64,000 nucleotides of DNA from assembly GCA_902781705.1 (NCBI GenBank), contig CACZKE010000009.1, forward strand, positions 38,613 through 102,612, given 5' to 3'. A program made the position numbers and the translations under genes. This document shows, one piece after another, positions 1-64,000 of the stretch. This DNA is from an uncultured Bacteroidia bacterium. Its GTDB lineage: Bacteria; Bacteroidota; Bacteroidia; Bacteroidales; UBA932. The notes beneath the pieces were generated by a model. It had not been told where the DNA came from. It saw only the letters and a list, made by a program, of their open reading frames with translations, and did not search any database. Positions within the stretch are counted from its first letter, which is position 1. Each line of letters begins with the position of its first letter.

Positions 1-394
1 CGGTCTTCTGGATGACCGTGAATATCTTGTTCATTTCCACGATGCGTGCGTGGTATTTGCTCAGCAGGTGCTCGATGTCGCCGTTCTCCAGGAGGGCGGG
101 CGTCGAGACCTTGTACAGGCACAGTTCGCGGTACACGATCTTGTCGGCCGTGTAGAAGAAGGCCTTGATCACGTCCACGCGCTTTTCGATCTGCTGGACG
201 CTCTCCTTCACCTTTTTCTCCACGCCGGAAGTGACGATCGTGATGTTGTGGATCCCTTCCATCGACGTGGCGCCGGCGGAGAGACTCCAGATGCTCAGGC
301 CGTGGCGCGTGAACACGTTCGTGATCTGCGCCAGGAGGCCGATCTGGTTCTCGGTGTAGATGGTCACCGTATATTCCTTCACCTGATTGTCCAT
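1..394 (-). CDS. ilvN: Acetolactate synthase small (regulatory) subunit, partial
   Basis: Regulatory subunit of acetohydroxyacid synthase, which binds the catalytic IlvB and confers valine feedback control. The visible N-terminal 131 residues begin MDNQVKEYTVTIYTENQIGL and contain an ACT domain, with GLLAQITNVFTRHGLSI matching the classic ACT start of the family. The gene runs off the left edge, so its C-terminal end is missing. The ATG lies 2 bases after the ilvB stop, so the two subunits are translated as a pair. It is the last visible gene of the ilvD-ilvB-ilvN operon. Confidence 0.93.
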   Translation of the reverse strand, partial: MDNQVKEYTVTIYTENQIGLLAQITNVFTRHGLSIWSLSAGATSMEGIHNITIVTSGVEKKVKESVQQIEKRVDVIKAFFYTADKIVYRELCLYKVSTPALLENGDIEHLLSKYHARIVEMNKIFTVIQKT

Positions 395-396
395 CG

Positions 397-2106
397 CTAA
401 CTGTACCATTCGGATTCTGTGATCATGATCTCATGGATGCCCTTTCCCGGAGGAACCATGGGCATCACCATTCCCTCTTCCTGCACATGAACGTCCAGGA
501 GGAAGGGGTCGTCGTCCTTCCACATCTCCCGGAGGGCGGATTCCAGGTCTTCCCGCTTCTCCACCGAGACGGTCCGGATCCCGTAGGCCCGGGCGATGAG
601 CGCGTAGTCGGGATTGAGCATCCGCGTCTGCGAGTAGCGGCGGCCGAAGAAGAGTTCCTGCCACTGGCGGACATTGCCCAGCCAGTTGTTGTTCAGGAGG
701 ACGACCTTGACGCCGATCCCCTCCTGCATGATGGTCCCGAACTCCTGTATGGTCATCTGGATGCCGCCATCCCCGACGAAAAGGCATACCGGACGCTCCG
801 GGGCGGCGACTTTCGCGCCGATGGCAGCCGGAAGGCCGAAACCCATCGTACCCAGGCCCCCGGAGGAGATGAAACTCCGGGTCTCCCGGAAACGGGAATA
901 GCGGGCGCCCATCATCTGGTTCTGGCCCACGTCCGTCACGACGACCGCCTTGCCGTCCGCCGCCCGGACCACCCGGTCCACGACCTCGCCCATCTTGAGC
1001 AGGCCGTCCCCGGGATGCACTTCCGGGTCGATGACTTTTTCCTTCTCCACGGCATCGCAGCGGTCGAAGGCGGCATTCCATGCGGGATGCTTCCGCTCCT
1101 GCATCCGTTCGGTCAGGAGGGTGAGGACCTTGGCGGCATCGCCCCGGAGAGGCACATCGACCGGAATGATTTTGCCGATCTCGGAGATGTCAATGTCGAT
1201 ATGGATGACCTTCGCCTGGCGCGCATAGGTGGACACCGTACCGGTCACGCGGTCGTCGAACCGCATGCCCACGGCGACGAGTACGTCGCAGGAATTGGTC
1301 ATCTGGTTGGGCGCAATGTTCCCGTGCATCCCGATCATGCCGCGGTACAGCGGGAAATCGGACGGGAGGGCGCTGAGGCCGAGCAGGGTGGATCCAGCGG
1401 GGATGTCACCCTTCTCCAGGAAGGAGCGGAGTTGCTGCTCGGCATGGCCCAGGATGACGCCCTGGCCGAAGACGACGAAAGGTCTCTCGGCCGCGTCAAT
1501 CAGTTCGACCGCCTTATTCACAGCCTGTTCCGAGATCTTCGGATCCGGCACGTAACTGCGGATGAAGCGGCATTTCTCGTATTTGAAATCCGTCAGGCCC
1601 ACCTGCGCGTCCTTCGTAAAGTCCAGGACAACGGGACCGGGACGGCCGGAACCCGCGATATAGAAGGCCCTGGCCACGGCCCAGGCCACCTCGTCCGCGC
1701 TGCGGATCTGGTAATTCCATTTGCTGATCGGCCCCGTAAGACCGATGACATCGGCCTCCTGGAACGCATCCGTTCCCAGGGCCGCCGAAGAGACCTGGCC
1801 GGTGATGACCACGACGGGCGTGGAATCGGTCATCGCATCATGCACGCCGGTAATGACGTTCGTCGCTCCCGGACCGGAAGTCACGATCACGACGCCGGGC
1901 GTCCCTTTGATGCGGGCATAGCCCTGCGCCGCATGGATGGCGCCCTGTTCGTGGCGAACCAGGATGTGGCGCACATCATCCTTATAATCCTCCAAACTGT
2001 CGTACACGGGCATGATCTGCCCGCCGGGATACCCGAAAACGGTATCCACCCCCTCCGCGATGAGGGCCTTCCAGAGCGCTTCGGAACCTGTAATCATCTT
2101 TGTCAT
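397..2106 (-). CDS. ilvB: Acetolactate synthase large (catalytic) subunit
   Basis: Thiamine-diphosphate enzyme that condenses two pyruvates to acetolactate, or pyruvate with 2-oxobutyrate, the first common step of Val/Leu/Ile synthesis. The 569-residue length is normal. The catalytic glutamate is seen in [15 protein letters not shown] (E53), and the TPP/Mg motif [13 protein letters not shown] followed by NNN lies near residues 440-470. The start MTKMITGSE overlaps the ilvD stop by 4 bases (ATGA). The DNA around this start is part of a dispersed palindromic repeat (2101-2127), so the first residues are repeat-derived. An operon with ilvD and ilvN is clear. Confidence 0.97.
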
Positions 2107-2127
2107 TTCGAGCTTGTCGAGAAATCT
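2101..2127. repeat. Dispersed palindromic repeat, copy 1 (ilvD/ilvB junction)
   Basis: The arms TGTCATTTCGAGC and GTCGAGAAATCT form an imperfect inverted repeat. The same arms occur at 51624-51663 with a different, longer centre. This copy supplies the ilvD C-terminal codons and the ilvB start region. Confidence 0.7.
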
Positions 2128-3947
2128 CTGACGGCCCCCTTGTCGGCCGAAGTCACCATCCGGGCATACGCCTGCAGGCTCCGGGAAACCTCCCGCTGCC
2201 GTACGGGCGGCGTGAAGGCCTTGTTCCCGCGAGCCTCCTCTTCCGCCCGACGTCTGCCGAGTTCCTCATCGGAGAGGCAGACACGGATGGAACGTGCCGG
2301 GATGTCGATTTCCAGGATGTCTCCGTCCCGGACCAGGGCGATGTTCCCACCCGCGGCCGCTTCCGGAGAGATGTGGCCGATGGAAAGGCCCGAGGTGCCG
2401 CCGCTGAAGCGGCCGTCGGTCAGGAGGGCGCATTCCTTCCCCAGATGGACCGATTTGAGATAGGAGGTGGGATACAGCATTTCCTGCATGCCCGGGCCGC
2501 CTTTGGGTCCTTCGTAGGTGATGACGACGACATCCCCGCTTTTCACTTTCCCGCCCAGGATGCCGTCGCAGGCCGCTTCCTGGGAGTCGAAGACCTTCGC
2601 CGGGCCGGTGAACTTCCAGATGGAGGCATCCACGCCGGCCGTCTTCACGACGCACCCGTCCTGCGCAATATTGCCGAAGAGGACGGCCAGGCCGCCATCG
2701 GCCGTGTAGGCATGGGCCACCGAACGGATGCAGCCCTTTTCCCGGTCCGTGTCCGCTTCGGGGTAATAGGTCTCCTGGGAGCCCATCCGGGTGCTGAAAC
2801 GGCCGGCGGGCGCGCTGAGGAACAGTTTCTTCGCCTCGTCCGTCACATGCGGGGAAAGGAGGGCGTAGCGGTCGATCTCCTCTCCGAGGGTCATCCCGTC
2901 CACCCGGTAAAGGGTGGTGTCCACGAGGCCGCATTCGGCCAGTTCGCGCAGGATGGAGACCACGCCGCCCGCCCGGTTCACGTCCTGGACATGATAGACG
3001 GGGGTATTGGGAGCCACTTTACAGATACAGGGGACTTTGCGGGAAAGCGCGTCGATATCGGCCATCGTGAAATCCACGCCCGCTTCCCGGGCGACGGCCA
3101 GCAGGTGCAGGACCGTATTGGTGGATCCGCCCATGGCAATATCCAGCGCCATCGCATTCAGGAAGGCGGGACGGGTGGCAATCGAACGCGGAAGGACCCG
3201 CTCGTCGCCGTCCCGGTAGTATTTCCAGGCATTCTCCACGACGAGAGCCGCGGCTTTGCGGAAGAGTTCCGTCCGGTTCACATGCGTCGCGACCACGGTG
3301 CCGTTACCGGGCAGGGCCAGGCCGATGGCCTCGGTCAGGCAATTCATCGAATTGGCCGTGAACATGCCGGAGCAGCAGCCGCAGCCGGGACAGGCACGCT
3401 CCTCCACCTGCGCCACCTCGTCATCGGACAGGGAGGCGTCCGCGGACTGGACCATCGCATCGATGAGGTCCAGTTTCCGGTTTCCCAGTACGCCCGCTTC
3501 CATCGGACCGCCGGAGACGAAGACCGTGGGGATATTCAGCCGCATCGCAGCCATGAGCATGCCGGGGGTGATCTTGTCGCAGTTGCTGATGCACACCATG
3601 GCATCGGCCTTGTGGGCATTCACCATATATTCGACGGAATCGGCGATGATTTCGCGGGAAGGAAGGGAATAGAGCATGCCGTCATGGCCCATGGCGATGC
3701 CGTCGTCCACGGCGATGGTGTCGAATTCGGCGGCGAAACAGCCCAGTTTCTCGATTTCCGCCTTCACCAGTTGGCCGGCTTCATGCAGATGCGTGTGCCC
3801 GGGGACGAACTGCGTGAAGGAATTCACGACGGCAACGACCGGTTTTCCAACCTGGTCCGCCTGCATGCCGGCCGCCCGCCAAAGGGCGCGGGCGCCTGCC
3901 ATCCTGCGTCCCTCGAAGGTGACGCTGCTCCTCAGTGGATGTTTCAT
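2103..3947 (-). CDS. ilvD: Dihydroxy-acid dehydratase
   Basis: Iron-sulfur dehydratase that makes 2-oxo acids from 2,3-dihydroxy acids in branched-chain amino-acid synthesis. At 614 residues it is full length. Cluster cysteines are seen at C123 ([10 protein letters not shown]) and in the [16 protein letters not shown] block around residues 185-200; [20 protein letters not shown] near the C-terminus is also typical. It is the first structural gene of the operon, about 85 bases downstream of the leader peptide stop. The last eight residues, RDFSTSSK, are encoded by a dispersed palindromic repeat rather than by conserved family sequence. Confidence 0.97.
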
Positions 3948-3966
3948 ATCAAAACTACACTACTAT

Positions 3967-4006
3967 ATAAAAAACCTCCTTCCCGTCGCGGACTGAGAAG
4001 GAGGTT
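3967..4006 (-). terminator. ilv attenuator terminator hairpin
   Basis: On the minus strand AACCTCCTT (3998-4006) pairs perfectly with AAGGAGGTT (3973-3981), followed directly by a run of T. It lies between the leader peptide and ilvD. Its loop and 5' arm can instead pair with the leader-peptide end (4034-4043 against 3987-3996, ten perfect base pairs, extended by AAGG/CCTT), so terminator and antiterminator exclude each other. Confidence 0.88.
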
Positions 4007-4033
4007 GGTTTTTGGTATTCACCGTCACGCCTT

Positions 4034-4099
4034 TCAGTCCGCGCCTATCTTAAGGACGAGGATAATCAGAGAAAGGACAAGGACGAGAATGCTGTTCAT
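4034..4099 (-). CDS. ilvL: ilv operon leader peptide
   Basis: A 21-codon reading frame between the promoter and the ilv terminator. It starts MNSILVLVL and ends LKIGAD; 13 of its 21 residues are Ile, Leu or Val. The last codons and stop lie inside the strand that pairs with the terminator arm. A ribosome stalled on scarce Ile/Leu/Val tRNAs would leave that strand free to form the antiterminator; a ribosome at the stop would cover it and let the terminator form. The regulatory reading is inference from known ilv and leu attenuators; the codons and pairings are seen directly. Confidence 0.85.
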   Translation of the reverse strand: MNSILVLVLSLIILVLKIGAD

Positions 4100-4123
4100 C
4101 GGCTTATAAATCGTAACCGATGA

Positions 4124-4154
4124 CAAATATCGCAAAAGAGTTTTTAAAAAACAA
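4124..4154 (-). promoter_or_regulatory. ilv operon promoter
   Basis: Minus-strand TTG (4152-4154), 20 bases, then GATATTTG (4124-4131), close to the Bacteroidota TTTG/TAnnTTTG consensus with one mismatch in the -7 element. It would start RNA about 18 bases upstream of the leader peptide. Confidence 0.6.
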
Positions 4155-4170
4155 GAAAAACTTAGGAAAA

Positions 4171-4941
4171 TTATTGACAATCAGCATCCAGCAGCGCCGG
4201 GAAAGAAGCCCGCACGTTATCCAAAAGCGCCTTTTTGATTTCGAATTCGATGATGTCAATCCGATTTTCCTTACAAATTGAAAGTTGTTCCCCGCGCGGA
4301 CCGTACAATCCGGTATGTCCGGAGTACAGGTTCCCGGGGTCCTTCCCCACCCGGTTCACACCGGCGACAAAGCACACGTTCTCAATGGCCCGGGCCTTCA
4401 GGAGGGCATCCCAGGCATCCACCCGCTGCTGCGGCCAACTGGCTACGTAGAGTATCAGATCGTAATCCGGCTTCCCGTCCACCATCCGGTTGCGGGCAAA
4501 GACCGGGAAACGGAGGTCGTAGCAGACTTGCAGCAGGATGCGGAAACCGGCATGTTCCACGATGACACGCTCCTGCCCCGCCGTGTAATGCTCATGCTCC
4601 CCCGCATACGTAAAGAGATGATGCTTGTCGTAATACACATAATGCCCGTCCGGATACACGAAATAGAAGCGGTTCCGGTAGGTACCGTCCGAGGCATGCA
4701 CCGAGACGCTGCCCGCTACGGCGCAATCCTTGGCCTGCGCATAGGCCTGCATCCAGCGGAGGGCATCCCCCTCTTCGCTTTCAGCCACCCCTTCCGGCTG
4801 CGTCACGAAGCCGGTGGAAAACATCTCGGGAAGGACCACCAGGTCCGTCTTCTGGGTGCCCATGAGCATCCGCCGGGCATCCTCCCGGCTCTGCTCGGGC
4901 GCCGCCCAGGTGGGCGCAGTCTGCAACAGTGTAATTCTCAT
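4171..4941 (-). CDS. Carbon-nitrogen hydrolase, omega-amidase (YafV/Nit2-like)
   Basis: Nitrilase-superfamily enzyme, probably hydrolysing 2-oxoglutaramate or 2-oxosuccinamate (omega-amidase, a repair step after glutamine transamination). The 256-residue length is typical. The Glu-Lys-Cys triad is visible: Glu in VVLPEMFSTGF (about residue 40), Lys in YYDKHHLFTYAGEH (about 126) and Cys in LLQVCYDLRFPVFAR (about 160). The YDLRFP context after the cysteine matches the YafV group. It is monocistronic, with its own promoter after the terminator of the upstream gene. The exact amide substrate is inferred from family. Confidence 0.88.
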   Translation of the reverse strand: MRITLLQTAPTWAAPEQSREDARRMLMGTQKTDLVVLPEMFSTGFVTQPEGVAESEEGDALRWMQAYAQAKDCAVAGSVSVHASDGTYRNRFYFVYPDGHYVYYDKHHLFTYAGEHEHYTAGQERVIVEHAGFRILLQVCYDLRFPVFARNRMVDGKPDYDLILYVASWPQQRVDAWDALLKARAIENVCFVAGVNRVGKDPGNLYSGHTGLYGPRGEQLSICKENRIDIIEFEIKKALLDNVRASFPALLDADCQ

Positions 4942-4959
4942 ACGTTTCGGGCTTTGTCA

Positions 4960-4991
4960 CAAAAATAAGAAAAACTCCCCGTTATTCCCAA
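4960..4991 (-). promoter_or_regulatory. Promoter of the omega-amidase gene
   Basis: Minus-strand TTG (4989-4991), 21 bases, then TATTTTTG (4960-4967), a match to TAnnTTTG just upstream of the start codon at 4941. Confidence 0.6.
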
Positions 4992-4992
4992 C

Positions 4993-5026
4993 AAAAAAGC
5001 GGCATCTCCTGTCGGGATGCCGCTTT
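4993..5026 (-). terminator. Terminator after the DUF4332-type gene
   Basis: Minus-strand AAAGCGGCATC (5016-5026) pairs with GATGCCGCTTT (4996-5006), followed by further T residues. It separates this gene from the omega-amidase gene downstream. Confidence 0.88.
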
Positions 5027-5044
5027 CACTGGTCAGGAGACCGA

Positions 5045-5452
5045 TTAATGCGTCACTTTCGGCTCGAGTTCCTTGGCGAGGTCGATGAACTTCTGGATTT
5101 CCTTCTCCACCGGGGTGCGGCGGGTGAGGTGCTTCTCCTCATTCACTTCGGCCATCTTGGCGGCGAGGTTCGCGGCATTGCGGTTGCGGAGCTCCTTCAC
5201 GGTGTCCACGCCGGCAGCCTCGAGCAGTTCGGCGAACTGCGGGCCGACGCCCTTGACCCGGAACAGGTCCGCGTGATTCACCCACGTGAGAACGAGGTCG
5301 TGACGGATGCCGGTAGCCTCTTCGATGGCCTGGCGGCCTTTCGCGTCGGCGCCCTTCTCAAGGAGCTGGTCCACAGTCTCGATGCCGATAGCGGTGAGCT
5401 TCTCAGCATACACAGGGCCGATACCCTGGATGTCGATAATCTTGTAAGTCAT
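5045..5452 (-). CDS. DUF4332 helix-hairpin-helix protein
   Basis: Small 135-residue protein made of two helix-hairpin-helix-like modules. The first is IQGIGPVYAEKLTAIGIETV (about residues 9-28) and the second is VKGVGPQFAELLEAAGVDTV (about 67-86); each has the GIGP/GVGP hairpin that in other proteins contacts the DNA or RNA backbone. This fits the DUF4332 family, whose role is not established. It has its own promoter and terminator, so it is a single-gene unit. A nucleic-acid-binding function is inferred from the motif only. Confidence 0.82.
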   Translation of the reverse strand: MTYKIIDIQGIGPVYAEKLTAIGIETVDQLLEKGADAKGRQAIEEATGIRHDLVLTWVNHADLFRVKGVGPQFAELLEAAGVDTVKELRNRNAANLAAKMAEVNEEKHLTRRTPVEKEIQKFIDLAKELEPKVTH

Positions 5453-5496
5453 ATCAAATTTGTGTTTAGTGGTTGTTGTTTTCGCGTTTAATCCCT

Positions 5497-5529
5497 CAAA
5501 TATACAATTTTATCGTGGAAATGTCCAAA
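5497..5529 (-). promoter_or_regulatory. Promoter of the DUF4332-type gene
   Basis: Minus-strand TTTG (5526-5529), 21 bases, TATATTTG (5497-5504): both elements match the Bacteroidota consensus. It is divergent from the rightward -7 element at 5538-5545. Confidence 0.75.
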
Positions 5530-5537
5530 TTTTTTCA

Positions 5538-5545
5538 TATATTTG
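5538..5545 (+). promoter_or_regulatory. -7 promoter element of the 5565-9326 gene chain
   Basis: Plus-strand TATATTTG matches TAnnTTTG. No clear -33 TTTG is seen at the right distance. It would give a leader of about 15 bases before the ATG at 5565. Confidence 0.5.
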
Positions 5546-5564
5546 CAGGTGAAAACTATTTTTG

Positions 5565-6026
5565 ATGGAAACCTTCCCGCTTGACCCTGAAAAAACCTAC
5601 TATTCGCAAGATTTCCTGACCTTGGACTGTGAAAACGGTTCCCAGACCTTGAAGATTGGAGAATGGCTGAATGTGGATCCCGTCCGGATCCATCGCATGG
5701 TTGTGAAGGAAAAAGCGCTGAAGGTGGACCAGATGGAGGTGTTCGCTCCCCTGGTATCCAAGCTCCGCCGGGCGGACTACGAGTATTACAAGCGCATCAC
5801 CGGCCTCAAGATGCTCATCGACTTCCCCGGATACACCTCCGAAATCGAAGCCAAGATCCCCTACGACACGGACCCCATCGCATTCTACAAATGGTGGCGG
5901 AAAGGCAAGCATGAGAATGTCGTGTATCTCTCCCCCGCCTACCAGTTCAAGCTGTTCCAGAAGGTCTCCGTGATGGAGCCCAAGATCATGCTCAAGAAAG
6001 ACATCGACTTCGTCAAGAACTTCTGA
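5565..6026 (+). CDS. Conserved hypothetical protein
   Basis: A 153-residue soluble protein I do not recognise. The ATG at 5565 (METFPLDPEK) was chosen over a TTG one codon upstream because it follows a -7 promoter element by about 20 bases. It has no signal peptide or membrane segment and many charged and aromatic residues (for example ADYEYYKRITGLKML and FYKWWRKGKHENV). It is the first gene of a rightward chain with almost no gaps: the LRR gene starts 1 base after its stop. Coding is supported by frame and operon position, not by a known domain. Confidence 0.75.
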   Translation: METFPLDPEKTYYSQDFLTLDCENGSQTLKIGEWLNVDPVRIHRMVVKEKALKVDQMEVFAPLVSKLRRADYEYYKRITGLKMLIDFPGYTSEIEAKIPYDTDPIAFYKWWRKGKHENVVYLSPAYQFKLFQKVSVMEPKIMLKKDIDFVKNF

Positions 6027-6027
6027 T

Positions 6028-6651
6028 ATGACCCTCGAAGAAATCCTCGGCGTCCCCACGGTTCCTTCCCCTGAAGAACTTGGGGGCGATATTTGGGACG
6101 ACGAAAACCGCTGCTCCTACTCCCCTGACGGGAGCAAACTCCTCGACGCGGAGAACTTCCCTTCCACCGTCACGGTCCGGGAAGGATGCCGGATCCTGTG
6201 CGACGGCGTCTTCGCCTTCCAGGACTACATGGCCGAGGACCGGAAAATCGGCGAAGAGATCCCGCTGGACGAACGGAACTCCTTCCTGGAGAAGATCCAC
6301 CTGCCCTCCACCCTCACGCACATCGGCAGCGCCGCTTTCAACGAATGCGGCTACCTTGAATCCATCAAGCTCCCGAAGAGTCTCCTGTACATCGGCGAGG
6401 ATGCCTTCTGCGACTGCTGGAACCTGGAGAAGGTCACCATTCCGGCCGCCACGCGCTACATCGGCCCCCGGGCCTTCCAGGGCTGCATCAACCTGTACCA
6501 GATCCGGCTCGGAAAGAGTGTCGAAGCGATCGGCGAGGACGCCTTCGACGACTGCGAATCCCTCGAAACCATCCTCGTCCCGCACGGGATGCTGGAGCAT
6601 TTCCTCGCCCTCATCCCCAAATCCTACCACGAAATCATCGAAGAGATATGA
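6028..6651 (+). CDS. BspA-type leucine-rich repeat protein
   Basis: A 207-residue protein with about four LRR_5 (BspA-like) repeats between residues 90 and 195. The recurring pattern is hydrophobic-P-hydrophobic, then IGxxAFxxCxxLE, as in IGSAAFNECGYLESIKLP and IGEDAFCDCWNLEKVTIP. Such repeats serve protein-protein contacts and are often surface exposed, but no signal peptide is seen, so this one is probably cytoplasmic. Its stop overlaps the next gene by 4 bases. The binding partner is unknown. Confidence 0.85.
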   Translation: MTLEEILGVPTVPSPEELGGDIWDDENRCSYSPDGSKLLDAENFPSTVTVREGCRILCDGVFAFQDYMAEDRKIGEEIPLDERNSFLEKIHLPSTLTHIGSAAFNECGYLESIKLPKSLLYIGEDAFCDCWNLEKVTIPAATRYIGPRAFQGCINLYQIRLGKSVEAIGEDAFDDCESLETILVPHGMLEHFLALIPKSYHEIIEEI

Positions 6652-7643
6652 ACGGACCCGCCGGACAGAAATTCACTGTCGCCCATGACAGTCCCCTCCT
6701 GAAATACCTGTATGAGATTTTCCCCACCCAGTCCAAGACCGGCGTGAAGAACATGCTGTCCAAGGGACAGGTCCTCGTGAACGGCGAATCCCGGACCGCC
6801 TTCGACCATCCCCTCTTCGCCGGGGACCGGCTCCTGGTGCTGCCCAAGGTCGTTTCCATGGCCCGGGAGAACGTGTCCGACGCCCGTGACGCCGTGGTGA
6901 AAGCCGGTATCAGGATCGTCTTCGAGGATGCCGACTATCTCGTCGTGGACAAGCCCGCCGGTCTGCTGACCGTCTCCACGGCCAAGGGTTCCCAGAGCAA
7001 GTCCGGCCACAAGGAATCCACCCTGTACGCCATCCTGAACGCTTACGTGAAGGTCCAGGCCCGTTCCCGCCGCAAGGAGGACCTCGCGAACGGAATCGCC
7101 CCCGACCGGTCCACGGCGAAGGTCTGGATCGTCCACCGCCTGGACAAGGGAACCTCGGGCCTGGTGGTCTTCGCCAAGAACGAACGGGCGAAGGACATCC
7201 TCCAGAGCAAATGGAAGGAACTCGTGATGGAACGCCGCTACATCGCCTTCCTGGAGCACAAGGTGGAGAAGGAGTCCGGCGCCATCCAAAGTTGGCTCGT
7301 GGAGAATCCCAAGTCCCTGAAGGTCTATTCCTACCCGGAAGAGGTCAAGGGCGGCCAACTCGCCATCACCCACTACCGGGTCCTCGGCTATGTCTACAAG
7401 GGCGGCGGCTACTACACCAAGACGGAGTTCTCCCTCGAGAGCGGCCGCAAGAACCAGATCCGTGTCCATTCCGCCGACATCGGCCATCCCGTGGCCGGTG
7501 ACGAGAAATACGGCGCCGAGACGGACCCGATCCGCCGGCTCGCCCTCCACGCGGCTACCCTCGTGTTCCGGAATCCGATGTCCGGCGAGGTGATCCGCTG
7601 CAACTCCCCTCTTCCCGAAGCCTTCTCCAAACTGGACCGATAG
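6648..7643 (+). CDS. RluA-family RNA pseudouridine synthase
   Basis: Modifies uridine to pseudouridine in rRNA or tRNA. The N-terminal region (about residues 15-60) is S4-like, and the catalytic block is VHRLDKGTSGLVVFAKN (about 163-179), with the essential Asp in HRLDKGTSG. The later RKNQIRVH motif (about 270) is also typical. The 331-residue length suits the RluC/RluD group. It overlaps the LRR gene start-to-stop (ATGA) and is followed 1 base later by the hydrolase. The exact target uridine cannot be told from sequence alone. Confidence 0.92.
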   Translation: MNGPAGQKFTVAHDSPLLKYLYEIFPTQSKTGVKNMLSKGQVLVNGESRTAFDHPLFAGDRLLVLPKVVSMARENVSDARDAVVKAGIRIVFEDADYLVVDKPAGLLTVSTAKGSQSKSGHKESTLYAILNAYVKVQARSRRKEDLANGIAPDRSTAKVWIVHRLDKGTSGLVVFAKNERAKDILQSKWKELVMERRYIAFLEHKVEKESGAIQSWLVENPKSLKVYSYPEEVKGGQLAITHYRVLGYVYKGGGYYTKTEFSLESGRKNQIRVHSADIGHPVAGDEKYGAETDPIRRLALHAATLVFRNPMSGEVIRCNSPLPEAFSKLDR

Positions 7644-7644
7644 C

Positions 7645-8565
7645 ATGGAAAAGTTCACCATCCCCGGCGCTTCCGACAACGTGCAGCTGAACACGCTGGT
7701 CATCGCCCCCGAATCCCCCAAGGCCGTTTTCCAGCTCGTCCACGGCATGGCCGAGCACAAGGAGCGCTACATCCCTCTCATGAATTACCTCAGCGAGAAG
7801 GGCTACGCCTGCGTCATCAACGACCTCCGCGGCCATGGGGAGAGCGTAGCCTCCCAGGAGGACCTGGGCTACATGGGCAAAGGCGGCATGCGCGGCCTGG
7901 TGGACGATGTCCATAACGTAACCAACTGGGCGAAAGAACAGTACCCCGGTCTACCGGTTTTCCTGCTGGGCCACAGCATGGGCTCCATGATCGTCCGTAG
8001 CTATATCAAGCGGTACGACAGGGACATTGACGGACTCATCGTCTGCGGCAGTCCCAGCAACAACCCGGCGGCGGGCCTGGGGAATTTCCTCGCCTGGTGC
8101 ATCGGCCTGTTCAAGGGACAGCGCCACCGGTCGGAATTCCTCGCGAACCTGAGCACGGGAAGCTATGACAAGCGCTTCAAGGCCGACGGGCTCAAGAACG
8201 CGTGGCTCTCTACGAACCGGGCCAATGTCCAGGCCTACAACAACGACCCGCTCTGCGGCTTCACCTTCACGGTCAACGGCTACCGGAACGGCCTGTTCCG
8301 CCTGATGCAGGACATCTACTCCCCGAAGGGATGGACGGTCTCCCATCCGGAGCTTCCGGTCCATTTCATCGCCGGCTCCGACGATCCCTGCATCGTCTCC
8401 ATCCGCAAGTTCTCCGAGGCGGTGAGTTTCATCCGCGCCCGCGGCTACCGGGAAGTGACCAGCCAGGTCTATCCCGGCCTGCGCCACGAAATCCTGAACG
8501 AAACCGGCCGGGAGGATGTCTTCCGCGATATCCTTGCGCGCCTGGAGAGCTGGCTTTCCCGATGA
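7645..8565 (+). CDS. Alpha/beta hydrolase, monoacylglycerol-lipase-like
   Basis: Serine hydrolase of the Hydrolase_4 (lysophospholipase/monoacylglycerol lipase) type, 306 residues. The oxyanion region is QLVHGMAEHKERY (about residues 32-44), the nucleophile elbow is LLGHSMGSMI (Ser near 114), an acid is in AGSDDPC (about 245) and a catalytic His in YPGLRHEILNE (about 275). No signal peptide is seen. Its stop overlaps the TcdA start by 4 bases (ATGA). The natural substrate is probably a lipid ester, by family. Confidence 0.88.
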   Translation: MEKFTIPGASDNVQLNTLVIAPESPKAVFQLVHGMAEHKERYIPLMNYLSEKGYACVINDLRGHGESVASQEDLGYMGKGGMRGLVDDVHNVTNWAKEQYPGLPVFLLGHSMGSMIVRSYIKRYDRDIDGLIVCGSPSNNPAAGLGNFLAWCIGLFKGQRHRSEFLANLSTGSYDKRFKADGLKNAWLSTNRANVQAYNNDPLCGFTFTVNGYRNGLFRLMQDIYSPKGWTVSHPELPVHFIAGSDDPCIVSIRKFSEAVSFIRARGYREVTSQVYPGLRHEILNETGREDVFRDILARLESWLSR

Positions 8566-9326
8566 CACCCTCTCCGAAGGAAGTTTTCAACCGAGCTGAG
8601 CTCCTGCTTGGGGCCGACGGGATGGAGCGCCTCGCCTCCGTCCGCGTCATCCTTTTCGGCGTGGGCGGCGTGGGCAGCTGGTGCGCCGAAGGCCTTATCC
8701 GAAGCGGGGTCACGCACCTGACCCTGGTCGATGCGGACCGTGTCGCCCCCTCCAACATCAACCGCCAGCGGATGGCCACGGTCCATACCGTCGGCCGCTC
8801 CAAAGTGGAGGTTCTCCGGGAAATGCTGCTGGAAATCAATCCCTCCGCTGAAATCACGGCGGTTGAGGCCCGTTTTACCGATGCTACGGCCGAATCCTTT
8901 GCACTGGGGAACTACGACTATATCATCGACGCGATCGACGCCCTGAAGGACAAGGCCGCCCTGATCCTGCACGCCACGGCCACCCCGGCCACCTTCTTCT
9001 CCTCGATGGGCGCCGCCTGCAAGATCGACCCGACCAAGATCCGCGTGGCCTCTTTCTGGGAAGTCCGCGGCTGCCCCCTCGGCGCCATGCTCCGCAAGAA
9101 ACTCCGCAAGGCCGGCACCCTGCCCGCAAAGGACTTCCTCTGCGTCTATGACGAAGAACTCTTGGAGAATCGCGGCGCCGACACCGCCCTCCCCGAAGAA
9201 CTGAAATTCGAGAAAAAGGCCCACAACGGCTCCCTCGTCACCGTCACCGCCCCCTTCGGCTTCACCCTGGCCTCGCTGGTGATTCAGGACTGCCTGCAGT
9301 CGGGGCAGATGCCCTTGACCAGGTAA
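8562..9326 (+). CDS. tcdA: tRNA threonylcarbamoyladenosine dehydratase
   Basis: E1-like, ATP-dependent enzyme that cyclises t6A37 in ANN-decoding tRNAs to ct6A. The ATG at 8562 (MTPSPKEVFNRAELLLG) overlaps the preceding stop and gives 254 residues, normal for the family. The Rossmann/adenylation motif VILFGVGGVGSWCAEGLIRSG lies near residues 27-47, followed by DADRVAPSNINRQ. The 3' end overlaps the convergent Fur-family gene by 43 bases, which is more than usual. It is the last gene of the chain that begins at 5565. Confidence 0.92.
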   Translation: MTPSPKEVFNRAELLLGADGMERLASVRVILFGVGGVGSWCAEGLIRSGVTHLTLVDADRVAPSNINRQRMATVHTVGRSKVEVLREMLLEINPSAEITAVEARFTDATAESFALGNYDYIIDAIDALKDKAALILHATATPATFFSSMGAACKIDPTKIRVASFWEVRGCPLGAMLRKKLRKAGTLPAKDFLCVYDEELLENRGADTALPEELKFEKKAHNGSLVTVTAPFGFTLASLVIQDCLQSGQMPLTR

Positions 9327-9703
9327 TTGACCGTCCGGGCGGCAAAACCCTCCGGAACGGAAACCGGCGGGATGGGCGTACCTTCCAGGCAGAAGGTCCG
9401 GTGGCACTTTTCACAGTAGAAATGGACATGGAGGTCATCGTCCTCGTCGTCATGATGGCTGTGGCAGAGTTCGTAGCGCACCCCGTCGCCGGTATCCTCG
9501 AGGACATGGACCAGATGCGCTTCCCGGAAGGCCTGCAACGACCTGAAAACGTTGGACTTGTCGATGGTTTCCAGGACTCCCTCGAGTTCGGTCATGGACA
9601 TGGGGCGCCCGGCCTCCGACAGCGCCCGCGCAATCAGGATCCGGTTCGCCGTGGGTTTCACCCCATGGTGCTCCATCAGTTCGACCAGATGATTCTCTTC
9701 CAT
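9284..9703 (-). CDS. Fur-family transcriptional repressor
   Basis: Metal- or peroxide-responsive repressor, 139 residues from the ATG at 9703 (MEENHLVELMEHHGVKPTAN). The winged helix covers about residues 10-80. The C-terminal half carries the metal region CHSHHDDEDDDLHVHFYCEKC plus a second cysteine pair in ICPDCRQS, as expected for a Zn-structured Fur/Zur/PerR protein. An upstream in-frame extension was rejected because a consensus promoter sits directly before this ATG. Whether it senses Fe, Zn or peroxide is not clear. No target operator was recognised nearby. Confidence 0.9.
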   Translation of the reverse strand: MEENHLVELMEHHGVKPTANRILIARALSEAGRPMSMTELEGVLETIDKSNVFRSLQAFREAHLVHVLEDTGDGVRYELCHSHHDDEDDDLHVHFYCEKCHRTFCLEGTPIPPVSVPEGFAARTVNYLVKGICPDCRQS

Positions 9704-9711
9704 ATCAGGAG

Positions 9712-9742
9712 CAAAGATAGCACAGTTCCCCCGCAAAAGCAA
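9712..9742 (-). promoter_or_regulatory. Promoter of the Fur-family gene
   Basis: Minus-strand TTG (9740-9742), 20 bases, TATCTTTG (9712-9719). Only 8 bases separate it from the start codon, so the mRNA would have almost no leader. Confidence 0.65.
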
Positions 9743-9824
9743 TCCCCATTTATAGGGATATGCGGTGCGGGGACCGGTCCTGCTCCTCCACGGCTCCGAG
9801 GCCGTCGCTTTTTTCCGCCGTCTC

Positions 9825-9855
9825 TTGCACAATCCGGCGGATTGACGTACATTTG
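9825..9855 (+). promoter_or_regulatory. Promoter upstream of the folded leader
   Basis: Plus-strand TTG (9825-9827), 20 bases, TACATTTG (9848-9855), a full -7 match. It predicts RNA starting near 9860 and a 5' leader of about 145 bases before the gene at 10004. Confidence 0.7.
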
Positions 9856-9892
9856 CACCGCCAAAGCATTTTTCATGCGTACCTGATTTTCA

Positions 9893-10003
9893 GCGACAAC
9901 AGTATTTCTTCCATCCGGGCGAAGGCCTAAACCTTCGGACAGGGCGTATTGTACCCTGACGGGCCGGGGACCCGGAAATCGTTCATTCAAATACTGTTAT
10001 CGC
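9893..10003 (+). promoter_or_regulatory. Strongly structured 5' leader, candidate cis-regulatory RNA
   Basis: An outer helix pairs 9893-9907 with 9989-10003: GCGA and AACAGTATTT against AAATACTGTT and TCGC, with a single mismatch. An inner helix pairs TCCGGG (9914-9919) with CCCGGA (9971-9976). Inside it are two hairpins: CGAAGG/CCTTCG (9920-9937) and CAGGG/CCCTG (9940-9958). The outer helix ends at the base before the ATG at 10004, so it would hide the ribosome entry region. I do not recognise a known riboswitch class. Confidence 0.6.
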
Positions 10004-10519
10004 ATGTCAAGCAAAAAGTACACGCTTGTCGCCTGGACCGAGAACGGAGAGGTCCGGATGGTCCCTTCCCTGATCCATGTCGCTTCGAAGCCCTACCGCG
10101 ACCGGATCGAACGGGTTGAATCCCGGTGGGAGGAGGTAAACGACGAAATCGGCTGGCTCCTTGCGCAAAGCCGCGCCCATGAGGACTTCGCCCGGTTCCT
10201 CCTGCGGGTTGGCCATCCCCGCAAAGCCTATGTCGAGTTCGAGAACGCCGCCCGTGTCTGCACCTGGTGCTCGGACACCCTGTGGCTCCAGGGAGAGAGT
10301 TGCGACTTCCCCGCCCTGCCCCTCCTGTACCGCTTCCTCGCCATGCACCGCGAATGCGTCCGTCTTGCCGCCAAAGACCGGTTTCTTACCCTCGCCTACG
10401 AAGGCAGCGAACTGGAGTCCGACTACCTCTTCTTCACCCGGGACGACCGGGAAACCGAGAGGATCTTCGACGCCTGTTTCGAAAGCAGGAAAGCCTGGCG
10501 GTTCGGGAAAGGCAACTGA
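10004..10519 (+). CDS. Hypothetical protein behind a structured leader
   Basis: A 171-residue soluble protein I do not recognise. It begins MSSKKYTLVAWTENGEVRMV and has mixed charged/aromatic composition, with a helical middle section (RAHEDFARFLLRVGHPRKAY). It has no signal peptide, no membrane segment and no obvious catalytic motif; four cysteines are scattered. It is a single-gene unit preceded by a consensus promoter and a folded 145-base leader whose outer helix abuts the start codon. That suggests translational control, but the function is unknown. Confidence 0.7.
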   Translation: MSSKKYTLVAWTENGEVRMVPSLIHVASKPYRDRIERVESRWEEVNDEIGWLLAQSRAHEDFARFLLRVGHPRKAYVEFENAARVCTWCSDTLWLQGESCDFPALPLLYRFLAMHRECVRLAAKDRFLTLAYEGSELESDYLFFTRDDRETERIFDACFESRKAWRFGKGN

Positions 10520-10832
10520 CCCGGGCCGTCGGGCCCCTCCCCCTGCCCGTGTCCGGGGGTGGACACGCCTCCGGGAGGGTATCTTCCTTCCTCAATCAAC
10601 GGTTTCATCGAACCTTCGGCACGGCGCAGGGAACAATAATATGGGTTTTTGTGTCCGGGCACGTGCTACTGCATGTAAGAGGGCACATTTGGGGGTAAAA
10701 ACGTGTCCTCTGACGTGCCGTTCCTGAACAAAAGCATTCATGAAACAACGCCCTTCATTGACAAATTGAGACGAATTGATTAGTTTTGCTGCCGCCGGCG
10801 ACTCCGCAAAGATACGGAATAAGTCGCGGGAA
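10520..10832. other. Intergenic region with a hairpin element and a possible small leftward gene
   Basis: The region contains a nested inverted repeat: GGCACGT (10658-10664) with ACGTGCC (10713-10719), enclosing AGAGGGCAC (10678-10686) with GTGTCCTCT (10703-10711). A minus-strand reading frame of 49 codons spans 10592-10741 (starts MNAFVQERHVRGH) across the hairpin. No terminator for thrA or for the 10004 gene is obvious. Confidence 0.4.
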
Positions 10833-10837
10833 TCAAA
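10807..10837 (-). promoter_or_regulatory. Leftward consensus promoter at the end of thrA
   Basis: Minus-strand TTTG (10834-10837), 19 bases, TATCTTTG (10807-10814). It points into the intergenic hairpin region rather than at a recognised gene. Confidence 0.5.
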
Positions 10838-13196
10838 TGGACAGCATGATATCGTTCAGGAGGCCGCCGGCGGTCTGGCGGGTACCGGCACCGGCGCCCT
10901 GGATGAGCATCGGCGAAGGATAGTCGCCTGTCGTGATCATAATGGCGTTGTCGGTGCCCCGGAGGGCATAGAGCGGACTGTCGGGTCCCACTTCCTGGAG
11001 GCCCACGGTCGCGTGTCCTTCGGCGTCCACGGAGGCGACATAGCGGAGCTTCAGCCCCTTGGCGGCCGCCGCGGCATAGCGCTCGGCGATGTCGGCGGGA
11101 ACGGGCTCCAGCTTCACCTGGGACTCTTCCAGCGGAATACCGGTCTGGCGGCTCAGGATGAGGATCTTCCGGAGGACGTCCTTCCCGCTGAGGTCGATGT
11201 TCGGGTCAGGCTCCGTATAGCCCTTGATCCGCGCCTCTTCCACCAATTCTTCAAATCCAACGCCTTTATAGTTGTCCATCAAGTAGTTGAGCGTTCCTGA
11301 AAGTACGGCATCCATCCGCACGAGCGTATCGCCGCTCTGGACCACGCGGTCCAGCGTCACCAAGACCGGAAGGGCGGCGCCGGCCGTCGTCTCATACCGG
11401 AGAGACACCCCGGCCTTGTGCGCCTGCTCCTGGAGCGCCTTGAACTGCGCATAGGTACCGGAAAAGGGAATCTTGTTGCAGGCCACGACGCTGTAGCCGC
11501 TCCGGAACAGGGCGGGATACCGGAAACCGATTTCCCCGCTGGCGGTGCAGTCCACGAAGAGGGAATTCTCCAGCGAAAGTTCGGCGAGCGCATCGACATA
11601 CCCGTTCCCGGGTGTCCCGGCGTCCAGCCGCTCCTGCGCATGCTGCAGGTCGATCCCTTCCGTGTCGATGACATACCGCCGGCTGTTGGCAAGGCCACAT
11701 ACCCGAAGTTCCTTCCCGGAGCGCTTGGCGATAGAGGCGGCATTCTCGGAAAGCATTTCGACCAACGCTTTACCTACACGCCCATAACCGGCTATAAACA
11801 AATTGATTACCTTATTACTCCACTTATCGAAGAACTCCCGATGGATAGCCCGGATGGCGACCTCTGCCCGGACTGAGGGAACGATGACGGAAATATTGCG
11901 TTCGGAGGACCCCTGCGCCGTGGCGCGCACCGGGATGCTATGCGCCCCGAGGGCGGCTAGCATCCGGCCCGTCGCTCCGCTATGGCCCAGGATGTCATCC
12001 CCGATCAGGCACACGATCGAGAATCCGGTCTCCACCTTCAGGGGGTTCAGTTTTCCGAGGGAAATCTCGTAGGCGAAGCAGGCGTCGGCCGCTTCCCGGG
12101 CCTTTTCGGCATCTTCCTCGGCAATGGCGATGCACATCGAATGGACCGAGGAGGCCTGGGTAATGAGGATGATGTTGATCCCCTTGCGGCTCAGCGCATC
12201 GAAAAGCCGGGAGGAGAATCCGGGGACACCCACCATCCCGCTTCCCTCCAGGGAAATGAGGGCGATGTGGTCCGAATGGGCGATGCCGATCACCCCGTCC
12301 CGCACGCGCGGCGGGTTCCGCTCCACGAGCGTACCCGGTTCGTCCGGGTGGAACGTATCCTTCACATAGATGGGAATTCCCTCTTCCACAACGGGTTGGA
12401 TGGTCGGCGGGTAGATGACCTTGGCTCCGAAATGGGACAGTTCCTGCGCCGCCCGGTAGGAGATGTTCGGGATGGGACGGGCCGTCGGGACCACCTTGGG
12501 GTTGGCGGTCATGATGCCCGGCACGTCGGTCCAGATCTCCACACGGCGGGCGTGGATGCCCACGGCGAAAAGCGAAGCCGTATAATCGGATCCGCCCCGG
12601 CCCAGGGTAGCGACCCGGCCGTTGGCGTCCTTGCCGATGAAGCCCGGCACGACGAAAAGTTCCACGTGCGGGTTCGAGTTTACGGCCTTGGAAACGCGTG
12701 CATAGGTTTCCGGCTCGTCCACGACGCCGCCGGACACCTGCACCAACTCCCTGGCATCCAACCACTCGCAGGTGATGCCCAGGGAACGGAACTTGTCCGT
12801 CAGGATGGTCGTAGAGAACAGTTCGCCGAAACTTTCGATGGCATCCTGCGACGCCGGGCTCAGTTCGCCCAGCAGGAAAACCCCGTAGGCGATCCCTTCC
12901 AGCGAATCGAAGAGCGCATCGACCGAGGCGGCGGTCTGCTGCTGGTATCCGTCCGGAAGCAGTTCCCGGATGATGGTATGATGGCGCTCGCGGAGATCGG
13001 CGATAAGCCCCTTGTAGGACTCGTCCTTCCGGGCGGCCCGGCAGCCGGTCTCGATCAGGGCGTCGGTACATCCGCTGACGGCGGAGGAGACCACGATGGT
13101 CCGGTCCGCCTCCAGGGATTTCCGGACGATGTCGATTACCCGGAGCATCGCTTCCGATGAGGCGACGGAAGTGCCGCCGAATTTGAGTACTTGCAT
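10833..13196 (-). CDS. thrA: Bifunctional aspartate kinase / homoserine dehydrogenase
   Basis: Fused enzyme catalysing the first and third steps of the aspartate pathway. The kinase domain covers about residues 1-290 (start MQVLKFGGTSVASSEAM; TLGRGGSDYTASLFA near 205), tandem ACT regulatory domains about 310-445, and homoserine dehydrogenase about 450-787 with the Rossmann motif FIAGYGRVGKALVE and the late GYTEPDPNIDLSGKDVLRK block. At 787 residues it is slightly shorter than Escherichia coli ThrA but has all domains. It lies 6 bases after metX and ends the metY-metX-thrA operon, so homoserine is made by the same transcript that uses it for methionine. Threonine feedback is presumed from the ACT domains. 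Confidence 0.96.
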   Translation of the reverse strand: MQVLKFGGTSVASSEAMLRVIDIVRKSLEADRTIVVSSAVSGCTDALIETGCRAARKDESYKGLIADLRERHHTIIRELLPDGYQQQTAASVDALFDSLEGIAYGVFLLGELSPASQDAIESFGELFSTTILTDKFRSLGITCEWLDARELVQVSGGVVDEPETYARVSKAVNSNPHVELFVVPGFIGKDANGRVATLGRGGSDYTASLFAVGIHARRVEIWTDVPGIMTANPKVVPTARPIPNISYRAAQELSHFGAKVIYPPTIQPVVEEGIPIYVKDTFHPDEPGTLVERNPPRVRDGVIGIAHSDHIALISLEGSGMVGVPGFSSRLFDALSRKGINIILITQASSVHSMCIAIAEEDAEKAREAADACFAYEISLGKLNPLKVETGFSIVCLIGDDILGHSGATGRMLAALGAHSIPVRATAQGSSERNISVIVPSVRAEVAIRAIHREFFDKWSNKVINLFIAGYGRVGKALVEMLSENAASIAKRSGKELRVCGLANSRRYVIDTEGIDLQHAQERLDAGTPGNGYVDALAELSLENSLFVDCTASGEIGFRYPALFRSGYSVVACNKIPFSGTYAQFKALQEQAHKAGVSLRYETTAGAALPVLVTLDRVVQSGDTLVRMDAVLSGTLNYLMDNYKGVGFEELVEEARIKGYTEPDPNIDLSGKDVLRKILILSRQTGIPLEESQVKLEPVPADIAERYAAAAAKGLKLRYVASVDAEGHATVGLQEVGPDSPLYALRGTDNAIMITTGDYPSPMLIQGAGAGTRQTAGGLLNDIMLSI

Positions 13197-13202
13197 AGTT
13201 CG

Positions 13203-14207
13203 TTATTTCATGATAATAGCCGTCAGCCGGGCTGTTTCCAGGAGGAAACCGTCGTGGCCGAAGCGGGATGAGATTTCAATGTAGTCCGCCCCGGGGATCC
13301 AGCGTGCCCAGACGGATGATTCCTGCGGCGGGAACAGGGCGTCCGTGTCGATGGACACGACCGTCGTCCGGGCCTTGATCCGGCCCAGGGCGGCCTCGAC
13401 GCCCCCGCGTCCCCGGCCCACATTGTGGCTGTCCAGGGCATCGCACAGGGTATGGTAGGAATAGGCGTCGAACTGGCGCCGGACGAGTTTTTCGCCCTGG
13501 TACCGTTCGTAGGAAGCGGCCCGGCCGGCGAAGAGCGTGTCGGGATCGGCCTCGAACTGGGTCAGGCCATAGCCGTCGAAGCAGCGGTAAGTGATGAGGG
13601 CCTGGGCGCGGGCGCACTTGAGGCCGGCCGCACCGCCGCTGAGGTCCCTGGCTTCACGGAAAGTGGGATCGGCCTCCAGGGCCATCCGCTGCGCTTCCAC
13701 GGTCGCGGACAGGTACGGGGATACGCGAGGGGCCGTGGCGATGAAGACGCAGCGCTTGAACACCGCCGGCTCCGTCACCGCCCACTCGATGGCCTGGAAA
13801 CCGCCGATGGAACTTCCGATCAGAAGGTCCACCCGATTGATTCCCAGCGATTTTCTCACCGCAACTGTGGCGGCGACCATATCCCGGACCGTCACCTTCG
13901 GGAAGTCCAGGAGCCAGGGCTTCCCGGTGGCGGGATTCTCCCGGGCAGGCCCCTCGGAACCATAGGCGGACCCAAGCATGTTCACGCAGGCGACGAAGTT
14001 CTTCTCCGTGTCGATGGCCTTGCCCGGTCCCACCATCTCCGGCCACCAGTCCTCGGGATCGCTGTTTGCGGTCAGGGCGTGGCAAACCCAGATGACGGGA
14101 CGCTTTCCGTCCCAGGCATCCTGGGAGGTATGATAGACGACCCGGGCCGGGGAAAGCACTCCCCCGGCCTCGAGTTCCAGTGTAACGGTCAGTTCTTTCC
14201 TAAGCAT
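13203..14207 (-). CDS. metX: Homoserine O-acetyltransferase
   Basis: Alpha/beta-hydrolase-fold enzyme that acetylates homoserine for direct sulfhydrylation. The catalytic Ser is in LLIGSSIGGFQAIEWA (about residue 133), the Asp in SIDTDALFPP (about 292) and the His in RFGHDGFLLE (about 323). I prefer the ATG at 14207 (MLRKELTVTL), which overlaps the metY stop by 8 bases; an in-frame ATG at 14219 would add four residues. It lies between metY and thrA in one operon. Acetyl rather than succinyl transfer is inferred from the MetX family and the MetY partner. Confidence 0.93.
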   Translation of the reverse strand: MLRKELTVTLELEAGGVLSPARVVYHTSQDAWDGKRPVIWVCHALTANSDPEDWWPEMVGPGKAIDTEKNFVACVNMLGSAYGSEGPARENPATGKPWLLDFPKVTVRDMVAATVAVRKSLGINRVDLLIGSSIGGFQAIEWAVTEPAVFKRCVFIATAPRVSPYLSATVEAQRMALEADPTFREARDLSGGAAGLKCARAQALITYRCFDGYGLTQFEADPDTLFAGRAASYERYQGEKLVRRQFDAYSYHTLCDALDSHNVGRGRGGVEAALGRIKARTTVVSIDTDALFPPQESSVWARWIPGADYIEISSRFGHDGFLLETARLTAIIMK

Positions 14208-15483
14208 GGGCAGCGGCATCCAGAGCGTTCGACAGGTCGGCGATGATGTCGTCGGGATCTTCCAGGCCGATGGACAGGCGCATCAGGTCCGGCGCCACGC
14301 CGGCGGCGCGCAATTGCTCGTCCGTGAGTTGGCGATGCGTATGGGAGGCCGGATGCAGGATGCAGGTATGGCAGTCCGCGACATGCGTTTCGATGGTGAC
14401 GAGTTTCAGGGCATCCATGAAGCGGTTGTCGAATGCGCGGCCGCCCTTGAGGCCCAGGCACATGACGCCACAGGAGCCCTCCGGCAGGTATTTGAGTTGC
14501 TTCCCATGCTCGGGATCGCCGGGAAGGTCCGGGAAACGGACCCAGGCCACGGCGGGATGGGCCTGGAGGAACTGCGCCACCTTCAGGGCGCTTTCCGTAT
14601 GGCGGCGGATCCTCAGGTGGAGCGTCTGGAGTCCCAGGTTCAGATAGAAGGCGTTCTGGGGGCTCTGGATGGCCCCCAGGTCCCGCATCAAGTGCGTGAC
14701 CGCCTTCGTGATGAAGGCCGCCTTGCCGAACTTCTTCGTGTAGGTAAGCCCATGGTAGGACGCATCGGGCGTCGTGAGGCCGGGGAACTTCTCCGCATGG
14801 GCGTCCCAGTCGAAGTTCCCGCTGTCCACGATGCAGCCGCCCACGGTCACGCCGTGACCGTCGATGTACTTGGTCGTGGAATGGGTGACGATGTCGGCGC
14901 CCCATTCGAAGGGACGGCAATGGATCGGAGTCGCAAAGGTATTGTCCACCACCAGCGGCACACCGTGGTCATGGGCGATCTTCGCAAAGCGCTCGATATC
15001 CAGCACTTCCACACCGGGATTGGAGAGCGTTTCCCCGAAAAGGAGTTTCGTCCCGGGACGGAAGCAGGCGTTCACCTCTTCGTCCGTGGCCTTGTGGTCC
15101 ACGAACGTCACCTCGATTCCCATCTGCTTCAGGGTGACGCCCAGCAGGTTGAAGGTTCCGCCGTAGATGTTGTTCAGACTCACGATGTGGTCCCCCGCCT
15201 TGCAGATGTTCAGGCAGGCGAACAGGTTCGCCGCCTGGCCGGAGGAGGTCAGGACTGCGCCCACGCCGCCTTCCAGCGCGGCAATGCGGGCTGCAACGGC
15301 ATCGTTGGTGGGATTTTGGAGACGGGTGTAGAAGTAACCGCTGTCTTCCAGGTCGAAGAGCCGGCCCATCTGGTCGGAGGTCTCGTATTTGAAGGTCGTG
15401 CTCTGCACGATGGGCATCTGCCGGGGTTCGCCGCGTCCGGGCGTGTAGCCCGCATGGACGCAAAGGGTGTCGATCTTGCTCAT
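14200..15483 (-). CDS. metY: O-acetylhomoserine sulfhydrylase (aminocarboxypropyltransferase)
   Basis: PLP enzyme making homocysteine from O-acetylhomoserine and sulfide. From the ATG at 15483 (MSKIDTLCVHAGYTPGRGEP) it is 427 residues, normal for MetY. The PLP lysine is in THSTTKYIDGHGVTVGG (about residue 209), the pyridoxal-binding LTSSGQAANLFA stretch is near 80, and the NPT motif (LQNPTNDAVAARIAALEGG) near 60. The open frame continues far upstream without family similarity, and a perfect promoter lies just before this ATG. It is the first gene of metY-metX-thrA. Confidence 0.96.
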   Translation of the reverse strand: MSKIDTLCVHAGYTPGRGEPRQMPIVQSTTFKYETSDQMGRLFDLEDSGYFYTRLQNPTNDAVAARIAALEGGVGAVLTSSGQAANLFACLNICKAGDHIVSLNNIYGGTFNLLGVTLKQMGIEVTFVDHKATDEEVNACFRPGTKLLFGETLSNPGVEVLDIERFAKIAHDHGVPLVVDNTFATPIHCRPFEWGADIVTHSTTKYIDGHGVTVGGCIVDSGNFDWDAHAEKFPGLTTPDASYHGLTYTKKFGKAAFITKAVTHLMRDLGAIQSPQNAFYLNLGLQTLHLRIRRHTESALKVAQFLQAHPAVAWVRFPDLPGDPEHGKQLKYLPEGSCGVMCLGLKGGRAFDNRFMDALKLVTIETHVADCHTCILHPASHTHRQLTDEQLRAAGVAPDLMRLSIGLEDPDDIIADLSNALDAAAHA

Positions 15484-15502
15484 TTTCTTTCCATTTTCCG
15501 GA

Positions 15503-15534
15503 CAAAGGTACAATCTCCGGAACAATCTTCCAAA
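15503..15534 (-). promoter_or_regulatory. metY-metX-thrA promoter
   Basis: Minus-strand TTTG (15531-15534), exactly 20 bases, TACCTTTG (15503-15510): a perfect Bacteroidota promoter. The predicted leader is only about 15 bases, which leaves no room for a SAM riboswitch. Confidence 0.8.
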
Positions 15535-15561
15535 ATTCTTCATTAAATCAGAAAATAATTC

Positions 15562-15569
15562 TATATTTG
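15562..15569 (+). promoter_or_regulatory. -7 element of the Lrp/AsnC gene
   Basis: Plus-strand TATATTTG matches TAnnTTTG; no good -33 element is seen. Divergent from the metY promoter with about 30 bases between the two -7 elements. Confidence 0.45.
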
Positions 15570-15637
15570 CCAAACAACAAGCCTTATTTGGAAAAAATGC
15601 ATAGATTTTAAGCAAACCATGGAAAAATATTCTGGCC

Positions 15638-16105
15638 ATGAATGATATCCTCCTCGACTCCACCGACCTGGACATCCTCCGCGCCCTGCAGGAGAATGCC
15701 CGCCTGACCACCAAGGAACTCGCCGCCCGCGTGAACCTCTCCACCACCCCCGTCTTCGAACGGCTCAAGCGCCTGGAACGCAGCGGCTTCATCCAAAAGT
15801 ACGTCGCCGTCCTGGACGCGGAGAAACTGCATCTGGGCTTCGTCGTGTTCTGCTCGGTCAAACTCAAGCAGATGAGCCGGGAAACGGCGCAGGCCTTCGT
15901 TTCCGTGGTCAAGGACATTCCGCAGGTCGCCGAGTGCTACAACATCTCCGGCGAGTACGATTATCTCCTGAAAATCCACGCTCCGGACATGAAATACTAC
16001 AACGAGTTCATCATCAACGTCCTCGGCACCATCGACTCCATCGGCAGCATCCTTTCCTCCTTCGTGATGAACGAAATAAAAAACACGCACGCGCTGTATC
16101 TGTAA
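15638..16105 (+). CDS. Lrp/AsnC-family transcriptional regulator
   Basis: A 155-residue feast/famine regulator. The N-terminal HTH (about residues 5-55) has the family signature LDSTDLDILRALQENARLTT and LAARVNLSTTPVFERLKRLE, and the C-terminal ligand-binding RAM domain (about 65-145) includes GEYDYLLKIH. It is divergently transcribed from metY, so control of the methionine/threonine operon is a reasonable inference. The shared control region is only about 150 bases. The effector amino acid is unknown. Confidence 0.93.
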   Translation: MNDILLDSTDLDILRALQENARLTTKELAARVNLSTTPVFERLKRLERSGFIQKYVAVLDAEKLHLGFVVFCSVKLKQMSRETAQAFVSVVKDIPQVAECYNISGEYDYLLKIHAPDMKYYNEFIINVLGTIDSIGSILSSFVMNEIKNTHALYL

Positions 16106-16155
16106 GGCTTTTTTGCTATCTTTGTATATTATACAACAACCGCATCTTCTTTTTT

Positions 16156-17394
16156 ATGAAAAACAACGAAGCGCTCCGCTGCCTCCTGTGCAAGAAGCCC
16201 AAATGCTCCTTGCAGGGATGTCCTGTCCATACGCCCATTCCCGAGTGCATGCAACTCTACCGGGAAGACAAGTTGGACGAAGCGGGCAAGATCCTTTTCG
16301 ACAACAATCCCCTGTCCGCCATCACCTCCCGCGTGTGCGACTGGCGGCAGTTCTGCTTTGGAAACTGTATCCTGAACGTCAAGAAAATCCCTGTCCGCTG
16401 GTACGAGATCGAGCAGGAGATTTCCGACGCTTACCTGTTCAGCGTCACGCTCAAACGGGAGTCGGACCTCCTCTCCGGCAAGCGCGTCGCCCTCGTCGGG
16501 GCCGGTCCCGTGGGCATCGTCGCCGCCATCTGGCTGTACCGCCTGGGTGCCGAGATAAGCATCGCCGACGCGAATCCCCGCATCGGCGGCGTCCTCCGCT
16601 ACGGTATCCCCGGTTTCCGCCTGGACAAGAAATATGTCAACGCCTACGAGCGCCTGCTCCTCGGAGCCGGGATCGAGTTCCAGGGCGGCATCGAGATAGG
16701 CCGGGACATCGAACTGGCCCGCGTGGCAGCCCGCTATGACGCGGTCCTGCTGGGCACCGGCGCCGAGAAAGCGGCCCTGCTGAACATTCCCGGCGAAGGG
16801 AAGGGGCTCCAGGCGCTTCCGTTCCTGAAGAACCCGTCGGCCTTCGACCTGGGCCGCAAAGTCATCGTCATCGGCGGTGGCAACGTCGCCATGGACGCGA
16901 GCCGCACCGCCGTCCGGCACGGTGCCGAGACCTGGATCTACTACCGCAAGGACTACGGCAACATGCCGGCGAACCCCATCGAGGTGGAGGAAGCCATGCG
17001 TGACGGGGTCCATTTCCGCGTCTTCCAGGCCCCCGTGGAGGTCCGTACCGGCAGCGTCGTTTTCTGCGACTGCGAGAACGTGACGGATCCCGCGACCGGA
17101 AAGGTCCGCACCCGCATTATCGAGGGCACCGAGCACGAGGTCGAATGCGACACCCTCCTTTCCGCCATCAGCGAGAAGCCGGACTTCTCCGTTTTCAACG
17201 GCTGCGAACCCGTCCTGGACGAAAAGGGTGACCTGGTCGTGGACGAAAACGGCCTCGCCTCCATCCAGGGCATCGACAACGTCTATGTCGCCGGCGACTT
17301 CCTCTTCGGTCCCAAGACCGTCGTCGAGGCCGTCGCCTCCGCCCGCAAGGCCGTGGATGCCATCGTCGCCCGTTTCAGCGCTGCCAAGATATGA
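16156..17394 (+). CDS. GltD-like NAD(P)-dependent flavin oxidoreductase
   Basis: A 412-residue flavoprotein related to the small subunit of glutamate synthase and to dihydropyrimidine dehydrogenase subunits. The N-terminus has an Fe-S-type cysteine set (CLLCKKPKCSLQGCPVHTPI), then FAD motif VALVGAGPVGIVAA (about residue 115) and NAD(P) motif VIVIGGGNVAMDASRTA (about 235). The ATG at 16156 starts MKNNEALRC after a TATCTTTG promoter element at 16117-16124. No large glutamate synthase subunit is adjacent; its stop overlaps queC by 4 bases. The electron acceptor is unknown, and a link to glpABC or que is only positional. Confidence 0.85.
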   Translation: MKNNEALRCLLCKKPKCSLQGCPVHTPIPECMQLYREDKLDEAGKILFDNNPLSAITSRVCDWRQFCFGNCILNVKKIPVRWYEIEQEISDAYLFSVTLKRESDLLSGKRVALVGAGPVGIVAAIWLYRLGAEISIADANPRIGGVLRYGIPGFRLDKKYVNAYERLLLGAGIEFQGGIEIGRDIELARVAARYDAVLLGTGAEKAALLNIPGEGKGLQALPFLKNPSAFDLGRKVIVIGGGNVAMDASRTAVRHGAETWIYYRKDYGNMPANPIEVEEAMRDGVHFRVFQAPVEVRTGSVVFCDCENVTDPATGKVRTRIIEGTEHEVECDTLLSAISEKPDFSVFNGCEPVLDEKGDLVVDENGLASIQGIDNVYVAGDFLFGPKTVVEAVASARKAVDAIVARFSAAKI

Positions 17395-18032
17395 AAGCCA
17401 TCCTGGTATATTCCGGCGGACTGGACAGTACGACGATGCTGTACGAATACAGGGACAGCATCGCGCTGGCCGTGTCCTTCGACTACGGTTCCAAGCACAA
17501 CGCGAAGGAACTCGCATTTGCGGCGGAGCACTGTGAAAAACTGGGAATCCCCCACCGGGTCATCCCGCTGGATTTCATCGGCAAATATTTCCGGAGCGAC
17601 CTGCTCCTTTCCGGCGGCGACATCCCGGAGGGAAGTTATGCCGACGACAACATGAAATCCACCGTGGTCCCGTTCCGAAATGGCATCATGCTCGCCGTGG
17701 CGGCGGGCCTTGCCGAAAGCATGGACCTGGACACGGTCCTGCTGGCGAACCACGGCGGGGACCACGCCATCTACCCGGACTGCAGGCCGGAATTCATCGA
17801 GGCCTTCGACCGGGCGGCCGAGGCCGGCACCTACAACGGCGTCCGCATCGTCTCCCCTTACTGCAACCTGACCAAGCGGGACATCGCCCTGCGCGGGAAG
17901 GAACTCGGCATCGACTACAGCCGCACCTGGTCCTGCTACAAGGGCGGGGAGAAACACTGCGGCCGCTGCGGCACCTGCACAGAACGGAAAGAGGCCCTGG
18001 AGGGCTTCGACCCCACTGAATACGAAGAATAA
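17391..18032 (+). CDS. queC: 7-cyano-7-deazaguanine synthase
   Basis: ATP-dependent enzyme converting carboxy-deazaguanine to preQ0, the queuosine precursor. The PP-loop is LVYSGGLDSTTMLYE (about residues 5-19). The C-terminal zinc site has four cysteines in the stretch WSCYKGGEKHCGRCGTC (about 182-198). At 213 residues it is normal length. It overlaps the flavoprotein stop (ATGA) and is followed 6 bases later by queD. Confidence 0.95.
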   Translation: MKAILVYSGGLDSTTMLYEYRDSIALAVSFDYGSKHNAKELAFAAEHCEKLGIPHRVIPLDFIGKYFRSDLLLSGGDIPEGSYADDNMKSTVVPFRNGIMLAVAAGLAESMDLDTVLLANHGGDHAIYPDCRPEFIEAFDRAAEAGTYNGVRIVSPYCNLTKRDIALRGKELGIDYSRTWSCYKGGEKHCGRCGTCTERKEALEGFDPTEYEE

Positions 18033-18038
18033 ACGCCT

Positions 18039-18371
18039 ATGTACTACGTTTGCAAAAGACTGGAAATCTCCGCGGCCCACTCCCTGATGCTTTCCTACGA
18101 GAGCAAGTGCGAGGACCTGCACGGCCACAACTGGATCGTCAAGATCTACTGCAAGTCGGAGACCCTGAACCAGGACGGCATGGTCACGGACTTCACCCTC
18201 ATCAAGCGGGACATCGAGAAAGCCCTGGACCACAAGAACCTGAACGACGTCCTGCCCATGAATCCCACGGCCGAGAACATTGCCCGCTGGATCTGCGACA
18301 ACACCCCCAACGCCTACAAGGTGGAGGTCTGGGAGTCCGAGATGAACATGGCCGCCTACGAGCGCGACTAG
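18039..18371 (+). CDS. queD: 6-carboxy-5,6,7,8-tetrahydropterin synthase
   Basis: Second step of preQ0 synthesis from GTP-derived dihydroneopterin triphosphate. At 110 residues it is a compact QueD. Zinc ligands are His in EISAAHSL and HGHNW, and the catalytic Cys is in ESKCEDLHGHN (about residue 24); the C-terminal VEVWESEMNMAAY carries the conserved Glu. It lies between queC and queE, overlapping the queE GTG by one base. Confidence 0.95.
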   Translation: MYYVCKRLEISAAHSLMLSYESKCEDLHGHNWIVKIYCKSETLNQDGMVTDFTLIKRDIEKALDHKNLNDVLPMNPTAENIARWICDNTPNAYKVEVWESEMNMAAYERD

Positions 18372-18943
18372 TGTACCGGATCAACGAAATATTCTACAGC
18401 CTGCAAGGCGAAGGATACTGGACAGGGACGCCGATGGTGTTCCTGCGGATGTCCGGCTGCAACCTGCAGTGCCCGTTCTGCGATACGGACCACCAGGCCT
18501 GCACCGAAATGACGGCGGAGCAGATCGTGGAAGCCATTTCGGCGGTTGCCGGGGAGTGCCGCCGCGTCTGCGTGACCGGCGGCGAGCCGTCCCTGCAACT
18601 GGACCGTCCGCTGGTGGAGGCCCTGCATGGAGCCGGGTACCGGATCCATGTGGAAACGAACGGGACCCGTCCCCTGCCGGAAGGCGTGGACTGGGTCACG
18701 GTAAGTCCCAAGGCCGATGTCCCCGGTCTCAAAGGCGACGGAACGGTGGCATTGACCAAGGCCGATGAAGTAAAAGTCGTTTTCCTCGGGAACGACGTAG
18801 AGAAGTGGGCGGAATTCCCGGCCGCGTGGCATTTCCTCCAGCCGTGCTCCTGCGCCAATACGGCGGAGACTGTCGATTATATCCAGCGGCATCCGCGGTG
18901 GCGGCTGTCGCTGCAGACCCATAAATACTTGAACATCAGATGA
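18371..18943 (+). CDS. queE: 7-carboxy-7-deazaguanine synthase
   Basis: Radical SAM enzyme of queuosine synthesis. The cluster motif is SGCNLQCPFCDTDH (CX3CX2C, about residues 23-36), preceded by YSLQGEGYWTGTPMVFLRM. I start it at GTG 18371, which overlaps the queD stop (TAGTG) and gives 190 residues, matching the short QueE type; no ATG fits. Its stop overlaps the glpA start by 4 bases, placing queuosine and glycerol-3-phosphate genes on one transcript. Confidence 0.93.
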   Translation: MYRINEIFYSLQGEGYWTGTPMVFLRMSGCNLQCPFCDTDHQACTEMTAEQIVEAISAVAGECRRVCVTGGEPSLQLDRPLVEALHGAGYRIHVETNGTRPLPEGVDWVTVSPKADVPGLKGDGTVALTKADEVKVVFLGNDVEKWAEFPAAWHFLQPCSCANTAETVDYIQRHPRWRLSLQTHKYLNIR

Positions 18944-20535
18944 AACGGAACGAGTATGACGTCATCATCGTAGGCGGTGGCATCACCGGGGCCGGCACGG
19001 CCCGGGACTGCGCGATGCGGGGACTGAAGGTCCTTCTCATCGAGCGGCACGACATCGCCACCGGAGCGACGGGCCGGAACCACGGCCTCCTGCATTCCGG
19101 GGCGCGCTACGCCGTCACCGACCAGGAATCGGCCAACGAGTGCATCCGCGAGAACATGATCCTCCGCCGGATCGCCTCCCACTGCGTGGACGAGACCGAC
19201 GGCTTCTTCATCACCCTCCCGGAGGACGACCTCAACTACCAGGCGAAGTTCGTGGAGTCCTGCCTCGCCGCCGGCATCCCGGCCGAGATCGTGGACCCGA
19301 AGGACGCCCTGCGGATGGAACCGTCCCTGAATCCGGAACTGATCGGCGCGGTGAAGGTGCCCGACGGCAGCGTGGATCCGTTCCGCCTGTGCGCCGCCAA
19401 TATGGTGGACGCGAAATTACATGGAGCGCAGGTGCTTCTGTATACGGAGGTTACCGGATTCATCAAGAACGGCGACCGGATCGTGGGCGTGAAGACCTAC
19501 AACCACCAGACACATAAGAGCGGCGAGTATTACGCGCACATCACCGTCAATGCCGCCGGCATCTGGGGCCAGCACATCGCGGACCTCGCCGGGGTGAAGA
19601 TCGGCATGTTCCCGGCCAAGGGAGCCCTCCTCATCTTCGCGCACCGGGTCAACGGCATCGTCATCAACCGCTGCCGCAAGCCCGCCAACGCGGATATCCT
19701 CGTACCGGGCGATACGGTATGCATCATCGGCACCACCTCCACCAAGATTCCGTTCGAGGAATGCGACGGAGTGCGGGTGACACCGGAAGAAGTGAACCTC
19801 CTCGTGGAGGAAGGTGCCAAACTGGCTCCGGCCCTCGCCAGCACCCGGATCCTCCGGGCCTATGCCGGCGTCCGTCCGCTCGTCTCCGCCGACAATGACC
19901 CGTCCGGCCGCAACATCAGCCGCGGCATCGTTTGCCTGGACCACGAGCAGCGGGACGGGCTGAAGGGGTTCATCACCATTACCGGCGGCAAACTCATGAC
20001 CTACCGCCTGATGGCGGAGATGGCCACCGACATGGTGTGCAGGAAACTCTCCATCGACAAAGCCTGCGAAACGGCGGAGATTCCCCTGCCGGGAGCCGGG
20101 GTCCAGTCCTTCCGTGAGGTCGCGGAAAAGATCTGGGAGAACCCGACGACAGTCCAGAAGGCCGTCGCGGGGCGCCTGGGCACCGGCGCCGCCCGCGTGC
20201 AGGCGGCCGATTCGCTGGACCAGTCCCTCATCTGCGAATGCGAGGAAGTATCCGTGGGCGAGATCAATTCCGCCATCGAACGGCTGGACGTGAGCGGCCT
20301 GACGGACCTGCGCCGGCGCACGCGCGTGGGCATGGGCACCTGCCAGGGCGAACTCTGCGGCTGTCGCGCCGCCGGCCTGCTGGCCAAGGCTCACGGATGC
20401 ACGGACCGCGCCCGGGAAGACCTGAAAGAATTCATGACCGAACGCTGGAAAGGAATGTATCCCATCGGCTGGGGTGATGCGCTCCGCGAGGCGGAATACA
20501 CACAGTGGGTCTATAAACACGTACTGGGCGTATGA
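18940..20535 (+). CDS. glpA: Anaerobic glycerol-3-phosphate dehydrogenase subunit A
   Basis: FAD-containing catalytic subunit oxidising glycerol-3-phosphate to dihydroxyacetone phosphate and feeding quinones through GlpB/GlpC. FAD motif VGGGITGAGTARDCAMRGL (about residues 9-27) and ATGATGRNHGLLHSGARY. The C-terminal [2Fe-2S] BFD-like domain begins LICECEEVSVGEI (about 430) and ends with GMGTCQGELCG. At 531 residues it is close to the 540 typical of GlpA. It is coupled to queE upstream and glpB downstream by ATGA overlaps. Confidence 0.95.
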   Translation: MKRNEYDVIIVGGGITGAGTARDCAMRGLKVLLIERHDIATGATGRNHGLLHSGARYAVTDQESANECIRENMILRRIASHCVDETDGFFITLPEDDLNYQAKFVESCLAAGIPAEIVDPKDALRMEPSLNPELIGAVKVPDGSVDPFRLCAANMVDAKLHGAQVLLYTEVTGFIKNGDRIVGVKTYNHQTHKSGEYYAHITVNAAGIWGQHIADLAGVKIGMFPAKGALLIFAHRVNGIVINRCRKPANADILVPGDTVCIIGTTSTKIPFEECDGVRVTPEEVNLLVEEGAKLAPALASTRILRAYAGVRPLVSADNDPSGRNISRGIVCLDHEQRDGLKGFITITGGKLMTYRLMAEMATDMVCRKLSIDKACETAEIPLPGAGVQSFREVAEKIWENPTTVQKAVAGRLGTGAARVQAADSLDQSLICECEEVSVGEINSAIERLDVSGLTDLRRRTRVGMGTCQGELCGCRAAGLLAKAHGCTDRAREDLKEFMTERWKGMYPIGWGDALREAEYTQWVYKHVLGV

Positions 20536-21665
20536 GATTCGATACGGTGATCATCGGTGGCGGCCTTTCGGGCCTCACCGCCGGCATCAGCCTCCAGGAG
20601 GCGGGCCGGAAAGTCTTGATCGTGAGCGCCGGACAGAACGCGATGCATTTCTTCTCCGGCAATTTCGAGGACATCGGCCCCGCCCGGGACCGGGTGTCCG
20701 CCCTCTTTGCGGCGGCCGGCGTCCGGACCAACGCCATGGACGGTTTTCAACTGATGCCCATGGGCTCCTTCCGCCCTGCATCCCTTACTTTGGAGGACGT
20801 CACGGTATTCCCGGACGAACACGCGGCGGAGAAAGCCCTCATCGTCAATTTCACGGGCTTCCACGACTTCTACGGCACCTTCATCGCCGAGGCGCTGGAA
20901 AAGGCCGGGGCCACCTGCCGCATCCGCTTCGTGCGCCTGCCCGAGATGGAGCATCTGCGGCTGAGTCCCAGCGAGATGCGCTCGGTCAACATCGCCCGTG
21001 CCATGGACGAGTACTGGGAGAAGGTCGTCGGGGACATCCGCGTCCTGCATAAGGACGAGGATCTCATTATCCTGCCCCAGGTATTCGGCCTCAAGGACAC
21101 GGCCGTGCTGGACAAGATCCGCACTGCCCTGCCCGCCCGCGTCGCCTTCGTGGGCACGATGCCTCCATCGGTCCCCGGCATCCGCACCCAGATGCTGCTG
21201 AAACGGCGTTTCGAGGTACTGGGAGGCACTTTCCTGATGGGCGACGAAGTCACTTCCGCCGCCCTGCACGAAGGGGTCGTGAGCAGCATCACCACCCGGA
21301 ACCTGGATACGGCCCGGATCTTCGCGGACCATTTCATCCTCGCTTCCGGCGGCTATTTCTCCAAGGGACTCGTCACCACGCCCACACAGGTCACCGAACC
21401 CCTGTTCGGCCTGGACATCGCCTATCCGGAGAACCGGAGCGACTGGTACGATGCCGATTTCTTCGCTCACCAGCCCTACATGGACTTCGGCGTCAAGACC
21501 GACGCGGAACTGCATGCCATCAAGGACGGGGAACCTGTGCAGAACCTGTTCGCCATCGGCTCCGTCCTGGGGAACACCCGGAAGGAAGACTTCGGAACGG
21601 CGGCCGGCATGGCCATCCGGACGGCCTTCGCGGCCGTGGACACCATCAAAGGAGGTAACGTATGA
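20532..21665 (+). CDS. glpB: Anaerobic glycerol-3-phosphate dehydrogenase subunit B
   Basis: Flavoprotein subunit, 377 residues, bridging GlpA and the membrane-associated GlpC. N-terminal FAD motif DTVIIGGGLSGLTAGISLQE (about residues 4-23). The C-terminal portion AIGSVLGNTRKEDFGTAAG is typical of the FAD-binding end of the family. Start and stop both overlap neighbours by 4 bases, indicating coupled translation in a fixed stoichiometry. Confidence 0.93.
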   Translation: MRFDTVIIGGGLSGLTAGISLQEAGRKVLIVSAGQNAMHFFSGNFEDIGPARDRVSALFAAAGVRTNAMDGFQLMPMGSFRPASLTLEDVTVFPDEHAAEKALIVNFTGFHDFYGTFIAEALEKAGATCRIRFVRLPEMEHLRLSPSEMRSVNIARAMDEYWEKVVGDIRVLHKDEDLIILPQVFGLKDTAVLDKIRTALPARVAFVGTMPPSVPGIRTQMLLKRRFEVLGGTFLMGDEVTSAALHEGVVSSITTRNLDTARIFADHFILASGGYFSKGLVTTPTQVTEPLFGLDIAYPENRSDWYDADFFAHQPYMDFGVKTDAELHAIKDGEPVQNLFAIGSVLGNTRKEDFGTAAGMAIRTAFAAVDTIKGGNV

Positions 21666-22879
21666 AACTGCAGGAATATACCGCCAGCGCCCATAATTTC
21701 GAGGAGTGCATGAAATGCACCATCTGCACGGCTTACTGTCCGGTCGTGCCGGTGAATCCGCGCTATCCCGGCCCCAAGCAGGCCGGTCCGGACGGCGAAC
21801 GCCTCCGCCTGAAGGATCCGTATTTCTTCAACCAGGCGCTCAAGTACTGCCTGAACTGCAAGCGGTGCGAAGTCGTGTGCCCTTCCGGCGTGAAGGTGGC
21901 CGACATCATCCAGTCCGCCCGGATGAAATACGGAAACGAACAGCCCCGCCTGCGCGACCGGATGCTCGCCAGCACCGATTTCATGGGCAGCGTGGCCCGT
22001 CCGTTCGCTCCCCTGGTGAACGGAGTCACCGGCTTGGGCATCACCAAGACCGTCCTGGATGCGACTTTCGCCATCGACCGGCACCGCACCTTCCCGAAAT
22101 ACAGCGGACGCAGTTTCGAGCGCTGGCTCAAGCGCCGCTCCAAGGAGCAGGCCAAGTTCGACAAGCAGGTGGCCTATTTCCACGGCTGCTACGTGAACTA
22201 CAACTACCCCCAGTTGGGTAAGGACTTCGTGAAGGTGATGAACGCCCTCGGCATCGGCGTACAACTCCTGGAGAAGGAAAAATGCTGCGGAGTGGCCCTC
22301 ATTGCCAACGGGATGTACAAGAAGGCAACCAAGAACGCCGAGCACAACGTCGTGGCGCTGCAGAAAGCCGTGGATGCCGGACTCACCGTCCTGACCACCT
22401 CCTCCACCTGCACGATGACCATGCGCGAAGAATACCCGGAACTCCTGAAGGTCGATAACGCCGGCGTCCGGGACTCCATCCTCCTCGCCACCCGCTACAT
22501 CTGGCAGCTCCTGGAATCCGGTGCGGCCACGCTCAAGTTCAAGGAGAACTACCGGGCCCGCATCGCCTACCACACGCCCTGCCACCTGGAACGGCTGGGC
22601 TGGGGCATCTTCTCCACCGAACTCCTGAAGATGATTCCGGGTGTGGAGTTCACCATGCTGGACTCCAACTGCTGCGGCATCTCGGGCACCTACGGCTTCA
22701 AGAAGGAGAACTACGAGGCCTCCCAGGCCATCGGCAAACCGTTGTTCGACCAGATCAAGTCCGTGAACCCGGACTTCGTTGCCTGCGACTGCGAAACCTG
22801 CAAGTGGCAGCTCGAAATGTCCACCGGCTACACGGTCAAGCACCCCATCTCCATCCTCGCCGAAGCGATAGAAGACTAG
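21662..22879 (+). CDS. glpC: Anaerobic glycerol-3-phosphate dehydrogenase subunit C
   Basis: Iron-sulfur subunit, 405 residues. Two [4Fe-4S] motifs, CMKCTICTAYCPV (about residues 16-28) and CLNCKRCEVVCPSG (about 63-76), are followed by two cysteine-rich CCG domains (KCCGVALIANGM and NCCGISGTYGF). It is the last gene of the que-glp run. No clear terminator follows. Glycerol kinase and facilitator are not adjacent. Confidence 0.95.
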   Translation: MKLQEYTASAHNFEECMKCTICTAYCPVVPVNPRYPGPKQAGPDGERLRLKDPYFFNQALKYCLNCKRCEVVCPSGVKVADIIQSARMKYGNEQPRLRDRMLASTDFMGSVARPFAPLVNGVTGLGITKTVLDATFAIDRHRTFPKYSGRSFERWLKRRSKEQAKFDKQVAYFHGCYVNYNYPQLGKDFVKVMNALGIGVQLLEKEKCCGVALIANGMYKKATKNAEHNVVALQKAVDAGLTVLTTSSTCTMTMREEYPELLKVDNAGVRDSILLATRYIWQLLESGAATLKFKENYRARIAYHTPCHLERLGWGIFSTELLKMIPGVEFTMLDSNCCGISGTYGFKKENYEASQAIGKPLFDQIKSVNPDFVACDCETCKWQLEMSTGYTVKHPISILAEAIED

Positions 22880-23086
22880 GAAATAACAGATTTAACCAGA
22901 TATAACTATCAGTTCACACTTTAATTGTTTTATTTATGGATGGAGAATCCTCTCGAAACTGACCCCCTCTTGGTCCAACTTGGACAAGTTGCCTCCAACT
23001 TGAAATCAAACGTTCAAGACGTCTTTAATCGGATGCTTACTTAAAAACGATATTACTCATTTGAGTTTCAATTCGAGTATGCGATC
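22880..23086. other. Intergenic region with a small inverted repeat
   Basis: Between the convergent glpC and the restriction island. CCAACTTG (22975-22982) and CAAGTTG (22985-22991) form a short perfect inverted repeat, and CCAACTTG occurs again at 22995-23002. No T-run follows, so it is not an obvious terminator. Base composition shifts to AT-rich here. Confidence 0.4.
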
Positions 23087-24013
23087 TTAAAATAAAGTAG
23101 GATTATTTGGTTGTCCATAGCGGGGATACTTGTGCACCTTTCTAATAAAATGCTTGACGCTTGGAGTAGACCCTTCTTTTGTTGTAATCTGTGTTTCTAA
23201 ATCGGCAACGATAGTATCTCCTTTACCAAATGCTATTTTTTCTTCATTCATTAATGCCAGAAAAGACTCGTCAGTCATTCTCGCAGAAAATTTTTTGTCT
23301 CCAATTCGGATTTTCCAACTTGCTGGTTCACTTTCAAGGACAGGCGCAACTATTACCATGGTAACATTGTGCACCCAACTAGATTCCATGTTGGACAAGT
23401 CCTCTTCATCAACTATAATTCCACTAAGCTCATTTCGGGTAATGTCTACTTTTTCTCGCTTACCATCCTCTCTTTCCAGTTCAATAGCAATCCCATCAAC
23501 TTCTTGGTCATCATTTGCTGTTCTAGCAAGCTTGCTTCTTTGAACTACAACTCTTCTATCCGTATTTATATCAGAAACATTAACAACAACATTTTCGCCA
23601 TTGATGTTAAGAGTAATAGGCGTTGGATCATTTGTAAGAATCTTCGTAAGGAAAATGCCAAATAAGATTTCTAATGTCTTTACAGAGAACTTCTTAATCT
23701 TAGATTTAATCTCAAAACTCCCTTCTTTCAGTCCTTCAATGTCAACTTGTACCATATCATAACCAATACAGTACTTGGCATTTAGCACATAATTAATAGA
23801 CTTCAATAGCTGCTCATAATTAGACAGGTACTTTATCAAGTCAGTTGTAGAAACCTTACTCTGACGAGCATTAATAATCAGAGAGACATCCTCTGTATTT
23901 ACTACTAAATCTAATGCTCTGGCCATATGATGAATCGCGTTTTTATCCTGTGAAAAAGTATAGTACAAACAATACTGCTTAATCAAATAAGGATAACTGA
24001 TAACCCGAAGCAT
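23087..24013 (-). CDS. Unknown protein of the restriction-modification island
   Basis: A 308-residue protein I do not recognise, encoded after the methylase with a 35-base overlap, so it is co-expressed with the restriction system. The N-terminal half is helical (about residues 15-100). The region around VDIEGLKEGSFEIKSKIKKF (about 109-128) is followed by a short hydrophobic segment (LEILFGIFLTKIL). The C-terminal half looks beta-rich with many charged residues. It is AT-rich like its two neighbours and unlike the surrounding chromosome. It could be an accessory or specificity factor; no function is shown by sequence. Confidence 0.75.
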   Translation of the reverse strand: MLRVISYPYLIKQYCLYYTFSQDKNAIHHMARALDLVVNTEDVSLIINARQSKVSTTDLIKYLSNYEQLLKSINYVLNAKYCIGYDMVQVDIEGLKEGSFEIKSKIKKFSVKTLEILFGIFLTKILTNDPTPITLNINGENVVVNVSDINTDRRVVVQRSKLARTANDDQEVDGIAIELEREDGKREKVDITRNELSGIIVDEEDLSNMESSWVHNVTMVIVAPVLESEPASWKIRIGDKKFSARMTDESFLALMNEEKIAFGKGDTIVADLETQITTKEGSTPSVKHFIRKVHKYPRYGQPNNPTLF

Positions 24014-25541
24014 GCGGAATTAATAATGAAGCAATGCCATTAACCGGAGTATTCATCAATTCCTTCGGTTCTATTTTCCTCAAACCACCGCCATAAAAAC
24101 GGCCATTTCGGGAAAGGGTTTCTGCAGGGATAGCGTTTAACTCACGCCATACATCCAATAGTACACTTTCATCTCTCATACATTGAACATATTGCGGTTT
24201 GGGATATAGCAAAAGATATACATTAGTCGTGATCGCCGAAGAAGAATTAAGAATGAAACGGAACATCTGGTTATTCGTCTCAGACCGCCCCATATAAGGC
24301 ATAATAATGGAGGCAGGCTCTCTTTCTTCACAGGAATACCATGGAGATCGACGGCTACAAATATAACCGCTTTGAACACCTCGCTCATAGCCTACGCAGA
24401 TATACTCCCACACCTTCGGATACTCCCTTCGCAGAATATCCTCTGGAAGACTACAACAAAAAAGGAAGAGTTGCCGATCGACAACGGGTAAACCATTTTC
24501 GCTATCTATTCGATTACCCTTAATATAACGAGGACTGGGTATAAGAGGGCGAAGGAATTTCGCCGGGATACTGTATTTGGTAATTGTTTCTTTATCCAAT
24601 ATAAAAAAGTCATTATCACCAGTTGCAACGCCCCGCTTAACTGTAAAAAAATCACCTAATATGGCTCCGGAAACATCAGAAACGACATCATTCCCAAAGA
24701 GACTGGTCCATTTTGTTTTAGATGATAGCTGGTTCCGATCTAATAATTTGCATGTTTCCGGATTGTTGATACTCCCACCCAAGGAAAACCGGATTGGATG
24801 GCCATCAGATGGTTTATGGTTACGAAATACAACGACGCAAGAACTTACCAAAGCATCGCTAAACTGCAAGTCATTAAGACCAAATCGGTGAATATGAATC
24901 AGTTCTACATTTTGAAGAAGAAACTGTTTAACAGCCACGCCATAATTAACATCCATAAATTCACTAGGGACAAGCCAACAAGAAACTCCACCATCTTTTA
25001 GCCACTTTGAGGACAATATCATAAAGTAGCAATACAACCCTGCCAATCCAGAAATCTTCAATCCTGACTCTCGAAAGACTTCTCCTTTTAAACGCTGTTT
25101 AACTGTACTCTCAATATGGTGATGGCGCACATACGGAGGATTAGCGACTAGCATGTCAAATTTTCTATCTGGCTGTTGGGATAGGAAATCTGCACACCTA
25201 ATCTCCAAATTCGTCCCATTCCAGAATTGCTGAGCCGGTTTAAAGTAATACGGGTCTATCTCAAATCCAAGGACTCGCTCCTTACTATCTACAAACAAAT
25301 CCCTATACGCTGAATAGAAAACCCCGGTTCCGATAGAGGGTTCAATTAGCGAAATATCATCCCGCCCCATCAATCGACGCAAATAAAGCATCATATCAGA
25401 TGCTAGTGGAAATGGAGTCGAGAACTGACCCAATATATTGCGTTCCTTTTGGGTCTTCCCCGCATCCAAGCTATCCTGCAATGCTTTGCGTCTAATCTCT
25501 ATCTCATCCATTGTATTATACTCCAGCTCGCTGTAAATCAC
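23979..25541 (-). CDS. Adenine-specific DNA methyltransferase (type II, N6-methylase)
   Basis: Gamma-class N6-adenine methylase of a type II system, 520 residues. The SAM-binding motif I is SLIEPSIGTGVFYSAYRD (about residues 64-81) and the catalytic motif IV is NPPYV (134-138). The C-terminal two thirds would hold the target recognition domain. Either MIYSELEYN at 25541 or MDEIEIRRK ten codons later may be the start; the first overlaps the nuclease gene by 26 bases. It would protect the host from the XamI-like enzyme encoded immediately upstream. AT-rich composition suggests horizontal transfer. Confidence 0.9.
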   Translation of the reverse strand: MIYSELEYNTMDEIEIRRKALQDSLDAGKTQKERNILGQFSTPFPLASDMMLYLRRLMGRDDISLIEPSIGTGVFYSAYRDLFVDSKERVLGFEIDPYYFKPAQQFWNGTNLEIRCADFLSQQPDRKFDMLVANPPYVRHHHIESTVKQRLKGEVFRESGLKISGLAGLYCYFMILSSKWLKDGGVSCWLVPSEFMDVNYGVAVKQFLLQNVELIHIHRFGLNDLQFSDALVSSCVVVFRNHKPSDGHPIRFSLGGSINNPETCKLLDRNQLSSKTKWTSLFGNDVVSDVSGAILGDFFTVKRGVATGDNDFFILDKETITKYSIPAKFLRPLIPSPRYIKGNRIDSENGLPVVDRQLFLFCCSLPEDILRREYPKVWEYICVGYERGVQSGYICSRRSPWYSCEEREPASIIMPYMGRSETNNQMFRFILNSSSAITTNVYLLLYPKPQYVQCMRDESVLLDVWRELNAIPAETLSRNGRFYGGGLRKIEPKELMNTPVNGIASLLIPHASGYQLSLFD

Positions 25542-26481
25542 TTATCCTATGCTCCCAAACCCAATCAATGCCTTCTGCGGCTTCGTATCCCAAATAACCA
25601 CTATCAAAATAGCCACTGAGAAACAAGATGAATTCGATTTTCTTTCCGTATGTGTTTTTTAATTGTTCAATTTTTGTGGCTTCTTCTTTCCGGCGTTTAT
25701 TAGTGTTTGTAAAATCACCAGCCGACTTACATTCAATTAAGACAGGATAATCCCCTTTATTAGCCGACTGTCGCATAATGACAGCATCAATTGGCATATT
25801 CACTGTCTGAATTCTATCCATTGTGACGGGAACGTTAAGATGAAAGGAGAAGGAGCCCTTCTCCATCTTTCTGAAATCTTCGATGGATTTGGATTCCACG
25901 AATTGATAACCCTTGGCGGTAAGATACTTTGCGATGCTGTTAAGCTGTCTCCGCTCTTGTTCATTGCGGATAATTGGGTCAGATAGCGAACCACAAACAC
26001 GGTCGCCAATAACATGAGTTGCAAAAAGCCGATCTATCTCTTTAGGAGAAGATTTGTCCGCTAACCAAGGCATGATATCAACATCTAAAAGCTTATTGAT
26101 AACAGCAATAATACTCTTAAGGTGTTTATCCAGAGCAGATACCGCCATCTTCGCAGGTAGTTTTCCGTCCTCCAGCGATGTAATCAAGGATTTTGGGACT
26201 TCAGAAAGGCCCACTAATCTGTCTCTCGCTAACGGGGGCGTAGTCGCCATCCGTAGAATGGTGATCGCTTCTGGCGCAGACTTTAATATGTCTGTTGACA
26301 ACAAATTAAAACAATCCGTTTTCTGGAAGGCATTGTTCACTCTGTTGATGGCATCTTGACGTGCGTTGATATAGGTTGAGGGGGCAAATGCCAAGAACCA
26401 ATCATTATAGAACATGACGGACTTCTTGACGTCTTCTTTCCACTGTTCGGTGTTATTCCTATTAATTACATACTTCTTCAT
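25516..26481 (-). CDS. XamI-family type II restriction endonuclease
   Basis: Restriction enzyme of 321 residues, resembling the XamI family; XamI cuts GTCGAC. A PD-(D/E)xK nuclease core is visible: D232 in MPIDAVIMRQ, then E250 and K252 in YPVLIECKSAGD. The N-terminal part (KKYVINRNNTEQWKEDVKKS) and the middle DKSSPKEIDRLFATHVIGDR are family-like. It lies directly upstream of its methylase, with a perfect 18-bp palindrome just before the start codon. The actual recognition site is inferred by family, not seen. Confidence 0.8.
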   Translation of the reverse strand: MKKYVINRNNTEQWKEDVKKSVMFYNDWFLAFAPSTYINARQDAINRVNNAFQKTDCFNLLSTDILKSAPEAITILRMATTPPLARDRLVGLSEVPKSLITSLEDGKLPAKMAVSALDKHLKSIIAVINKLLDVDIMPWLADKSSPKEIDRLFATHVIGDRVCGSLSDPIIRNEQERRQLNSIAKYLTAKGYQFVESKSIEDFRKMEKGSFSFHLNVPVTMDRIQTVNMPIDAVIMRQSANKGDYPVLIECKSAGDFTNTNKRRKEEATKIEQLKNTYGKKIEFILFLSGYFDSGYLGYEAAEGIDWVWEHRISDLQRAGV

Positions 26482-26490
26482 TGCAAATAA

Positions 26491-26508
26491 GTTGCGTTAC
26501 AACGCAAC
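26491..26508. promoter_or_regulatory. 18-bp palindrome upstream of the restriction gene
   Basis: GTTGCGTT and AACGCAAC, separated by two bases, form a perfect inverted repeat ending 10 bases before the endonuclease start codon. Position and symmetry suggest an operator controlling the restriction-modification genes; no C-protein gene is seen. Confidence 0.5.
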
Positions 26509-26582
26509 GCAATTTACAACTTTTCTGTGAGATAGGCAACTATCAATGATAATCGAGATGATGAGGAAGTCTTTTGCCGGCC

Positions 26583-27084
26583 TTATCTTCGTTGTACAAT
26601 ATCCTCAATACAATAGAAAAGCAGATACTCACCTTCCACATTCTCATTCTTGAACGTCAGTAAAGGGAGATGGTCTATAAGATTGCTACAGCCTTGTCTT
26701 CTATCCGACAAGTATGCTGCAATTTTGTTTTGCATCATCATCTCCCTGAACTTGCTCGGCTTCTCATAGAAATCGTATCGATAGCCAGTGTTCTTCCAGT
26801 AACCGATTTCACCGTTCCCGAACCGGTACCAAGTCGGACTCTCCCGTAATGCCCGTACATACTCAGCGTGAAAACTTAAAGAGCGCCCAGGGGCGTTGGA
26901 GGGGTCTCCAAGGTCAATAGGTGCTCTTTACCTCCCCGTCAGGAGGTAGCTGAAGAGCGGCAACCACCCTCCTGGACACTTCTATGGGCACTTTACGGTC
27001 TTTAAATTTTCGTCGAGTAGTCCACAATTTTCCCGGAGAGAATGCACTACCCAAAGAAAAGGATATCGGCGCCAAAAGTTGCAT
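26583..27084 (-). pseudogene. Frameshifted unknown gene
   Basis: Two overlapping minus-strand frames read as one protein if a +1 shift is allowed. The first part (26914-27084, 56 codons) starts MQLLAPISFSLGSAFSPGKL and ends in LQLPPDGEVKSTY. The second part (26583-26927) has no start codon, runs PIDLGDPSNAPGRSLSFHAE, then WYRFGNGEIGYWKNTGYRYD, and ends EDIVQRR. Both have credible protein composition, and joined they give about 165 residues. The break lies in a cluster of short perfect inverted repeats (26878-26958). I do not recognise the family. A programmed frameshift or an assembly error remains possible. Confidence 0.55.
26878..26958. repeat. Cluster of nested inverted repeats
   Basis: TAAAGAGC (26878-26885) pairs with GCTCTTTA (26923-26930), enclosing TTGGAG/CTCCAA (about 26896-26911). 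GCTCTT can instead pair with AAGAGC (26953-26958), enclosing ACCTCC/GGAGGT (26930-26947). Two mutually exclusive folds are possible. It overlaps the frame break of the gene on the minus strand. Confidence 0.5.
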
Positions 27085-27109
27085 ATTTATTAAACTTTAT
27101 ATATCTTTG
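27079..27109 (+). promoter_or_regulatory. Promoter of the HTH-MNT/HEPN operon
   Basis: Plus-strand TTG (27079-27081), 20 bases, TATCTTTG (27102-27109), 14 bases before the ATG at 27124. Because the first gene encodes an HTH protein, autoregulation here is likely. Confidence 0.7.
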
Positions 27110-27123
27110 TCAAAAACAGAACT

Positions 27124-27624
27124 ATGTTTGAGCCTGATATAAAGAGCATGCGGCTTGCCAGGGGGATGACCCAGGAGCAGGTCGGGATTCTTTCGGGGAT
27201 GAGCAAGTCTCAGATATCCCGGATGGAAAGAGGTAAGTTGGGCAGTCCGGACACTTTTTCAAAGGTGCTGGAAGCATTGGGGTATCGCCCTGTCGTCAGC
27301 TACGTTGACGAACGCCCTGGAGAAAAACTCAACAGAAGCACCGTATTGGCACTCCTGAAAGTTTACTATATATACAACAAAGCATCTCTGGGCATAGAGA
27401 GCATCGCTCTTTTTGGCAGCTTTGCCAGAGACGAGGCGGGACCGGAGAGCGACATCGATATACTCGTATCGCTGAAACAGCCCAGTCTATACCAATACTA
27501 CACGCTGACCAAGCAGCTGGAAACCGTTTTTGGCCGAAAAGTGGATCTTGTATCGGCAAAGGCCCATTTTCAGGAAGGATTCATGGAGAACATCCAAAAA
27601 GACCTCGTTTATGTTACCGGCTAA
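27124..27624 (+). CDS. HTH-nucleotidyltransferase fusion, MntA-type antitoxin
   Basis: A 166-residue protein with an XRE-type HTH at the N-terminus (about residues 6-55, LARGMTQEQVGILSGMSKSQ) and a minimal nucleotidyltransferase domain at the C-terminus. The MNT signature GSX10DXD is exact: G98-S99, then D110-I-D112, with a third acidic residue D141 in GRKVDLVSA. In characterised MntA-HepT pairs the MNT enzyme adenylylates the HEPN toxin and inactivates it. The HEPN gene follows with a 14-base overlap. The HTH fusion suggests that the antitoxin also represses its own promoter. Confidence 0.88.
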   Translation: MFEPDIKSMRLARGMTQEQVGILSGMSKSQISRMERGKLGSPDTFSKVLEALGYRPVVSYVDERPGEKLNRSTVLALLKVYYIYNKASLGIESIALFGSFARDEAGPESDIDILVSLKQPSLYQYYTLTKQLETVFGRKVDLVSAKAHFQEGFMENIQKDLVYVTG

Positions 27625-27991
27625 AGAACGAATCACGACCATTCTTGAGGCGGCAATCAAAGAGATGGAACTGCTTTCCGTCATGAGCGCGGACATCGCA
27701 AAGCCCGATGACTTTATCACGAGCCTCCATGGAATGACCGTTTACAGGGCTTGTGGAATGAGTCTTCAGTATATCACCGAGAGTTTTGTAAAAATCAGGA
27801 ACCTCGCCGGGAAAGATTATTTCAAGCCATACAAAGGGATTCCGTGGGAACAGGTGTTCGGGATGCGGAATTTCCTTTCCCACGAATACGGAGAGGTGGA
27901 CGCCGAAGGGATCTTCAATACCGTCAAGACGGATATTCCCCTGCTGCTTGAGACAGCAAGAGCCATGAAGCAGGATGCCGTGAACGGCTAG
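27611..27991 (+). CDS. HEPN-domain toxin (HepT-like)
   Basis: A 126-residue HEPN protein starting at ATG 27611 (MLPAKERITTILEAAIKEME), overlapping the antitoxin gene by 14 bases. The RX4HXY active-site motif is present in RNFLSHEYG (R86, H91, Y93). In HepT toxins this is the RNase centre, and the Tyr is the residue adenylylated by MntA. Helical throughout, with no signal peptide. An in-frame open region upstream has no start or similarity and was excluded. The RNA target is unknown. Confidence 0.88.
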   Translation: MLPAKERITTILEAAIKEMELLSVMSADIAKPDDFITSLHGMTVYRACGMSLQYITESFVKIRNLAGKDYFKPYKGIPWEQVFGMRNFLSHEYGEVDAEGIFNTVKTDIPLLLETARAMKQDAVNG

Positions 27992-28005
27992 GCCACTCTA
28001 TAGAT

Positions 28006-28482
28006 TCAGAGCCCAACTTCCGCATCCGCCTTCTTGAAGGTGAGGTCGCCGTTCAGCCGGTAATCTCCCCGACCGGTTTTGAAGACAAGGTCGATGAAGC
28101 GGATGACGATTCGCCTTTCACTCTGTTCCTTCAGAAGGATGCGTCCGCTTGCGATCCGGTCGGTGGAATCCGTCCAGATGCTGGAAAAATGAAGGCCGAA
28201 ATAGCACCGGTCTATCTTCAGGTCTTCCCCGGTGCCCAGATGATCATCAAAAGACAGGGACAGCATGACCGAATCATCGACCTTCTTACCTCCGATAAAC
28301 GAAATCGCATCAATGAGTCCGTTTCCCGTTTCATAGAACGACGGGTGGGAAACGGTCGTCAGTCGACCGACATCCGGAGTGTTCACAACAAAGGGCTCAC
28401 TGCCGCTTACGGAAGACTTACTGCAGCCACCAAGCAGAAGAACGGCAAACAAGGACAGGAGTAGCAATGTGGTCTTTTTCAT
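28006..28482 (-). CDS. Small lipoprotein of unknown function
   Basis: A 158-residue exported lipoprotein starting at ATG 28482 (MKKTTLLLLSLFAVLLLGGC). The lipobox cysteine is at about residue 20, followed by SKSSVSGSEPF. The mature part is beta-rich, with a central WTDSTDRIASGRILLKEQSE and an end section (DYRLNGDLTFKKADAEVGL) typical of an immunoglobulin- or lipocalin-like fold, but no family is recognised. It may be a small periplasmic or surface lipoprotein. A longer frame reading upstream through the neighbour has no support. Confidence 0.75.
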   Translation of the reverse strand: MKKTTLLLLSLFAVLLLGGCSKSSVSGSEPFVVNTPDVGRLTTVSHPSFYETGNGLIDAISFIGGKKVDDSVMLSLSFDDHLGTGEDLKIDRCYFGLHFSSIWTDSTDRIASGRILLKEQSERRIVIRFIDLVFKTGRGDYRLNGDLTFKKADAEVGL

Positions 28483-28562
28483 GGTATCCGGTTCAATTAC
28501 AATAGACTTAACGACGCAAATATAAAAATAATAGCCGGCTCGCACAAGAGTCGGCTGATCAT

Positions 28563-29486
28563 TTATTTCCGTTCCTCGATGCGTTTGCGGAGCCCCGGGG
28601 AAAGACTCAGGGATTCGTAGCCGTCGGCCCGGTCGAGCCATTTGGTGGCGATGTTCAGGTCTCCCATCATATAGAAGGCCAGGGCGGTGTTGTAGCAGGC
28701 GCAGGCGCGCTTGGTGTAGTTGCCGGTTCCGGAAAGGGCCATCCAGATGTCGGCTGCCTTCTTCCAATGGAACTCGTAGGCGAGGTAGGCCGCATTCACC
28801 CATTGACCGTTGAAGTCGTCGTAGTAATAGAGACTGTAATTCTCCGTTTTCCAGGTGGGGACGAAGCGGTTGCTCATCTGGGCGCCGACCATGTCGGCAC
28901 CGCCGTCCTTGGCTTCGCGCGCTTTCTCGGTGAGGAACTCCTTCGCCGTCACCCCATTGTTGTAAACCTGGGTGCGGAGGATGCTCGAGCCCCGGAAAGT
29001 GTTCAGGACATCACCCTTGGCCATGCTGTCATAGACATACAGCCGGGCGTTGTACGGGATCTGCGCCTGGGCGACGAATGCGGAATCGACATTCTTGGGA
29101 TCCCGGACCGCGACGTTGGGGCCCATGGACACCTCGCCGAAAGAAGGTTCCCCGAGCAGGAACACAACATCGTCCCCGGTGTCGATCACCAGCCGGTGCA
29201 TCAGGTCCAGGTCCACGGAATCCGACGGAATCTTGTACACGCCGATGTTCTCCTCGCCCCGGAAATAGTCCTTCTCCAGGGAACGGGCCAGGGATGAAGC
29301 GACGGCATTGCTGAAAGTGGAATCAGCCGTACCGCCGTCCATATAGACGATGGACATCGTCTTCCGCGCGAGGTCGATACCCGACTTGGAAGGATGGCGC
29401 ATGTCCACGCTGAGCGTCAGTGTCTGGGGCGAACAGGCCGCCAGGGAGAGGGCCGCGAAGGCCGCTGCAAGGATACTTCTTCTCAT
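28563..29486 (-). CDS. TPR-like lipoprotein (DUF6340-type)
   Basis: A 307-residue lipoprotein: signal MRRSILAAAFAALSLAACSP with the lipidation Cys at 18. The N-terminal half carries the pattern ARKTMSIVYMDGG and DSTFSNAVASSLARSLEKDY seen in the Bacteroidota family I place near DUF6340. The C-terminal part (about residues 225-300) has helical repeats such as RACACYNTALAFYMMGDLNI that resemble tetratricopeptide repeats. It overlaps the rimO stop by 4 bases and is the last gene of the nusB-to-rimO run. Its role is unknown, probably envelope related. Confidence 0.72.
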   Translation of the reverse strand: MRRSILAAAFAALSLAACSPQTLTLSVDMRHPSKSGIDLARKTMSIVYMDGGTADSTFSNAVASSLARSLEKDYFRGEENIGVYKIPSDSVDLDLMHRLVIDTGDDVVFLLGEPSFGEVSMGPNVAVRDPKNVDSAFVAQAQIPYNARLYVYDSMAKGDVLNTFRGSSILRTQVYNNGVTAKEFLTEKAREAKDGGADMVGAQMSNRFVPTWKTENYSLYYYDDFNGQWVNAAYLAYEFHWKKAADIWMALSGTGNYTKRACACYNTALAFYMMGDLNIATKWLDRADGYESLSLSPGLRKRIEERK

Positions 29487-30802
29487 AATTGCACAAGTTC
29501 AGCAGTCAAGTCATACTCATCGGCGGAAACGATCCTCACCTCCAGGAAATTACCTATCAGCGAGTTGGGCTCGATGCCGTCGAAAACGGCCGGATCGTAC
29601 CTGAGGAGAATCTCCCCGTCCACTTCCGGACTCTCGAATTCGCTGCGGCATACGAGGATCCCGTCCAGGAAATCATCCACCAGGACGCGGACCTCCGTCC
29701 CCACACGGGACTGATTGTATGCAAGAGAAATGCCACGCTGAAGTTCCATCAGTTTTCCGAGGCGGTTTTTCTTCGCGCGGGGGCCGACGGTATCCTCAAA
29801 ATGCAGGGCACCATAGGTTCCTTCCTCCTCCGAATAGGCGAAGGCGCCCAACCGTTCGAAGCGGGCATCCTCCACGAACTGAAGCAGTTTCCGGAAGGCA
29901 TGGGGCGTCTCTCCGGGATGCCCCACGATCATCGTCGTACGGAGGACAACGCCAGGAACCCGATCCCGCATCCGCTGGATCAGTTGCCGCGTCCAGGCCC
30001 CGTCTACGCCCCGGTGCATCTTCTCCAGGACCCCGTCGTCGATGTGCTGGAGCGGGATGTCCATGTACCGGCACACCTTGGGATTGTCCGCCATTTCGTC
30101 CAGGACGTCATCCGGGAAATCGGCCGGATAGGAATAATGGATGCGGAGCCACTCGATGCCTTCTACGGCGGACAGGCGGCGGAGAAGTTCGGCGAGCGAA
30201 CGCTTCTTGTACAAGTCCAGGCCGTAATACGTCGTATCCTGGGCGATGATGACCAGTTCCCGGATTCCCTGGGCGGCCAGCCCTTCCGCTTCCCGGACCA
30301 GGACTTCCATGGGCACGGAATGATGATTGCCCCGGATCAGGGGGATGGCGCAGTAGGAGCACCGGCGGTCACAGCCTTCGGAAATCTTCAGGTAAGCATA
30401 CGGATGCCGGCCGTCGGTGAGTACCCGGCGATGGGACGTGGCCATGTCCGGTTCACATCCGAGGGAACGGACCAGCGGGGAAAGGTCCCTTGCACCGAAC
30501 CAGCCGTCCACTTCGGGAATCAGGTCCGGAAGTTCCTTCCGGTAACGCTGTGAAAGACAGCCGAAAACGAGGAGACGGCCGATTTCGCCGGCCTGCTTGC
30601 GCCGGACGGACTCCAGGATGGTCTGGACGGACTGCTCCTTGGCGTCCCCGATGAATCCGCAGGTGTTGACCAACTGGACGTCCACGGGGCAGGACTCCCC
30701 TTCCGGCACGATATCATAAGCGTTACGTACCTGGTAGAGAAGATGTTCCGTATCAACCGTGTTCTTGGAACACCCCAGCGTGATGACCTGCAGGGTGGGC
30801 AT
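29483..30802 (-). CDS. rimO: Ribosomal protein S12 methylthiotransferase
   Basis: Radical SAM enzyme adding a methylthio group to Asp88 of ribosomal protein S12. The N-terminal UPF0004 domain has LGCSKNTVDTEHLL (residues 9-22) and NTCGFIGDAKEQS (about 50). The radical SAM motif is EGCDRRCSYCAIPLIRG (about 142-158), and the C-terminal TRAM domain covers about 375-439. At 439 residues it matches the family. Start and stop both overlap neighbours, so it is translationally coupled to DUF5606 and the lipoprotein. Confidence 0.96.
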   Translation of the reverse strand: MPTLQVITLGCSKNTVDTEHLLYQVRNAYDIVPEGESCPVDVQLVNTCGFIGDAKEQSVQTILESVRRKQAGEIGRLLVFGCLSQRYRKELPDLIPEVDGWFGARDLSPLVRSLGCEPDMATSHRRVLTDGRHPYAYLKISEGCDRRCSYCAIPLIRGNHHSVPMEVLVREAEGLAAQGIRELVIIAQDTTYYGLDLYKKRSLAELLRRLSAVEGIEWLRIHYSYPADFPDDVLDEMADNPKVCRYMDIPLQHIDDGVLEKMHRGVDGAWTRQLIQRMRDRVPGVVLRTTMIVGHPGETPHAFRKLLQFVEDARFERLGAFAYSEEEGTYGALHFEDTVGPRAKKNRLGKLMELQRGISLAYNQSRVGTEVRVLVDDFLDGILVCRSEFESPEVDGEILLRYDPAVFDGIEPNSLIGNFLEVRIVSADEYDLTAELVQL

Positions 30803-31233
30803 TATTCAGCGTCCTGAGGAGCATCTTCCCCTTCCTCTTCCTCGACGAAATCCAGGGAGGCGAAGTTCTTGAGTTCGTTGTACCAGTCCACCACCTTCTT
30901 CATGTGGGAGACATAGAAGCGGTCCGCGTCATAATCGGGCAGGGCCTTCTCGAAAAGGGCTTTCAGTTCGTCCGCAGATGCCTTGGAAGTGGGGGCGTCG
31001 GCCTCGCCCAGGACCTCGTGGAGTTTGAGGAAGACCTCCTTGAGTTTCACTTCGCCTTCCATCGTGTAGATGGAGATGTCGGCGAGGGTGGTAATGCCGC
31101 TGTTCGCGGGGAAATTCGTCCGCTTGTGGTCTTTCAGGGATTCGGCGATGGCCCCGTTGCGGGACTGGGCGATATAGTTGAAAAGGCCGCGCTGACCGCG
31201 GACGGAGAGGGTTTTGGCAAGATCTGTCTTCAT
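30802..31233 (-). CDS. DUF5606 protein
   Basis: A 143-residue soluble protein typical of Bacteroidota. The N-terminal half (MKTDLAKTLSVRGQRGLFNY and DISIYTMEGEVKLKEVFLKL) matches the DUF5606 pattern, and the C-terminus is very acidic (EEEEGEDAPQDAE). Function is unknown. A TATCTTTG element at 31260-31267, inside the end of coaE, could give it a promoter of its own. Its stop overlaps the rimO start by one base. Confidence 0.85.
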   Translation of the reverse strand: MKTDLAKTLSVRGQRGLFNYIAQSRNGAIAESLKDHKRTNFPANSGITTLADISIYTMEGEVKLKEVFLKLHEVLGEADAPTSKASADELKALFEKALPDYDADRFYVSHMKKVVDWYNELKNFASLDFVEEEEGEDAPQDAE

Positions 31234-31251
31234 AGGGATATTTACGTTTTA

Positions 31252-31866
31252 TCAGTTTGCAAAGATAGTGAATAAATTCAAGAATATTTCGTCGGAACGT
31301 TCCGGGATGGCGGCAAGCGGACCGCCGTTGTCGAGGACTGCGTCCACCCGGGTAAGGTCGAAGGACTGGCTGCGGATCCGTCGGAGCGCCTCTTCGGGCG
31401 TGGATCCGTCCCGGGAGAGGCAGCGGGAAAGGCGGATCTCCTCGGGGGCATCGACCAGGACCACCTTGTCGCCAAGACCATCAAAAAGAGGGTGCGACAG
31501 GATGACGGCGGACTCCAGCACGACGAAGGGAACGGGGCCATAGGCCCATCCCGCCGGCCGGTGCCAGCGCTTCCACCGGCGGAAATCCGCGAGGACGGCC
31601 GGATAGACCAGCGATTCCACCCGGGCCTTGGCCGTAAGGTCCGAAAAGATCAGGGATGCGAACTTTTTCCGGTCCAGCCGGCCGCCGGCATCCCGCAAAG
31701 GGGTACCCAGTTCCCGTTCGATGGCGGGGATGAGGGAGGGATCACGGTCGTACAGGGATTTCGTCCGGGCATCCGAGTCATAGACCGGAACGCCGCGGCT
31801 TTCCAGATAACGGGCGACGGCGGATTTCCCGCTGCCCATTCCACCGGTCAGGATGACGGTCTTCAT
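31252..31866 (-). CDS. coaE: Dephospho-CoA kinase
   Basis: Last step of coenzyme A synthesis: ATP-dependent phosphorylation of the 3'-OH of dephospho-CoA. From ATG 31866 (MKTVILTGGMGSGKSAVARY) it is 204 residues. The P-loop is GGMGSGKS (residues 8-15), and DSDARTKSLYDRD and later HPLFDGLGDKVVLVDAPEE are family-like. It lies 5 bases after ybbR and about 20 bases before DUF5606, within the nusB-yajC-ybbR-coaE cluster that is characteristic of Bacteroidota. Confidence 0.95.
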   Translation of the reverse strand: MKTVILTGGMGSGKSAVARYLESRGVPVYDSDARTKSLYDRDPSLIPAIERELGTPLRDAGGRLDRKKFASLIFSDLTAKARVESLVYPAVLADFRRWKRWHRPAGWAYGPVPFVVLESAVILSHPLFDGLGDKVVLVDAPEEIRLSRCLSRDGSTPEEALRRIRSQSFDLTRVDAVLDNGGPLAAIPERSDEIFLNLFTIFAN

Positions 31867-31871
31867 CGGGA

Positions 31872-32828
31872 TCAGTCCGTTTCGATGCAGTCGAAAATCT
31901 CCGGGACCACCCGGTAATCCAGCACGCCGGCCGGAAGTTGCCGTACCCGGGGGATGCACCGGCCCGAAATGGAGGACACGAAGTCCTTGTAGTCGATGGC
32001 GAGGACCAGGGACTCAAACGGGTCCCGGCCCACAGGGAACTCGCAGTGGAGAACGACCTCGGCCTGAGAGGGATACACCTGCAGGGAACGGCCAGCGGGA
32101 ACCCCTTCCACCTTGACGGGAAGCGAAGACCGGACTTCCACATACCGGGAAACCGGCAGTTCGTAACTGACGATCTCGTCGGAAAGCCGGACGCCCTTGA
32201 CACGACGGAGCCGCACCGTCCCCTGCTGGCTCTCATGGACATCCTCCAGAAAGAGCGGGGCCGTGGAGACCTGGTCCACCAGGTCCAGCCGGGCCTGCTC
32301 GCCATAGACCGTCACGGAATCCGGCACGAGCCGGAGCGTCCCGGAGGCCATGAACTGGTCCCGGTACGACACGTCGCCGGACAGTTGCACGGGCACGCGC
32401 TTGTGGTTCTCGGCCGGGAAGCGGAAGAACAGGGTGTCCGTCACGAAGGACTCCACCTGGACCTCGTCCCCGAAGAACTGCTCGCTGTAGGAATTCTTGG
32501 CGCTTCCGGCAATATAGAAGCGGTCACCGTCCAGATGGTGCATGTCGGCGCGCTCGAAATGTACGCGCACCTGCTTGCTCCGCTCCCGTCTTCCCTCCCG
32601 GAGGAGCCGGAATCCGGTCGTCCGGCAACGGGCCTGGACCAGGGCGGTCCCGGCGGATACGTTGCTGTGCCCCGGGATGTTGCATTCGGCCAAGACCGGG
32701 ACGGATACCACGCCGGAGAAGATCTGGGACAGGTTGCTCAGGAACCAGATGACAAGCGCAATGAGGAGGGAGGCGGCCAGTAGAAGGCCCTCCCTCCCCC
32801 GCAACTTGAGACGGGTTTCCCGAGACAT
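31872..32828 (-). CDS. YbbR-like domain membrane protein
   Basis: A 318-residue protein with one N-terminal transmembrane segment (LLLAASLLIALVIWFLSNL, about residues 15-33) and a large extracytoplasmic part with YbbR-like beta repeats (for example VPVQLSGDVSYRDQFMASGT, then LRLVPDSVTVYG, about 150-180). The position between yajC and coaE matches other Bacteroidota. The family is linked elsewhere to cyclic-di-AMP synthase control (CdaR), but no cdaA is adjacent here, so that role is not implied. Confidence 0.85.
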   Translation of the reverse strand: MSRETRLKLRGREGLLLAASLLIALVIWFLSNLSQIFSGVVSVPVLAECNIPGHSNVSAGTALVQARCRTTGFRLLREGRRERSKQVRVHFERADMHHLDGDRFYIAGSAKNSYSEQFFGDEVQVESFVTDTLFFRFPAENHKRVPVQLSGDVSYRDQFMASGTLRLVPDSVTVYGEQARLDLVDQVSTAPLFLEDVHESQQGTVRLRRVKGVRLSDEIVSYELPVSRYVEVRSSLPVKVEGVPAGRSLQVYPSQAEVVLHCEFPVGRDPFESLVLAIDYKDFVSSISGRCIPRVRQLPAGVLDYRVVPEIFDCIETD

Positions 32829-32834
32829 GGGAAA

Positions 32835-33164
32835 TTACTGCTGCTGGATGTCGGTCGTGTCGCGCACGAGGACCTGCTTCGACACGCGGAGTTTGGTGTC
32901 GCCGTCCACGCGGACCAGGGCGGTCTTGTCGTTCACCTCGGCGATCTCGCCGAAGATGCCGCTGTTGCCGATCACGACCTTGTCACCCTTCTTGAGGGAA
33001 TTCTGGAACGCCTCCAGTTCCTTCTGCTGCTTGCGCTGGGGACGGATCATGAAGAGCCACATCACCACGAAGATCAGCAGGAGCATGATCCACATGGAGG
33101 CGGAACCGCCCGCCGGCTGCTGCGGCTGGGCCTGGAGGAGAATGAAAAGGGTATTCATATACAT
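32835..33164 (-). CDS. yajC: Preprotein translocase subunit YajC
   Basis: A 109-residue single-pass membrane protein associated with SecDF in protein export. The transmembrane segment is about residues 26-45 (SMWIMLLLIFVVMWLFMIRP), followed by the family signature RPQRKQQKELEAFQNSLKKG and DKVVIGNSGIFGEIAEV. It lies between nusB and ybbR with gaps of 6-8 bases. Confidence 0.94.
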   Translation of the reverse strand: MYMNTLFILLQAQPQQPAGGSASMWIMLLLIFVVMWLFMIRPQRKQQKELEAFQNSLKKGDKVVIGNSGIFGEIAEVNDKTALVRVDGDTKLRVSKQVLVRDTTDIQQQ

Positions 33165-33172
33165 GGATGTTT

Positions 33173-34147
33173 TTAGGATTTCGGGAAAACGGGGGTGTCG
33201 GCCTTATTGATACGGCCCTCGTCGGCGCTCTCCTTGATGAGTCGGTCCAGGATGCCGTTCACGAAAGAACGGCTCTTGGGCGTGGAGTAATACTTGGAGA
33301 GTTCCACATACTCATTGATCGTGACGCGGACCGGGATCTCCGGGAAGGTCTCGGCCTCGGCAAGGCCCATGGCGATGAGGACGATGTCCGTCGTGAAGAG
33401 ACGGTCGCGGTCCCAGCCCCGGACGGATCCGGCCACCTTCTCGTAATACTCGGTGAAATGGCCGAAGGATACCGTGAGGAGGCGCTGCACGAACGCACGG
33501 TCGCTGTCCACGGTCTTTCCCTGCGCGGAAAGGATATCGCTCATGAACAGGGGCGGAAGTTCCCAGCGGCCGGTACGGGCGATGTCGTCCAGCATCCGGA
33601 TGACACAGGAAAGGGCGTAGGAGAGGTCACCGGCCCAGAGGATGGAACGGTCCTCGAGGATGTCCCAGAGAGCGTCGTCGTCCTCGAACTCGTTCTCGAA
33701 GATTTTCTTGAACAGGCGGACGTCCTGAGCGAGGGAAACCTCGGGATCCGACAGATAGGCGGCGTAGTAGGGACGGCTCTTGACGGCCTCGAGCACACGG
33801 TGGATGAGGGCGTCGTCCTGGTCCCAGGAGTATTTCTTGCGTTCCAGGAATTTCTGGAAATCGGGATCGGACTCCAGCAGGGGCGCGAGCCCGTTCCGGA
33901 CGAATTTCAGGTTGGGATGAAGTTCTTCTTCGGTGGGGTTGAACTTGAGGCGGAGCGCTTCCGCCTGCCGGGCGGCCTCCGCCGTCAGCGGAATGACGAT
34001 GGAGAGCAGGTAAACGCTCAGGTCACGGGTCGCCTCACAGGAGGCGTCCAGGGCGGCCAGGGCGTCCTTCAGGGTCATGTCCCGGTTCTCCGCATAGGAG
34101 TAGAGGACCTTGAAGGCCTTGACGCGCAGCATTCTTCGATTCAGCAT
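33173..34147 (-). CDS. nusB: Transcription antitermination factor NusB, long Bacteroidota form
   Basis: NusB acts with NusE/S10 at boxA during rRNA antitermination. I start it at ATG 34147 (MLNRRMLRVKAFKVLYSYAE, 324 residues). An upstream in-frame ATG at 34168 is unlikely because it falls inside a TAACTTTG promoter element (34166-34173). The NusB fold is in the C-terminal part (about residues 185-310, with FPEIPVRVTINEYVELSKYY and SFVNGILDRL); the long N-terminal extension is usual in this phylum. It heads the nusB-yajC-ybbR-coaE operon. Confidence 0.92.
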   Translation of the reverse strand: MLNRRMLRVKAFKVLYSYAENRDMTLKDALAALDASCEATRDLSVYLLSIVIPLTAEAARQAEALRLKFNPTEEELHPNLKFVRNGLAPLLESDPDFQKFLERKKYSWDQDDALIHRVLEAVKSRPYYAAYLSDPEVSLAQDVRLFKKIFENEFEDDDALWDILEDRSILWAGDLSYALSCVIRMLDDIARTGRWELPPLFMSDILSAQGKTVDSDRAFVQRLLTVSFGHFTEYYEKVAGSVRGWDRDRLFTTDIVLIAMGLAEAETFPEIPVRVTINEYVELSKYYSTPKSRSFVNGILDRLIKESADEGRINKADTPVFPKS

Positions 34148-34165
34148 AGGTGTCAAATATTTGGA

Positions 34166-34202
34166 CAAAGTTAGCGTTTTTTAATTATTTTCCCTACATT
34201 TG
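34166..34202. promoter_or_regulatory. Divergent promoter elements, nusB and DUF3276 gene
   Basis: Minus-strand TAACTTTG (34166-34173) points to nusB and plus-strand TACATTTG (34195-34202) to the gene at 34232. Both match TAnnTTTG; the -33 elements are weak. The nusB element decides the start codon choice at 34147. Confidence 0.55.
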
Positions 34203-34231
34203 TCCTATAGAAATGCTAAAAGGACAAAGCC

Positions 34232-34588
34232 ATGTACAGTGAAGATTACGAAAGGGCCCGTGCCCAGGAGAGGAATACCGAAGACGTGTACTCGAAGCCG
34301 GTCCGTGCCGGCAAGCGTACCTACTTCTTCGATGTCAAGGCTACGAAGGGGAACAACGATTTCTACCTGACCATCACCGAGAGCAAGCGCCGCCAGGAAC
34401 AGGACGGCACCTTCTCTTATGACAAACATAAGATCTTCCTCTACAAGGAAGACTTCGAGAAGTTCGCGGAAGGGCTGGAGGATGCGGTGACCTACATCCG
34501 CACCCGCCTGCTGAAGGACGCCCCCGACAGCGGCGACACCCAGCCGGACGGCCCCTCGTTCAACAACGTTTCCTTTGACGAGTTTTAA
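34232..34588 (+). CDS. DUF3276 / PUR-alpha-like nucleic-acid-binding protein
   Basis: A 118-residue protein of the bacterial PUR family (DUF3276), whose Borrelia member binds DNA and RNA. The PUR repeat region is about residues 20-95: KRTYFFDVKATKGNNDFYLT, then ITESKRRQEQDGTFSYDKHK and IFLYKEDFEKFAEGLEDAV. The C-terminal tail is acidic and disordered. It is a single-gene unit with its own -7 element and a strong terminator directly after the stop. Regulation of gene expression is a family-based inference. Confidence 0.9.
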   Translation: MYSEDYERARAQERNTEDVYSKPVRAGKRTYFFDVKATKGNNDFYLTITESKRRQEQDGTFSYDKHKIFLYKEDFEKFAEGLEDAVTYIRTRLLKDAPDSGDTQPDGPSFNNVSFDEF

Positions 34589-34592
34589 CCTG

Positions 34593-34627
34593 AAAGACCG
34601 GCTGCGCACCCCGCTGCCGGTCTTTTT
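34593..34627 (+). terminator. Terminator after the DUF3276 gene
   Basis: AAAGACCGGC (34593-34602) pairs with GCCGGTCTTT (34616-34625), followed by T residues. Confidence 0.9.
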
Positions 34628-34645
34628 GACTGACGGAAAACTTCC

Positions 34646-35899
34646 ATGATCCTCCTGAAGAACATCCTTCTGAACGGCGCCCCGGTGAACATCTTCATCG
34701 AGGGAAAGCGGATCTTCCGGATCCTTCCCGCCCCGAACACCGGCGACATCGTGCCGGACGAGACCGTGGACTGCACCGGCAAGGCGGTCATCCCCGGCTT
34801 CATCAACATGCACACGCACGCGGCGATGACGCTCCTGCGCGGCATCACCGAGGACGTCCCCCTGCACAAGTGGCTTTCCCGGATCTGGGACATCGAGGCC
34901 CGAATCGACGAGAATTTCATCTACTGGGGGACCAAGGTCGCCTGCCTGGAGATGATCAAGAGCGGCACCACCACCTTCAACGACCAGTACTGGTATGCCA
35001 CCAGTGCGCGGCAGGCCGCCCTGGAGATGGGAATCCGACCTTTCATTTCCTTCGTCATCCTGGACAATTTCGACAAGGCCATGGCCGAGCACCAGCGCAT
35101 GCGGTGCCTGGAGCTGTATGAGTGGTCCCGGGACTGGGGCGAAGCCTCGCACCTGGCGATGTCGGTCCATTCCGTCTATACCGTCAGCGAGGAGATGATC
35201 CTCTGGGCCAGCCGGTTCGCCCAGGAGCACGGGATGCAGCTGCACATCCACGTCTCGGAAACCGAGAAGGAGAACCTGGACTGCATGAAGGCCCATGGCG
35301 GGCTCACCCCCACCGAATACCTGGACTCCCTCGGCGTGCTGGGACCGCATGTGGTCGCCGCCCACGCCCTGTGGCTCACCGACCATGACGTGGAACTGAT
35401 GGGACGGAACCGCGTGAACTGCGTCCACAACATCAACTCCAACGCCAAACTCGCCTCCGGCTACAAGTTCCGGTACGAGGACCTGCGCGACGCCGGTGCG
35501 AACATCTGCCTCGGCACCGACGGCGCCGCCTCGTCCAACAACCTGGACATGCTGGAGACCATGAAGACTGCCGCCCTTTTCCAGAAGGCGGTCACCATGG
35601 ATCCCTCGCGCATGCCGCTCGGGGAACTGATGGATGCCGCGACCGTCAACGGAGCGCGCGCCCTGAAACTGGACACCGGCGAGATCCGGGAGGGTGCCAT
35701 CGCGGACCTCTCCATCGTGGACACGGACAATTCCTACTTCCTCTCCCCCGGTTCGTTCCTCGCGAACCTGGTCTATGCCGCCCACAGCGACGTCATCTCC
35801 TCCGTCATGGCGTCGGGACGTTTCGTGATGCGGGACCGTGTCGTCCCGGGAGAGAAGGAGATCCTCGCAGAGGCCCGGAAGGTCCTCTGCCAGATTTAA
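34646..35899 (+). CDS. 5'-methylthioadenosine / S-adenosylhomocysteine deaminase-like amidohydrolase
   Basis: Metal-dependent amidohydrolase of the MtaD/SsnA group, 417 residues, deaminating the adenine ring of methylthioadenosine, S-adenosylhomocysteine or adenosine. Metal ligands are seen in FINMHTHAAMTLLRG (HxH, about residues 52-66), HIHVSETEKEN (about 200), AAHALWLTDHDVEL (about 240) and LGTDGAASSNNLDM (Asp about 292). It is followed by two purine nucleoside phosphorylases, so deaminated nucleosides can be split on the spot. The preferred substrate is not proven by sequence. Confidence 0.88.
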   Translation: MILLKNILLNGAPVNIFIEGKRIFRILPAPNTGDIVPDETVDCTGKAVIPGFINMHTHAAMTLLRGITEDVPLHKWLSRIWDIEARIDENFIYWGTKVACLEMIKSGTTTFNDQYWYATSARQAALEMGIRPFISFVILDNFDKAMAEHQRMRCLELYEWSRDWGEASHLAMSVHSVYTVSEEMILWASRFAQEHGMQLHIHVSETEKENLDCMKAHGGLTPTEYLDSLGVLGPHVVAAHALWLTDHDVELMGRNRVNCVHNINSNAKLASGYKFRYEDLRDAGANICLGTDGAASSNNLDMLETMKTAALFQKAVTMDPSRMPLGELMDAATVNGARALKLDTGEIREGAIADLSIVDTDNSYFLSPGSFLANLVYAAHSDVISSVMASGRFVMRDRVVPGEKEILAEARKVLCQI

Positions 35900-35926
35900 A
35901 AAACAAACTGATAACCACATAGTCAT

Positions 35927-36754
35927 ATGGACGCCAGACTCGAACGGATTTATAGCGCCGCCGACTGCCTCCGGGAATTTCTCGGAGACCGGCAGCCGGA
36001 AATAGGCATCGTCCTGGGCAGCGGGCTCGGAAAACTCGCCGACCAGATCAAGGACCCCCTCGTCATCCCCTACAAGGAGATTCCGGGATTCCCCGTCTCC
36101 ACCGCCATCGGGCACAAAGGCAATTTCATCGTCGGCAAACTCGGCGGAAAGTGCGTTATCGCGATGCAGGGCCGCATCCATTACTACGAAGGTTACGGAA
36201 TGGACCTTGTCGTCCTTCCCGTGCGCGTGATGATTTCCATGGGTATCCGGAAACTGTTCGTCTCCAATGCGGCGGGCGGCGTGAACTACGACCTGCACGT
36301 GGGGGACCTGATGGTCATCAAGGACCACATCAACCTCCTGCCCAATCCCCTCATCGGTCCGAACCTGGACAAACTGGGGCCGCGTTCCCCGGACATGACA
36401 CGTCCGTACGACCCCGCCCTCATCAAACTGGCGGAAGCCGTCGCGGCCGACCAGGGCGTCGTCCTCAAGAAGGGCGTGTACGTGGGCGGTACCGGCCCGT
36501 CCTACGAAACCCCGGCGGAGTACAAGTACTTCCGGCTCATCGGCGGCGACGCCGTGGGCATGAGCACCGTTCCGGAGGTCATCGCGGCCCGGCATGCGGG
36601 GGTCCCCGTCTTCGGCATCTCGGTCATCACGAACGAGGCCCACGACGATTATGCCGAAGACTATGTGAATGACGGTCACGACGTCGTCGTCGCGGCGGAT
36701 GCCGCAGCGGACCGGATGACCGCCCTGATACGTGAAATGATTGAAAGACTTTAA
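35927..36754 (+). CDS. Purine-nucleoside phosphorylase, copy 1 (Asn at base-recognition site)
   Basis: Trimeric-type PNP, 275 residues, splitting purine nucleosides with phosphate. Phosphate-site GSGLGKLAD (31-39) and GHKGNFIVG (62-70), HYYEGY (85-90), and base-site [13 protein letters not shown] (189-201). The residue equivalent to human PNP Asn243 is Asn236 (SVITNEAH), so 6-oxopurine nucleosides such as inosine or methylthioinosine are the expected substrates. It follows the deaminase gene and is 5 bases upstream of a paralogue. Confidence 0.92.
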
Positions 36755-36759
36755 TTTAC

Positions 36760-37605
36760 ATGACCTTATCTGAAATGATCAATACCGCCGCCGACTACCT
36801 GCGTTCCAGGATCGTCCCGCGGCAGCCCGAAGTGGGCGTCATCCTGGGCAGCGGCCTCGGCAAACTGGCCGACGAGATCGAAGAGCCCCTCACCATCCCC
36901 TACGGCGACATCCCGGGATTCCCCGTCTCCACCGCCATCGGCCACAAGGGCAATTTCATCGTCGGCAGACTCGGCGGGAAATGCATCATCGCCATGCAGG
37001 GGCGCATCCACTATTACGAGGGGTACGAGATGTCCCAGGTGGTCCTCCCCGTCCGCGTGATGGTGAAGATCGGGATCCGGACCCTGTTCGTGTCCAACGC
37101 CGCCGGCGGAACGAACCTCGGCTATCACGTGGGCGACCTGATGATCATCCGCGACCACATCAATTTGATCCCGAACCCGCTCATCGGCCCGAACCTGGAC
37201 GAATTCGGTCCCCGTTTCCCGGACATGACGCGCCCGTATGACCCGGCGCTGATCCGGAAGGCGGAGGAAATCGCCGCTGAGGAGGGAATTCCCCTTCGCA
37301 AGGGCGTCTATGTCGCCATCAGCGGACCTTCGTACGAGACGCCGGCCGAATACCGGTATTTCCGCCAGATCGGGGCCGACGCCGTGGGCATGAGCACGAC
37401 GCCGGAGGTCATCGTTGCCCGGCACAGCGCGATTCCGGTCTTCGGCATGTCCGTCATCACCGATGTCGCCCACGCCACGGACGACGAGGAGTATGTCACG
37501 GACGGTGAAGCCATCGTGCAGGCGGCCAACGCCGCGGCCGACCGGATGACCGTCATCTTCCGCCGCCTCATCGCCTCGCTCCCCGCCGCAGACGCAAATG
37601 CGTAA
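36760..37605 (+). CDS. Purine-nucleoside phosphorylase, copy 2 (Asp at base-recognition site)
   Basis: A tandem paralogue of the preceding gene, 281 residues, with the same motifs ([39 protein letters not shown]). The base-recognition position is Asp235 (SVITDVAH) instead of Asn. In trimeric PNPs an Asp here favours 6-aminopurines, and methylthioadenosine phosphorylases also have Asp. The loop before GPSYET also differs (AIS instead of GGT). It probably handles adenosine-like or methylthioadenosine substrates, complementing copy 1; this is inference. Confidence 0.92.
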   Translation: MTLSEMINTAADYLRSRIVPRQPEVGVILGSGLGKLADEIEEPLTIPYGDIPGFPVSTAIGHKGNFIVGRLGGKCIIAMQGRIHYYEGYEMSQVVLPVRVMVKIGIRTLFVSNAAGGTNLGYHVGDLMIIRDHINLIPNPLIGPNLDEFGPRFPDMTRPYDPALIRKAEEIAAEEGIPLRKGVYVAISGPSYETPAEYRYFRQIGADAVGMSTTPEVIVARHSAIPVFGMSVITDVAHATDDEEYVTDGEAIVQAANAAADRMTVIFRRLIASLPAADANA

Positions 37606-37675
37606 TTTATCGTAAAATTCTTTATCAATATTGGGAGAATTTTATTATTTTTGCGTGAATAATGGCTGAACCGTC

Positions 37676-37945
37676 ATGCTGGAAGATATCCGGAAACAGA
37701 TAGAAAGGCTCATTGCCCGCTATGAGTCCGAAAAGGTGGAGAACGACCGTCTCCGCACGGAACTCGCCGCGAGCAGGGAAAACGGCGAAGCCCTTAGGAG
37801 ACAGATTTTGGAATTGGAGTCCACGATAGAGACCCTGAAACTGACCGAGGCCTTCACCGGCGGCGGCGACCACGCGGCCGCAAAGGTGAAACTGGACCGG
37901 CTGATCCGGGAGATCGACAAGTGCATATCCTGCCTGGAGAATTAG
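37676..37945 (+). CDS. Small coiled-coil protein upstream of zapA
   Basis: An 89-residue, almost entirely helical protein with heptad-like spacing: MLEDIRKQIERLIARYESEK, then NDRLRTELAASRENGEALRR and QILELESTIETLKL. Composition and position, 3 bases before zapA, suggest a ZapB-like division or Z-ring partner, as commonly seen in Bacteroidota, but sequence similarity to ZapB is not shown. It contains a C-terminal CISC pair. Confidence 0.75.
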   Translation: MLEDIRKQIERLIARYESEKVENDRLRTELAASRENGEALRRQILELESTIETLKLTEAFTGGGDHAAAKVKLDRLIREIDKCISCLEN

Positions 37946-37948
37946 CGC

Positions 37949-38236
37949 ATGGACCAGAAGATCAGCATCAAGATTGCCGAACGGACATTCAACCTGTCCG
38001 CCTCCTCCCCCGAACAGGAGGAAGTGATCCGCCTCGCCGCGGAGGCGATCAACCGGCGTCTGGATTCCTACACGCGCAAGAATCCCGGCAAGGCGCTCAT
38101 CGAGCTCATGTCCATGGTCGCACTGAACGAGTGCGTCCGCCGGATCTACCTCCAGCGGGACATCGACGCCCGGGACGAGGAAGTGAAAGCCCTGGGCAGC
38201 GAATTGGACAACTATCTGAAGGACAACGTAAAATAG
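37949..38236 (+). CDS. zapA: Cell division protein ZapA
   Basis: FtsZ-ring-associated protein of 95 residues. The N-terminal beta hairpin DQKISIKIAERTFNLSASSP and the helix EEVIRLAAEAINRRLDSYTR are typical, followed by a coiled-coil dimerisation helix (about residues 50-90). It lies between the coiled-coil gene and the candidate 6S RNA, a layout familiar from Bacteroidales. Confidence 0.9.
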   Translation: MDQKISIKIAERTFNLSASSPEQEEVIRLAAEAINRRLDSYTRKNPGKALIELMSMVALNECVRRIYLQRDIDARDEEVKALGSELDNYLKDNVK

Positions 38237-38270
38237 AGCCGCCGCGCATCACGCGCTGAAAACAACACGT

Positions 38271-38400
38271 ACATTGTACCGAGTTTTCTCAGACCGGGGA
38301 TGACGGGCCCGGGTGACCTGGAACGGGGATTCCGCCACCTGGCGGGACGCGGGATATCAGGAACCGGTCGGGACTCAAATCTTGTTATTCAAGATTTTCT
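38271..38400 (+). ncRNA. ssrS: Candidate 6S-like RNA (zapA-rny intergenic)
   Basis: A long rod-like fold between zapA and rny. The closing helices are GAGT (38281-38284) with ACTC (38373-38376) and GACCGG with CCGGTC (about 38292-38368), separated by unpaired bulges. Further in, CCCG/CGGG, GGT/ACC and an apical GGAA/TTCC hairpin (about 38330) form the tip. A terminator-like hairpin, AATCTTG/CAAGATT with trailing T (38378-38400), follows. Shape and location match 6S RNA / the Bacteroidales-1 motif as I remember them. The 5' end and promoter are uncertain. Confidence 0.45.
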
Positions 38401-38494
38401 GGCACGATGGCGACGGCTTTTTTTTCAAAACCATGCAGGTCTCCCGGAAGGAAGGCCTGCATTTGTATAAGGACACATTGAAACACAATATATT
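38401..38494. other. Leader region before rny
   Basis: Contains a T-run (38418-38425) and a hairpin ATGCAGG/CCTGCAT (38433-38462), then the rny start. No clear promoter is seen. Confidence 0.4.
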
Positions 38495-40036
38495 ATGAAC
38501 ATCGTATCATTACTTGTCGGATTTGTTGCGGGAGCCGTCGTGGCCCTCGCCGCCTACATACTCATCCGCAGGTCCATCCTCAAGGGAAAGAAGGAAGAGA
38601 TCCTCGAGAAGGCCGAGATCGAAGCGGAGAAGATCAAGAACGAGAAGATCCTCCAGGCCAAGGAGAAGTTCCTCTCCCTCAAGTCCGAACACGAGGAGTA
38701 CATCAACGGTAAGAACGCCCAGGTCCGCGAAGCCGAATCCCGCGTCAAGCAGAAGGAGAACACCCTGAACCAGAAGATCAGCGAGGTGGACCGCAAGAAC
38801 AAGGAAGTGGAGAACGTCAAGTCCTCCCTCAAGGGACAGCAGGAAGCCCTGAAGCGCAAGGAGGAGGAGTACGAGCAGCGGATCGCCCAGGCCAACCGGC
38901 AGATCGAGTCCATCGCCGGCATGACGGCCCAGGAGGCCAAGAACCAACTCATGGAGAACATGAAGGCGGAGGCCCGAACCGAGGCCCAGGCCTACATCAA
39001 CGACACGATCGACGAAGCCCGCCTGAACGCCGCCAAGGAAGCCAAGCGCATCGTCATCAACACGATCCAGCGCACCGCCACGGAAACGGCCATCGAAAAC
39101 GCCGTCACCACCTTCCCGATCGACAATGACGAGATCAAGGGCCGCATCATCGGCCGCGAGGGCCGCAACATCCGCGCCCTGGAGGCGGCGACCGGCGTCG
39201 AGATCGTCGTGGACGACACCCCGGACGCCATCATGCTCTCCGCCTTCGACCCGGTCCGCCGCGAAGTGGCCCGCCTGGCCCTGCACCAGCTGGTCGTGGA
39301 CGGCCGCATCCATCCCGCCCGCATCGAGGAAGTGGTCACCAAGGTCCAGAAGCAACTCGAAGACGAAATCCTCGAGACCGGCAAGCGTACCTGCATCGAC
39401 CTGGGTATCCACGGGATGTCCATGGAACTCGTGCGCCTGATCGGCCGCATGAAATACCGTTCCTCCTACGGACAGAACCTCCTGCAGCACTCCCGCGAAG
39501 TCGCGAACATCTGCGCCATCATGGCCTCCGAACTGGGCCTGAACCCGAAGATCGCCAAGCGTGCCGGCCTCCTGCACGATATCGGCAAGGTTTCCGAAGA
39601 GGAGCCGGATCTGCCGCACGCCATCCTGGGCATGAAGATCGCCGAGCAGAACAAGGAGAAGCCCGAGATCTGCAACGCCATCGGCGCCCACCACGAGGAG
39701 ACCGAGATGACCTCCCTCTACGCACCGATCGTGCTCGTGGGCGACGCCATCTCCGGCGCCCGTCCGGGTGCCCGCCGCGAGGTGATCGAATCCTACATCA
39801 AACGCCTCAAGGGCATGGAAGACCTCGCCGCCGCCTATCCGGGCGTCACGAAGTCCTACGCCATCCAGGCCGGCCGCGAACTTCGGGTCATCGTCGGGGC
39901 CGAACAGGTTTCCGACGCGGAGGCCGAAGTCCTCTCCGGTGAAATCGCCAAGAAGATCCAGGACGAAATGACCTATCCGGGACAGGTGAAGATCACCGTC
40001 ATCCGGGAAACCCGATCCGTGGCTTATGCGAAGTAA
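38495..40036 (+). CDS. rny: Ribonuclease Y
   Basis: Membrane-anchored endoribonuclease initiating mRNA decay. Order: transmembrane helix (about residues 4-24), long coiled coil (about 28-195), KH domain with [20 protein letters not shown] (about 218-237), then HD domain with [14 protein letters not shown] and [14 protein letters not shown] (HD pair near 362) and [10 protein letters not shown]. The 513-residue length is standard. It is followed by an 11-base overlap with the dsbD-like gene. Confidence 0.96.
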
Positions 40037-41957
40037 AAGACTGATTCTTTTCGCGGCAGCGCTCCTCTCGAGCGTTGCCGTTTTTGCCCGGGGCTTCGGC
40101 GACTCCCCCAGCGTCAGTTGGAAAGTCACCTCCGAGCAGGTTTCCGGGCAGACGTACAAACTCACCTTCTCCGGCAAGATCGAGGAAGGGAAGCATATCT
40201 ACGGCATCCATCCCGGCATCGGAAATCCGGTGGAGGTGGAATACGGATCCGAGGCCGTTACGGCCGGACCACTGAAAGAAGAAATAGAACCGGTCGCTTA
40301 TAAGGAAGACCTCGTCTTCTTCAAGAAGGCCGTCTTCTCCCAGGAAGTGACGGTTCCCGCCGGTGCGTCCCAGGTGGACGGCACCATTATCTGGCAGGCC
40401 TGCACCGAGGACATGTGCGGTTTCCCGGAGGACTACGCGTTCTCCGTTTCCGTCGCTCCGGCGGAGGATGCCGCCCATCAGACGGCGATCGGCGATCCGG
40501 AGAAAGGGGCGTGCGGAAGCAACAAGGGCCTCTGGGCCCTCATCATCGAAGCCATCCTCTGGGGCTTTGCCATGCTGCTCACCCCCTGCGTTTTCCCGAT
40601 GATCCCGATGACGGTCTCCTTCTTCCTGAAGGGGTCGGACAATGTCCATGAAGGGCGGTTCAAGGCCTTCATGTACGGGCTTTTCATCGTCCTGCTGTAC
40701 ACGGTCCCGATCGTCGTCATCATCGGTCTTACACGCCTGCTGGGCGGTGAGACCGTTACGGCCGACATCTTCAACTGGCTGGCGACGCACTGGCTCCCGA
40801 ACATCATTTTCTTCCTGGTATTCATGGTCTTTGCGGCCTCCTTCTTCGGGGCCTTCGAAATCGTCCTCCCCTCCTCCTGGCAGAACAAGAGCGACGCGGC
40901 TTCCGGCAAGAAAGGGCTCGCCGGCATCTTCTTCATGGCCCTCACCCTCGTGCTGGTGTCCTTCTCCTGCACAGGTCCCATCGTGGGATCGGTCCTGATC
41001 AAGTCCACCCAGGGCGAGTTCTGGACGCCGATGGTCACGATGCTGGCCTTCTCGGTGGCCTTCGCCCTCCCCTTCACCATCTTCGCCCTGTTCCCGCAGT
41101 TGCTGAAGAAGATGAAGAGCGGCTCCTGGCTCAACAGCGTGAAGGTCGTGATGGGCTTCGTGGAAGTCGCCTTCGGTTTCAAGTTCCTCTCCGTGGCGGA
41201 CCAGACTTATCACTGGGGCCTGCTGGACCGGGAAGTGTACCTGGCCATCTGGATCGTGGTCTTCACCCTGCTGGGCTTCTACCTGCTCGGGAAGATCCGG
41301 TTCACCCATGACGAGCCGGTGGAGAAGATCGGCGTCACCCGCCTATCGCTCGCCATCGCCGTGTTCTCCTTCGTCGTGTATATGATACCGGGCATGTTCG
41401 GCGCGCCGCTCAAGGCCCTTTCCGGCTACCTCCCGCCCATCGAGACCCAGGATTTCGTCATTGCCAATTATGCCGAGGGCCAGATGGCAGGCACCACGGC
41501 CGCTCCGGCGGAATCGAACCGGTACGGTCTGAAGATCGCCCACAACCTCCCCGGCTATTTCACGCTGGATGAAGGACTTGCCGCCGCAAAAGTATCCAGG
41601 AAACCGGTCTTTGTCGACGTCACCGGTCACGGCTGCACCAACTGCCGGGAAATGGAGGCCCGCGTCTGGAGCGATCCCGAGGTGCTCAGCCGCCTTCGCG
41701 ACAACTTCGAGATCGTAGCCCTGTACACGGACGACAAGCAGAAGGTCCCCGAAAGCGAGTGGTTCACCACCCCTGCCGGAAAGACCCTCAAGACCCTCGG
41801 GAGCATCAACTCCTACATCGCCCGCACGCGCTTCGAGGTGAATGCCCAGCCGAACTACCTGATCCTCTCCCCGGACGGTGAGATTCTCGCCGGACCGCGG
41901 GGCTATAACCTGTCGATACCGGGATTCATCGACTTTCTGGATTCATGGCAGAGATAG
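40026..41957 (+). CDS. DsbD-like thiol:disulfide interchange protein
   Basis: A 643-residue membrane protein transferring electrons from cytoplasmic thioredoxin to the periplasm. A signal sequence ([20 protein letters not shown]) precedes an N-terminal DsbD-alpha-like domain with cysteines in [12 protein letters not shown] (about residue 125). The transmembrane part (about 170-465) holds paired cysteines in [10 protein letters not shown] and [11 protein letters not shown]. The C-terminal thioredoxin domain has [15 protein letters not shown] (CTNC near 540). It overlaps rny and the antiporter gene. Partners may include the TlpA protein at 48.2 kb; that is inference. Confidence 0.92.
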
Positions 41958-44200
41958 AACCGCTGATAGCCGACCTGGCGCTCATCCTCATCTGCGCCGG
42001 CATCATGACGCTTGTGTTCAAGAAACTCAAGCAGCCGCTGGTGCTGGGCTATATCGTAGCCGGCTTCATCGCGAGCCCGCATTTCTCGCTCACGCCTTCG
42101 GTCATTGACACGGCGAGCATCCACACCTGGTCGGACATCGGCGTCATCTTCCTGCTGTTCGCCCTGGGCCTCGAGTTCAGTTTCAAGAAGATCGTGAAAG
42201 TGGGCGGACCAGCCGTCATCGCGGCCCTCACCATCATCTTCGGCATGATCTTCCTCGGTTTCACCGTGGGATCCAGTTTCGGCTGGAGCAAGATGGACGC
42301 CCTGTTCCTCGGCGGCATGATCTCGATGTCCTCGACCACCATCATTTACAAGGCCTTCGAGGACCTGGGGCTCGCCAAGAAGCAGTTTGCCGGCCTCGTG
42401 ATGTCCATCCTCATCCTGGAGGACATCCTCGCGGTCGTCCTGATGGTCGTCCTGTCCACGGTGGCGGTATCCAACAACTTCGAGGGCCGGGAACTGCTCT
42501 TCTCCGTGGGGAAACTGGTCTTCTTCCTCGTGCTGTGGATCCTCGTGGGCATCTACCTGATTCCGCTGCTCCTGCGGAAGGCGAAGAAACTGATGAATGA
42601 CGAGACCCTGCTGGTCGTCGCCCTGGGCCTTTGCTTCGGCATGGTCGTGCTGGCCGCAAAGACCGGTTTCTCCGCCGCTTTCGGCGCCTTCATCATGGGT
42701 TCCATCCTGGCGGAGACGATCGAGGCGGAACATATCGAACACCTCGTCAAACCCGTCAAGGACCTGTTCGGGGCCATTTTCTTCGTCTCCGTGGGCATGA
42801 TGGTGGACCCGGCGATGATCGCCCAGTACTGGCTGCCCATCGTCATCATCACCCTGACGGTCATCGTGGGCCAACTCGTGTTCGCGACCACCGGTGTCCT
42901 TCTTTCCGGACAGAACCTCAAGACCGCGATGCAGTGCGGATTCTCCCTCACGCAGATCGGCGAATTCGCCTTCATCATCGCCACCCTGGGCGTTTCCCTG
43001 GGCGTGACGGGCAGTTTCCTCTATCCGATCGTGGTTGCCGTATCGGTCATCACCATCTTCCTGACACCGTACATGATCCGGCTGGCGGAACCGGCCTACG
43101 GATTCGTGTACAGCCATCTGCCCGGGCGCGTCCGCACGTTCCTGGACAATTACGCGGCCTCATCGGCCTCCCCTACCACCAGCAAGGAGAGCGAATGGAA
43201 GAAGTACCTGGGCGATATCCTCAAGGCCGTCCTCATTTACGGGATCCTGTGCATCGCCATCTGCGGCCTCTCTTTCGGCTTGCTGGTCCCCTTCGTGGAG
43301 AAATGGATCCCGACGCCTTGGGCCCATATCCTTTCGGCAGTCATCATCCTGCTCGCGCTGGCTCCGTTCCTCCGGACCCTCGCCATCAAGGGAAGCCATT
43401 CAGAAGCATTCCAGACCCTCTGGGAGGGCAGCCGGGCGAACCGGGCGCCGCTGGTGGCCACCGTCGTCCTGCGCTATGTCCTGGCCCTCGGATTCGTGTT
43501 CTATGTCCTGGCGCGGCTCTTCCACATCTCGGTGGTGCTGATCTTCCTGATCGCCCTAGTCGCCGTCTTCGCCATCATTTCCAGCAACTTCATCAAGCAC
43601 AACGCACAGCGGATCGAGCGGAACTTCATGACGAACTTCCGCTCCCGGGAACTGCGGGCCGAATACCTGGGCGAGAAGAAACCGGAATACGCCTCCCGAC
43701 TCCTGTCCAAGGACATGCACCTGGCGGACTTCGACGTCCCGGCCGAAATCGAATGGGGCGGACAGACGCTCTCGGAACTGAATTTCGGACAGCGCTTCGG
43801 AATCCACGTGGTTTCCATCCTCCGGGGCGGCCTGCGGATCAACATTCCCAAAGCGACGGACCGGGTGTTCCCGCAGGACCGCATCCAGGTCATCGGGTCC
43901 GACAGCGATCTGGAAGAATTCGGCAAACAACTGACTCAAAGCACAGTACATCTGGAGGACGAGCGCTATCACAGCGGGGAGATGCTCCTTCGCTGCGTCC
44001 CCGTCACCGGGACCTCGGCCTTCCTCGGGAAGACTGTCCGGGACTCCGGCATCCGGAACCATTGGCACTGCCTGGTGGCCGGCGTGGAAAAGCAAGACGG
44101 CGAGTTGCATACGCCCGACGTAAACATTCCTTTCGAGGAAGGAGACATCCTCTGGATCGTGGGCGAGAAAGAGGACGTGGACAAAGTCATGAACGCATAA
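41945..44200 (+). CDS. CPA2-family cation:proton antiporter (KefB-type) with TrkA-C domains
   Basis: A 751-residue monovalent cation/proton antiporter. About twelve transmembrane helices occupy residues 1-380, with typical segments FLLFALGLEFSFKKIVKVGG (about 62-81), GGMISMSSTTIIYKAFEDLG and FAAFGAFIMGS-like SAAFGAFIMGSILAETIEAE (240-260). A second hydrophobic block (about 415-535) follows. The C-terminus has two RCK_C/TrkA-C regions (about 590-665 and 675-750). It probably exchanges K+ or Na+ for H+ under ligand control. It overlaps the dsbD-like gene by 13 bases. Confidence 0.9.
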   Translation: MAEIEPLIADLALILICAGIMTLVFKKLKQPLVLGYIVAGFIASPHFSLTPSVIDTASIHTWSDIGVIFLLFALGLEFSFKKIVKVGGPAVIAALTIIFGMIFLGFTVGSSFGWSKMDALFLGGMISMSSTTIIYKAFEDLGLAKKQFAGLVMSILILEDILAVVLMVVLSTVAVSNNFEGRELLFSVGKLVFFLVLWILVGIYLIPLLLRKAKKLMNDETLLVVALGLCFGMVVLAAKTGFSAAFGAFIMGSILAETIEAEHIEHLVKPVKDLFGAIFFVSVGMMVDPAMIAQYWLPIVIITLTVIVGQLVFATTGVLLSGQNLKTAMQCGFSLTQIGEFAFIIATLGVSLGVTGSFLYPIVVAVSVITIFLTPYMIRLAEPAYGFVYSHLPGRVRTFLDNYAASSASPTTSKESEWKKYLGDILKAVLIYGILCIAICGLSFGLLVPFVEKWIPTPWAHILSAVIILLALAPFLRTLAIKGSHSEAFQTLWEGSRANRAPLVATVVLRYVLALGFVFYVLARLFHISVVLIFLIALVAVFAIISSNFIKHNAQRIERNFMTNFRSRELRAEYLGEKKPEYASRLLSKDMHLADFDVPAEIEWGGQTLSELNFGQRFGIHVVSILRGGLRINIPKATDRVFPQDRIQVIGSDSDLEEFGKQLTQSTVHLEDERYHSGEMLLRCVPVTGTSAFLGKTVRDSGIRNHWHCLVAGVEKQDGELHTPDVNIPFEEGDILWIVGEKEDVDKVMNA

Positions 44201-44213
44201 AAGACGGAACAAT

Positions 44214-44972
44214 ATGGAATTCAATGCAAAAGAGGTAAAGGACCAGGTGATCCGCTGGATCCGGGACTGGTTCGAGGTCAACGGAAAAGGATGCAATGCC
44301 GTGCTCGGGATCTCCGGCGGCAAGGACAGCAGCGTGGCGGCCGCCCTGTGCGCCGAGGCGCTCGGAAAGGACCGCGTCATCGGAGTGACCATGCCTAATG
44401 GCATCCAGCCGGACATCGACGACAGTTTCCGGATCATCAAACATCTGGGAATCCGGAGTTACAACGTGAACATCGGCGCTTCCTTCGAAGCCCTCATGGC
44501 CGAGGTCGAATCCGTCCTGGGACACGAAGCATCCAACCAGACCCGCATCAACATGGCGCCACGCCTGAGGATGACGACCCTCTACGCCGTATCCCAGTCC
44601 AACAACGGCCGTGTCGTCAATACCTGCAACCTGTCGGAAGACTGGGTGGGCTATTCCACCCGTTACGGTGATGCCGCGGGCGATTTCTCCCCGCTCGGCG
44701 GATTGACCGTCCAGGAAGTCGTCGCCATCGGCGAAGAGATGGGCCTTCCCATCGACCTCGTAAAGAAAGCCCCGTCCGACGGCCTTACCGGCAAGACGGA
44801 CGAAGACAACCTCGGTTTCACCTACGCCGTCCTGGACCGCTACATCCGCACCGGCGTCTGCGAGGACCCGGCCACGAAGGAACTGATCGACCGGAAGCAT
44901 CGCCTGAACCTGTTCAAACTCAAGCCCATCCCGCATTTCGATTACACGGAGCCGGCGATTCCGCTAGAGTAA
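44214..44972 (+). CDS. nadE: Ammonia-dependent NAD(+) synthase
   Basis: Final step of NAD synthesis, amidating nicotinate adenine dinucleotide. The PP-loop is LGISGGKDSSVAAALCAEAL (about residues 32-51); TCNLSEDWVGYSTRYGD (about 140) and KAPSDGLTGKTDEDNLGF (about 185) are family motifs. At 252 residues there is no glutaminase domain, so ammonia is the nitrogen source. It ends with a 9-base convergent overlap with the lipoprotein hydrolase gene. Confidence 0.94.
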   Translation: MEFNAKEVKDQVIRWIRDWFEVNGKGCNAVLGISGGKDSSVAAALCAEALGKDRVIGVTMPNGIQPDIDDSFRIIKHLGIRSYNVNIGASFEALMAEVESVLGHEASNQTRINMAPRLRMTTLYAVSQSNNGRVVNTCNLSEDWVGYSTRYGDAAGDFSPLGGLTVQEVVAIGEEMGLPIDLVKKAPSDGLTGKTDEDNLGFTYAVLDRYIRTGVCEDPATKELIDRKHRLNLFKLKPIPHFDYTEPAIPLE

Positions 44973-46442
44973 GACGGTCTCGTTGAAGGTCAATCCCGAC
45001 GTATACATCCCACTCACGGTTACGGAGTGGGATTTTTCGTCCGGAAACATCAGGATGCGGACGGCATCGGCGCTTTTGCTCACGACGGCACCTCCCTCGA
45101 TCAGCCAGAGGCAAGTGTCCACCTCGGCATTGTCGATCAGGAAGACCTGCGGGTCCTCCGGGTCCTGGCGCAGATTGACGGGACTGGTGAGCATGAGCGG
45201 CGCAAAGAAACGGGCCGTCAACTCCTTCATTTCGTCGAAGACGGGATAATCCGTGATGCCTTCGTCGTCAAGGATCAGATTGTGACGGTTTCCGTCGAAG
45301 GCATGGAGTTCCTGCCGGACTTGGCGGGATTTGAGAACACGGTGGATGACCTCGGCGCCATACATTTTCCGGAAAGGATGCCGCTCGGTCTCCGGAAGGA
45401 AAAAGGCGAGGAAATCTTCCCAGATCGACTGGAGCAGTTCCTTATCGACATCCTCAACAACCTCATCGTCAAACGGATAGCCCTCTCCGAAAGGGACAAT
45501 CGGATCCTCCCGGCTTTGGAAGGAGATCACCGGAATCTTCGCATTCATGAGGATGGTCGAATCCGGGACGGCGCCCCAGAGATTGGCGACGGCCCGGATC
45601 TCGCCGCTCCTCAGGAGCGTCGGAAGCGCCGTTTCCACAGAGTCTGCCTCCGCTTCCGGTTCGTGCAGAAGCAGCGACAGGTTTTCGTCCCGCATATAGG
45701 CCAGGTTCAGGGCCGTAATGGCTCCCGCATCGGCCCCGGAGGCAAAGATCCGCCCTTCATGGATCATGAGGGAGTCACGCTTGAGCAGGAAACGGACGGC
45801 CGCATGCGCATCCTTCAGGGCCCGGTACTGGATCTCATCCGTGGATGGAACATCCCCCTTGTATCCTTGCCGATAATTGACGGAAGAGACCACATAGCCC
45901 AGCGAGGCGAAATGCCGACACCACTCCACGAGGGAGGAATCCTGCTTGTCACCGCGCCGGAATGCGCCGCCATGGAAAGCCATGAGAAGCGGACGGTTGT
46001 CGGCCCCGTCGTCCATGGGATAGTATATGTCCATGGTGAGATCCTCCGGTTCCGCTTCCGGATCGTCCCGGCGGATCACCCGGCCGTACTTGACATCATG
46101 CGTCTCCCCTACCTTCCACACCGGATTCACATACAGGTCCAGATCGGGGAAAGGGTGATAATCCGGGGCTTCATAGGGCGTCAAGGTCACGGTTTCGGTC
46201 ACGCCGTCCCGGTAGGTCAGGGTATAGCGCTTTCCAGAACGGGTCAGCGAGACGTACACCGTATCGGCCAGGATCCCGTCCCAGTTGCGGTACAGAAGGT
46301 GGTATGGGTTTCCCAGCGAGTCGGTCCCCACCCGGACGAAGCCGTCCGTCTGCTCCGAATGCACCTGGTATAGCCCCGGCCCGACGGAACGCGAGCAGGC
46401 GGCGACGCAGAGGAGCGAGAGAACCGGTACCCAGATCTTCAT
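44964..46442 (-). CDS. Lipoprotein alpha/beta hydrolase with Asp in place of the nucleophile Ser
   Basis: A 492-residue exported protein: signal MKIWVPVLSLLCVAACSRS with a lipobox cysteine near 16. The N-terminal domain (about residues 20-110) is unassigned; the hydrolase domain of the BD-FAE/carboxylesterase type follows, with oxyanion motif LLMAFHGGAFRRGDKQ (about 155). The expected nucleophile elbow GxSxG reads GADAG within IFASGADAGAITALNLAY, so Asp replaces Ser. A later acid (SREDPIVPFG) and His (AFDGNRHNLIL) are present. A further beta domain ends the protein. It could be inactive as an esterase or use Asp chemistry. Confidence 0.82.
   Translation of the reverse strand: MKIWVPVLSLLCVAACSRSVGPGLYQVHSEQTDGFVRVGTDSLGNPYHLLYRNWDGILADTVYVSLTRSGKRYTLTYRDGVTETVTLTPYEAPDYHPFPDLDLYVNPVWKVGETHDVKYGRVIRRDDPEAEPEDLTMDIYYPMDDGADNRPLLMAFHGGAFRRGDKQDSSLVEWCRHFASLGYVVSSVNYRQGYKGDVPSTDEIQYRALKDAHAAVRFLLKRDSLMIHEGRIFASGADAGAITALNLAYMRDENLSLLLHEPEAEADSVETALPTLLRSGEIRAVANLWGAVPDSTILMNAKIPVISFQSREDPIVPFGEGYPFDDEVVEDVDKELLQSIWEDFLAFFLPETERHPFRKMYGAEVIHRVLKSRQVRQELHAFDGNRHNLILDDEGITDYPVFDEMKELTARFFAPLMLTSPVNLRQDPEDPQVFLIDNAEVDTCLWLIEGGAVVSKSADAVRILMFPDEKSHSVTVSGMYTSGLTFNETVLL
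45007..45037 (+). terminator. Terminator of the rny-to-nadE run
   Basis: ATCCCACT (45007-45014) pairs with AGTGGGAT (45026-45033), followed by five T. It lies inside the 3' end of the convergent hydrolase gene. Confidence 0.8.
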
Positions 46443-46443
46443 C

Positions 46444-48189
46444 CTAACGCTTGAAAATCAGTTTCATATCCCGGTCCATCGCCGGTCCGGCGATCTTCTC
46501 CGGGACAAACTTCCACTGGCCGATCACCTTCGGGTCCCCGATGACTTCCGGGTCGATGGAACCGTTCTCCATCAGGTAATCATAAAGGATGTTCCGGATT
46601 TCCGGATAGCGGGCGACGGTGCGGTCGTCGATCCGGTCCGTGTCGATGCCGGCTTCCTGCAGGAGACCGCCGCCACCGGAGGCCCGGTAGGAAGTCATTG
46701 CGACGTTATACTTGCGTTCCAGTTCAAAGGCGGAACCGTCGGCCATACCGCTGATGACGATGCGCTGGCCAAAGGGCTTCGTGACATCCACAGTATAGTT
46801 AATGCCTGCGGCGGAATCGAAGTTGTAGGAGCGGTTGATGAAAGACCAGCCCTTCTGCTGGGTCCGCGGATCGTCGTTCTGCCGGATCTTCAGGATATGG
46901 TCATCGGCCTTGGCGATGGTGTTGATCCATTTGTCGTAGGAAATCTCCAGGTAGTTTTTGATTTCCTCGCCCGTCATCGAAACGACAAATAACTGGTTCT
47001 CAAACGGATAAATCGTAAAGAGGTCATTGTACTTCAGGATGCCGGGCTCCACGTGGCCATTGTAGGTAAGCGGAGCGCCGAAGGAAATCTCCGCCGGCTC
47101 GCAGCCCAGACTGAGCGTATGGATCAGGTTCATGTAGTCGCTCATTCCCCGATAGGCGTCACGCGTCCAAAGGTCCGTGTTCAGGATACCCACTTCCTTG
47201 AGCGTGAAGGCTTTCACGGCCTCGTAATCCTTCTGGAAATGCGCCCGCATCACGGGGTCCGCCATCTCCGCCTTCACGGGAATCAGGTCCGTCTCGAAGG
47301 ACTTGGAAACGATCTTGTGTCCCTTGACCGTCAGATGCATCTTTCCATGGGCCACGTAACGGCTGTGGCTGCCGGAATTCAGGAGGGCGCAGGTGTCCCG
47401 CGTCTCCACATACGGCCGGTGGTCATGACCGCAGATGAGCCAGTCCACGCCGCGGACCTTGTTGAAGGCATCCAGCGCCTCGGCCTCCAGGATGGTTCCG
47501 TCCCCCTGCCCGCAGGCGGAGTGCATGGTCGCCACGACCACATCCGGATGCTCCTTCGCGATGACCCGGTCCACATCATCCTGGATCATGTCCGCGATGG
47601 AGTCGAAGTGCATGCCGCTCCAGAGTTCCTCCGTAAGCCAGGCCTTGATATTGGCATTGGTATAACCCAGGACGGCGATCCTGAGACCGGCCTTCTCCAC
47701 CATCTTGTACAGCGGGAAATAGGGTTTCCCATTGTCGTTCCGGATGGCGTTCCCGGCCAGGAAATCGGCCCCGGCCTTCTTGAGGTCGGCCGTAACGCGG
47801 TCATACACAGGATGTCCCGTCTCAATATCGTGATTGCCCACGGCGACGGCGTCATACTTCATATATTCCAGCAGGCGCGGGAAAAGGTGCGGTGTCACCG
47901 TATCGATGTAGTTGTAATAATACGCCGCATTGTCTCCCTGCAGGCAGTCCCCCGCATCAACGAGGAGGACATTCTCGAAGCCGTCCGCCTTCCGGACGCT
48001 GTCGATATAGTGGTTCATCGCAAAGAGCGATTTCCGGATTCCCCCGTCCACATAGGTGGAATCGAACCAAGTGCTGTGCACGTCGTTGGTGGACAGGACG
48101 GTCAGCGTGTATTCGCCGTCCTTGAGGGTGCGGCCGCAGGAAAGGGCCAGCAGGGCGCAGGCGGAAAGAAGCAGGTGTCGGATTTTCAT
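46444..48189 (-). CDS. 5'-nucleotidase / UshA-like metallophosphoesterase lipoprotein
   Basis: A 581-residue exported lipoprotein starting at ATG 48189 (MKIRHLLLSACALLALSCGR), lipobox cysteine near 18. The calcineurin-like phosphoesterase domain (about residues 25-265) has LSTNDVHSTWF, LVDAGDCLQGDN, AVGNHDIETG and WLICGHDHRPYVE. The C-terminal 5'-nucleotidase domain (about 330-545) includes YPFENQLFVVSMTGEEIKNY. It probably dephosphorylates nucleotides in the periplasm or at the surface. It lies 1 base before the hydrolase gene and downstream of tlpA-like, in one operon. Confidence 0.9.
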   Translation of the reverse strand: MKIRHLLLSACALLALSCGRTLKDGEYTLTVLSTNDVHSTWFDSTYVDGGIRKSLFAMNHYIDSVRKADGFENVLLVDAGDCLQGDNAAYYYNYIDTVTPHLFPRLLEYMKYDAVAVGNHDIETGHPVYDRVTADLKKAGADFLAGNAIRNDNGKPYFPLYKMVEKAGLRIAVLGYTNANIKAWLTEELWSGMHFDSIADMIQDDVDRVIAKEHPDVVVATMHSACGQGDGTILEAEALDAFNKVRGVDWLICGHDHRPYVETRDTCALLNSGSHSRYVAHGKMHLTVKGHKIVSKSFETDLIPVKAEMADPVMRAHFQKDYEAVKAFTLKEVGILNTDLWTRDAYRGMSDYMNLIHTLSLGCEPAEISFGAPLTYNGHVEPGILKYNDLFTIYPFENQLFVVSMTGEEIKNYLEISYDKWINTIAKADDHILKIRQNDDPRTQQKGWSFINRSYNFDSAAGINYTVDVTKPFGQRIVISGMADGSAFELERKYNVAMTSYRASGGGGLLQEAGIDTDRIDDRTVARYPEIRNILYDYLMENGSIDPEVIGDPKVIGQWKFVPEKIAGPAMDRDMKLIFKR

Positions 48190-48202
48190 GAAAGGCAGTT
48201 TA

Positions 48203-48763
48203 TCAATCAAAGATTTCAGACAGGTAGCGGCCCAGTTCGGGGCCACGCAGGTCGCGGGCGACGACGATTCCGTCCGGGTCGATGAGGATGTTATCCGGAA
48301 TTCCCTCTATTTCATACACTTCCCCGGCCTTGCTTTTCCAGTACTTGAGATCGGAAAGATGGATCCAGGGCATATTCCAGTTCTTGATGGCATCGAGCCA
48401 GTCGTCGCGGTCGGCATCGAAGGAAAAACCCACGATCTCGAGTCCCTTGCCATGGTATTTCTTATAGGCGGCCACCACGTTCGGCATCTCTTCCTGACAC
48501 GGGCCGCACCACGAAGCCCAGAAATCGACAAGGACCCACTTGCCCTTGCCCGCATAGTCGCTCAGACGGCGAAGTTTACCCTTGGTGTCCGGCTCCTGCA
48601 CGTCCAGGAACCGTTTTCCGATAAGGGGATCCTGATCGTCCTGGTCCGGAGCGATCTGATTATCCGTCTTTTCCCGCCCCGTTTCCGGAGCCGTGGCAGC
48701 CTGTCCCCAGTTTCCGCCCAGGGCCAGGAGGAAGGACATCATAAGGATAGAAGCAATACGCAT
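48203..48763 (-). CDS. TlpA-like thioredoxin-fold thiol-disulfide oxidoreductase
   Basis: A 186-residue exported thioredoxin-like protein. The signal peptide covers about residues 1-23 (MRIASILMMSFLLALGGNWG). The AhpC/TSA-Redoxin fold carries the CxxC site in LVDFWASWCGPCQEEMPNVV (about 77-96). The cis-Pro region reads EIEGIPDNILIDPDG, as in the TlpA group. It is likely reduced by a DsbD-type protein. It heads the leftward operon with the nucleotidase and the hydrolase; a TATCTTTG element lies at 48807-48814. Confidence 0.9.
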   Translation of the reverse strand: MRIASILMMSFLLALGGNWGQAATAPETGREKTDNQIAPDQDDQDPLIGKRFLDVQEPDTKGKLRRLSDYAGKGKWVLVDFWASWCGPCQEEMPNVVAAYKKYHGKGLEIVGFSFDADRDDWLDAIKNWNMPWIHLSDLKYWKSKAGEVYEIEGIPDNILIDPDGIVVARDLRGPELGRYLSEIFD

Positions 48764-48874
48764 GGTTCTATGTTTAAGTTTATTGAGACTCCTATAAACA
48801 AGATTTCAAAGATACGAGAATTATTTGAATAATCCCATGGTCGCGCTGCCCGGCATTCCCAAACACCGGCGGGA

Positions 48875-48906
48875 TTTGACGAAACAACGTTTTTTGCGTA
48901 AGTTTG
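48875..48906 (+). promoter_or_regulatory. Promoter of the GSCFA gene
   Basis: TTTG (48875-48878), 20 bases, TAAGTTTG (48899-48906): perfect consensus. The ATG begins 6 bases later, so the transcript is probably leaderless. Confidence 0.75.
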
Positions 48907-48911
48907 TGTCC

Positions 48912-49748
48912 ATGAAACTTCAAACCCCCGTCACCCTGGACCCGGCACCGGTGTCCGTATCGTACAACGACCGCATCCTGGTCCTCGGCAGTTGTTTTGC
49001 CGACGAGATCGGCGCACGGCTCATGCAGGCCGGATTCCAGGTGCTGTGCAACCCCTTCGGAACGCTGTATAATCCGGTTTCCATCTGCAACGCCGTCGCC
49101 CGGCTGGAAAGCGGAGTGCCCTTTACGGAGAAGGACGTCGTGGAGATGGGAGCGAATGCCGGAAGGGTTTGCTCGTTCTTCCATCACACCTCGTTCGCCC
49201 GGGAAACGGCCGGGGAATTCCTGGAAAATGCCAACCTGAAACTGGGGGAAGCATCGGCCTTCTGGAAGGAGTGCAACCGCGTCATCATCACCCTGGGCAC
49301 GGCCTGGGCCTACCGGTTCAACGATACCGGCGAGACGGTCGCCAACTGTCTCAAGCGGCCGGGAACGGAGTTCACCCGCTACCGCCTGACGGTGGAACAG
49401 ACCCTCATCCTGCTGCAGGGCCTCCTTCGGCGGCACCCGGACAAGCAGTTCGTCTTCACCGTCAGTCCCATCCGGCACCTTTCTGACGGAGCCCACGGGA
49501 ACCAACTCTCCAAGAGTACGTTACTCCTCGCGACCGAGGGACTCCCCTACTTTCCCGCCTACGAAATCATGATGGACGAACTCCGCGACTACCGCTGGTG
49601 GGCGGAGGACATGGTCCATCCCACAAAACAAGCGGCCGCCTATATCTGCGACCGCTTCATGGAATGGGTCCTTCCGACGAGGGAATGGGACCTGTATGAG
49701 ACGAAAATGAAGGAGTGGCGGCACGCACAGCACCGCCCGCTGGCCTAG
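48912..49748 (+). CDS. GSCFA-domain protein
   Basis: A 278-residue protein of the GSCFA family (SGNH-hydrolase-like). The ATG at 48912 (MKLQTPVTLDPAPVSVSYND) matches the family N-terminus, and the naming motif is VLGSCFADEIGARLM (about residues 29-43). Further motifs are TLGTAWAY (about 128), TVSPIRHLSDGAHGN and the His-containing WAEDMVHPT (about 238). A hydrolase role is suspected from the Ser/His arrangement but is not established. A longer frame upstream was rejected because it crosses the promoter. It ends in a 4-base overlap with the convergent DUF4251 gene. Confidence 0.88.
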   Translation: MKLQTPVTLDPAPVSVSYNDRILVLGSCFADEIGARLMQAGFQVLCNPFGTLYNPVSICNAVARLESGVPFTEKDVVEMGANAGRVCSFFHHTSFARETAGEFLENANLKLGEASAFWKECNRVIITLGTAWAYRFNDTGETVANCLKRPGTEFTRYRLTVEQTLILLQGLLRRHPDKQFVFTVSPIRHLSDGAHGNQLSKSTLLLATEGLPYFPAYEIMMDELRDYRWWAEDMVHPTKQAAAYICDRFMEWVLPTREWDLYETKMKEWRHAQHRPLA

Positions 49749-50239
49749 TCGGCCAGGAAGCGCATGTTTCCCGAATAGGAGATCCGCTCACGGTTGCCGG
49801 ACTGGACGTCCAGGGAGGTGCGGCCGTTGTCGAAGACCGTGAACGTGTAAATGTGCTCGTCCTCGTCGGTCTTCACATACAGGATAACCTCATAGCCGTC
49901 ACGGACCGGATTCACGGTGTAACTCCCTACTTTCGCTTCGAAATTCAAAGCATGCCCGCCGCCGTAAGGGACTTTCCAGGCACGCCCGATGTAAGGAAGA
50001 TGGGAGTTGATCTTGCCGTCCTTGAGCGACACGGAATAAGTCGTGACGGATTTGGAGGTGCCGCGCAAGGGGTACATCCGGTCGATGTCGATGGTGAAGT
50101 TCCCGGACTGGATGTTTTCCGTGACCAGGCGGGACTCGCGGGCCTCACGCTCCCGCCGCTCTGCAGGCGTTTCGCTCAGGACGCCGCATCCGCTCAGGAA
50201 AAGGGCTGCCGTCAGCAGCGGTAAAATCCACTTTTTCAT
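49745..50239 (-). CDS. DUF4251 lipoprotein
   Basis: A 164-residue lipoprotein: signal MKKWILPLLTAALFLSGCGV with lipobox LSGC. The mature domain, about residues 40-164, matches DUF4251 (FTIDIDRMYPLRGTSKSVTT, then YIGRAWKVPYGGGHALNFEA). Function is unknown; the family is common in Bacteroidota envelopes. It lies 12 bases after ffh on the same strand and may be co-transcribed. Confidence 0.87.
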   Translation of the reverse strand: MKKWILPLLTAALFLSGCGVLSETPAERREREARESRLVTENIQSGNFTIDIDRMYPLRGTSKSVTTYSVSLKDGKINSHLPYIGRAWKVPYGGGHALNFEAKVGSYTVNPVRDGYEVILYVKTDEDEHIYTFTVFDNGRTSLDVQSGNRERISYSGNMRFLAD

Positions 50240-50251
50240 ATCTTTTGGGGA

Positions 50252-51592
50252 TTAACGTCTTCCCATCATGCCCCGCATGCCGCCCATCCGCTGCATGAGG
50301 TTGCCGGTCATCGCGCCCTTCATGGCCTTGCGGGTGCCTTCGAACTGCTTCAGGAGGCGGTTCACCTCCGGGAGGGAGGTGCCGGAACCGTCGGCGATAC
50401 GCTTGCGGCGGGAGCCGTTGATGATTTCGGGGTGTTCGCGCTCCTTCGGGGTCATGGACAGGATAATGGCCTCCACGCTCTTGAAAGCGGTGTCATTGTC
50501 GATGTCCACATCCTTGAGGACCTTTCCTACGCCCGGGATCATGCCGGCGAGGTCCTTGATGTTACCCATCTTCTTGACCTGCTGGATCTGCTGGTAGAAA
50601 TCCCAGAGGGTGAACTGGTCCTTCGCGAGTTTCTTCTTGAGTTCGCGGGCCTGCTTCTCGTCGAACTGTTCCTGTGCCTTCTCCACGAGGGAAACCACGT
50701 CGCCCATGCCCAGGATCCGGTCCGCGATCCGGGAAGGATGGAACACGTCCAGCGCCTCCATCTTCTCACCGGAGGAGACGAACTTGATGGGCTTGCCCAC
50801 GACGGCCTTGATGGACAGGGCCGCACCGCCGCGGGTGTCGCCGTCCATCTTGGTAAGGACCACGCCGTCGAAGTCCAGGCGGTCGTTGAAGGCCTTGGCC
50901 GTCTCCACGGCGTCCTGGCCGGTCATCGCATCCACGACGAACAGGGTCTCCTGCGGCTGGATGGCCTGGTGCAGGGCGGAAATCTCGTCCATCAGCTGCT
51001 GGTCCACGGCCAGGCGGCCGGCGGTATCCACGATGACGACGCTGAAGCCCTCGGCCTTGGCCTTCCTGATGGCATCCTGCGCAATCTTGATCGGATCCTT
51101 CTCCCCATCCTCGGTATAGACGGGAACGCCGATTCCCTCGCCCACCACCTTCAACTGCTCGATGGCGGCCGGACGGAAAGTATCGCAGGCGGCGAGGAGC
51201 ACTTTCATGCCTCGCTTGGACTTGATATGGAGGGCCAGTTTGCCGGAGAAGGTGGTCTTACCGGAACCGTTCAGACCGGCCACGAGCACCACGGCGGGAT
51301 TCCCCTTGATGTTGATGTCCTGCGCCTCGGAGCCCATGAAGTCCGCGAGTTCGTCGTGCATGATCTTCACCATCATCTGCTGCGGCTTCACGGCCGTGAG
51401 CACATTGGCGCCGATGGCCTTGTCCTTCACCCGGTTGCAGAAATCCTTCGCCACCTTGTAACTGACATCGGCATCCAGGAGGGCCTTGCGGATGTCCTTG
51501 ACGGTTTCCGCGACGTTGATTTCGGTGATCTTTCCTTCACCCTTCAGTATCTTGAAAGACCTTTCCAGCCTTTCGCTCAGGTTCTCAAACAT
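50252..51592 (-). CDS. ffh: Signal recognition particle protein
   Basis: SRP54 GTPase that binds signal sequences and 4.5S RNA for co-translational targeting to FtsY. N domain about residues 1-90, G domain about 95-295 with VLVAGLNGSGKTTFSGKLA, DTFRPAAIEQL, VIVDTAGRLAVDQ and LTKMDGDTRGGAALS, and a methionine-rich M domain to the end (MKGAMTGNLMQRMGGMRGMM). At 446 residues it is full length. The palindromic repeat copy 2 lies upstream of its start. Confidence 0.97.
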   Translation of the reverse strand: MFENLSERLERSFKILKGEGKITEINVAETVKDIRKALLDADVSYKVAKDFCNRVKDKAIGANVLTAVKPQQMMVKIMHDELADFMGSEAQDINIKGNPAVVLVAGLNGSGKTTFSGKLALHIKSKRGMKVLLAACDTFRPAAIEQLKVVGEGIGVPVYTEDGEKDPIKIAQDAIRKAKAEGFSVVIVDTAGRLAVDQQLMDEISALHQAIQPQETLFVVDAMTGQDAVETAKAFNDRLDFDGVVLTKMDGDTRGGAALSIKAVVGKPIKFVSSGEKMEALDVFHPSRIADRILGMGDVVSLVEKAQEQFDEKQARELKKKLAKDQFTLWDFYQQIQQVKKMGNIKDLAGMIPGVGKVLKDVDIDNDTAFKSVEAIILSMTPKEREHPEIINGSRRKRIADGSGTSLPEVNRLLKQFEGTRKAMKGAMTGNLMQRMGGMRGMMGRR

Positions 51593-51623
51593 AATCTCTT
51601 CGCTTAATCATGCAAAGATAATA

Positions 51624-51663
51624 AGATTTCTCGACTTCGCCTCCGGCTCCGCTCGAAATGACA
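51624..51663. repeat. Dispersed palindromic repeat, copy 2 (upstream of ffh)
   Basis: AGATTTCTCGAC (51624-51635) and GCTCGAAATGACA (51651-51663) flank a variable centre. The same arms, with a shorter centre, form the ilvD/ilvB junction (2101-2127). Confidence 0.7.
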
Positions 51664-51692
51664 AAAAAGGCCAGGCGGAAAGCCTGACCTTT
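51663..51692 (-). terminator. Terminator after the aquaporin gene
   Basis: On the minus strand AAAGGTCAGGC pairs with GCCTGGCCTTT, followed by T residues. It ends transcription between the aquaporin gene and ffh. Confidence 0.85.
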
Positions 51693-51711
51693 AAACCGGG
51701 AAGAAGGGGGA

Positions 51712-52386
51712 TTACTTCTCCTTCGGGACCATCGCCTTCCAGACGCAGGCGCTCAGGGCACCGCCCACGAGCGGGGCGCAGATGAACACCCACACGTTCT
51801 TGAGGGCATCGCCGCCGGCGAAGAGGGCCGGGCCGATGGAACGGGCCGGGTTCACGGAAGTGCCGGTGAGGTTGATGCACACAAGGTGGATGAGGATGAG
51901 GGACAGACCGATGGCGAGACCGGCGAAGTTGCCGGCACCCACCTTGGAGTCGGTCGTGCCGAGCACCACGAGGACGAAGAGGAAGGTGGCGATCACTTCC
52001 ACGAGGAACGCACCGCCCACACCGCCGGCATTGGCCACACCGTTGGAGCCCAGGGCGCCGGTCAGATCCTCAGCGGAGACGACATTGGCAACCAGCAGGA
52101 GGCAGGCACCCGCAAGGATACCGCCGATGACCTGGCCCACCCAGTAGCCGCAGGCGTCCTTCCAGGTCATACGACCGGAGAGGGCGACACCGAGGGTGAT
52201 GGCCGGATTGATGTGGCAGCCGCTGATGCCGCCGATGGTGTAAGCCATCGCGACCACCGCGAGACCGAAGGCAATGGCGGTTCCCACCACGCCAGCGGGA
52301 GTGCCGCAGCCGAGGAACATCGCGGTTCCGCAGCCGAGGAATGTGAGGACGAAGGTGCCTACGCATTCAGCAATGTACTTCTTCAT
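51712..52386 (-). CDS. Aquaporin, MIP family (AqpZ-like)
   Basis: Six-helix water channel, 224 residues from ATG 52386 (MKKYIAECVGTFVLTFLGCG); an ATG two codons upstream is less likely. Both pore NPA boxes are present: HINPAITLGVALSGRMTW (about residue 60) and TSVNPARSIGPALFAGG (about 180), the second with the selectivity Arg. The histidine before the second pore half (LILIHLVCINL) and overall length favour the water-specific AqpZ type over a glycerol facilitator. It is divergent from the AraC-type gene. Confidence 0.93.
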   Translation of the reverse strand: MKKYIAECVGTFVLTFLGCGTAMFLGCGTPAGVVGTAIAFGLAVVAMAYTIGGISGCHINPAITLGVALSGRMTWKDACGYWVGQVIGGILAGACLLLVANVVSAEDLTGALGSNGVANAGGVGGAFLVEVIATFLFVLVVLGTTDSKVGAGNFAGLAIGLSLILIHLVCINLTGTSVNPARSIGPALFAGGDALKNVWVFICAPLVGGALSACVWKAMVPKEK

Positions 52387-52412
52387 ACACAAAAAATTTT
52401 GGTTTAGTGAGT

Positions 52413-52461
52413 CAAATATAAAAAATAATTTGCGGAGAATGAAAAGTTTTCTCTATTTTTG
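52413..52461. promoter_or_regulatory. Divergent promoters, aquaporin and AraC-type gene
   Basis: Minus-strand TATATTTG (52413-52420) serves the aquaporin gene. Plus-strand TTTG (52429-52432), 21 bases, TATTTTTG (52454-52461) serves the AraC-type gene. Confidence 0.65.
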
Positions 52462-52498
52462 CACAAGGAGGGCGGCCTGATGCCGTCCAAAGTGCGGT

Positions 52499-52969
52499 AT
52501 GGAGAATCTGGTGCGGCGCCTCGGGCGCATTTTCAAAAGGAACAAGGAAACGGCGACGGTCACCCCGTCCGAACCGGCATTACGCTTCCGGGAACGGATG
52601 GCGGCCCTGGATGCCGCCCTCCCCCGCTGGGTGGAGCAGGGCGGGTGGCGGAAACCCTGCCGGACGCTCTCTGAAGCGGCGACGGACCTGGAGACGGACA
52701 CGGTCACTCTCCATCACTATTTCCGGAAACGGATGGGCATGGACTTCCGGACCTGGCGGACGCGGCTCCGCCTGGAGGAAGCCGCCCGCCTGCTCGAAGA
52801 GGAACCGGACTCGAAAGTGACCGACATCGCCGAGCGCGTGGGCTTCTCCAACCGTTCCAACTTTACGCGGCAGTTTCATGCCCATACCGGCCTGACGCCG
52901 GCGGCCTGGCGCGAAAAGGCCCGGGCGTCCTCACGACGGCCGGGCCTCACAAAAACGATTTATGTTTAA
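52499..52969 (+). CDS. AraC-type HTH DNA-binding protein
   Basis: A 156-residue protein with a C-terminal AraC/XylS double HTH (about residues 55-140): LHHYFRKRMGMDFRTWRTRL, then EEPDSKVTDIAERVGFSNRS and FTRQFHAHTGLTPAAWRE. No ligand-binding domain is seen, only a short basic N-terminus. It is divergent from the aquaporin gene and may regulate it. The regulatory input is unknown. Confidence 0.85.
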   Translation: MENLVRRLGRIFKRNKETATVTPSEPALRFRERMAALDAALPRWVEQGGWRKPCRTLSEAATDLETDTVTLHHYFRKRMGMDFRTWRTRLRLEEAARLLEEEPDSKVTDIAERVGFSNRSNFTRQFHAHTGLTPAAWREKARASSRRPGLTKTIYV

Positions 52970-53668
52970 CTAAGAACGGATCTTCGCCAGTCCGGATGCG
53001 TGTTTGGAGACCGCGCCGGACACCTTCAGGTTCCGGGCGTCGATGTCACCGGCACCGTTCACGGAGAGCGATGCCTCCCCCGCCTGACCGTCCAGATTGA
53101 CATCGCCGGCACCATTGACTTCCACTTTCAACGACTGGACGTCGAGGGAAGACGCCGTGATGTCGGCGGCACCATTGGCAGTCACTTTCAAATTATTGCA
53201 GCGGATACCGGCGAAATCCAGGTCACCGGCGCCGTTCACTTCCACCGTCAGGTCCCCTTCCGTCCTGAGGCCGGCGGGGATTTCAAAGTCGGCGGCGCCG
53301 GCCACCTCGATTTTCCGGAGGTCGGGGGCCTGGATCACGAGGTCATACTTCTCGGCCCGCACCGTGTGGCGGTCCTTCAACTGGATGACCAGGGTCGTTC
53401 CTTCCACATGGTAATCCACGTAATCGAGGATGTTCTCCTGTGTGTGAAGCGTGACTTCATAGGCATCCGACTGGGTGAAAGTCACATCGGCCTGACCAGT
53501 GATCTTGATGGCGTCGAAGTCTTTGAGGTTCTCGAAGGTCTTGCTGACGACGGGGCCTTCTCCCTTGATGGCGTCCTTGCCACCGACGGTCCCCTTGAAA
53601 TTGGAATTGACATGGAAGCAGGAGGCGCAGAGAAGGACGGCCGCTGCCAGGGAAAGTATCTGTTTCAT
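52970..53668 (-). CDS. DUF2807 (putative auto-transporter adhesin, head GIN) lipoprotein
   Basis: A 232-residue lipoprotein; signal MKQILSLAAAVLLCASCFHV with lipobox cysteine at 17. The DUF2807 beta-solenoid occupies about residues 42-225 and shows repeated GAGD/GAAD turns (EVNGAGDLDFAGI, ANGAADITASSL, EVNGAGDVNLDG, VNGAGDIDARNL). It is the last gene of the ABC-transporter/GntR operon. The function of the family is not established; a surface or periplasmic envelope role is likely. Confidence 0.9.
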   Translation of the reverse strand: MKQILSLAAAVLLCASCFHVNSNFKGTVGGKDAIKGEGPVVSKTFENLKDFDAIKITGQADVTFTQSDAYEVTLHTQENILDYVDYHVEGTTLVIQLKDRHTVRAEKYDLVIQAPDLRKIEVAGAADFEIPAGLRTEGDLTVEVNGAGDLDFAGIRCNNLKVTANGAADITASSLDVQSLKVEVNGAGDVNLDGQAGEASLSVNGAGDIDARNLKVSGAVSKHASGLAKIRS

Positions 53669-53674
53669 AAAGGT

Positions 53675-54013
53675 TTATTCGTTAAAAATGGAGGAATCCA
53701 GGCCGAGAAGTTGCATGCGCTGCCGGATGGCTGGGACTTCCTTCTCGATGAAATCCCTGCGCTGGGTTTCGAGGACGGTCTCCCGGGCGTCGTCCGCGAC
53801 GAAGTACCCGATGCCGCGCTTGTTGTAGATGATGCCGTCGGCGGTGAGTTTCTCGTAGGAGCGCATCATGGTGTTCGGGTTTACCCCGATGTCGGCACCG
53901 TACTCTCTCACGGAGGGGAGACGGTCCCCTCCCTTGAGTTCTCCCGAGAGGATGCGGTCGGCGAGCACATCCACGATCTGGAGATAGATGGGTTTTTCGG
54001 TATTGAAGTTCAT
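53675..54013 (-). CDS. GntR-family regulator, YtrA type
   Basis: A 112-residue repressor starting at ATG 54013 (MNFNTEKPIYLQIVDVLADR). The winged helix has the GntR signature LPSVREYGADIGVNPNTMMR (about residues 36-55) and IIYNKRGIGYFVADDA; the short C-terminal dimerisation tail is that of the YtrA subfamily, which usually controls linked ABC transporters. It is the third gene of the operon it probably represses, and a partial palindrome overlaps the operon start site. Confidence 0.9.
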   Translation of the reverse strand: MNFNTEKPIYLQIVDVLADRILSGELKGGDRLPSVREYGADIGVNPNTMMRSYEKLTADGIIYNKRGIGYFVADDARETVLETQRRDFIEKEVPAIRQRMQLLGLDSSIFNE

Positions 54014-54017
54014 GGTT

Positions 54018-54848
54018 CTAATGCTGCAGGGTTTTGATGCGGCGCCAGACACCCCAGCCAAGGCCGATGGTCAGGAGGCAGGTAAAGGCGACGAAAGCGT
54101 TCATGATGCCGGCCAGCCAGCGGGCAGCGGTCTGTTCGTCGATCGCGTCGAGATTCGAAAAAATCTGTTCCAGGTCCAGGTGCGGGATGATCAGGCCGCC
54201 AAGCAGGGACATCAGGGTGGAGATGCCGAAAAGGATGGCGATCGCTCCCACGATCTTGTTCTTCTTGAAGCAGATGCCGCAGAGAAGGAAATACAGGAAG
54301 TTGCAGAAGGTGCTCACGATGGCCGGGAACACGAGGCTCGCGGGCGTGAAGGTGATGGGAGAACCTTCATTGAAGGAACCGAGCGCATTCACGAAATCGC
54401 TGTAAACGCTGAAGAAACTGGTGGCCATGGCCTTCCCGTAGGTGGGATCCACCAGGCTCAGGAAGCCGTCCAGGAGGAAATACACCGCGAAGAAAAGAGC
54501 CGGAATGACGAGAATGGTCATCAGGACCATGGAGAGGCATTTCTCCGTCCCGGAAGCCGGGATCATGAGCCAGGAGGAACCGGCCTTCTTTTCGGTCAGA
54601 TAACCGTAAGTCCTTGTCTGATAGAGTTCCAGAACCAGGAAGGCGAACAGGAGGACGACAAAGCGGGCCGCAATGGGCGGAGCGGTCCAGGACTGGGTGA
54701 ACACGAGGCTGCCCAGGATCCAGAGGACATAGAAGATGATACCGGCACCGCCGATGAGGATGGCGGACTTGGAATGGTTCCGCCACATCTGCTTGAGGTC
54801 GTACTTGAAATAAGTCCAGAAGCGGTTGAAATTGAATGTTTCGTTCAT
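54018..54848 (-). CDS. ABC transporter permease-like membrane protein
   Basis: A 276-residue integral membrane protein with about six transmembrane helices, for example AILIGGAGIIFYVLWILGSL, ARFVVLLFAFLVLELYQ, LVMTILVIPALFFAVYFLL and GAIAILFGISTLMSLLGGLI. It is encoded 12 bases after the ATPase gene and 4 bases before the GntR gene, so it is the likely permease of the transporter. Substrate unknown; such YtrA-linked transporters often respond to envelope stress or peptides. Confidence 0.82.
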   Translation of the reverse strand: MNETFNFNRFWTYFKYDLKQMWRNHSKSAILIGGAGIIFYVLWILGSLVFTQSWTAPPIAARFVVLLFAFLVLELYQTRTYGYLTEKKAGSSWLMIPASGTEKCLSMVLMTILVIPALFFAVYFLLDGFLSLVDPTYGKAMATSFFSVYSDFVNALGSFNEGSPITFTPASLVFPAIVSTFCNFLYFLLCGICFKKNKIVGAIAILFGISTLMSLLGGLIIPHLDLEQIFSNLDAIDEQTAARWLAGIMNAFVAFTCLLTIGLGWGVWRRIKTLQH

Positions 54849-54860
54849 GGCCGGGAATGT

Positions 54861-55691
54861 TTACTGCTGGTTGAACATGGAACGGACGAGGTCCTTGTGG
54901 GCATGGACCGCATTGAAGAAGGCCTCGACATTGACCTTGCTTTCCTCGCCCGACGTGTTGGGATAGACCTGGATGCAGCCGCCGGGGGTCTGTTCCAGAT
55001 ACAGGGCGCCGGGATTCAGTTCGGAGCCGTAGTCAAAGAAGAGCTTGTCCGTGATTTCCTGGACGGAGGCGTTCACGAGGACGGCCCTGTTGTCCAGGAT
55101 GATGATCGGGTCGATGATGTTTTCCAGGTCCCGGACCTGGTGGGTGGAGATGATCAGGGCCGAATCCTCCGAGGTATACTTGGTCACGGCCTTGCGGAAC
55201 TGGGCCTTGGAAGGGATGTCCAGGCCGTTCGTGGGCTCGTCCAGATAGTAATACTTCGCGTTGCACGCGAGCGCGAAGGAGACCCAGGCCTTCTTGAGTT
55301 GTCCGGCGGACATCGCGTCCATGCGCTGCTCCGGTTCCACTTCGAACTCGGAGAGGATGGTCCGGAACTTTTCCAGGTCGAAGTGCGGCCAGAAGACGCC
55401 GTGCTCCTTCGCGAAGTCGATGGCGCGGGCGTGGACGGGGATGACCTCGTCCGGCAGATAGAACTGGTCCGCGAGCAGCGAAGGCTCCCGGTCGAAAGGA
55501 TTGCGGCCATCCACCGTGATGGTCCCGGACTCGGGTTTCTTGAGGCCGCAGAGCAGCGTGAGGAGCGTGGTCTTCCCCACCCCGTTCTCGCCGAGGAGTC
55601 CGTAGATATTGCCCTCGGACACCTTCAGGGAGATGTTTTCCAGTACGCGCTTGGCGCCGTAACTGAAGGAAAGATTGCTGATTTCGATCAT
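54861..55691 (-). CDS. ABC transporter ATP-binding protein
   Basis: A 276-residue ATPase from ATG 55691 (MIEISNLSFSYGAKRVLENI). Walker A is GLLGENGVGKTTLLTLL (about residues 32-48), the signature region is MSAGQLKKAWVSFALACN (about 135-152, with MSAGQ instead of LSGGQ), Walker B is KYYYLDEPTNGLDI (about 155-168) and the switch His is in LIISTHQVRDLE. It is the first gene of the ATPase-permease-GntR-DUF2807 operon. Confidence 0.93.
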   Translation of the reverse strand: MIEISNLSFSYGAKRVLENISLKVSEGNIYGLLGENGVGKTTLLTLLCGLKKPESGTITVDGRNPFDREPSLLADQFYLPDEVIPVHARAIDFAKEHGVFWPHFDLEKFRTILSEFEVEPEQRMDAMSAGQLKKAWVSFALACNAKYYYLDEPTNGLDIPSKAQFRKAVTKYTSEDSALIISTHQVRDLENIIDPIIILDNRAVLVNASVQEITDKLFFDYGSELNPGALYLEQTPGGCIQVYPNTSGEESKVNVEAFFNAVHAHKDLVRSMFNQQ

Positions 55692-55700
55692 ATCGTTTGT

Positions 55701-55722
55701 GTGTATTAGTTCATTAGTACAC
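55701..55722. promoter_or_regulatory. Candidate GntR/YtrA operator
   Basis: A 22-bp imperfect inverted repeat with perfect outer arms GTGTA/TACAC and internal TA/TA pairs, located between the -7 element and the ATPase start codon. The encoded YtrA-type GntR protein is the likely ligand. Confidence 0.55.
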
Positions 55723-55724
55723 TG

Positions 55725-55755
55725 CAAAGGTACAAACAAAAATCATAAATGCAAA
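55725..55755 (-). promoter_or_regulatory. Promoter of the ABC transporter-GntR operon
   Basis: Minus-strand TTTG (55752-55755), 19 bases, TACCTTTG (55725-55732). Confidence 0.75.
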
Positions 55756-55816
55756 TTTTATTACGATTTTTTTCAAAACTTTGAGCAGGACTCTTTACGA
55801 AGTCTTTGAAACGCCG

Positions 55817-55824
55817 TATCTTTG
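55817..55824 (+). promoter_or_regulatory. -7 promoter element of the phosphate cotransporter gene
   Basis: TATCTTTG, with a weak -33 (TTTA, 55793-55796) at 20 bases. Only 4 bases separate it from the ATG at 55829, so the transcript is probably leaderless. Confidence 0.55.
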
Positions 55825-55828
55825 CAGT

Positions 55829-57778
55829 ATGATCCTGACCTTATTCAAAATGCTCGGCTGCATCGCCCTGCTCATGTACGGCATGAAGGTGATGAGCGAA
55901 GCCCTCCAGAAAATGGCCGGTCCCGGCCTCCGTCACATCCTCGGTGCGATGACCACCAACCGCTTCACCGGCGTCCTGACCGGTATGCTGGTGTGCGTGG
56001 CGGTCCAGTCTTCCGCTGCAACCACCGTCATGACGGTTTCCTTCGTCAATGCGGCCCTGCTGTCCCTGGCCCAGGCGATCTCGGTCATCATGGGCGCCAA
56101 CATCGGCACCACCCTGTCAGCCTGGATCATGTCCGCCGGCTTTTCCTTCAACATCGCGAACCTGGTCTGGCCGGTCTTCCTCATTGCGGTCGTCCTGATC
56201 CAGTTCAAGAAGCACCGGTACCTGGGCGACTTCCTCTTCGGCCTTTCCTTCATGTTCTTCGCCCTCGGGACGCTGAACGTGACCGGCCGCGAGATGGACC
56301 TGGCGCACAATGAAGGGGTCATCAATTTCTTCTCGTCCTTCGACTCGGGCAGTTACCTGACCATCCTCCTGTTCCTCGTGATCGGCACCATCCTCACCGT
56401 CATCGCGCAGTCTTCCGCCGCCCTGATGGCCATCACCATGGTCCTGTGCACCAGCGGCGTCCTGACCATCTACCAGGGTATCGCCCTGGTCCTCGGCGAG
56501 AACATCGGCACAACCGTCACGGCCAATGTCGCAGCCCTGTCGGCCAATACGCAGGCCCGGAGGGCAGCCCTCGCGCACCTTCTTTTCAACGTATTCGGCG
56601 TCCTCTGGGTGCTGTGCCTGTTCTATCCCTTCGTAAATGCGGCCTGCTCCCTCGTGGGAGTGGACCCGCACGCGGAAACGCAGAGTGCCACCCGGCTTTC
56701 CTTCGTCCTGGCCACCTTCCATACGATGTTCAACGTGTCCAACACCGCCATCCTCATCTGGTTCATCCCGCAGTTGGAGAAGCTGGTCACGAAACTCATC
56801 CCGCAGAAGGCCTCCGAGGAGGAATTCCGTCTGCAGTACATCCAGAGCGGTATCATGAAGACACCGGAAATCTCCGTCCTGCAGGCGCAGAAGGAGACCG
56901 AGCTCTTCGCCGAGCGGATGCATCAGATGTTCACGCTGGTCATCGAACTGTATGGGGAAACCAAGGAAGAGGATTTCCAGAAGAAGGTGGACCGCATCCG
57001 CGAGATGGAACAGATGTCCGACCGGCTGGAAAGCGAGATCGGCAGCTACCTGGCCCAGGTCTCCGATGCGCACCTGAGTGACGACACCAAGCGCAAGATC
57101 CGTACGATGCTCCGCGCCGTGAGCGAACTCGAGAGTATCGGCGACAGCTGCCAGAACCTCTCCCGCCACATCGAGCGCAAGCGTCGCGAAAAGGCGCAGT
57201 TCCTCCCCGAACAGGAGAACGGCATCGCCACGATGTTCGACCTGCTCAGCCAGGCCTTCACCAACATGGACCTCGTGATGAAGGGACAGGGTGATCCGGA
57301 CCTCTCCTGGACCCTGGAGAACCAGATCGACGCCCTCCGCGACCGGCTGCGTTCCCAGAATACCGAAGACGTGGACGCCGGCAAGTACTCCTTCGCCGTG
57401 GGCACCATCTACGTGGACCTCGTCCGCGAATGCGAGAAACTGGGCGACTATATCATCAACGTCGTGGAATCCAAGAAGGGCAAGCGCGAGGACGCGGCCG
57501 ACCTGGACGCCCTCCATGTGGACCACCAGAAGAAGATCGCCAAGCTCGGCGGCGAACCCCTGGACCTCTCCAAGACCGAATTCGAGATCCTGAGCCTCCT
57601 GGTCTCCAACCCCGGACGCGTCTTCTCCCAGCAGGAACTCCTGGACGCCGTCTGGCCCCAGGACGCCGGCGCCAGCCCCCGCAACGTGGACGCCGACATC
57701 CGCCACATCCGCGCCCTCCTCGGCGACCTCTCCTCCCACATCCTCAACAAGTCCGGTTTCGGGTATTATTTCGAATAG
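55829..57778 (+). CDS. Na+/phosphate cotransporter fused to PhoU-like and PhoB-type DNA-binding domains
   Basis: A 649-residue protein. Residues about 1-325 are a NptA/PNaS-type sodium:phosphate symporter with both QSSA signature repeats (QSSAATT 60-66 and QSSAALM 194-200) and matching MGANIGTT (88-95) and GENIGTT (223-229) motifs. Residues about 345-555 are a helical PhoU-like regulatory region. Residues 574-649 form a complete OmpR/PhoB-type winged helix: LSKTEFEILSLLVSNPGRVF, then SQQELLDAVW, NVDADIRHIRALLG and GFGYYFE. Transporter plus PhoU is normal; the DNA-binding end is not. No frameshift separates the parts. The start matches the family N-terminus. Confidence 0.93.
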   Translation: MILTLFKMLGCIALLMYGMKVMSEALQKMAGPGLRHILGAMTTNRFTGVLTGMLVCVAVQSSAATTVMTVSFVNAALLSLAQAISVIMGANIGTTLSAWIMSAGFSFNIANLVWPVFLIAVVLIQFKKHRYLGDFLFGLSFMFFALGTLNVTGREMDLAHNEGVINFFSSFDSGSYLTILLFLVIGTILTVIAQSSAALMAITMVLCTSGVLTIYQGIALVLGENIGTTVTANVAALSANTQARRAALAHLLFNVFGVLWVLCLFYPFVNAACSLVGVDPHAETQSATRLSFVLATFHTMFNVSNTAILIWFIPQLEKLVTKLIPQKASEEEFRLQYIQSGIMKTPEISVLQAQKETELFAERMHQMFTLVIELYGETKEEDFQKKVDRIREMEQMSDRLESEIGSYLAQVSDAHLSDDTKRKIRTMLRAVSELESIGDSCQNLSRHIERKRREKAQFLPEQENGIATMFDLLSQAFTNMDLVMKGQGDPDLSWTLENQIDALRDRLRSQNTEDVDAGKYSFAVGTIYVDLVRECEKLGDYIINVVESKKGKREDAADLDALHVDHQKKIAKLGGEPLDLSKTEFEILSLLVSNPGRVFSQQELLDAVWPQDAGASPRNVDADIRHIRALLGDLSSHILNKSGFGYYFE

Positions 57779-58158
57779 GATAAAGCCACGATTCTTTCCA
57801 ACGCCTCCATCACCTGCTTGAATTCATTCACCAGGGTCGGTTGAGGCTTCGGCCCCGGCTTCCCGGAAGCCAGGGGTGCGATTTCCTGGATCCTGGCTGT
57901 CAGCATGTCGTCGAGCTGCTTCTTTTTCGCTTCAGGGAGAAAGACACATCGGCCCATGTCAATGCCAGGACCTCGCCCACGCTGATCCCGGACGTCAGAA
58001 TCAGGTATATGCTCAGGTTCTTGGTCTCTTGTATATTGTCGCAACAGTGTCGCTCCCAAAGATCGTTTCTGACGTACTTTCCACCCAAACCGCAAAAACT
58101 TGAAGCGCACCCATCGGCCCTGTGCGCAGTATATCGTCGATTCGCGGTCTTTACCCAC
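57766..58158 (-). pseudogene. Decayed integrase region
   Basis: Minus-strand frames hold fragments only. One frame (57900-58088) reads LILTSGISVGEVLALTWADV, which resembles the box-I helix of tyrosine recombinases but has Ser where the catalytic Arg is expected, and stops soon after. Another frame (57766-58158) ends EIAPLASGKPGPKPQPTLVN, then EFKQVMEALERIVALSYSK, plausible protein sequence of unknown origin. No intact gene is present; it overlaps the end of the cotransporter gene by 13 bases. Confidence 0.45.
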
Positions 58159-58337
58159 TTGGGGAAAGCTGGCTAAAGAGCACCTATCGGCCTCCTACAC
58201 CCTTCCAGGACAGGTACGTGCGCTTCAAGTTTTCATGGGGCAATAGCTGGCAAGGACTGTCATGGCCAATTCTCCCCGCAAAGCCAACCACGAACGGCTG
58301 GAAGAGAACTGATTGATGTATATCCAGTTCAAACATC
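58159..58337. other. Non-coding remnant sequence
   Basis: No gene can be supported. A plus-strand frame (about 58150-58247) reading LAKEHLSASYTLPGQVRALQ and ending VFMGQ could be a fragment of a lost gene. Confidence 0.3.
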
Positions 58338-58372
58338 AAGACCTTCACTTTCCGGTGAGGGTCTTTATTTTA
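58338..58372 (+). terminator. Terminator-like hairpin in remnant region
   Basis: AAGACCTTCAC (58338-58348) pairs with GTGAGGGTCTT (58355-58365) with one G-U pair, followed by TATTTTAT. It could act on either strand. Confidence 0.6.
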
Positions 58373-58396
58373 TCCTCTAATCCAGTGAGATTCCGC

Positions 58397-58493
58397 CTCC
58401 GTCTCCATCTCACTGCTAATGTCCCGACTCTCCAGGATCTGTTCTCTCGTAAGCATCGCTTTCCCTTTTTTGCAAAAGTAGCGAGGTGCTTAC
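58397..58493 (-). mobile_element. IS66-family left-end remnant (inner copy)
   Basis: A second IS66-like end, minus-strand GTAAGCACCTCGCTACTTTT, begins at 58493 inside the tnpB-like frame of the outer copy. It is followed by a short truncated reading frame starting MLTREQILESRDISS (ATG at 58456), which resembles the start of the outer orf1. The rest of this copy is gone. Confidence 0.55.
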
Positions 58494-58619
58494 GTCCCCG
58501 CTACGAAGCTTTTCGCACATGGCGTTCGTCACGATACCGCTCAGCCCGTTGAAGCTTTTGCGCATATCAACGGGCCTGTTATACAGCCAGTACCGGCAGG
58601 TGTCGTCCAGACTAAACAT
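58487..58619 (-). pseudogene. IS66 TnpB-like fragment
   Basis: The frame from ATG 58619 begins MFSLDDTCRYWLYNRPVDMR and continues KSFNGLSGIVTN to RSGDV, the conserved start of IS66 Orf2/TnpB (about 43 of the usual 115 residues). The similarity stops exactly where the inner IS66 end begins, so the gene was interrupted by a second insertion. It overlaps the end of orf1 by a few bases, as in intact IS66 elements. Confidence 0.75.
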
Positions 58620-58974
58620 TCCCTGAGAGTATTGCACGCAGATGATCCGCGGTTATACTGCCATGGATGCGCATGGCTAAACCGCCGGGAGTGCGCAACT
58701 CTACCGTCAGAAAACTTTCCGGGGTGTTTGTTCCGCCCGTCTGAGTATTACGCCTCACGTTTCTGACAGGCATCATCCCGGAGCTGAACATTCCTGGAAC
58801 CATCTGGACAAACTCACCGGATCCCTCATGACTCTCATCCTCCAGGCGGTACTTGCGTTTCGCCTTGTAGAACTGCCAAAACGGGATCTCAAGCTCGTCA
58901 AGGCGCTTGCGGTAGCTCATCTTGTGTTCCTGGCAGTACTGGTCTATCGCCAGGATTTCTTCTCGTGTCATCAT
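58612..58974 (-). CDS. IS66 Orf1 (TnpA-like) protein
   Basis: A 120-residue accessory protein of an IS66 element. The N-terminus MMTREEILAIDQYCQEHKMS and LDELEIPFWQFYKAKRKYR is a compact HTH-like region; the C-terminus ELRTPGGLAMRIHGSITADH is the common IS66 Orf1 end. The frame is intact, but orf2 is broken and the transposase orf3 is absent, so the element cannot move on its own. The outer IS end, GTAAGCATCCGAGC on the minus strand, lies at 59042. Confidence 0.8.
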   Translation of the reverse strand: MMTREEILAIDQYCQEHKMSYRKRLDELEIPFWQFYKAKRKYRLEDESHEGSGEFVQMVPGMFSSGMMPVRNVRRNTQTGGTNTPESFLTVELRTPGGLAMRIHGSITADHLRAILSGNV

Positions 58975-59042
58975 AGCATCACTTTTTGCAAATGTAGCCA
59001 GGATCCCTCCCGGCTACAATATGCATTTGCTCGGATGCTTAC
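58612..59042 (-). mobile_element. IS66-family remnant (outer copy)
   Basis: Left end GTAAGC at 59042, orf1 (58612-58974) and the start of orf2. The distal part including the main transposase is missing. It sits directly downstream of the nuclease operon. Confidence 0.65.
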
Positions 59043-59070
59043 GATGGTGCCGGGCATTTTGAGAGAAATC

Positions 59071-59094
59071 AGGGGCTCCGTTGATGAAGCCCCT
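59071..59094 (-). terminator. Hairpin after the nuclease gene
   Basis: AGGGGCT (59071-59077) pairs with AGCCCCT (59088-59094). On the minus strand it is followed by a weak T-rich stretch. Confidence 0.5.
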
Positions 59095-59106
59095 GAAGAT
59101 TGGTGT

Positions 59107-60009
59107 TTAGAAGTTTTGGAACGTTTGCCAGTTACTGTTTTCTTCGACGGTATCCTCAAAGGTATCCGGAAGGTTGGCGAAGAGGTCCAGACCGGTACGG
59201 CGCTCGATTTCATTCACGCTGACGGCATGATTGGCATACGTAGCGTTGTCATACGGCTGGTGATCGAACCAAAAGCCGATGGCGCAGGCGTTTGTTACCT
59301 TTCCTCCGCTTCGGGTTACCTTCAGGAGAACCTTCCAGTAGTACTTCGGAACCGGGCAAGACTTGTTCGGGTCACCCTTGGGAGTTATCCAGGTCGGTTC
59401 TGTCGTGTCGGTGATGTCTTTCCGATAGAACAGAGGGCCTGTTGCGACATAGAGCGTATCCGTCTTGCCAGCCTCCGTACGCACGGCGGCCTCCAACTTC
59501 GACCAGATTCTACCGTTGAAATCGTTCTGGATTTGGGGCGTGCTGTTTATACCGTAGTACGTCTGCTGGACCATAGTCTGATTATACTGGCGGTCGGCAT
59601 CCGGAATCTGGTGGCCGCGGCCGTAGTATTCTTGACCGGTACTCGATGCGTTTTCTACATAGTTTGTCTGACCATACAGCACGTTGTAGCTGGCGCTCCA
59701 AACGTTAATCTGGTAGCCGTTGCTATTATTGGTTCCAAAGCCATTTCCGGTGGCCGGGCCCCAAGAGCCGCTGTACTTGTTCGAACCTGAATAGGTACTC
59801 GCATAGAGTGGATAGGCCACCCACATGGACGTGTACATGGACCGATCGTACAAGTATGTGTAATTGCGCTTGGAGTTGCCGTCCCGGTACGTTCCAGGCA
59901 TCAAACTTGTCCCAGTGGTGGAGCGGGGCAGCTCAAGCCACCCCGTTCCGTAACCGGAGTCATCTGTGGTGTTTCCACCCCCGGAGGTTCCCCCCCGGAT
60001 CCGTTTCAA
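59107..60009 (-). CDS. DNA/RNA non-specific endonuclease
   Basis: A NUC1-type sugar-non-specific nuclease of 300 residues. The active-site region is YYGRGHQIPDADRQYNQTMV (about residues 128-147, His133 as general base), with the metal-ligand Asn and hydrophobic partner in STPQIQNDFNGRIWSKLE. The N-terminal linker GGTSGGGNTTDD is glycine-rich and there is no signal peptide. The only start is a TTG at 60009 that overlaps the stop of the upstream lipoprotein (TTGA). It may be made by termination-reinitiation, or belong by a -1 shift to the lipoprotein chain. A run of seven G lies a few codons after the start. Confidence 0.82.
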   Translation of the reverse strand: MKRIRGGTSGGGNTTDDSGYGTGWLELPRSTTGTSLMPGTYRDGNSKRNYTYLYDRSMYTSMWVAYPLYASTYSGSNKYSGSWGPATGNGFGTNNSNGYQINVWSASYNVLYGQTNYVENASSTGQEYYGRGHQIPDADRQYNQTMVQQTYYGINSTPQIQNDFNGRIWSKLEAAVRTEAGKTDTLYVATGPLFYRKDITDTTEPTWITPKGDPNKSCPVPKYYWKVLLKVTRSGGKVTNACAIGFWFDHQPYDNATYANHAVSVNEIERRTGLDLFANLPDTFEDTVEENSNWQTFQNF

Positions 60010-62780
60010 TTAGTACCGTAGAACTTTGCGGACTTGAACTGAACGTACTGATTGGAACTGCCAGCGGTCACATTATACACAATTCTATAATACTTGCCAG
60101 CCCAACTAGTGTTATCAGCTTTTGTCAGAGTAACAGTGGAACCGGTAATTCCGGAAGAAACTGTTTTAGTAGCTAACGGATTGTTTCCACTTGCAGCATC
60201 GGATGCAGAATTGTGGACAGAGATAGTTATGGAATTAACGGTAGCAGTAGCAGATCCACTTTCAACTTCTATACTACTAATATTACTAGCAATAGCTGTA
60301 GTACTATAGACGGCTCTATCAACACCTGACAGATTCTTACCTCCAAACCTCCAAGGGTTGATGGTGGTGTTCGCAACCGCAATCCAGTCAATGTCGTTTT
60401 GGGTAATTTCAGATTCAGTAGCATAGCCATTCGATCCCTGAGATGAATCAGTACCATCGAGAGTGTACTGGAGCGTCGGGGTAGTACCGCTCGGGTCGGA
60501 GAGTGTAACCGTAGTCGTAGCTCTTCCGGAGATGGCATCAGATGCGGAAACATCGACCGATACTGTATACCGATCATAGTCCGTCATTGTAAAGGTATGA
60601 CTTCCCGCAGCATTTGCATTATAGGTCTGAGTACCGCAAGAAACAACATAGCTAATAGTGCTTTCAGAGCCAGTAGCAGCACCCCAAGTCACAGTAATCT
60701 GCTTGTTGTCGTTGTCAGGAGTAGCAGTCAATGTACCAGGGGTCAAGCTCTTGGTCTTACCGTTCAACGAGACAAGATAACCACTGCTGGTCTCCGGGGT
60801 CGTTGTATTATTATTCGTATTGGTATATAAAGTCAGGGTACCGTAAATAATCACTTCGTCATTCACAGCGATTTCAGCATTCCCTTCAACCCAGCCTACA
60901 TTACCAAAGTACTTTATCTTATAGGCTTCAAATACAGACTGAGAAGTCCCTTCCTCGTCAATCCAGAAATTAGCGGTTCCGTAGCCAGCACTGTACTGGT
61001 TCTGAATCTTCGTAACGATGCCGGAGATATAGTAAGATCCTTCATCACCCGCAAGGGCCAGTTTCCGAGCTTCAGATGCCGTATAAGGATGCTCAAGAGA
61101 GCCATCGTTAGTAATCGTCTGAACCGCCTTGAAGGTAGCCGTTACCGTGACATTGCTTGCGGGCATATCAAAAGTATACTTGCCTTCGGAAACCGCGGAA
61201 GTCACGTTTGTTTCGTTGACAGTCAGAGTCTCCAATTCGTAGCCTTCATTGGGAGTGATGGTCAGTGTGATAGATTCTCCCTCTTCAATCTCAGAGGTCT
61301 TAGAAGCAGTGACATCACCGTTTTCGATGGCATCATCAATCGTAATAGAATAAGTCGACGGGGTAGGGGTCTCTCCGGTATTCAGTTTATAGAACTCCGC
61401 AGGGATGTTCGAAGTGCTGATGTTCGAAGTGGCATAATACCGCCAATTGCTTGTTCCGTAAGAGACCAAATATTTAGATGCACCTGCTGTTGCGGTATAG
61501 TAAGTAGTCCCATCGAGAGTAATCGAAGCAAACGACCAAACTTTCGAGGCATTAGTTGCAGTCGAAGACTCCATAACACTAATGGAATTTGAATTTCCAG
61601 TATTGGTAGTCCACAGATAATTACCCGGCTCAGACGCACTTTCGAAGGCAAGGCCGTTTCCGCTAGTTGTTGCATTCCACTTCATTGCATTGGTAATTGC
61701 ATCGCCGGTAGTATATGCAACGCAGATCGGATTTCCTTTCGCATTGGGCACATAGTAGGCGCCGTCCGCACGAAGGATATAATAAGTACCGGCGGTGAAG
61801 TCAGAAGCCTTAGTGACTTTCGTCCAGGTTTCTTCCTCAGGAAGTTCTCCCTGAGTACCTTTCTGGATGTCAACATACATAGGCTTGACGCTAGAACGAG
61901 TATAGGTCTTTGCGCCAGAAGCGTTCAGCGTATAGGTCTTTGCGCTCGTGGTGACAACAACCTGAGTGCCAGAGTAGGTTCCCGGAGCAACCACCATATA
62001 TACATCGATCGCATTAGCTTTGCCAGTTCCGATCGCAGGAGTAGCACGGTGAGTGGTAGTAATTTCCGAATCAGAACCAGAACCTCCAAGGACTAGAGTG
62101 TTCGCATCGCTTCCGTCAACGGCGGTGAGGTCAATAGTATAGCTACCACCAAGGTTTTCAGAAGCGATATACTTGACTGAGGTCAGGGTTTCGTCAGTGT
62201 CCGTGGAAGAGTAAACCTTGAAATTGATGATGGAGCCGAGATTGAAGAAATTGATGGTCCCACAAGGCGTATCTGTATTCGCAGCCGTCTTCAAATCAAC
62301 GGTGACAGGGGTTCCGGCCATTGGCATCGCGTCAGCATCGAAACCATCCGCATTCATGAACTGACTAGCAGGAATACTAACCACAGTGGCAGACTTGTCC
62401 TTACCTGCACCGGCAGAATAAGGGAAGTAGGAATAAATGTCGGTGACCGTTCCTGCATTGAATGTTTGAATGTTGAGAGTATAGTTGTCTCCGGAAACCT
62501 CAACTGTTCCAGCATTGTTATTAGATACCGTCTGGTTACCAGCGAAAGCACCGAGAGAGAATGAACCAATCTGATCACCATCCTCCCAATTCAAAAACTT
62601 GTTACGTTCAGAATCCGTCCCAAGAAGCGCTCTGGTAGAAGCATCATCAGCATTCTTGATATTGAACTTGAGAGTGACCAACTCATTCACATCGTTGATA
62701 GGGGCCTCTTTCTTGGAACAAGCCGCCAGCGAGAGTGCAGCAATGGCAATCAGCGCAATCGATTTAGTCATCTTTTTCAT
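60006..62780 (-). CDS. Large fimbrillin-like surface lipoprotein
   Basis: A 924-residue exported lipoprotein; signal MKKMTKSIALIAIAALSLAA followed by C21-SKKE. The N-terminal region (about 30-310) resembles fimbrillin-family lipoproteins (ASTRALLGTDSERNKFLNWE, then DGDQIGSFS). A beta repeat of the InlB/Flg_new type (ITLTITPNEGYELETLTVNE and YTFDMPASNVTVTATF) follows about 485-560, then an OB-fold-like DUF6359-type section (HPYTASEARKLALAGDEGSY), and a C-terminal beta-sandwich to YVQFKSAKFYGTN. It is Ser/Thr/Asn-rich, with lower GC than the housekeeping genes. It is probably surface exposed and linked to the nuclease that follows. Confidence 0.85.
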   Translation of the reverse strand: MKKMTKSIALIAIAALSLAACSKKEAPINDVNELVTLKFNIKNADDASTRALLGTDSERNKFLNWEDGDQIGSFSLGAFAGNQTVSNNNAGTVEVSGDNYTLNIQTFNAGTVTDIYSYFPYSAGAGKDKSATVVSIPASQFMNADGFDADAMPMAGTPVTVDLKTAANTDTPCGTINFFNLGSIINFKVYSSTDTDETLTSVKYIASENLGGSYTIDLTAVDGSDANTLVLGGSGSDSEITTTHRATPAIGTGKANAIDVYMVVAPGTYSGTQVVVTTSAKTYTLNASGAKTYTRSSVKPMYVDIQKGTQGELPEEETWTKVTKASDFTAGTYYILRADGAYYVPNAKGNPICVAYTTGDAITNAMKWNATTSGNGLAFESASEPGNYLWTTNTGNSNSISVMESSTATNASKVWSFASITLDGTTYYTATAGASKYLVSYGTSNWRYYATSNISTSNIPAEFYKLNTGETPTPSTYSITIDDAIENGDVTASKTSEIEEGESITLTITPNEGYELETLTVNETNVTSAVSEGKYTFDMPASNVTVTATFKAVQTITNDGSLEHPYTASEARKLALAGDEGSYYISGIVTKIQNQYSAGYGTANFWIDEEGTSQSVFEAYKIKYFGNVGWVEGNAEIAVNDEVIIYGTLTLYTNTNNNTTTPETSSGYLVSLNGKTKSLTPGTLTATPDNDNKQITVTWGAATGSESTISYVVSCGTQTYNANAAGSHTFTMTDYDRYTVSVDVSASDAISGRATTTVTLSDPSGTTPTLQYTLDGTDSSQGSNGYATESEITQNDIDWIAVANTTINPWRFGGKNLSGVDRAVYSTTAIASNISSIEVESGSATATVNSITISVHNSASDAASGNNPLATKTVSSGITGSTVTLTKADNTSWAGKYYRIVYNVTAGSSNQYVQFKSAKFYGTN

Positions 62781-62792
62781 ACGGCACTTGAA

Positions 62793-62930
62793 TTAAAAGT
62801 CCTCCTCTTCTTCAACATTCATTGTTTCCGTACCTTTGGAACTAAAGGTCGGACTTGTTAAAAAGTTCTCTTCGATTTTCACGAAGAACTGTTCCGCTTC
62901 TGGAACCTCATACAGTAATTTTTTCTTCAT
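62793..62930 (-). CDS. Small peptide gene upstream of the lipoprotein
   Basis: A 45-residue peptide starting at ATG 62930 (MKKKLLYEVPEAEQFFVKIE), with a Ser/Thr/Gly middle (LTSPTFSSKGTETMN) and an acidic end (VEEEEDF). It lies 12 bases before the lipoprotein start, downstream of a promoter about 210 bases away. Such short peptides with a basic start and a YEVPEAE-like core are seen before surface lipoprotein operons in Bacteroidales, as far as I recall; their function is unknown. No signal peptide is evident. Confidence 0.65.
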   Translation of the reverse strand: MKKKLLYEVPEAEQFFVKIEENFLTSPTFSSKGTETMNVEEEEDF

Positions 62931-63145
62931 AATTTTATGGTTTAATTTTATGTATATTCGTTTGTGATTCAATGGTTTCCGCGGGACGGTCACAAAATGG
63001 GGAAACTTGCATTTCCAGTTGTGAAAAGGCGAGGAAGCAAATGGTAATTAACTAAAATAGAGCCACATACCGCCATATTTCGGACGATAATCAAGGGGTC
63101 GGACGGAGCGGTGTATGTGTTGATGTGGTTCATATGCCAAACGTG
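62931..63145 (-). promoter_or_regulatory. Long 5' leader of the peptide-lipoprotein-nuclease operon
   Basis: About 210 bases between the predicted RNA start and the small peptide ATG. No other gene or clear riboswitch fold was seen; the end near the ATG is very AT-rich. Confidence 0.4.
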
Positions 63146-63176
63146 CAAAGTTACACATTGTATGAACCAATTCCAA
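63146..63176 (-). promoter_or_regulatory. Promoter of the peptide-lipoprotein-nuclease operon
   Basis: Minus-strand TTG (63174-63176), 20 bases, TAACTTTG (63146-63153). Confidence 0.65.
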
Positions 63177-63350
63177 TGATTTTTGCGAAAAAATCCAGAT
63201 CAAGTTTCGCAATGATAAGGGTTGACGGTGTCAAGTACGATTGGTTTATTTGGCGTTCAGGGCCGGTCGTTTAAATCACGAGTCGTACTAAACCCCTTTG
63301 TTTTGTGGTTCTACGTCACTTTTGGTGCAGTGTTATCCGATTATCGCAAT
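63177..63350. other. Intergenic region, nothing recognised
   Basis: Between the operon promoter and the repeat cluster. No gene, hairpin or known site was seen. Confidence 0.5.
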
Positions 63351-63526
63351 GAGCAAGGTCTGAGGCTACTTTGGGCGAGGTCTTTCGTGTTTTTGGGCGA
63401 GGTCTGTTTTCGATGCGCAGACCGTGCCCGCCGAATCTGCTGCACAGTGCGGTGTAGCCCATAATGAATGGGCAAGGTCTGTCAGAAAAAAACAGACTTT
63501 GCCCCAAAATAACGCAGACCTTGCCC
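63351..63526. repeat. Cluster of seven 12-bp repeats with 22-bp phasing
   Basis: Consensus GGGCAAGGTCTG. Direct copies: 63351, 63373, 63395 and 63470. Inverted copies: 63418, 63493 and 63515 (start positions). Neighbouring copies start 22 or 23 bases apart, about two DNA helical turns, except for one 52-base gap. Copies at 63395/63418 and 63470/63493 can each form a 12-bp hairpin with an 11-base loop. The spacers are not conserved. Confidence 0.8.
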
Positions 63527-63611
63527 AATAATCCGAGTGACAGAAAGTTGCGCAGGATTTCCCGCAACGAAAGAGACGAAGACCCTGTTTTTGGATGTGT
63601 TCAGTACCGGT
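63527..63611. other. Short region between repeats and the oxidoreductase fragment
   Basis: No terminator or gene is evident. Confidence 0.4.
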
Positions 63612-63923
63612 CTAGTTCTCGTCCATGGGATAGCGGACATCCCACTCTTTTCTCAGGCCGTCCATGAGCTGCATGATGTACAGGGTTTCGTCCAGCGGCA
63701 TCTGCGGAGGTTCACACAAGTCTTCGGCGATGGCGTCCCGGCAGGCGAGGAACTGGTATTCGTAGCCCGTAACCTGCTGCGGGACATGGATTTCCTCCCG
63801 GAACACCCGATCGGGGCCGTTCACCGTGATGCGTTGGGGGTTATTGACATTGTCGATGATGATGTTCCCCTCCGTCCCTGCAATGATACCGATGTTGTCA
63901 GCCTGACCCGTCCTGATTTTTGT
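63612..63923 (-). pseudogene. Gfo/Idh/MocA-family oxidoreductase, C-terminal fragment
   Basis: About 100 residues of the C-terminal domain of a Gfo/Idh/MocA NAD-dependent sugar or inositol dehydrogenase-like protein: ADNIGIIAGTEGNIIIDNVN, then PQRITVNGPDRVF, YEYQFLACRDAIAEDL and ETLYIMQLMDGLRKEWDVRY. Reading upstream, the frame meets a TAA stop at 63924-63926 and no start codon with family similarity, so the N-terminal part is missing. Sequence to the right of about 63920 looks unrelated, suggesting an insertion or rearrangement that cut the gene. Confidence 0.75.
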
Positions 63924-64000
63924 TTACAGTTTTGAGTCTGTTTTTTCTTTCACGGCTTCAATAAGTTGCTGTTGTCCTGCACCCGCTTGTCAGTTCTGCA
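63924..64000. other. Sequence of possible mobile-element origin at the right edge
   Basis: It interrupts the oxidoreductase frame. Too short to identify; no complete reading frame. Confidence 0.3.

Follow-up and report, generated by a model that had tools for sequence, protein, structure and literature searches.

A single gene of an uncultured Bacteroidia bacterium encodes, in one polypeptide chain, a putative Na/Pi symporter of the NptA type, a PhoU-like domain and a complete PhoB-type DNA-binding winged-helix domain. We favour, with moderate confidence, the interpretation that this gene is a collapsed phosphate-signalling pathway, namely, a membrane-tethered one-component regulator whose main target, in the conservative forms of the fusion, would be its own promoter. 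As for the further proposal that an active phosphate transporter is its own transcription factor through feedback on its own promoter, that this state was reached at least three times and that the DNA-reading helix and the operator changed together, we consider the chances to be about even.

The gene lies in what we refer to as the window, that is, the whole 64,000-nucleotide stretch of DNA that was analysed, and comprises a single unbroken frame of 649 codons followed by a stop (Table 1). Each of the three domains originally predicted from the translation was matched by its Pfam profile: Na_Pi_cotrans (4.3e-53, in two stretches), PhoU (1.8e-9, also in two stretches) and Trans_reg_C, the latter over the complete profile (6.5e-19; residues 575-648, profile positions 1-77 of 77). 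Two QSSA motifs (residues ~60-63 and ~194-197) and a TIGR00704 match above the cut-off (residues 2-327) place the protein in the NptA/TIGR00704 family as a putative phosphate transporter; the NCBIfam model NaPi_cotrn_rel also scores above its curated cut-off (222.1 vs 210.1 bits), and TIGR02135, which covers residues 363-548, scores below its own. Residues 549-649 correspond to the last 101 positions (125-225) of the NCBIfam Bacteroidota PhoB model (8.5e-24). The match begins at model position 125, so the aligned part is the region after the receiver domain, and the score of the full-length model is far below the cut-off because only half of the protein is present. No match to the Pfam Response_reg receiver was found anywhere in the fused protein up to an E-value of 10, so that, having no receiver with the phospho-acceptor aspartate, the protein is not a response regulator: it contains the Trans_reg_C winged helix of the OmpR/PhoB family and lacks the N-terminal receiver. 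With a DNA-binding domain and a membrane part in one chain and with neither kinase nor receiver, it has the architecture of a transmembrane one-component regulator.

Table 1. Features of the fused gene and of its upstream region (positions in the window)
Feature	Coordinates	Strand	Remarks
Weak degenerate pho-box-like repeat, 12 of 14	55761..55778	+	56 bp upstream of the -7 element; p 0.13
-7 promoter element TATCTTTG	55817..55824	+	starts 12 bases before the ATG
Whole fused gene, NptA + PhoU + PhoB-type winged helix	55829..57778	+	649 aa, stop within the coordinates
Na/Pi symporter part, residues 2-327, both QSSA repeats	55832..56809	+	TIGR00704, Pfam Na_Pi_cotrans
PhoU-like helical domain, residues ~362-548	56912..57472	+	Pfam PhoU, TIGR02135, model helices, fold match 2i0m
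Junction and linker, residues 549-561	57473..57511	+	PhoB-model match starts at 549; low pLDDT
OmpR/PhoB-type winged-helix domain, residues 562-649	57512..57775	+	Pfam, NCBIfam, model, fold match, dN/dS
Recognition helix alpha3, model residues 617-637	57677..57739	+	N619, A622, H626 changed; R628 kept

In the AlphaFold model of the protein (mean pLDDT 78.8), the low pTM of 0.48 and poorly predicted parts of the transporter make the placement of the domains unreliable; the model contains an ordered PhoU bundle, a floppy stretch at residues 551-559 (pLDDT <50) and then an OmpR-type winged helix. The best PDB match in a Foldseek search was the effector domain of PhoB bound to pho box DNA (1gxp_E; E 2.5e-4, TM 0.78 over the target), and the PhoU domain matched 2i0m (E 5.9e-3, TM 0.84 over the target). 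The combination of NptA, PhoU and a complete winged helix in one frame is borne out by the profiles, the model and the fold matches alike. The neighbouring genes in the window are on the minus strand: a GntR regulator, an open reading frame without a Pfam match and an ABC ATPase diverge from the fused gene (53678-55739), and downstream are two open reading frames without Pfam matches (57769-58974), one of which (58615-58974) we take to resemble an IS66-type accessory protein.

The same fusion recurs within the genus: in a sample of 200 genomes taken from a larger group, the window's own among them, at least 29 encode it. Five of these 29 have two fused copies, and in one (G117) the match extends only from residue 85 onward. 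The named metagenome-assembled genome UBA3289 encodes a fused protein with 96% identity to the window copy, and on a contig of UBA1237, a low-completeness genome, an 87%-identical fused gene is broken over several frames (L018/L159). The named relatives are mainly uncultured Bacteroidales or Bacteroidia, and many of the record titles cite ruminant stomach samples. Outside the genus, a fused gene was detected in G586 (family f55, 55% identity), the only one among the matches listed for 393 genomes of the order (E<=1e-100), and a further one in L141, a member of the Bacteroidaceae from yak reticulum. A draw from the entire phylum (395 genomes, strict limit of 1e-120, 10 matched) yielded no fusion except the window's own, and none of the 10 plasmid matches listed, from 12 records with NptA matches, extends to the winged helix. 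The winged helix is, as had been predicted, not a chance extension, given that the same fusion recurs in other genomes. We found no description of a fusion of this type in the literature searched, which was part of the published literature.

The likely ancestor of the fusion, with the order of events read from a comparison of relatives, is an nptA-phoB-phoR operon. At 10 loci, two of which (L065 and L118) are identical in sequence, phoB and a gene for a PhoR-like kinase lie downstream of nptA in the same orientation, and the same arrangement, judged by coordinates, is found in G084 and G190. No neighbouring regulator or kinase gene of this type was detected at 56 fused loci (some of them the same gene from two collections; 54 with at least 1000 and 28 with at least 2500 bases downstream), the single match, at L147, being a long frame on the opposite strand. 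At the junctions, the C terminus of NptA runs into the PhoB linker, and these junctions differ from group to group. In an NptA-domain tree of a quick kind, with 103 rows (44 fused, 9 operon and 50 unfused, or solo), the fused label requires 14 changes, at least 8 of which are forced by starred branches. L141 falls inside a Prevotella operon clade on starred branches, on a long branch and with its placement flagged as unsure; clade A, to which the window copy belongs, is closer to an operon-bearing group than to the other fused clade, B; and clades A and B as a single clade are rejected on the quick tree (AU p 0.0006), the grouping having been named after the tree had been seen. In a tree of the winged-helix domain, with few columns and weak support, clade A groups with the PhoBs of these operon-bearing relatives (66/84), and the neighbours of L141 and G586 are PhoBs of the Prevotella group and the Muribaculaceae. 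We take the NptA tree as evidence for three or more separate fusion events, for which the winged-helix tree provides weaker support, and a single origin of all of them is disfavoured by both trees and the AU test. Solo rows are nested within the fused clades (5 of 32 in A, 16 of 32 in B), which suggests that the winged-helix domain was lost again in some lineages. No significant remnant of it was found in the 65 stretches searched downstream of unfused genes, where the search recovered the 10 phoB genes of the operons, the fragmented L018/L159 contig in both copies and, insignificantly, L126 (E 0.049). At four loci (L048, L049, L023 and L031), a PhoB-type gene is divergent beside a distant nptA (~40-48% identical), so the association of the two genes may be older than the operon.

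In the window's genome, which is 99% complete, the fused domain is the only Trans_reg_C match, ten receiver-domain matches are in other proteins, and no PhoR-like kinase was found at E<=1e-20. PstC did not score above the cut-off in any of the 26 genomes searched (two weak matches in the window's genome, 29 and 25 bits vs the cut-off of 196), and Pit did so only in G213 and G091, with none in the window's genome, which encodes a second NptA (30% identity) without a winged helix. Another Trans_reg_C match is absent in 21 of the 29 fused genomes and a PhoR-like match at E<=1e-20 in 19; the PhoR-like matches in the remaining 10 reach 40% identity only in G062, G213 and G091. Among 44 unfused relatives, 28 likewise lack a Trans_reg_C match; PhoB loss is thus a genus-wide trend, and the idea that it is confined to the fused genomes is ruled out. 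Many of the genomes compared are incomplete. In G213 (contig C7, L174) and G091 (contig C29, L175), an extra PhoB-type regulator and a kinase adjoin a Pit-family gene and may constitute an additional phosphate system distinct from the first.

PhoB contacts DNA bases specifically via T194, V197, R201 and R219 (PMC3264566). Three of these are replaced in the window copy, namely, T194N (N619), V197A (A622) and R201H (H626), with R203 (R628) kept, whereas L141 and the clade B rows that have a RTVDVNITRIRKK helix retain the T, V and R; the helix register relative to E. coli PhoB was checked for L141, and the wing residue R219 is not surely placed. At eight DNA-side positions of the helix (T194, V197, R201 and R203 from PMC3264566, the other four from our reading of the helix), L141 and 8 of 15 clade B rows carry at every position a residue seen in 15 free PhoBs, and the number of positions so kept is 3-6 in subclade A2, 1-4 in A1, the window's subclade, and 4 in the window copy itself. 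A point against the interpretation that we favour is the net charge, which averages about -2 in the fused domains of clades A and B, compared with +1.3 in free PhoB; in L141 it is +5.

The TATCTTTG element upstream of the fused gene fits what we take to be the Bacteroidales -7 consensus, TAnnTTTG. In the window and in the clade A genes checked (e.g. L057, L059 and L098), the -7 element starts only 12-13 bases before the ATG, so that a leader may be lacking in the transcript; in clade B (e.g. L007), this distance is ~26. The promoters of several operon and fused genes contain an 11-bp direct repeat, TTAMAAT-N4-TTAMAAT (TTAAAATTCTGTTACAAT in clade B), which in the fused genes is mostly 52-56 bp upstream of the -7 element and has the operator geometry of the PhoB family, as in the E. 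coli pho box. The PhoP operator consists of 7-bp repeats with a 4-bp spacer (PMC4832192). The exact repeat has 10 matches in 13 whole genomes, six of them within 100 bp upstream of nptA, namely, the fused genes of G003, G027, G028 and G173 (4 of the 10 fused genomes searched) and the operons of G016 and G084; the other four precede unrelated or unclear genes. The pattern was chosen after promoters had been viewed, including five of these six (all but that of G084), and therefore the finding is the rarity of the repeat elsewhere. With one mismatch allowed, there are 70 matches, compared with 56 for a backwards-read control, and no wider regulon shows; a one-mismatch site common to G003 and G173 (L200, L199) has no convincing gene behind it. 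A second exact repeat in G028 (L178, G028:C55:25620), 2.8 kb upstream of the fused gene, has no clear gene behind it.

The presence of this pho-box-like repeat goes together with the state of the helix. Among 27 anchored rows of clades B, A2 and C, with an intact helix defined as V-N/H at residues 622-623 and with the A1 rows and four rows without a -7 anchor (L010, L037, L060, L096) omitted, the repeat (at least 11 of 14) is at the fixed place in 12 of 15 genes with an intact helix vs 1 of 12 with an altered one (Fisher p 3e-4); in tree-independent pairs, about three agree, none disagree and two show no difference (p 0.25). Ten further loci, two of them without upstream sequence (L072, L172), were classified by the same rule, and a perfect box was found in 4 of 4 intact and 0 of 4 altered ones, the promoters being previously unviewed yet mostly from close kin of the viewed clade B rows. 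The helix of G586 has I-N, and if I is allowed, this gene becomes intact and the counts become 4 of 5 vs 0 of 3; by eye, a repeat on the opposite strand is common to G586 and L141. When the last 120 bases were searched on either strand (12 of 14 required, I also allowed at 622 so that G586 counts as intact, and L018, L093 and L159 omitted), the repeat was present in 12 of 16 intact, 3 of 16 altered, 2 of 11 A1, 3 of 6 operon and 2 of 46 solo genes. The box and half-site patterns were picked after looking at promoters, so the counts at the fixed place and over the last 120 bases, the p value of the window's own repeat and the TTGATAA counts given below are post hoc. As far as comparison of genes can tell, the association of the repeat with an intact helix, for which tree-independent support is thin, suggests autoregulation by the membrane-tethered transporter. 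In three genomes with two fused copies, one copy (G003:C19, L037; G173:C17, L173; G088:C13, L166) has an altered, RVVDTYINRLRRK-like helix and neither a -7 element nor a box, as if it were transcribed from an upstream gene. The DNA target of the window copy itself is apparently changed or lost, because three base-contact residues are replaced and there is no significant box. The original prediction was that the protein could sense phosphate flux and act on transcription directly, without a kinase or receiver. Direct action on transcription agrees with the lack of a receiver in the protein and of any other Trans_reg_C match or PhoR-like kinase (E<=1e-20) in the genome, as well as with the box at most relatives with an intact helix, but for the window copy it is weakened by the diverged DNA face and the insignificant box (p 0.13).

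Conceivably, although we consider this rather unlikely, the winged helix of the window's subclade is no longer a DNA reader but a structural or protein-contact cap that regulates transport via PhoU. In free PhoB the DNA face varies less than nearly all of the domain (0.7% of random 8-position sets are as low); it is average in B (39%), highly variable in A2 (6% of random sets reach its value) and among the most variable parts in A1 (0.4%), with the buried helix positions nearly fixed across the fused rows; the dN/dS of the DNA face is 0.43-0.61 vs 0.12-0.22 for the rest of the domain (0.61 vs 0.12 in A1). The three replaced contacts of the window copy would fit such a cap, and the promoters of the window and L084 have neither a significant pho-box-like repeat nor the TTGATAA motif that 8 of 11 A1 genes have 45-47 bp ahead of the -7 element, close to the position of the second half-site. 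However, R203 and a basic wing residue are retained in 11 of 11 A1 rows, in which the helix is of another type, and TTGATAA near the pho-box place is consistent with a changed operator, relaxed constraint being a possible alternative.

It is also unlikely that the fusion is a decaying by-product of the loss of the Pho system, with the winged helix as tolerated cargo on its way out. The unfused rows in clades A and B could be the end point of such decay, and the fast-changing DNA face of clade A, the missing Trans_reg_C in unfused relatives and a winged-helix ratio of ~0.35 between the window copy and its nearest relative, L084 (dN 0.053, dS 0.149, 75 codons), which exceeds that of the other domains, are compatible with it. 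Nevertheless, the median dN/dS of the whole winged helix is 0.14 in A1, 0.19 in A2, 0.23 between A1 and A2 and 0.25 in B, whereas the transporter has 0.03-0.09 and PhoU 0.06-0.22 (with synonymous sites close to saturation and pairs without usable dS dropped, so that 31 of 55 A1 winged-helix pairs were used); moreover, the buried helix positions barely change, and the box is retained alongside the intact helix, also in the previously unviewed loci. These readings overlap with the less likely possibility that the window's domain does something else. Release of the winged helix by proteolytic cleavage under some condition, such that it works as a soluble regulator, appears quite improbable: the low-confidence linker in the AlphaFold model might offer a cleavage site, but CadC/ToxR-type proteins act while membrane-bound. 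An error of sequencing, assembly or binning that joined two genes can be dismissed with near certainty, considering the identical fusion in many separately assembled genomes and that nothing was found in its favour.

The combination of a transporter with a signalling output is not without parallels. In CbrA-type transporter-like histidine kinases, a solute symporter module is joined to a signalling output, which is a histidine kinase, whereas in the fusion it is a DNA-binding domain. CadC and ToxR cross the membrane once and have their winged helix at the N terminus and a sensor domain in the periplasm. The fusion shares with transmembrane regulators of this type an OmpR/PhoB-type winged helix on a membrane protein without a kinase (PMC10269533, PMC5430869), and to this extent the CadC/ToxR-like layout originally proposed holds; however, its winged helix is C-terminal, after a multi-pass transporter and PhoU, and it falls outside the CadC/ToxR family proper. 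A survey describes such regulators with up to 22 transmembrane regions, and no transporter of this kind was seen in the passages covered of PMC10269533 and PMC5430869. In the literature searched, the nearest precedent for the collapse of a two-component system into one membrane protein is Neisseria Rsp, which joins the PilS receptor to the PilR DNA-binding domain (PMC10269533); Rsp has a different sensor and a DNA-binding domain of another family, and is not a transporter. In Staphylococcus aureus NptA, as in the fusion, the transporter and a PhoU domain form one chain, so the original statement that these are separate in known systems was too strong, and this PhoU domain represses the phosphate two-component system, with separate PhoR and PhoP, acting on the kinase PhoR (PMC13170248). 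By contrast, the fusion carries the DNA-binding domain of PhoB within the transporter chain itself, and no second Trans_reg_C or PhoR-like kinase was found in the genome. The effector-domain fold is that of PhoB (E. coli, 1GXP; Bacteroides fragilis, PMC3547664), and relatives of the window copy have the 11-bp direct repeat; unlike PhoB, the fusion lacks a receiver and is membrane-tethered, and the reading helix of the window copy is altered. No transporter carrying an OmpR/PhoB-type DNA-binding domain was found in the part of the literature that was searched.

Under the interpretation that we favour, a collapsed phosphate-signalling pathway, the starting point would be the nptA-phoB-phoR operon, from which several lineages would have lost the nptA stop codon and the phoB receiver domain, so that PhoU became joined to the PhoB linker and DNA-binding domain; phoR would also have disappeared from the locus. 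The PhoU domain would probably hold or release the DNA-binding domain, presumably by masking it, depending on transport or cytoplasmic phosphate, and the phosphate signal would reach the DNA directly, via the joint between the PhoU and PhoB domains and without a kinase. The main target of the conservative forms would be their own promoter, with the 11-bp repeat at a constant spacing ahead of the -7 element, and the sign of regulation would probably be activation under phosphate shortage, as for PhoB. In the window's lineage, the reading helix would have been rewritten and the operator changed with it or, less likely, the domain may have acquired another function.

How phosphate transport is reported through PhoU to PhoR and PhoB is a long-standing open question. 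With the transporter, PhoU and the PhoB DNA-binding domain in one chain, the step from PhoU to the output could be tested in isolation, without a kinase or receiver. If the proposed scenario is correct, the transporter would control the expression of its own gene from within the membrane, a state reached repeatedly by the same type of deletion, with relatives that preserve the operon form.
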